NCBI GenBank assembly: GCA_009835515.1
Contig: VXXH01000192.1
Span: forward strand, 1-17,169
Source of the DNA: Candidatus Poribacteria bacterium
Lineage (GTDB): Bacteria > Poribacteria > WGA-4E > WGA-3G
DNA length: 17,169 nt
Reading direction: 5' to 3'
The notes under the pieces are model-generated. The model was not told the origin of the DNA. It saw only the letters and a list, made by a program, of their open reading frames with translations, and made no database searches. Shown here piece by piece: positions 1 through 17,169 of this stretch (the stretch's first letter is position 1; each line of letters begins with the position of its first letter). The position numbers were made by a program, and so were the translations under genes.

Positions 1-1
1 A

Positions 2-199
2 TACTATGCACAATTAACAGAACAAAGAGCAAGAATTAGACAACAAATTAACACTACCAAAGTTCTGATTGATCAAACTTTAGTTGAAAGTAAGTTGAGA
101 GTCTATGAATTCCTTGAAAGATATTATTCAACGTTGTCATCAACGGCACGAGAAACCGCTCAGGCAGCGAAAGACAGTTGTAAGACCTGTAATCTATAA
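2..199 (+). CDS. Possible C-terminal end of an upstream gene (partial)
   Basis: From the window edge a frame stays open for 65 codons and stops with TAA at 197-199. The peptide is rich in Q, E, R and hydrophobic residues in a helical, coiled-coil-like pattern (it includes LTEQRARIRQQ and KLRVYEFLERYY), which looks more like real protein than a shadow frame. It has no ATG near its start, so it would be the tail of a gene beginning left of the window. It overlaps the next gene by 95 nt, which is long for a natural overlap; either this frame or the exact start of the next gene may be wrong. No family is recognised. Confidence 0.35.
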   Translation, partial: YYAQLTEQRARIRQQINTTKVLIDQTLVESKLRVYEFLERYYSTLSSTARETAQAAKDSCKTCNL

Positions 200-3100
200 G
201 GGGCTTCTTTACCACTTCACGGTCTATTGCGCCCACAGAAATCCTGTAAGACTTCATGACCTGGAGAAGGCGGATATCTCCTTTATGCCGATAGGGGGTG
301 CGCCCGAGTATGATCAAGTCCCACGCGCTTTCGATGGTGAACGCTTCTTGAGACGGCAAGGCGTAGAAGACTGGGAGCCCAAATACTGGCACACATCGTG
401 GGGAATTCGGGTGTATACCGGTATCCCCTCCGAACGAGATGGTGCGCAATGGCACGATGTAGAATTTAAGTATGAAGCAATCTGCGCCGCACCCGATGTA
501 GTCCTTGCTTGTATTGAGACGCTTGTCAAAGCTGTAGGGAACCCGTTGCTAACGTTGACAAAGTCTGGCGGGTTGCGATTCTCTTGCAGAGTTCCACACT
601 ATCTCCATCCAAATACCGAAGCAACGGCACCGTATATCTACAAACATATCCCCACGCCGGAAAATCCTCATCAACGGGACCTATATCTTGAAATCCTTGG
701 CGAGGAGCGGCACAGTCCGTGGAACGCGCGTTATGAGATCCTGCTTGGGGATCTGCTAAATCCGCCTATCATTGCGAAAGAGATCCTCTTTTCATCTATT
801 GACGCGCTCAGGGAAACACTTCACGACCCTGAACCGCTTGGCGCGGAAAAATTAAAATCCAGTCCGAAAGTCTTTATCACTTCGCCTTCATCCCTCGGTT
901 CGCATAAATTGGATCTCGCAAAAGAGGCATTCTTGAAGCGCAGGTTCGCTTATCTCCGACAAGAGGACGATTTTCATCACTGGACTCAGAACGCAAGTAG
1001 TGATGACACCGATGTATTGTTATGGGAGCGCGACGGCACTGTGTGGATACGGGCATCTGCCTCTTCTGATGTTGGGCTACCCACCGAAGCCACACCTATC
1101 ACAGATATCTGGGACGATACCGGTATTCTGCCACCGGTTCCCGCGACGGGGCTGCCTGCGTCCAAGCACGTGCCTGCGGTGCGGGAAGGCAAACTCAGTC
1201 CCTTGGCGATAAAGCGTCCACCGCCAGTGATGCAGAAGATAGAAGATCACAAGAAGGTTTATGAACCCCTCGAAAAGAATATTGCGCAGATAGAAAGTAT
1301 CTTTGACAGCGATGCAGAAGTGATTGGACTAACTGCCGAGATAGGAGCACGGAACAACTATCAAGTGGAGTCACATCTTCTCAGAAGGGGTGATGTCAAC
1401 TTCAACGGCGAATTCCCATTAGTGGAAGAAGCCGTCCAACAATTTGAAAGGCAAAACTTATCATCACTCGTCCGCCGGAGAAATTACGGGTTCCTATGGG
1501 ATCGGGTGAAAGAGATACCCGTTGCGGAACGCATGGCGAACCCTTTTCAACACGGTAATGTCTGTGAAGATGCAGATCGATGCCTCGCACTTGTGAAAAA
1601 GGGTGGGAATCCGAGTGAAAGCATCTGTCCAAAATGTCCCGTCTATACGGAATGTCAGGCGCGCGGTTATCTATCGCAACCGATCACACTACAACGTGCT
1701 AAGGCGCAAATATTCGGGTTCTCACAAGTGCTTTTGGATCCCAACTACGCAACATTGGTGGAACAAATTCTTCAACCCATCGGTGACACCGAACGCCTTT
1801 GTATCATTGATGAAGCGGAAACGACCGAAATGTTTCTCGGATGCGGCATCTCCAAGGACAGATTAGAGGCCTGGAGTACAAACTGGCACGGGAGGGCGTT
1901 AGGGAACTTTGCGCAAGCCTTACTAAACGCATTAGAAATTGAAAGCGAACCGGATGATATTGTCGTCAGACGGCTCCGCATAGTGATGCAAGCGTTTCAA
2001 CAACACGAAGCGGAAATCGTTGAACAGATGCGCCACGTCAATGTAAGAGGCAAGGTCATCGCACAACGGACTGTTGATGACGAGACTAAAGCGGAATTGG
2101 CACGTTTTGCGATTGCGTTTGAAGGTGGTGTTTCAGCACACATCCCTCTCAATGCTGCTGCTGCAGATAGGCTTACAACGAAAGGGCTACCGATTTTCCA
2201 ACTCGACTCCTTTGTCCTTGATGAAGACACAAGAATACCGATGTCAATTGCACAAGCAATTCGATTGGGTGTTTTGGATGCGGGGACCCTCGAGAAGATT
2301 CATGAACTCCCGACTGTCTATCAGAATCCAGACTGGACGTTCTGGCATCAACTCAAGCGATTCTTCACACACTATACCCGGGATGCCGATGCGCCGATGA
2401 CCTGGTATGACGGGCATGACAAAGCCTTGCAATTCTGGGTGCCGTCGGTGCTGCATCCGAGCGTCAAACGGCTGTTGTTAATGTCAGCAACAAACTCTGA
2501 GTCAGATTTCCGCAGAATGTTCCCAGATAAGAAAATCGAAGCAATTCGCATCAAACCGAACCCTTGGGTCGCGGGGAACCAAATTTTTCAAATTCGGTCA
2601 GGTGCCCACACACTGAAGACAATGTTAGATTACGACAGCAACTGGGATGTTATTGGACTATCTAAAGCCGGAGAACGCTTTTTACTGGGTATCTGCGCTG
2701 AAATTGAGAGAGATCCGAACGTTAAGCACGCGATTATTACCTATGCCCCCATTATCGAACAGCTGAAAGATTTCGCAGAAAAAGAGAACGTCTGTTTGCT
2801 GACGGAATTCAAAGATTTGCAAAATTTGGAGACCGATTTTGAAGCGGCAGCGGTTGTTTGGATCATCGGCACTCCCCACTGGGAACCCGGTACTATATGG
2901 CGGCGGGCGCAACTCCTGTTCGGAAACGATGAAGACCCCCTCTGCTATGAGGCAGAAACAGAGTTCCAACACTATAAAGATGAACGCGTTCAGAGAATTT
3001 ACACACAGACCGTCGCAGGCTTAATCACAGAGATTGTAGGGCGCGCCGGGTTGAACCGTTGGCGTGATAAAAAAGTTATCTTGATAAGTAGCCTCGAAAT

Positions 3101-3521
3101 CCCTGACATCACCGATAGACCTGAGACACTCCTTTTTGACTGGGAGGATTTTGAGGTCGCCAACGGACTCGACAAACTCACTGAGACGATCACCACACGC
3201 CAGCGTTTTGAGACTGAACGCGATCAACTCACCGAGGAATCTCCGAGAGTGGAAGTCGAGCGGATCCTCGGTTGCTCCCCACGGCAGGCAAACCGTGTGT
3301 TGCAAAAGCTTAGAGGTGGCATGCCACGTGTAACCTTCCGCGAGCAAATTCTGTCTCTTCTTGCTGACGGCGAGAAAAAATCAGCTGAAATGATTACGGC
3401 TATTGACGGAAACCCTGCAGCGATACACCATGAACTCTCAAGGCTTACCAAAACCGGTGAAATTGTAAAAGTCCGCCGGGGTGCCTACGTCCTCCCAAAA
3501 GTATCTCCATCCAAACAGTAG
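105..3521 (+). CDS. Large primase-like/degenerate superfamily 2 helicase-like protein
   Basis: This 1138-residue protein is not assigned to a named family; the domain reading is mine. Residues about 80-250 resemble an archaeo-eukaryotic primase fold: an acidic strand with D118 and E120, a helix, then a strand with KSGGLRF at 153-159, where such primases usually have a SGxGxH-like motif (here R replaces H). Residues about 405-420 sit where a Walker A loop would be, but read AEIGARNN (411-418), without GK[ST]. A cysteine cluster follows (C487, C493, C508, C511, C517), like the Fe-S or zinc insert of XPD/DinG helicases. Then come CIIDEAE (D569-E572, Walker B), MSAT (793-796, motif III-like) and VGRAGLNRW (about 978-986, possibly motif VI). 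The last 65 residues look like a winged helix. An in-frame TGA at 96-98 lies just upstream, so ATG 105 is the earliest start; no strong Shine-Dalgarno is present. The gene is surely coding; activity is uncertain. Confidence 0.85.
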   Translation: MNSLKDIIQRCHQRHEKPLRQRKTVVRPVIYKGLLYHFTVYCAHRNPVRLHDLEKADISFMPIGGAPEYDQVPRAFDGERFLRRQGVEDWEPKYWHTSWGIRVYTGIPSERDGAQWHDVEFKYEAICAAPDVVLACIETLVKAVGNPLLTLTKSGGLRFSCRVPHYLHPNTEATAPYIYKHIPTPENPHQRDLYLEILGEERHSPWNARYEILLGDLLNPPIIAKEILFSSIDALRETLHDPEPLGAEKLKSSPKVFITSPSSLGSHKLDLAKEAFLKRRFAYLRQEDDFHHWTQNASSDDTDVLLWERDGTVWIRASASSDVGLPTEATPITDIWDDTGILPPVPATGLPASKHVPAVREGKLSPLAIKRPPPVMQKIEDHKKVYEPLEKNIAQIESIFDSDAEVIGLTAEIGARNNYQVESHLLRRGDVNFNGEFPLVEEAVQQFERQNLSSLVRRRNYGFLWDRVKEIPVAERMANPFQHGNVCEDADRCLALVKKGGNPSESICPKCPVYTECQARGYLSQPITLQRAKAQIFGFSQVLLDPNYATLVEQILQPIGDTERLCIIDEAETTEMFLGCGISKDRLEAWSTNWHGRALGNFAQALLNALEIESEPDDIVVRRLRIVMQAFQQHEAEIVEQMRHVNVRGKVIAQRTVDDETKAELARFAIAFEGGVSAHIPLNAAAADRLTTKGLPIFQLDSFVLDEDTRIPMSIAQAIRLGVLDAGTLEKIHELPTVYQNPDWTFWHQLKRFFTHYTRDADAPMTWYDGHDKALQFWVPSVLHPSVKRLLLMSATNSESDFRRMFPDKKIEAIRIKPNPWVAGNQIFQIRSGAHTLKTMLDYDSNWDVIGLSKAGERFLLGICAEIERDPNVKHAIITYAPIIEQLKDFAEKENVCLLTEFKDLQNLETDFEAAAVVWIIGTPHWEPGTIWRRAQLLFGNDEDPLCYEAETEFQHYKDERVQRIYTQTVAGLITEIVGRAGLNRWRDKKVILISSLEIPDITDRPETLLFDWEDFEVANGLDKLTETITTRQRFETERDQLTEESPRVEVERILGCSPRQANRVLQKLRGGMPRVTFREQILSLLADGEKKSAEMITAIDGNPAAIHHELSRLTKTGEIVKVRRGAYVLPKVSPSKQ

Positions 3522-3557
3522 GGTATTAGGTTTTCCGTGTTGTATTTTTCACAGGCG

Positions 3558-3586
3558 TTAATACTTCAGATATGTTATGCTATAAG
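3558..3586 (+). promoter_or_regulatory. Candidate sigma-70-like promoter upstream of tatA operon
   Basis: TTAATA at 3558-3563 is followed after 17 nt by TATAAG at 3581-3586, which is preceded by TGC, giving an extended -10 form. It lies in the 283-bp gap between the primase/helicase-like gene and tatA. The match is by eye only, and a second candidate -10 (TAATAT, 3731-3736) sits closer to tatA. Confidence 0.3.
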
Positions 3587-3656
3587 TCTGAGGAAATCCA
3601 AATTAAAACAACCCGCAGAAGCATTCGCAGCATTTCGCAAGGCGGTAAAACTATGA

Positions 3657-3676
3657 ACACAGAACACCGTCTGTGT
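3657..3676 (+). other. Short hairpin in the tatA leader region
   Basis: ACACAGA (3657-3663) and TCTGTGT (3670-3676) form a perfect 7-bp stem with a 6-nt loop. It overlaps a ten-codon ORF starting at ATG 3653. No T-run follows directly, so it is not a classic terminator; it may be a leader structure or chance. The rest of 3522-3804 is AT-rich and holds no gene I can support. Confidence 0.35.
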
Positions 3677-3804
3677 CAAACATAGGGATCCTCTAACCAA
3701 ATACCATTGGACATATTTTTTTTTATGTGCTAATATATACGCTAATATCCATCATGCGCTTTTACGGCGCACAAATCACGACGTTAAAATACGGAGATAT
3801 AAAA

Positions 3805-4029
3805 ATGTTAGGCATAGCAATGTTTGGCCCCCCTGGTCCGCTCGAATTAGTAGTTATATTGGCTATTGTGCTACTCATATTTGGTGGAAAACGGATCCCT
3901 GAATTGGCGCGCGGTCTCGGTAGAAGCATTACAAACTTCAAATCCGGACTCAATGAAGAACAGTTGGATGAAACCGAAACGACGGCACAACAAGAAACAG
4001 AGTCACCGCCAAAAGAGAAAACTGGATAG
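3805..4029 (+). CDS. tatA: Twin-arginine translocase subunit TatA/TatE
   Basis: A 74-residue TatA-type subunit of the twin-arginine translocon, which forms the membrane passage for folded, signal-bearing proteins. One membrane helix lies at residues 12-27, then the conserved FGGKRIPELARGLG hinge and amphipathic helix (26-39) and the NFKSGLNE continuation. The acidic, Q/E/T-rich tail from about 50 onward is typical and variable. The start is set at ATG 3805, because GGAG at 3793-3796 precedes it with good spacing and the protein then begins just before the membrane helix, as usual. An upstream in-frame ATG at 3727 would add 26 unlikely residues. It heads an apparent operon with the next gene 11 nt away; tatC and tatB are not in the window. 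Confidence 0.93.
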   Translation: MLGIAMFGPPGPLELVVILAIVLLIFGGKRIPELARGLGRSITNFKSGLNEEQLDETETTAQQETESPPKEKTG

Positions 4030-4040
4030 GAAAACACTGA

Positions 4041-4370
4041 ATGAAAGACAAACTACCCGATTTTCTTCAAGATGTCATTGAAGAATACCCGGAAGTCTGG
4101 AAAGCGTATCAGGCATTGGGTGAAGCGTGCGGCACTGCCGGTCCAATTGAACCCAAAACCGTGAGGTTTGTCAAACTCGCATTGGCGATCGGTGCCAAGT
4201 CTGAAGGTGCGGTGCATTCGCATACGCGGCGTGCGCTCCGGGAAGGGATCACACCAGAAGAATTGCAACAAGTGGCTCTGCTCGCGGTGACATCTATCGG
4301 CTGGTCGTCAAGTATGGCGGCACTGTCTTGGATTCAGGACGTGGTGAACAAACAACCGCAGTCTGATTGA
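4041..4370 (+). CDS. Carboxymuconolactone decarboxylase-family protein without redox cysteines
   Basis: A 109-residue all-helical protein of the CMD/AhpD superfamily. The family signature is present as SEGAVHSHTRRALREGIT (residues 54-71), followed by PEELQQVALLAVTSIGW. AhpD-like members carry CxxC just ahead of the conserved histidine; here those positions are S54 and A57, while H61 remains. It is therefore unlikely to be a peroxidase-type thiol enzyme and resembles the cysteine-free CMD subgroup, whose function is not established. It starts 11 nt after tatA and its stop lies just before the TPR gene start, so it is probably co-transcribed with them. Family assignment is firm; biochemical role is unknown. 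Confidence 0.88.
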   Translation: MKDKLPDFLQDVIEEYPEVWKAYQALGEACGTAGPIEPKTVRFVKLALAIGAKSEGAVHSHTRRALREGITPEELQQVALLAVTSIGWSSSMAALSWIQDVVNKQPQSD

Positions 4371-4381
4371 GGAAAGTCAGC

Positions 4382-5656
4382 ATGGACGCAGGTCGTAAAC
4401 GCCATCAGATGTTTGCAAAACGTGTCTGTGGGGTTTTAATTCTCACGGTGCTTTTATCACTTATCCCGTCTGTGAGTAGAACTGAAACGACTTCGGTATT
4501 CCAAGAGGGCGTGGAATACGTCAAATTACGACTCTACCCACAGGCAGTCGATACTTTTAAGTCTATTTTATCACAGCAACCGACACATGTAAACGCGCTT
4601 TTCCAACTCGCGAACGTCTATAAATTGCAAGATGAACTGGAATTAGCGATTGAGACGTTTAACAAGATTTTTACAATAGCCGCAGACCTAAAAAATGTTC
4701 CGACCCCTACCAAGGAACGGATTCACGGATTAACACACCTTGCGCTGGCAGAAATCTACTGCAAACAGAGCAAATTAGACATCGCAGAACAGCACGCGAA
4801 AGAAGCCGCCGAGAGGCGTCCGACAGACGCCGATACACATTACCGACTCGGTTATATCTACACACATCAGGCGAAACTCGACGCAGCACTCGCCGCATTC
4901 AAGCGTACCCTCACACGTAACCCCGATTTTCCAGAAGTTTATGAATGGCTCGGCTTAATTGCCCTCATGCGGAACGAACCGCAGCAAGCCGTGGCACACT
5001 ATCAGACCGCAATCGAGAAAAAACCTTACGTTCAGAGTGCCTACTATAACCTCGCCAAGGCGTACCGACTGCTCGGCGATACGTCAGCAGCAACGGAACA
5101 ACTCAAACTCTTCCACCAGATGAAAGCCTACTACGACCAGACGTACGCCATCGAAGGGACACTGGCAGAAGAGCCAATGAACACGACCCTCCGGTTGGAA
5201 TTAGCAGAAATCCATCTGAAACACAAGCATATTTCCGCAGCGGTTGCGACCTACCAAGCCCTGATTCGCTTGCACCCAGACGCTACAGTCGGATACGATA
5301 AGTTGGGACGGCTTTACATGAATCTCAATATGTCCCAGCGTGCGATTCCATTCTTCCTGAAAGTCCTTGAACTAAACCCAGACGTTGTAGAACCACACCT
5401 CCGATTGGGGTGGCTCTATACCAAATCAAAGGTGTTTGATAAAGCAGAAGCGCACCTGCAAACGGCTATAAAGAAGATGCCACAATTGAGCTTAGCATAT
5501 CACGGGTTAGCTGAAATTTACACGCAGCAAGGACAAATTCAAAAGGCGATTGATGTCTATCAACATATCACAACAATTGAACCTGACGATGACGACGCTC
5601 GGAAAGCTTTACACAACTTGGAACGTCTGAAACAGTCGTCGCAAACAACGCGATAA
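4382..5656 (+). CDS. Exported tetratricopeptide-repeat protein
   Basis: A 424-residue protein with an N-terminal basic stretch and hydrophobic segment (about residues 12-30), read as a signal peptide or membrane anchor. From about residue 37 to the end it is made of tandem TPR units, roughly nine or ten; clear examples include DADTHYRLGYIYTHQAKLDA, PEVYEWLGLIAL and LSLAYHGLAEIYTQQGQIQK. TPR arrays are protein-binding scaffolds; the partner is not visible here. ATG 4382 is chosen because GAGG at 4369-4372 lies 9 nt upstream. A TTG at 4367, overlapping the stop of the previous gene, would add five residues and is less likely. It is followed after 10 nt by the ASPIC/UnbV protein, a frequent neighbour of TPR genes in such genomes, suggesting the two act together outside the cytoplasm. 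Confidence 0.9.
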   Translation: MDAGRKRHQMFAKRVCGVLILTVLLSLIPSVSRTETTSVFQEGVEYVKLRLYPQAVDTFKSILSQQPTHVNALFQLANVYKLQDELELAIETFNKIFTIAADLKNVPTPTKERIHGLTHLALAEIYCKQSKLDIAEQHAKEAAERRPTDADTHYRLGYIYTHQAKLDAALAAFKRTLTRNPDFPEVYEWLGLIALMRNEPQQAVAHYQTAIEKKPYVQSAYYNLAKAYRLLGDTSAATEQLKLFHQMKAYYDQTYAIEGTLAEEPMNTTLRLELAEIHLKHKHISAAVATYQALIRLHPDATVGYDKLGRLYMNLNMSQRAIPFFLKVLELNPDVVEPHLRLGWLYTKSKVFDKAEAHLQTAIKKMPQLSLAYHGLAEIYTQQGQIQKAIDVYQHITTIEPDDDDARKALHNLERLKQSSQTTR

Positions 5657-5666
5657 ACCTATCCTT

Positions 5667-7403
5667 ATGCCAAAAAACGTCCATAACAATAATTTCTATC
5701 GTTTTTTCGGATTCATACTTATAGTGACGGTTATAAGTCCTCTATACGACACAGCCGTATTCGCAGATCCAATTTTCATTGATGTTACAGAAACCGCCGG
5801 GTTAAACTTTGAGCATACCGATGGTAGGAGCGGTTTAAGACTTTTCAATGAATTCCTCGGATCCGGTGGCGGGTTTTTCGACTATGACGGTGATGGCGAC
5901 CTTGACATCTACCTCGTCAACGGTGCAATTCAGACAGACGACGCAGAAAACAAAACACCGCATAACGTCCTCTACCGAAACAACGGGGATAACACCTTTA
6001 CGGATGTCACAGAAGCAGCAGGGGTCGGCAGTACGATCTACGGCACCGGTGCGACTGTCGGCGATTATGACAATGACGGAGATTTGGATCTTTACGTCAC
6101 TAACTTCGGCGCAGATCAACTCTATCAAAACAACGGCGATGGCACTTTTACAGATATAACGACACACGCCCAAGTCGGTAATCCAAACTGGGGCACCAGC
6201 TGCGCCTTTGCTGATGTTGATAACGACGGACATTTAGACTTGTATATAGCAAACTACGCCGAATATACACCAGAGAACGATGTCCGCTGCGAAGAACGGG
6301 GTGTCCATGTCTATTGCGGACCGCACGCATATCCTGCGGTTCATGACACTTTTTATAAGAATAACGGGGACGGCACATTCACCGACGCATCAACCTTATA
6401 CCGTCCTGCAGACCTGATCCCGCAGCACGGGTTAGGCGTAACCTTTGGTGATTACGATGCCGATGGGAACATTGATCTCTATGTCGCCAACGACCAAGAC
6501 CCAAACTTTCTATTTCAAAACACCGGTACCGGTAATTTTTTAGAGGTTGCATTAATCTCAGGTGTATGCTATAATGATATGGGGAAAGAAGAGGCCGGTA
6601 TGGGGACTGATTTCGGGGACTACGACAACGACGGGAAACTCGACCTTACCGTCAGCAATTACCAGACAGAAACCAATACCGTTTATCGTAATCACGATAG
6701 CTCCTTTTTTACCGACAATACCATTACCTCAGGTATAGCGGAGGTAACACACGGCTATCTCGGATGGGGCATTCGATTTTTCGATTATGACAACGATGGA
6801 CACCAAGACATTTTTGTCGCGAATGGACACCTGATGGATAACATCAATGTTCTTGAGAAACATGTAACCTATCCGCAAAAGAATCTGTTATTTAGAAATT
6901 TAGGCGACGGAACGTTCGCCAATGTTACGTCTGCTGAAGCACGCCATCACGATGATCCTGATCGCGTGAGTTCAGTGGAAACCGACGGTCTATCACTGAA
7001 AAAAGTCAGTCGTGGCACCGCTATCGGTGACTACGACAACGATGGGGACTTGGATATCCTTGTCACCAATTGTAACCAACGTCCAGACCTGCTTCAAAAC
7101 GCAGTCGGCAATCAAAACAATTGGATACAAGTCCAAGTTGTCGGACAAAAAAACAACCGTTCTGGAATTGGTGCAAGAATTAAAGTTGTAACCGGAACAC
7201 ACATCCAATATCGGGAAGTGCAAAGTGGTGGGAGCTATCTCTCCTTCCACGATCTGCGTGCCCATTTTGGCGTTGGCAAAGCGGAACAGATTGATCGCCT
7301 TGAAATTCGCTGGACCAACGGACACATTGACCGAGGAACATCTCTCCCTGTCAACCGAAGGTTTAAGGCAGTTGAAGGCGGAGAAATTGTTCCGATAGAT
7401 TAG
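5667..7403 (+). CDS. CRTAC1-type FG-GAP/VCBS repeat protein with ASPIC/UnbV domain
   Basis: A 578-residue exported protein. Residues about 12-34 are a hydrophobic signal peptide ending near AVFAD. Seven calcium-binding DxDxDGxxD loops follow, from DYDGDGDLD at residue 72 to DYDNDGDLD at residue 455, each followed by a strand such as LYVTN or IFVAN. This is the pattern of an FG-GAP/VCBS beta-propeller. The C-terminus (about 480-570; NWIQVQVVG, GIGARIKV, SGGSYLSFHD, HFGVGKAEQID, IRWTNG) is a clear ASPIC/UnbV domain. Such proteins are thought to act in surface or matrix binding; no enzymatic role is implied. No clear Shine-Dalgarno precedes ATG 5667, but the 10-nt gap to the TPR gene suggests translational coupling. 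Length and domain order match CRTAC1-like bacterial proteins. Confidence 0.92.
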   Translation: MPKNVHNNNFYRFFGFILIVTVISPLYDTAVFADPIFIDVTETAGLNFEHTDGRSGLRLFNEFLGSGGGFFDYDGDGDLDIYLVNGAIQTDDAENKTPHNVLYRNNGDNTFTDVTEAAGVGSTIYGTGATVGDYDNDGDLDLYVTNFGADQLYQNNGDGTFTDITTHAQVGNPNWGTSCAFADVDNDGHLDLYIANYAEYTPENDVRCEERGVHVYCGPHAYPAVHDTFYKNNGDGTFTDASTLYRPADLIPQHGLGVTFGDYDADGNIDLYVANDQDPNFLFQNTGTGNFLEVALISGVCYNDMGKEEAGMGTDFGDYDNDGKLDLTVSNYQTETNTVYRNHDSSFFTDNTITSGIAEVTHGYLGWGIRFFDYDNDGHQDIFVANGHLMDNINVLEKHVTYPQKNLLFRNLGDGTFANVTSAEARHHDDPDRVSSVETDGLSLKKVSRGTAIGDYDNDGDLDILVTNCNQRPDLLQNAVGNQNNWIQVQVVGQKNNRSGIGARIKVVTGTHIQYREVQSGGSYLSFHDLRAHFGVGKAEQIDRLEIRWTNGHIDRGTSLPVNRRFKAVEGGEIVPID

Positions 7404-7459
7404 CCGATACAAATAATGCACAGGAGGCTAACGGTTTCCTATGCTACATGGAGGAAAAA

Positions 7460-8233
7460 ATGAGGAACCTATTTATCATACTAACCCTTATCACGTTTGC
7501 GGCATCTTTTGCCTACGGCGCAAACGAACCAGAGGATTCACTCATCCTCTACTTCTCTTTTGATGAACTCGACGGTAAAAACACCATCGATCATTCAAAA
7601 TATGGGAACGATGGTGAAATGGTGGGCAATCCGAAGCATGTTGAGGGCAAATTCGGCAAGGCTCTGGAACTCAACGGCGAAAGCGACTGGGTTGTAGTCC
7701 CACACGATGATATCCTCACTGTTGACAACAGTGTAACTGTCATGGCTTGGATTAATACCGAACGCCATCAGGGACCCGGTGGACAGCGGTGGCAAGGTAT
7801 TGTTGCGAAAAGCAACAACCCGCGCTCCTACAGTTTCTACACCGAATTCCCAAGTGAATGTTTGCACCTCTCTGTCGGTGGCGGAAGTGTTTGTAACAAA
7901 AAGGTGCCGTTAGAGGAATGGGTGCATGTCGTCGCACAGGTAGATGACGGCTCAACACATCGGTATTGGGTAAACGGCGAAATGGCGGGCGAATTCGGTG
8001 GTAAAAACGCGCCTCCCGGTAAAGCTGATACAGCCGATGTCCTTGTCGGTAGAACACACGAAGGTCAACGCGAATTCCTCGGTCTCATCGACGAAGTCCG
8101 CATCTGGAACCGGGCACTTGACGAAGATGAAGTCATCGAACAGATGGAGAGCGGCTATTTTGAGCTTTTCGCTGTTGATCCACGTCAGAAACTCGCAACA
8201 ACCTGGGGACATCTGAAGAAACCCTCACGATAA
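7460..8233 (+). CDS. Exported LamG-domain protein, first tandem copy
   Basis: A 257-residue protein with a clean signal peptide (MRNLFIILTLITFAASFAYGA) and a single LamG/concanavalin-like jelly-roll domain over nearly the whole remainder. Hallmarks are SLILYFSFDELDG, GNDGEMVG, GKFGKALELNG, VTVMAWI, HRYWVNGE and the closing GLIDEVRIWNRALDEDE. LamG domains bind carbohydrate or protein ligands outside the cell; no catalytic motif is seen. Two cysteines, in PSECLHL and GGSVCNK, could form a disulfide. The start is ATG 7460, because GGAGG at 7450-7454 lies 5 nt upstream; the in-frame ATG at 7448 would contain that ribosome-binding site inside the gene. The protein ends in KLATTWGHLK, shared with the next gene. 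It sits 56 nt after the ASPIC/UnbV gene and may be in the same operon. Confidence 0.92.
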   Translation: MRNLFIILTLITFAASFAYGANEPEDSLILYFSFDELDGKNTIDHSKYGNDGEMVGNPKHVEGKFGKALELNGESDWVVVPHDDILTVDNSVTVMAWINTERHQGPGGQRWQGIVAKSNNPRSYSFYTEFPSECLHLSVGGGSVCNKKVPLEEWVHVVAQVDDGSTHRYWVNGEMAGEFGGKNAPPGKADTADVLVGRTHEGQREFLGLIDEVRIWNRALDEDEVIEQMESGYFELFAVDPRQKLATTWGHLKKPSR

Positions 8234-8243
8234 AACCCGCCCG

Positions 8244-8300
8244 TATGCGCGCTCCTGACGCTTGTGGATGTTCAAGTCCCACAAAGTTCAAGCGCGCATA
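8244..8300. repeat. Palindromic element between the two LamG genes
   Basis: TATGCGCGCT (8244-8253) is perfectly inverted as AGCGCGCATA (8291-8300). Inside it, TTGTGG (8262-8267) pairs with CCACAA (8279-8284), and TGA/TCA adds pairing between, so the whole 57 bp can fold as one long interrupted hairpin. It may be a REP-like repeat, an RNA-processing signal or a partial terminator between the paralogues; no T-run follows. Confidence 0.7.
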
Positions 8301-8328
8301 TACCTGTTTAGAAACTAAAGGAGAACAA

Positions 8329-9087
8329 ATGAAGACTTTCTTTTTTCTCTTGACAATTATAATGATCGCGGTACCCTTTGCGCATGCCGCTGATCCGTCC
8401 GATGATTCACTCATCCTCTACTTCTCTTTTGATGAAATTGATGGTGATATGGTCACCGATCACTCCCAATACGGGAACGACGGAACTATTGCTGGCGCGC
8501 CGGAGTTAGTCGCAGGAAAATTCGGGAACGCACTCAAACTCAACGGTGAAAGCGACTGGATCGAAGTCCCGCACGCCGATATTCTCACCGTCGATACAAG
8601 CGTAACAGTCATGGCATGGATTAACGCTGGAAGACACATGGGGCCCAACGAACAACGGTGGCAAGGGATTCTCTCAAAAGGCAACAGTCCGCGCTCTTAT
8701 AGCTTCTACACTGAATCCCCAAGTGAGTGTTTGCACCTCAGCGCCGGTGGTGGAAGTGTTTGCACCGGAAAAATCGCGCTGAATGAGTGGCAGCACGTCG
8801 CAGCACAAGTGGATGATGGCACACATCGGTATTGGTTAAACGGCGAAAATGTCGGCGAATTCGGCGGGAAAGGTGCCTTGCCGGGCGCTGCCGATACGTC
8901 TTCTGTCTTTGTCGGTAAAACCCCTGAAAACAACCGTGAATTCCTTGGACTCCTTGATGAAGTCCGCATCTGGAACCGCGCCCTGAATGAGGAAGAAATC
9001 CAAGCAGAAATGAATTCAGCAGCAACGCCTGTTGAACCGCTTGGGAAGTTGTCCACAACGTGGGCGACACTCAAATCCAAAAGGTAA
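8329..9087 (+). CDS. Exported LamG-domain protein, second tandem copy
   Basis: A 252-residue paralogue of the preceding protein, roughly two-thirds identical by eye and colinear over the whole length. It has a signal peptide (MKTFFFLLTIIMIAVPFAHAA), one LamG domain (SLILYFSFDEIDG, GNDGTIAG, GKFGNALKLNG, VTVMAWI, HRYWLNGE, GLLDEVRIWNRALNEEE) and a final KLSTTWATLK tail. The two cysteines are conserved with the first copy. The start is ATG 8329, since AAGGAG at 8317-8322 lies 6 nt upstream and the signal peptide begins there; the open frame back to 8245 runs through the palindrome and is not coding. Stretches of identical DNA shared with the first copy point to a fairly recent duplication or gene conversion. 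Role: probable extracellular or surface ligand binding, ligand unknown. Confidence 0.92.
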   Translation: MKTFFFLLTIIMIAVPFAHAADPSDDSLILYFSFDEIDGDMVTDHSQYGNDGTIAGAPELVAGKFGNALKLNGESDWIEVPHADILTVDTSVTVMAWINAGRHMGPNEQRWQGILSKGNSPRSYSFYTESPSECLHLSAGGGSVCTGKIALNEWQHVAAQVDDGTHRYWLNGENVGEFGGKGALPGAADTSSVFVGKTPENNREFLGLLDEVRIWNRALNEEEIQAEMNSAATPVEPLGKLSTTWATLKSKR

Positions 9088-9104
9088 CAGGCTCGAATAA
9101 TTTT

Positions 9105-9239
9105 TGTAGGCGCGCTTGGATGAAGATTAACTAAATATTTCGGTAATCTTTACAGATCGCGAGCACAGCTCGCTCCTACCAAGAGGTTTTTGATACATTA
9201 CCGAATGAAATTCTTAAACTTCATGAAAGCGCGCCTACA
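9105..9239. mobile_element. MITE-like element with long imperfect terminal inverted repeats
   Basis: The left end 9105-9147 and the right end 9197-9239 are inverted copies: 34 of 43 positions match, including a perfect outer 13 bp (TGTAGGCGCGCTT) and an inner CGGTAAT. The 49-bp centre holds another palindrome (9159-9173). No ORF is inside, so it would need a transposase in trans if mobile. No target-site duplication is obvious by eye. It fills the gap between the second LamG gene and the cupin gene and ends 12 bp before the cupin ribosome-binding site. Confidence 0.6.
9159..9173. repeat. Small perfect hairpin in the centre of the MITE-like element
   Basis: GCGAGC (9159-9164) and GCTCGC (9168-9173) form a 6-bp GC-rich stem with an ACA loop. 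The surrounding phrase, ending in CTCCTACC, looks like a stand-alone REP-type unit nested in the larger inverted repeat. Confidence 0.6.
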
Positions 9240-9269
9240 CCGCGAATGAAAAGGAGAATCCATAACGTT

Positions 9270-9671
9270 ATGAACGGAAAATTTATTGCATCTGCGGACG
9301 TAGAACGAGACGAACTCGACTGGGGAACAATCGGTTGGCTCAGCCGTCCAGAGAGTACCGGCGCGAAAGACATCGTCGCCATGGAAGTTAGCCTTTCTCC
9401 GGGTTATGGTCATGATTTCCATAAACATCCCGACCAAGAAGAGGTTATCTACGTTATAGAGGGCAGCGTTGAACAGTGGCTCGAAGATAAGAAACAGACA
9501 CTCAAAGCTGGTGACTCCGTTTTCATCCCAGCGGATATGGTTCACGCGTCTTTTAACGTCTCTGATCAATCTGCGAAGTTGTTTGTGACTTTGAGTCCTT
9601 CCAAAGGCGCAGAGGGATACCAACTCATTGATGTCTATGACGAAGCACCGTGGAATACGCTCCGCTCATAA
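9270..9671 (+). CDS. Small cupin-domain protein
   Basis: A 133-residue single-domain cupin. Motif 1 is HDFHKHPDQEEVIYVIEG (residues 48-65) with metal ligands H51, H53 and E57 or E58. Motif 2 is GDSVFIPADMVHASFN (about 81-96) with H92 as the fourth ligand. Such small cupins bind a divalent metal and act as isomerases, dioxygenases or sensors; the substrate cannot be told from sequence alone. The start is set at ATG 9270; AAGGAG at 9251-9256 lies 13 nt before it, a little far. ATG 9246 upstream of that site would add eight residues and cannot be excluded. The gene stands alone between the MITE-like element and the methyltransferase pair. Confidence 0.87.
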   Translation: MNGKFIASADVERDELDWGTIGWLSRPESTGAKDIVAMEVSLSPGYGHDFHKHPDQEEVIYVIEGSVEQWLEDKKQTLKAGDSVFIPADMVHASFNVSDQSAKLFVTLSPSKGAEGYQLIDVYDEAPWNTLRS

Positions 9672-9688
9672 CCGTGCTGCCAAACGTG

Positions 9689-9694
9689 TATAAT
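9689..9694 (+). promoter_or_regulatory. Possible -10 box before the methyltransferase pair
   Basis: A perfect TATAAT lies at 9689-9694, preceded by GTG and 20 bp before ATG 9715, in the 43-bp gap after the cupin gene. No convincing -35 hexamer is seen, and the leader would be short. Confidence 0.3.
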
Positions 9695-9714
9695 ATCCTT
9701 GGAAACTGGACAAT

Positions 9715-10545
9715 ATGATCGAAACGTCGATGCCCGAAACATCATCGCCAATCCGCCAACGGATGCGCGAATTTTACGAAACATCGGAAACCTATAAGAA
9801 CCTCTTGGCTGCACACGATGAAGCCTACCTCCGACACTACGTAGAATTGGTAATCCGTTACGCACCCCCGCGTTCTAAGATACTCGATCTCGGGTGTGGG
9901 AACGGTATCTCCGCGCGGCTGCTGAATCAGGCAGAATTCGATGTTGTCGGCACCGATATTTCCCCACTCTTTCTTGAAGAAGCACAAGACTGGGAAAATC
10001 CGCGGCTCCGATACCAAGTCTGTGACGTGATGGAACTCCCTTTTGAAAGCGAGTCCTTCAATGTCATCTGTTCAAACGAATTAGTTGAACACCTGCCCGA
10101 TGTGGAGACAGCTTTAAACGAAATGGTACGGGTGGTGTGCAAAGGCGGACGCATTGTGATCTCTGGACCGAATCTCTGTTCACCCTTAATGCCACTGCTT
10201 GACTGGCTCAATCTCATGTCCGGCAAATCCGGTAGACCCGTCTGGGGTGAAACGAAACGGCAGGCACTGCAGCAGTTTGCGCGAAACTGTAGACTTTATG
10301 TCCAGAAACGGTTCTTGACGAAAACACCACATTTTATTTACCGTGAACCCGATTTACAGGCGGATGCCATCGGTGGTGATGCCGACAGTGCTTATTATGC
10401 CAGTCCGATTGATCTCGCGCAATTTTTCCGATCACACGGGTTTACTATCATCAAGAAAGCCGTTGGATTTGGGATAAAAGGCAGGATTATCGGGGGCGCG
10501 TTTCCCTACCTGAGTCCTTATATCACCATGGTCGTCGAAAAATGA
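9715..10545 (+). CDS. Class I SAM-dependent methyltransferase
   Basis: A 276-residue Methyltransf_11-type enzyme. Motif I is ILDLGCGNG (residues 56-64); next come an acidic strand end (VVGTDIS), the CDVMELPFESESFNVICSNELVEHL segment with the post-motif acidic and His residues, and GGRIVISGPN as the later strand. The C-terminal part (YREPDLQADAIGGDADSAYYASPIDLAQFFRSHGF) is like that of methyltransferases acting on small molecules, lipids or sugars; the substrate is not determinable. Its stop overlaps the start of the next methyltransferase gene by 4 nt, so the pair is translationally coupled and probably serves one pathway. A second ATG at 9730 is a possible start, but 9715 is kept, with a weak GGA 7 nt before it. 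Confidence 0.9.
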   Translation: MIETSMPETSSPIRQRMREFYETSETYKNLLAAHDEAYLRHYVELVIRYAPPRSKILDLGCGNGISARLLNQAEFDVVGTDISPLFLEEAQDWENPRLRYQVCDVMELPFESESFNVICSNELVEHLPDVETALNEMVRVVCKGGRIVISGPNLCSPLMPLLDWLNLMSGKSGRPVWGETKRQALQQFARNCRLYVQKRFLTKTPHFIYREPDLQADAIGGDADSAYYASPIDLAQFFRSHGFTIIKKAVGFGIKGRIIGGAFPYLSPYITMVVEK

Positions 10546-11396
10546 ACATTCGACCGAACGATTTTGTCTTAGAGATAGGGAGCGGTCACAATCCGAAAGC
10601 ACGCTCGGATGTCTTGTGCGATAAATTCATAGGCGATGATGAGCAGCGCGGCGGCGCAATCGTTACCGACCGCCCCATGGTGGAAGCAGACGGGCAGTTC
10701 CTACCGTTCGCAGATCGGACGTTCGACTATGTTGTCTGCTCACACGTATTGGAACACGTTGAGAACCCTGCACAACTCATCGCTGAATTGGAGCGCGTTG
10801 CATGCCGTGGCTACATTGAAACGCCGTCTGAAATAGGGGAGCGGATCTACGGATGGCACTATCACAACTGGGTCGTCAACTTGGTTGATGGTTGCCTGAT
10901 GCTACGGAAAAATGAAAAAAAATCCCAATTCGGGCAACTGTTCCACAGGTTGGCGGTAACAGATAAGCATTGGAAGCGGTTCCATATTACGCATCATAAC
11001 CTCTTCTTGGTCCAATACGAATGGGAAAATGAAATAGACTATAAAATACTTCTCGACCATGAGTCAGCACTGGATTTAGAATGCCCCGATACGCTTGACA
11101 GGCTTGCCGCATTAGACAATAATATTCCGAGACATAATGAGTGGTTACTGCTCCTTAAAAGCGCAGTGCCGCGAGGCATCGTTTCCCGTGCAAAATCGTT
11201 TTTGGCGCAGCTTGCAAGCCAAAACTTGCTGTCAAAAGTGGCAAGCGGTAAAAGCCGTCAGACGAAAACATTGCAAGAAATTCTCGTCTGTCCGCAGTGT
11301 AAAGGTGAAATTACGTGGGAAGCACACAGTGTCCACTGCAAAATGTGCGAACAGACCTACCGGATTGTTGATGGCATTCCGCGTTTGACCTTTTAA
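10542..11396 (+). CDS. Class I methyltransferase fused to a Trm112-like zinc ribbon
   Basis: A 284-residue protein in two parts. Residues 1 to about 120 carry a methyltransferase core: VLEIGSGHNPKA (9-20), then ADGQFLPFADRTFDYVVCSHVLEH, matching the motif IV/post-motif region of Methyltransf_11. The middle (WHYHNWVVNLVDGC through HNLFLVQYEWEN) is less familiar. The C-terminus (244-284) is a Trm112-type domain: EILVCPQCKG, then HCKMCEQTYRIVDGIPRL, with C250, C253, C266 and C269 forming a zinc site. Trm112 normally acts as a separate small activator of methyltransferases; here it is covalently attached. The gene overlaps the previous methyltransferase by 4 nt (ATGA). The target is unknown; cell-envelope sugar or lipid modification is one possibility. 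Confidence 0.88.
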   Translation: MNIRPNDFVLEIGSGHNPKARSDVLCDKFIGDDEQRGGAIVTDRPMVEADGQFLPFADRTFDYVVCSHVLEHVENPAQLIAELERVACRGYIETPSEIGERIYGWHYHNWVVNLVDGCLMLRKNEKKSQFGQLFHRLAVTDKHWKRFHITHHNLFLVQYEWENEIDYKILLDHESALDLECPDTLDRLAALDNNIPRHNEWLLLLKSAVPRGIVSRAKSFLAQLASQNLLSKVASGKSRQTKTLQEILVCPQCKGEITWEAHSVHCKMCEQTYRIVDGIPRLTF

Positions 11397-11405
11397 TTAT
11401 TCGCA

Positions 11406-11463
11406 AGGCGTAAGATAAGGTGATTGGTTTGTTGGCGGTTTTCTCTCATATCCGCCTACGCCT
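11406..11463 (+). terminator. Nested hairpin after the methyltransferase pair, possible terminator
   Basis: AGGCGTA (11406-11412) pairs with TACGCCT (11457-11463), and just inside the right arm GGCGG (11434-11438) pairs with CCGCC (11452-11456). A further GCCTGC (11460-11465)/GCAGGC (11480-11485) pairing is an alternative. It starts 10 nt after the stop codon. There is no strong downstream T-run, so intrinsic termination is not certain. Confidence 0.35.
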
Positions 11464-11507
11464 GCTTCACAGTGAGATTGCAGGCTGCCATCTTTGGTTA
11501 CAGAAAC

Positions 11508-11608
11508 AAAAACCGTAGCTCGTAACGAAGTGGAGAGCGGATTTATGGAAGGCACTTCAATAGTTCAAATCTACGTTTTTTCTCCGCAAGGAAAATTAAA
11601 AAAAAGGA
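11508..11608. repeat. Intergenic repeat, copy 1 (about 97-100 bp)
   Basis: The first 48 bp (11508-11555, from AAAAACCGTAGCTCG to GGAAGGCAC) are identical to 11680-11727. Homology continues more weakly through TTCAAA and CCGCAAGGAA (11584-11593) to an A-run. The tail carries AAGGA in front of a 25-codon ORF. GCTC (11518-11521) and GAGC (11535-11538) can pair. Confidence 0.85.
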
Positions 11609-11612
11609 TTTA

Positions 11613-11690
11613 ATGAAGGAACTTAATAAGGTCATTTATACGTTGTTTATCCGCAAGGAAAATAAAAAATATAAGACCAAAAAACCGTAG
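11613..11690 (+). CDS. Possible 25-residue peptide between the two repeat copies
   Basis: ATG 11613 is preceded by AAAAAGGATTTA with AAGGA 5 nt upstream, and the frame runs to TAG 11688-11690 inside repeat copy 2. The peptide is very basic (it ends ENKKYKTKKP). It is not recognised and may be chance; AT-rich DNA between repeats often gives such frames. It could also act as a leader peptide. Confidence 0.2.
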   Translation: MKELNKVIYTLFIRKENKKYKTKKP

Positions 11691-11776
11691 CTCGTAACGA
11701 AGTGGAGAGCGGATTTATGGAAGGCACATTAATGATTCAAACCCACGTCAGTTAACCGCAAGGAACGTTAAAAAAA
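11680..11776. repeat. Intergenic repeat, copy 2, ending at the dehydrogenase start codon
   Basis: The second copy of the repeat: 48 identical bp (11680-11727), then diverged sequence with TTCAAA and CCGCAAGGAA (11757-11766) and an A-run that abuts ATG 11776. The repeat tail therefore supplies the ribosome-binding site AAGGAA of the next gene. A third, isolated CCGCAAGGAA lies at 11651-11660 between the copies. Confidence 0.85.
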
Positions 11777-12753
11777 TGAATGTAGTACCGAAAGAATTTA
11801 TCCGCGTGATGCCAGATACAATGCAAGCGTTCATCAGCGAAGCCTTCCAGAAGGCAGGCACCTCGGAGGCAGATGCTGCACATATAGCGCATCTGTTAGT
11901 CCTTACGGATCTGCGCGGTGTGTTCAGTCACGGCACACAACAAACGCCGGGATATGTCGGGATGATGCTTGACGGCAAAGTAAATCCACGTCCAAACGTC
12001 CGCTGCATCAATGAATCCCCGACGACAGCAGTCTACGACGGCGATGGCGGTATGGGACATTTTGCCGCGTATCATGCCGCACAAGCAGCGGTCGAAAAAG
12101 CCAAAGAGATGGGACTCGGCGCCGCAACGAGTCGGAATCATTTCCACTTTGGGAGTGCAGGCAAGTATACACGGCTCGCGCTTGAAGCGGACTGCGCCGG
12201 GTTTGCGGTCTCTTGCCACCGTTTTCGACACGGTCCCGGGAGTACGGTTGCCACCGCAACGGGTGCTTCACCGATGAGTTTCGCGATTCCGGCGGGCGAC
12301 CAGCCCCCCATAGTCGTCGATATGGCAACCGGCATTGATGCCAAACTGCCGTTGGAACAGGCGTTTGAACAGAGTCCCGCTGCGTTCTTCAAGATGTTGG
12401 GTTTGAGTCATGTGAGCCATGCGCTCGGTGGGTTTATGGCAGGCATCTGGCTATTCGATAAGCCGCCCGATCCGCCAACAATCTGGGAAGGTGCCAATCA
12501 AGGTGCTTTCATCGCAGCGATTGATATTTCCCGATTCCGACCGATTGACGAGTATAAAGCGGAGATCGATCAACATATCCACGATGCGCGACAGATGCAA
12601 CCCGCCCCGGGTTACGACCGATCAGATCTGCCCGGCGGCTTAGAATGGGAACGTGAACAGGAATGGGCTGAAATCGGCATCCCGATTGGTGAAGGACATC
12701 AGGCACAGTTAAAAGCAGTTGCTGAACGCGTTGGCATTTCGCTACCGTTCTAA
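11776..12753 (+). CDS. Ldh2/YlbC-family NAD(P)-dependent oxidoreductase, shortened
   Basis: A 325-residue member of the malate/L-lactate dehydrogenase (Ldh2) family, which reduces or oxidises 2-hydroxy or 2-oxo acids with NAD(P). Family marks are TDLRGVFSHGTQQTPGYV (S51-H52-G53 region), the TSRNHFHFG motif (118-126; H124 as expected), GASPMSFAIP and IVVDMATG (D182). Between DMATG and GGFMAG (186-223) it is about 30 residues shorter than usual, and the KGYG-type loop seen in relatives is not recognisable; AFFKMLGLSHVSHALGG occupies its place. Activity may therefore be altered. ATG 11776 has AAGGAA (11760-11765) 10 nt upstream, inside repeat copy 2. The gene stands alone; the substrate is unknown. 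Confidence 0.88.
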   Translation: MNVVPKEFIRVMPDTMQAFISEAFQKAGTSEADAAHIAHLLVLTDLRGVFSHGTQQTPGYVGMMLDGKVNPRPNVRCINESPTTAVYDGDGGMGHFAAYHAAQAAVEKAKEMGLGAATSRNHFHFGSAGKYTRLALEADCAGFAVSCHRFRHGPGSTVATATGASPMSFAIPAGDQPPIVVDMATGIDAKLPLEQAFEQSPAAFFKMLGLSHVSHALGGFMAGIWLFDKPPDPPTIWEGANQGAFIAAIDISRFRPIDEYKAEIDQHIHDARQMQPAPGYDRSDLPGGLEWEREQEWAEIGIPIGEGHQAQLKAVAERVGISLPF

Positions 12754-12762
12754 AGAGCGAGT

Positions 12763-12808
12763 GAAACCCAACGCTTTTTACTTCCAACACATGGGTTTGT
12801 TGGGTTTC
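12763..12808. repeat. Inverted repeat after the dehydrogenase gene, possible terminator
   Basis: GAAACCCAAC (12763-12772) is perfectly inverted as GTTGGGTTTC (12799-12808), with a 26-nt loop, starting 10 nt after the stop codon. A further AACCCAAC at 12881-12888 could pair with the same right arm. It may end transcription or be one of the widespread ACCCAAC-type intergenic repeats. The rest of 12809-12938 shows nothing else. Confidence 0.6.
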
Positions 12809-12938
12809 GCGACATCTATCTATATCAACGATTCATGAAAAGGCACAACTTCCTGCACAAATAGAGGGTCTTTACTGCTCAACCCAACCTACAAAAACTA
12901 TATGCCGTAAGTTAACGCTTGGCGCAAAATTTAAAATT

Positions 12939-13901
12939 ATGGAAACCAATACAAACAACATAGAAGATCGAAATATCGTGATTATTGGCGGTGGGACTGC
13001 CGGTTTCGCCGCGGGTGTCTATACCTCCCGTGCAATGCTTGAACCTGTTCTTATTACAGGAGATGCACTCGGTGGACAACTCTCTCTAACGCTCGACCTT
13101 GAGAACTATCCAGGTTTTTTCGGCAACGAGGCGGGGGTCTTTATACAGGGCATGCAAGAACAGGCAGAACGGTTCGGCACCGAGGTTAAATTTGATACCG
13201 TAACCGCCGTTGACTTTTCGCAACACCCGTTTGCTGTTACGACCTACGAGAAAGAATATCGCGCCAAATCTGTAATTATATGCACCGGTGCCTCACCGCG
13301 CACACTCGACATCCCCGGTGAAGAGGGATATGGCGGACGTGGTGTCTCTTACTGTGCTACGTGCGACGGGTTTTTCTTCCAAGACCAGCGACTTGTTGTC
13401 GTTGGCGGCGGTGATGCAGCACTGGAGGAAGGCATCTTCTTAACCAAATACGCCTCCGAGGTCTACATCGTCCATCGACGCGATCAACTCCGGGCAAGCC
13501 AGATTATGCAGGAACGCGCCTTCAAAAACGACAAAATCAAGTTTATCTGGGATACCGTTGTCGAAGAGATAAACGGCGACGCGGACAAAGTGACGGGTGC
13601 AACCCTCAAAAACGTCAAGACCGGTGAGACGCAACTTTTCCCGATTGACGGTGTATTTATCTTTATAGGACATATTCCGAACACAGAACTGTTTACGGAT
13701 GTCATACATACAGACGATCAAGGATATATCATCGTTGACGAGATGCAGCACACAAACATAAACGGTGTCTATGCAGCAGGTGACGTGCATGACCACGTAT
13801 TCCGTCAAGCGATTACTGCTGCAGGCGCGGGCGCAGCGGCAGCGATCGCTTCCGAAAAATTTATCGCTGAATTGGAGAATCGCGCCTATCCGGGGAACTG
13901 A
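12939..13901 (+). CDS. trxB: Thioredoxin-disulfide reductase
   Basis: A 320-residue low-molecular-weight thioredoxin reductase: an FAD flavoenzyme that passes electrons from NADPH to thioredoxin in the cytoplasm. The FAD site is IVIIGGGTAGFAAGVY (13-28). The redox pair is YCATCDG (C139, C142). The NADPH domain has VVVGGGDAALEEG and VHRRDQLRAS, whose HRR favours NADPH. The C-terminal FAD contact is GVYAAGDVHDHVFRQAITAAGAGAAAA, with H in DVHD somewhat unusual against the common DV. Length is normal. No obvious Shine-Dalgarno precedes ATG 12939, but the domain begins about 12 residues in, so the start is sound to within a few codons. No thioredoxin gene lies in the window. Confidence 0.95.
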   Translation: METNTNNIEDRNIVIIGGGTAGFAAGVYTSRAMLEPVLITGDALGGQLSLTLDLENYPGFFGNEAGVFIQGMQEQAERFGTEVKFDTVTAVDFSQHPFAVTTYEKEYRAKSVIICTGASPRTLDIPGEEGYGGRGVSYCATCDGFFFQDQRLVVVGGGDAALEEGIFLTKYASEVYIVHRRDQLRASQIMQERAFKNDKIKFIWDTVVEEINGDADKVTGATLKNVKTGETQLFPIDGVFIFIGHIPNTELFTDVIHTDDQGYIIVDEMQHTNINGVYAAGDVHDHVFRQAITAAGAGAAAAIASEKFIAELENRAYPGN

Positions 13902-13930
13902 TTCGCTAAGGCTTTTTATCGGAGGCAATC

Positions 13931-14191
13931 ATGCAAGAATCTTCAGTTTACAAACATCTCGTAGAGACAGCCGGAGAAGAGTATTATCAACGCGGGGCGC
14001 GACAAACAGCAATTCAATCCCTCTTCAGGGTTCTTGAGTTTAAGTTTGATGTCGGGGCAGTGCAAGCCTTAAAACCTATATTAGAAACTATTTATGATGT
14101 GCAGCTACTTCAACAGTTACTTGATGCAGCACTACAAGCACAAAGTCTTGAGGCATTCATCCGCACTTTAGACATAAACAACAACGAGTAA
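13931..14191 (+). CDS. Small helical protein, DUF4351/Rpn-tail-like
   Basis: An 86-residue protein with a strong ribosome-binding site (GGAGG at 13921-13925, ATG 13931), 29 nt after trxB and so probably co-transcribed. It is predicted to be all helical. The pattern YYQRGARQTAIQSLFRVLEFKF, then QALKPILETIYDVQLLQQLLDAALQAQSLEAFIRTL, resembles the C-terminal region of Rpn/DUF4351 proteins (a G-rich helix, a regular helix, then a SLEEF-like end), without the nuclease domain. That resemblance is inference and moderate. A shortened second copy follows directly. Function unknown; a stand-alone regulatory or multimerisation module is possible. Confidence 0.75.
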   Translation: MQESSVYKHLVETAGEEYYQRGARQTAIQSLFRVLEFKFDVGAVQALKPILETIYDVQLLQQLLDAALQAQSLEAFIRTLDINNNE

Positions 14192-14206
14192 TAGATTAAG
14201 GAGACC

Positions 14207-14353
14207 TTGCCCCCTGAAGAAGTGCAGGCACTTAGACCTGCGATAGAAAGCATCCAAAATTTGCAACGTCTTGAAGAATTGTTTCAAGAGGTTTTACGCG
14301 CAGAAACCGTTGAGGCGTTCGCCCATACTTTGGGCATGAACGGCAACGAATAA
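14207..14353 (+). CDS. Shortened tandem copy of the preceding small protein (possible pseudogene)
   Basis: Starting from TTG 14207 the frame encodes 48 residues that align without gaps to the last 45 residues of the preceding protein, with 20 of 45 identical (shared VQAL, EAF, and N-x-NE at the end). The spacer after the stop (TAATAGGTTAAAGAG) also matches that after the first copy (TAATAGATTAAGGAG). AAGGAG at 14198-14203 is only 3 nt before the TTG, too close for efficient initiation; GTG 14222 is the only other early start. It may be a degraded duplicate, or a real short form. Conserved protein character despite divergent DNA argues that it was under selection for a time. Confidence 0.45.
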   Translation: MPPEEVQALRPAIESIQNLQRLEELFQEVLRAETVEAFAHTLGMNGNE

Positions 14354-14434
14354 TAGGTTAAAGAGAGTATTGAGCCGGATAGTTGGTATAAAATCATAGA
14401 TTTCAATATAAGGAAGGAAAAGGAAATTATTTCA

Positions 14435-16090
14435 GTGACCGATCGCAAACACCCACGCCTCGCTCTCGGATTAGACTCAAGCACGCAAAGCCTATCCGCT
14501 ATCGTCATTGATATCGACACAGCGGAGAAATGCTTTGAGCATTCGCTCGACTATCGCGCCCACGGACGGCTTAACCAATTCGGCATCGGAGCGGACTATA
14601 TCCTACCGCCGAGAGAAGAAGGTGAAGCCGAACAACCGCCGTTGATGTATCTCGCATCACTCGATGCCATGTTCACCGATATGCGTGAGGCGGGTGTCGC
14701 CTTAGATAATATCATCGTCATCAACACATCTGGACAACAGCACGGACACGTCTATCTCAACAGCGAGGCGGATGCGCTTTTGGCACAACTCGATAGTAGG
14801 GGCGAGGTTACCTCGTCCGTACGTAACAAAGACGGACACGACTTGCAAACCCTACTCAAGGGCGCGTTCTCATATCCGACTGCACCGATATGGATGACTG
14901 CAAATACCAGCGCACAGACAAACCATGTCCGAGAAACCGTTGGCGGCACAGCAGAGATGATCAATCTCTCCGGTTCCGATGCCCCGCTTCGGTTCACTGG
15001 CACAGTCGTCCGGCGTGTCGCGGAACAGCACCCCGAATCCTACGCGGCGACAGCAAAAATTCAGTTGATTAGTAGTTTCATTCCAGCCGTACTAACAGGT
15101 AACGCAAACGTACCCATCGACTACGGGAACGCCTGCGGCATGTCGCTCATGAACTATCGTTCAAAGGTGTGGGATCCCGCATTGCTGACAGCAACCGCAC
15201 AAGGATTACCGGGAGACGTAGAAGAATTTCAATCGAAATTGCCGACGCTCGTGCGACCAGATTCCGTCGTCGGTAATCTCGCGGCGTATTACGTAGAGAA
15301 ATACGGCTTTGAGGGTCGCTGCGCAGTCATCGCGGGTTCCGGCGACAATCCGCAGGCGAAAGTACCTGTTGCTGGAGATTTGCTCAGTCTCGGCACCAGT
15401 TTCGTCAACATGGTCTCAACCGATGGAGACACACTCGACCCAGACGGATTCGCCAATGCTATGTATGACGGCATCAACCGTCCCTTTATGTTCGGGTGCC
15501 GTACAAACGGTGCTATGGTCTGGGATGCGGTGAGAAACAATTACGGCTTAGCAAAAGAAGAATACGCACCAGCAGAGGCAGCGTTGCGGGAAGTCGTACC
15601 GGGGCAGTTTATGACGTTCTGGCAACCCAAGACGGAATCCTTCCCCGTCTCCGGCGCATTCGATTTAATCCGTACTGCAGGGCAACCGACACTATCAGAA
15701 GATTATACCGGTATCATTGAGACGAGCCTCGCTGCGGTTTACGTCTACTCCGCTGTCTTCACGAAGCAGACGCAAGCCCCGCTGTTTGTAACAGGTGGCG
15801 CGACCGATAGCCCTGAGATCATGCGCCGCGTCGCTGGTATTTGGAACAGACCAACGCTGCCGGTAGAAAAGGGTGGCGCAGCACTCGGTGCAGCGGTCGC
15901 AGGGGTCAAGGCACTCCACGACGCAGCAAACGAATCTTTTGACATTGAAGCATTCAGTGCCTCCGTCTTGAAACGCGGCGAACCGATTCAGCCGCATCCT
16001 GAAGATGTCGAGGCATATCACGGCGAAGGCAAATACCTCGAAAGGTTCCGTGAAAAATACGAACAAATTATAGCAGCACATCCGGTTTAA
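14435..16090 (+). CDS. xylB: Xylulokinase of the XYLB (eukaryote-like) FGGY type
   Basis: A 551-residue FGGY carbohydrate kinase that should phosphorylate D-xylulose or a related ketose with ATP, feeding the pentose phosphate pathway. N-terminal ATP-side motif LGLDSSTQSLSAIVID (11-26); SGQQHGHVY (99-107); WMTANTSAQTNHVRETVGG; IDYGNACGMSLMNY; GSGDNP (about 301-306), with D304 as catalytic base; LSLGTSFVN; and FVTGGATDSPEIMRRVAGIW. The QQHG, PIDY, GDNP and A-V-GG segments match animal XYLB-type xylulokinases more than the shorter E. coli XylB. GTG 14435 is chosen since AAGGAA (14420-14425) lies 9 nt upstream. No xylose isomerase or transporter is in the window, so the physiological sugar is inferred. 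Confidence 0.87.
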   Translation: MTDRKHPRLALGLDSSTQSLSAIVIDIDTAEKCFEHSLDYRAHGRLNQFGIGADYILPPREEGEAEQPPLMYLASLDAMFTDMREAGVALDNIIVINTSGQQHGHVYLNSEADALLAQLDSRGEVTSSVRNKDGHDLQTLLKGAFSYPTAPIWMTANTSAQTNHVRETVGGTAEMINLSGSDAPLRFTGTVVRRVAEQHPESYAATAKIQLISSFIPAVLTGNANVPIDYGNACGMSLMNYRSKVWDPALLTATAQGLPGDVEEFQSKLPTLVRPDSVVGNLAAYYVEKYGFEGRCAVIAGSGDNPQAKVPVAGDLLSLGTSFVNMVSTDGDTLDPDGFANAMYDGINRPFMFGCRTNGAMVWDAVRNNYGLAKEEYAPAEAALREVVPGQFMTFWQPKTESFPVSGAFDLIRTAGQPTLSEDYTGIIETSLAAVYVYSAVFTKQTQAPLFVTGGATDSPEIMRRVAGIWNRPTLPVEKGGAALGAAVAGVKALHDAANESFDIEAFSASVLKRGEPIQPHPEDVEAYHGEGKYLERFREKYEQIIAAHPV

Positions 16091-16093
16091 TAG

Positions 16094-16121
16094 TAGTAGG
16101 CATGCTCCGCCATGCCGTTCA
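16094..16121. repeat. REP-like palindrome, unit 1 of a direct doublet
   Basis: A 28-bp unit (TAGTAGGCATGCTCCGCC, then ATGCCGTTCA) is repeated exactly 31 bp downstream. Inside it GGCATG (16099-16104) and CATGCC (16111-16116) form a 6-bp stem with loop CTCCGC. It starts 3 bp after the xylulokinase stop. Confidence 0.9.
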
Positions 16122-16124
16122 TAA

Positions 16125-16152
16125 TAGTAGGCATGCTCCGCCATGCCGTTCA
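16125..16152. repeat. REP-like palindrome, unit 2 of a direct doublet
   Basis: An exact second copy of the 28-bp unit, with stem GGCATG (16130-16135)/CATGCC (16142-16147). It ends 8 bp before the moaC start, where no Shine-Dalgarno is seen. Tandem palindromes in this place may shield the upstream mRNA end, or limit moaC translation. Confidence 0.9.
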
Positions 16153-16160
16153 CATAAAAA

Positions 16161-16661
16161 ATGAAAAAACACCTAACACACTTCGACGAAAAAGGCAATA
16201 CGCGAATGGTGGATGTCGGTGGCAAGGAAGAAACACTGCGCATCGCCATCGCCCGCGGGCATATCACTGCCCGTCCTGAAACACTCCGACGCATTGCTGA
16301 ACAGAAAATGAAGAAAGGCGATGTTTTAGAGGTGGCACGCCTTGCGGGTATCATGGCGGCGAAGCGTACCGGCGAGTTAATCCCACTATGTCATCCACTC
16401 GCCCTGACTTCAATCCGCGTCGAACTCGCAATTGCAGATGATGATAGACCCCGAATAGAAATCGAAGCAGAAATCCAAACGATTGGCCGCACAGGCGTAG
16501 AGATGGAAGCACTCACCGCTGTGTCAATCGCAGCTCTCACCGTCTACGATATGTGTAAAGCGGTAGATAGGGAGATGGTCATCGCCGATGTCAGGCTCGT
16601 GAAAAAAACAGGCGGAAAAAGTGGTGATTTCATATCCGACCCCGAGACGCAGCTACCTTAG
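16161..16661 (+). CDS. moaC: Cyclic pyranopterin monophosphate synthase MoaC
   Basis: A 166-residue MoaC, which converts the MoaA product (a cyclic dihydro-GTP) to cyclic pyranopterin monophosphate in molybdenum cofactor synthesis. Diagnostic segments are [18 protein letters not shown] (16-33), [30 protein letters not shown] (51-80; K68, C77, H78) and [22 protein letters not shown] (112-133; D130 equals the catalytic Asp of E. coli MoaC), ending in KTGGKSGDF. Length is normal. No Shine-Dalgarno precedes ATG 16161; the start is fixed by family alignment, with residues 5-15 matching the usual [14 protein letters not shown]. Other moa/moe genes are absent here, so the pathway is dispersed. Confidence 0.95.
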
Positions 16662-16674
16662 AGAGGACCTACTG

Positions 16675-17169
16675 ATGAAGCAGAAAACGCACCAAACATT
16701 CATTGTAATTCTCACGGTTGTTCTAATTTCCACAACAGCGTTTGCAGCAGATCATGTATTGATTATCGGCGGTGCTGCCGGTGAGAAATCCTTTTACGAC
16801 GCATTCTGGAACGCTACTTCTCGGTTCCACCAACTGCTCACCGACGATTATGGCTATACACCCGAACAAATCACTTTTCTTTTTGAGGATATGGACGCGT
16901 CTGGAGAATCAGAGATCGTTGATACCGAATCAAAACGTGAACACGTCTTAGCAGCGTTCGCCGAACTCGCTGAAACTGTCCAACCTTCAGATCAATTTCT
17001 GATCTTCATGCTTGGACACGCCTCTCGTACCGGTAGAGGAGACCTGAAGTTTAATCTCCGCGGACGGGATATTACTGAAGCAGAATACGTAACGCTCATT
17101 AACAGCATCCCTGCCGAACGTCAGATTTTAATCTTCGGTTTCCCTTACAGCGGTAAACTTGTTCGCCAA
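16675..17169 (+). CDS. Exported clan-CD (caspase/legumain-like) protease-like protein, partial
   Basis: The first 165 residues of a gene cut by the right edge of the window. ATG 16675 follows AGAGGA (16662-16667) by 7 nt and lies 13 nt after moaC. Residues 1-25 form a signal peptide ending AFAAD. The rest resembles a caspase/C13-like alpha-beta fold: VLIIGGAAGE, then DQFLIFMLGHAS, with H115 at the catalytic His position, and ILIFGFPYSGKL (151-162). Relatives usually have DSCYSG there; here P157 stands where the catalytic Cys would be, so this copy may be catalytically dead. The remaining C-terminal domains are outside the window. The fold assignment is by motif only. Confidence 0.75.
   Translation, partial: MKQKTHQTFIVILTVVLISTTAFAADHVLIIGGAAGEKSFYDAFWNATSRFHQLLTDDYGYTPEQITFLFEDMDASGESEIVDTESKREHVLAAFAELAETVQPSDQFLIFMLGHASRTGRGDLKFNLRGRDITEAEYVTLINSIPAERQILIFGFPYSGKLVRQ

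Follow-up and report, generated by a model that had tools for sequence, protein, structure and literature searches.

A multi-copy Poribacteria family of primase-helicase-like proteins with eroded catalytic motifs

Gene, surroundings and domain architecture

The window analysed here is an entire contig (C297; 17,169 nucleotides) from an incomplete Candidatus Poribacteria genome (78.6% complete, 881 contigs, 4.85 Mb). An open reading frame near its start encodes 1138 residues; 27 chosen homologues (63-78% identical) align with the product over its length, and we therefore regard the frame as a real gene. An upstream open frame begins at base 2, where the contig starts, and extends beyond the start of this gene. 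The features of the gene are as follows.

105-3521, forward strand: whole gene for a 1138-aa primase-helicase-like protein of a Poribacteria family
216-830, forward strand: archaeo-eukaryotic-primase-like (AEP, prim-pol) fold, residues 38-242
456-470, forward strand: motif I region D118-V-E120-F-K122, the second carboxylate being Lys (Glu in distant relatives)
576-578, forward strand: R158 of SGGLRF at the motif II position, Arg in all rows examined
1263-3185, forward strand: XPD/DinG-like superfamily-2 helicase body, residues 387-1027
1344-1358, forward strand: GARNN, residues 414-418, the lost Walker A site (GAGKT in the paralogue on C477)
1563-1655, forward strand: putative Fe-S module, with C487, C508, C511 and C517 invariant and C493 variable
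1809-1820, forward strand: DEAE, residues 569-572, at the Walker B position and kept in the window
2484-2492, forward strand: SAT, residues 794-796, helicase motif III
3018-3059, forward strand: degenerate motif VI, residues 972-985, EIVGRAG (QAIGRAR in distant relatives)
3195-3320, forward strand: conserved HTH-like segment GCSxRQAN, residues 1031-1072, named HTH by eye
3321-3506, forward strand: winged helix, AbiEi/ArsR-like, residues 1073-1134

All the motifs named in the preliminary description were located (D118/E120, R158 within KSGGLRF at the usual His place, AEIGARNN at 411-418, DEAE, SAT and the five cysteines). Fold comparison agrees with its domain reading as well. An AEP/prim-pol fold is present at the N-terminus, the helicase body has the XPD/DinG layout of two RecA lobes interrupted by an Fe-S and an arch insertion, and a winged helix lies in the C-terminal stretch for which it had been proposed (residues 1070-1138). 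The HTH-like segment forms three helices in the structure model. One chain thus carries an N-terminal prim-pol-like fold, an XPD/DinG-like helicase and an HTH-like/winged-helix tail.

Sequence databases reveal little beyond the tail. Matches in Pfam, NCBIfam and PHROGs are weak; those in Pfam and NCBIfam chiefly concern AbiEi_4 (Pfam E 2.2e-4, under its cut-off) and an ArsR-like HTH, whereas PHROGs gave no firm match. A sequence search of the PDB matched the tail alone (E 0.79), and PADLOC-DB 2.0.0 returned no whole-protein match, only the AbiEi winged-helix tail. The PADLOC AbiEi models, 198-280 positions long, match within positions 15-62 alone, and a test for an AbiEi-type antitoxin found no AbiEi domain past the short winged helix. 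Judged by these weak matches and a literature search, the family is apparently undescribed so far.

Rfam and tRNA scans across the window found nothing. By eye, a TPR-like protein (4367-5656) is followed by an FG-GAP/ASPIC-type repeat protein (5667-7403). Two similar tandem proteins with signal-like N-termini, LamG-type by eye, come next (7448-8233 and 8245-9087) and are likely a local duplication; a caspase- or C13-peptidase-like protein, also named by eye, is truncated at the contig end (16621-17169). Several contigs start about 45-120 bases 5' of a family gene: C297, C477, C75 and C610 in the window's genome (G000), and C620 and C649 in G049. A shared repeat behind these starts was rejected, since the first 110 bases of the window match only themselves in their own genome and the upstream sequences differ.

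Catalytic motifs and the cysteine module

The loss of Walker A described earlier holds for the window: GARNN sits at the true P-loop site, where the P-loops of homologues align, including the GAGKT of the paralogue on C477, a 60% identical protein of the same genome. Across relatives the picture is mixed. The motif is missing in most of them but is kept as GxGK[STN] in 22 of 112 family tree rows (GxGK[ST] in 18). GK[ST] occurs together with DE in 13 of the 112, which speaks against uniform inactivity across the family. None of the 19 rows in the window's clade (100*) has a P-loop, whereas 7 of 27 do in the enclosing clade (99*). By parsimony, the distribution takes 7 changes for GK[ST] and 6 for GK[STN], of which 6 and 5, respectively, are forced by starred branches.

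Retention of Walker B, also claimed at the outset, is true of the window's DEAE but not family-wide, as DE stands at 569-570 in 41 of 179 family proteins. Set against the XPD/DinG motifs, the window protein lacks both the Walker A GK[ST] and the motif VI QxxGR (GARNN, and EIVGR for QAIGR). The P-loop of distant relatives reads GKN in 18, GKS in 4 and GKT in 1 of 23, and their Walker B reads DD in 4 and DE in 2 of 6. With GKN and DD so frequent there, the ancestor's ATPase may itself have been atypical.

The primase motifs also required correction. D118 and E120, taken previously as the primase motif, are present; however, they are not in the register of the motif I pair. HHalign of family residues 1-262 (110 rows) with 18 N-termini of distant relatives (probability 100%, identity 35%) is gap-free from F121 to P130, placing the D-x-E of the relatives on 120 and 122. 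This D-x-E was found by pattern in 15 of the 16 GGLRF rows of distant relatives, the sixteenth being DIE. In the family, none of 110 rows has an acidic residue at position 122 (Lys, Thr, Ser, Asn and Pro occur there, Lys in the window), 75 of 110 have one at position 120, and D118 is invariant. The hhhDhD/E metal-ligand pair of motif I, in the register of the distant relatives, is therefore absent from the window protein and its family. In PolpTN2, activity is abolished when both motif I acids are changed, according to an excerpt of PMC5862659. Motif I could in principle use D118/E120 instead, which counts against reading the domain as a dead primase, although position 120 is acidic in only part of the family.

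The missing primase His had likewise been taken as a sign of inactivity. Position 158 carries Arg without exception, both in the family (111 of 111 rows) and in the outgroup (6 of 6); moreover, the same excerpt describes the motif II residue of AEP families as family-specific (Arg, Lys, Gln or Tyr occur), with Arg/Lys in the DR0530-like family (PMC5862659). Because R158 is universal here and AEP families, as described there, vary at this position, we set this argument aside.

The five cysteines described initially are all present in the window, and four of them are invariant: C487, C508, C511 and C517 occur in 103 of 103 module-bearing tree members and in 179 of 179 family proteins. The fifth, C493, is not conserved (87 of 103). 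From its sequence, the four-cysteine module is probably a 4Fe-4S site. Some members of 976-995 aa without the module accompany a longer member, adjacent to it in L085, L053 and L077 and about 3 kb apart in L083. Strict conservation of the four cysteines and the ArsR-like tail would suit a redox- or ligand-sensing transcription regulator, with the winged helix on promoters and the rest of the protein as a sensor scaffold. Promoter-like sequences seen by eye 5' of several copies point the same way (a scan of one locus gave 2 against 1.0 expected). On the other hand, the whole module is missing from 9 of 112 tree members, and such a role would leave the retention of a prim-pol fold and helicase lobes unexplained. 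We consider it quite unlikely.

Distribution, constraint and origin

A phmmer search with the window protein returned 1278 proteins; among the 120 listed, two carry an organism name, both Candidatus Poribacteria, and the family loci found by search are all titled Poribacteria. When a profile built from the distant group was run against 84 genomes of the phylum, 51 gave a match. The window's genus accounts for 33 of these (out of 38 genomes) and a sister genus for 16 (out of 18); neither of the 2 genomes in a third genus of the family is matched, and the 26 others give 2 weak matches. The genes are multi-copy. Counting merged match rows, the one-contig genomes G010 and G005 have at least 9 and at least 5 family genes, respectively, and the window's genome has eight loci (C297, C477, C704, C75, C610, C337, C136 and C32), that on C32 being of the distant type.

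Could the copies without a P-loop be regulatory subunits of an active hetero-complex, in which P-loop paralogues alone hydrolyse ATP? The window's own genome does hold a P-loop copy, on C477. Furthermore, tandem clusters of three members in the same order occur in two genomes (L021:1485-11408 and L030:1517-11417). In both, one member is short (786-788 aa) and lacks most of the helicase, a second reads GAGKN or GAAKY and a third GAGKS, and downstream genes are shared. However, the C477 copy lies on a separate contig, 15 of 20 mapped loci carry a single family gene, and XPD and DinG are considered to be monomeric enzymes. Therefore, a hetero-complex appears unlikely.

The neighbours of family genes are ordinary and not shared. 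The proposed partner gene found no support, as no Pfam family (E 1e-5) occurs in more than 3 of 63 neighbour proteins (66 listed, minus the family fragments in L031 and L036 and one beside L090); these 63 are not all independent, because some loci are orthologous. Among 32 listed upstream neighbours, 20 are on the opposite strand, typically some hundreds of bases off. By eye and without statistics, an AACC-GA-GGTT-like element was noticed upstream in L032, L035, L037, L038, L039, L043 and L048; it is possibly an operator or leader, or merely reflects the common descent of orthologous loci.

Purifying selection acts on the relatives of the window gene. Whole-gene dN/dS is 0.12-0.29 in 21 hand-picked syntenic locus pairs (13 from two orthologue groups, the window gene in none); neighbours are mostly lower, with four at 0.22-0.26. 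At shared loci, the family protein is less conserved than most neighbours in most pairs, although not in all. Conservation is uneven along the protein. Mean pairwise identity is 39% in the ATP-binding lobe, the least conserved segment, then 51.5% in RecA2, 53% in the linker, 57.5% in the arch, 62% in the winged helix, 65% in the prim-pol fold, 69.5% in the Fe-S module, 69.8% in the HTH-like segment and 80% in segment 1001-1030. The putative nucleic-acid-binding modules are thus better conserved than the ATP-binding lobe. Per-domain dN/dS is also non-uniform: a 21-codon P-loop stretch is relaxed in one group (0.91) and constrained (0.07) in a second, where another sequence takes its place, and in a third the entire ATP-binding lobe is constrained like the rest of the protein.

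These values bear on whether the genes are decaying remnants of integrated elements. Motifs have been lost, and some copies are short or contain stop codons; yet the low dN/dS, frames of more than 1090 aa open in 92 of 112 tree members, and the invariance of the cysteines, D118 and R158 make pseudogenes a most improbable explanation.

As to origin, the helicase recurs in distant relatives, where it follows either the GGLRF domain or a BT4734-like AEP with PriCT-2. In P0157, of the latter type, parts of the first 405 residues match phage primases and plasmid proteins of the BT4734/BF3469 and CyRepA1 families; its close relatives come from MAGs named Acidimicrobiaceae and Flavobacteriales, and also Poribacteria. 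HHalign of the GGLRF domain with the BT4734-like domain detected no similarity (probabilities of 6.6% and 0.2%, with shallow profiles). By eye, the same GGLRF-type N-terminal domain is also joined to other helicase types in P0149, P0182 and P0161 (1186-1273 aa), and so the domain seems to have been shuffled between motors. Of 84 genomes, 4 contain strong matches (>600 bits) to the helicase of the distant relatives. One adjoins RuvC and a phage-repressor-type HTH gene, and another is near transposase-like, SIR2-like and NTPase genes (by eye). By eye, genes for a large NTPase and a SIR2-like protein stand about 3.5 kb from a relative with GAGKN and QAVGRAR (L174:897-6078), surroundings that resemble a defence island.

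The primase-helicase likely has a mobile-element origin, to judge from these resemblances. The argument is indirect, because the whole protein is in no viral, phage or plasmid record searched: viral contigs searched with A3, A2 and A5 gave no member or relative, a further search gave one weak N-terminal match, and phage and plasmid records gave no match to P0153. That each gene still serves a mobile, self-copying replicon would agree with several copies per genome and with the likeness of relatives to mobile-element replication proteins. But many loci are syntenic between species, neighbours are ordinary, catalytic motifs are lost, and neither the family nor P0153 matches a plasmid, phage or viral contig among the records searched; a mobile replicon is therefore very unlikely. 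Several of the shared loci sit on records titled chromosome. The downstream side of the window itself is 82.6% identical in DNA to L016 across 1.5 kb.

Interpretation and comparison with known systems

Taken together, the family probably descends from a mobile-element primase-helicase that was domesticated and has largely lost catalysis. Since the motor and copying sites are eroded while the DNA-binding parts are preserved, the protein would seem to work by gripping DNA. The repurposed, non-catalytic nucleic-acid-binding machine proposed earlier survives as far as the folds, the loss of Walker A and the conservation of the binding modules are concerned; the loss of His and a family-wide Walker B no longer contribute to it. 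The C-terminal tail may recognise a DNA site, while the Fe-S/arch and primase-fold modules would hold single-stranded or junction DNA. Lacking ATP hydrolysis, the protein would stay bound to DNA with no unwinding or priming.

What such binding achieves can be suggested only tentatively. We rate first, as a possibility, that the protein disturbs or regulates the replication of replicons served by related primase-helicases, followed by a DNA-binding regulator unlinked to replication. A bolder and rather doubtful version holds that Poribacteria keep a repertoire of dead primase-helicases as dominant-negative decoys against invading replicons. Dead copies would occupy the origins or forks of an invader that uses a related active enzyme, blocking priming and unwinding, an innate immunity built from captured replication proteins. 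The decoy reading fits the eroded ATP lobe, the strict conservation of DNA-gripping modules, evolution faster than most neighbours and the sporadic less eroded relatives; if true, it would be a new cellular means of resisting mobile DNA. To our knowledge, it is unusual for bacteria to carry giant pseudoenzymes of replicative descent in multi-copy families. Because varied forms coexist (P-loop-bearing, P-loop-less, cysteine-module-less and domain-swapped relatives), the family also offers a natural series for studying what role remains to an XPD-like Fe-S channel, and to a prim-pol fold, after catalysis has been lost.

Yeast Utp25 (PMC9539457), a pseudohelicase, is also helicase-like with lost activity, although it is unrelated to the window protein and has a role in ribosome assembly. 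Closer in layout are pRN1 ORF904 and the plasmid and phage primase-polymerase-helicases; the helicase of ORF904 is of superfamily 3 in the portion of PMC8718748 that describes it, and that of our protein is XPD/DinG-like. Unlike the ORF904 type, the window family has no motif I Glu and no P-loop in most members, and is multi-copy. The BT4734-like AEP and PriCT-2 proteins (P0138, P0155 and P0157) have the same helicase type in their C-terminal part, with P-loop Lys, acidic Walker B, SAT and QxxGR, behind a primase domain that differs from GGLRF. With the XPD/DinG Fe-S helicases, including the type IV CRISPR DinG, the protein has in common the two-lobe body, the fold match and four cysteines sited between the P-loop site and Walker B; relatives also give a weak PADLOC profile match. 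In contrast to XPD/DinG, the P-loop, often Walker B and motif VI of the window family are degenerate, and its helicase body is fused to prim-pol-like and winged-helix domains.
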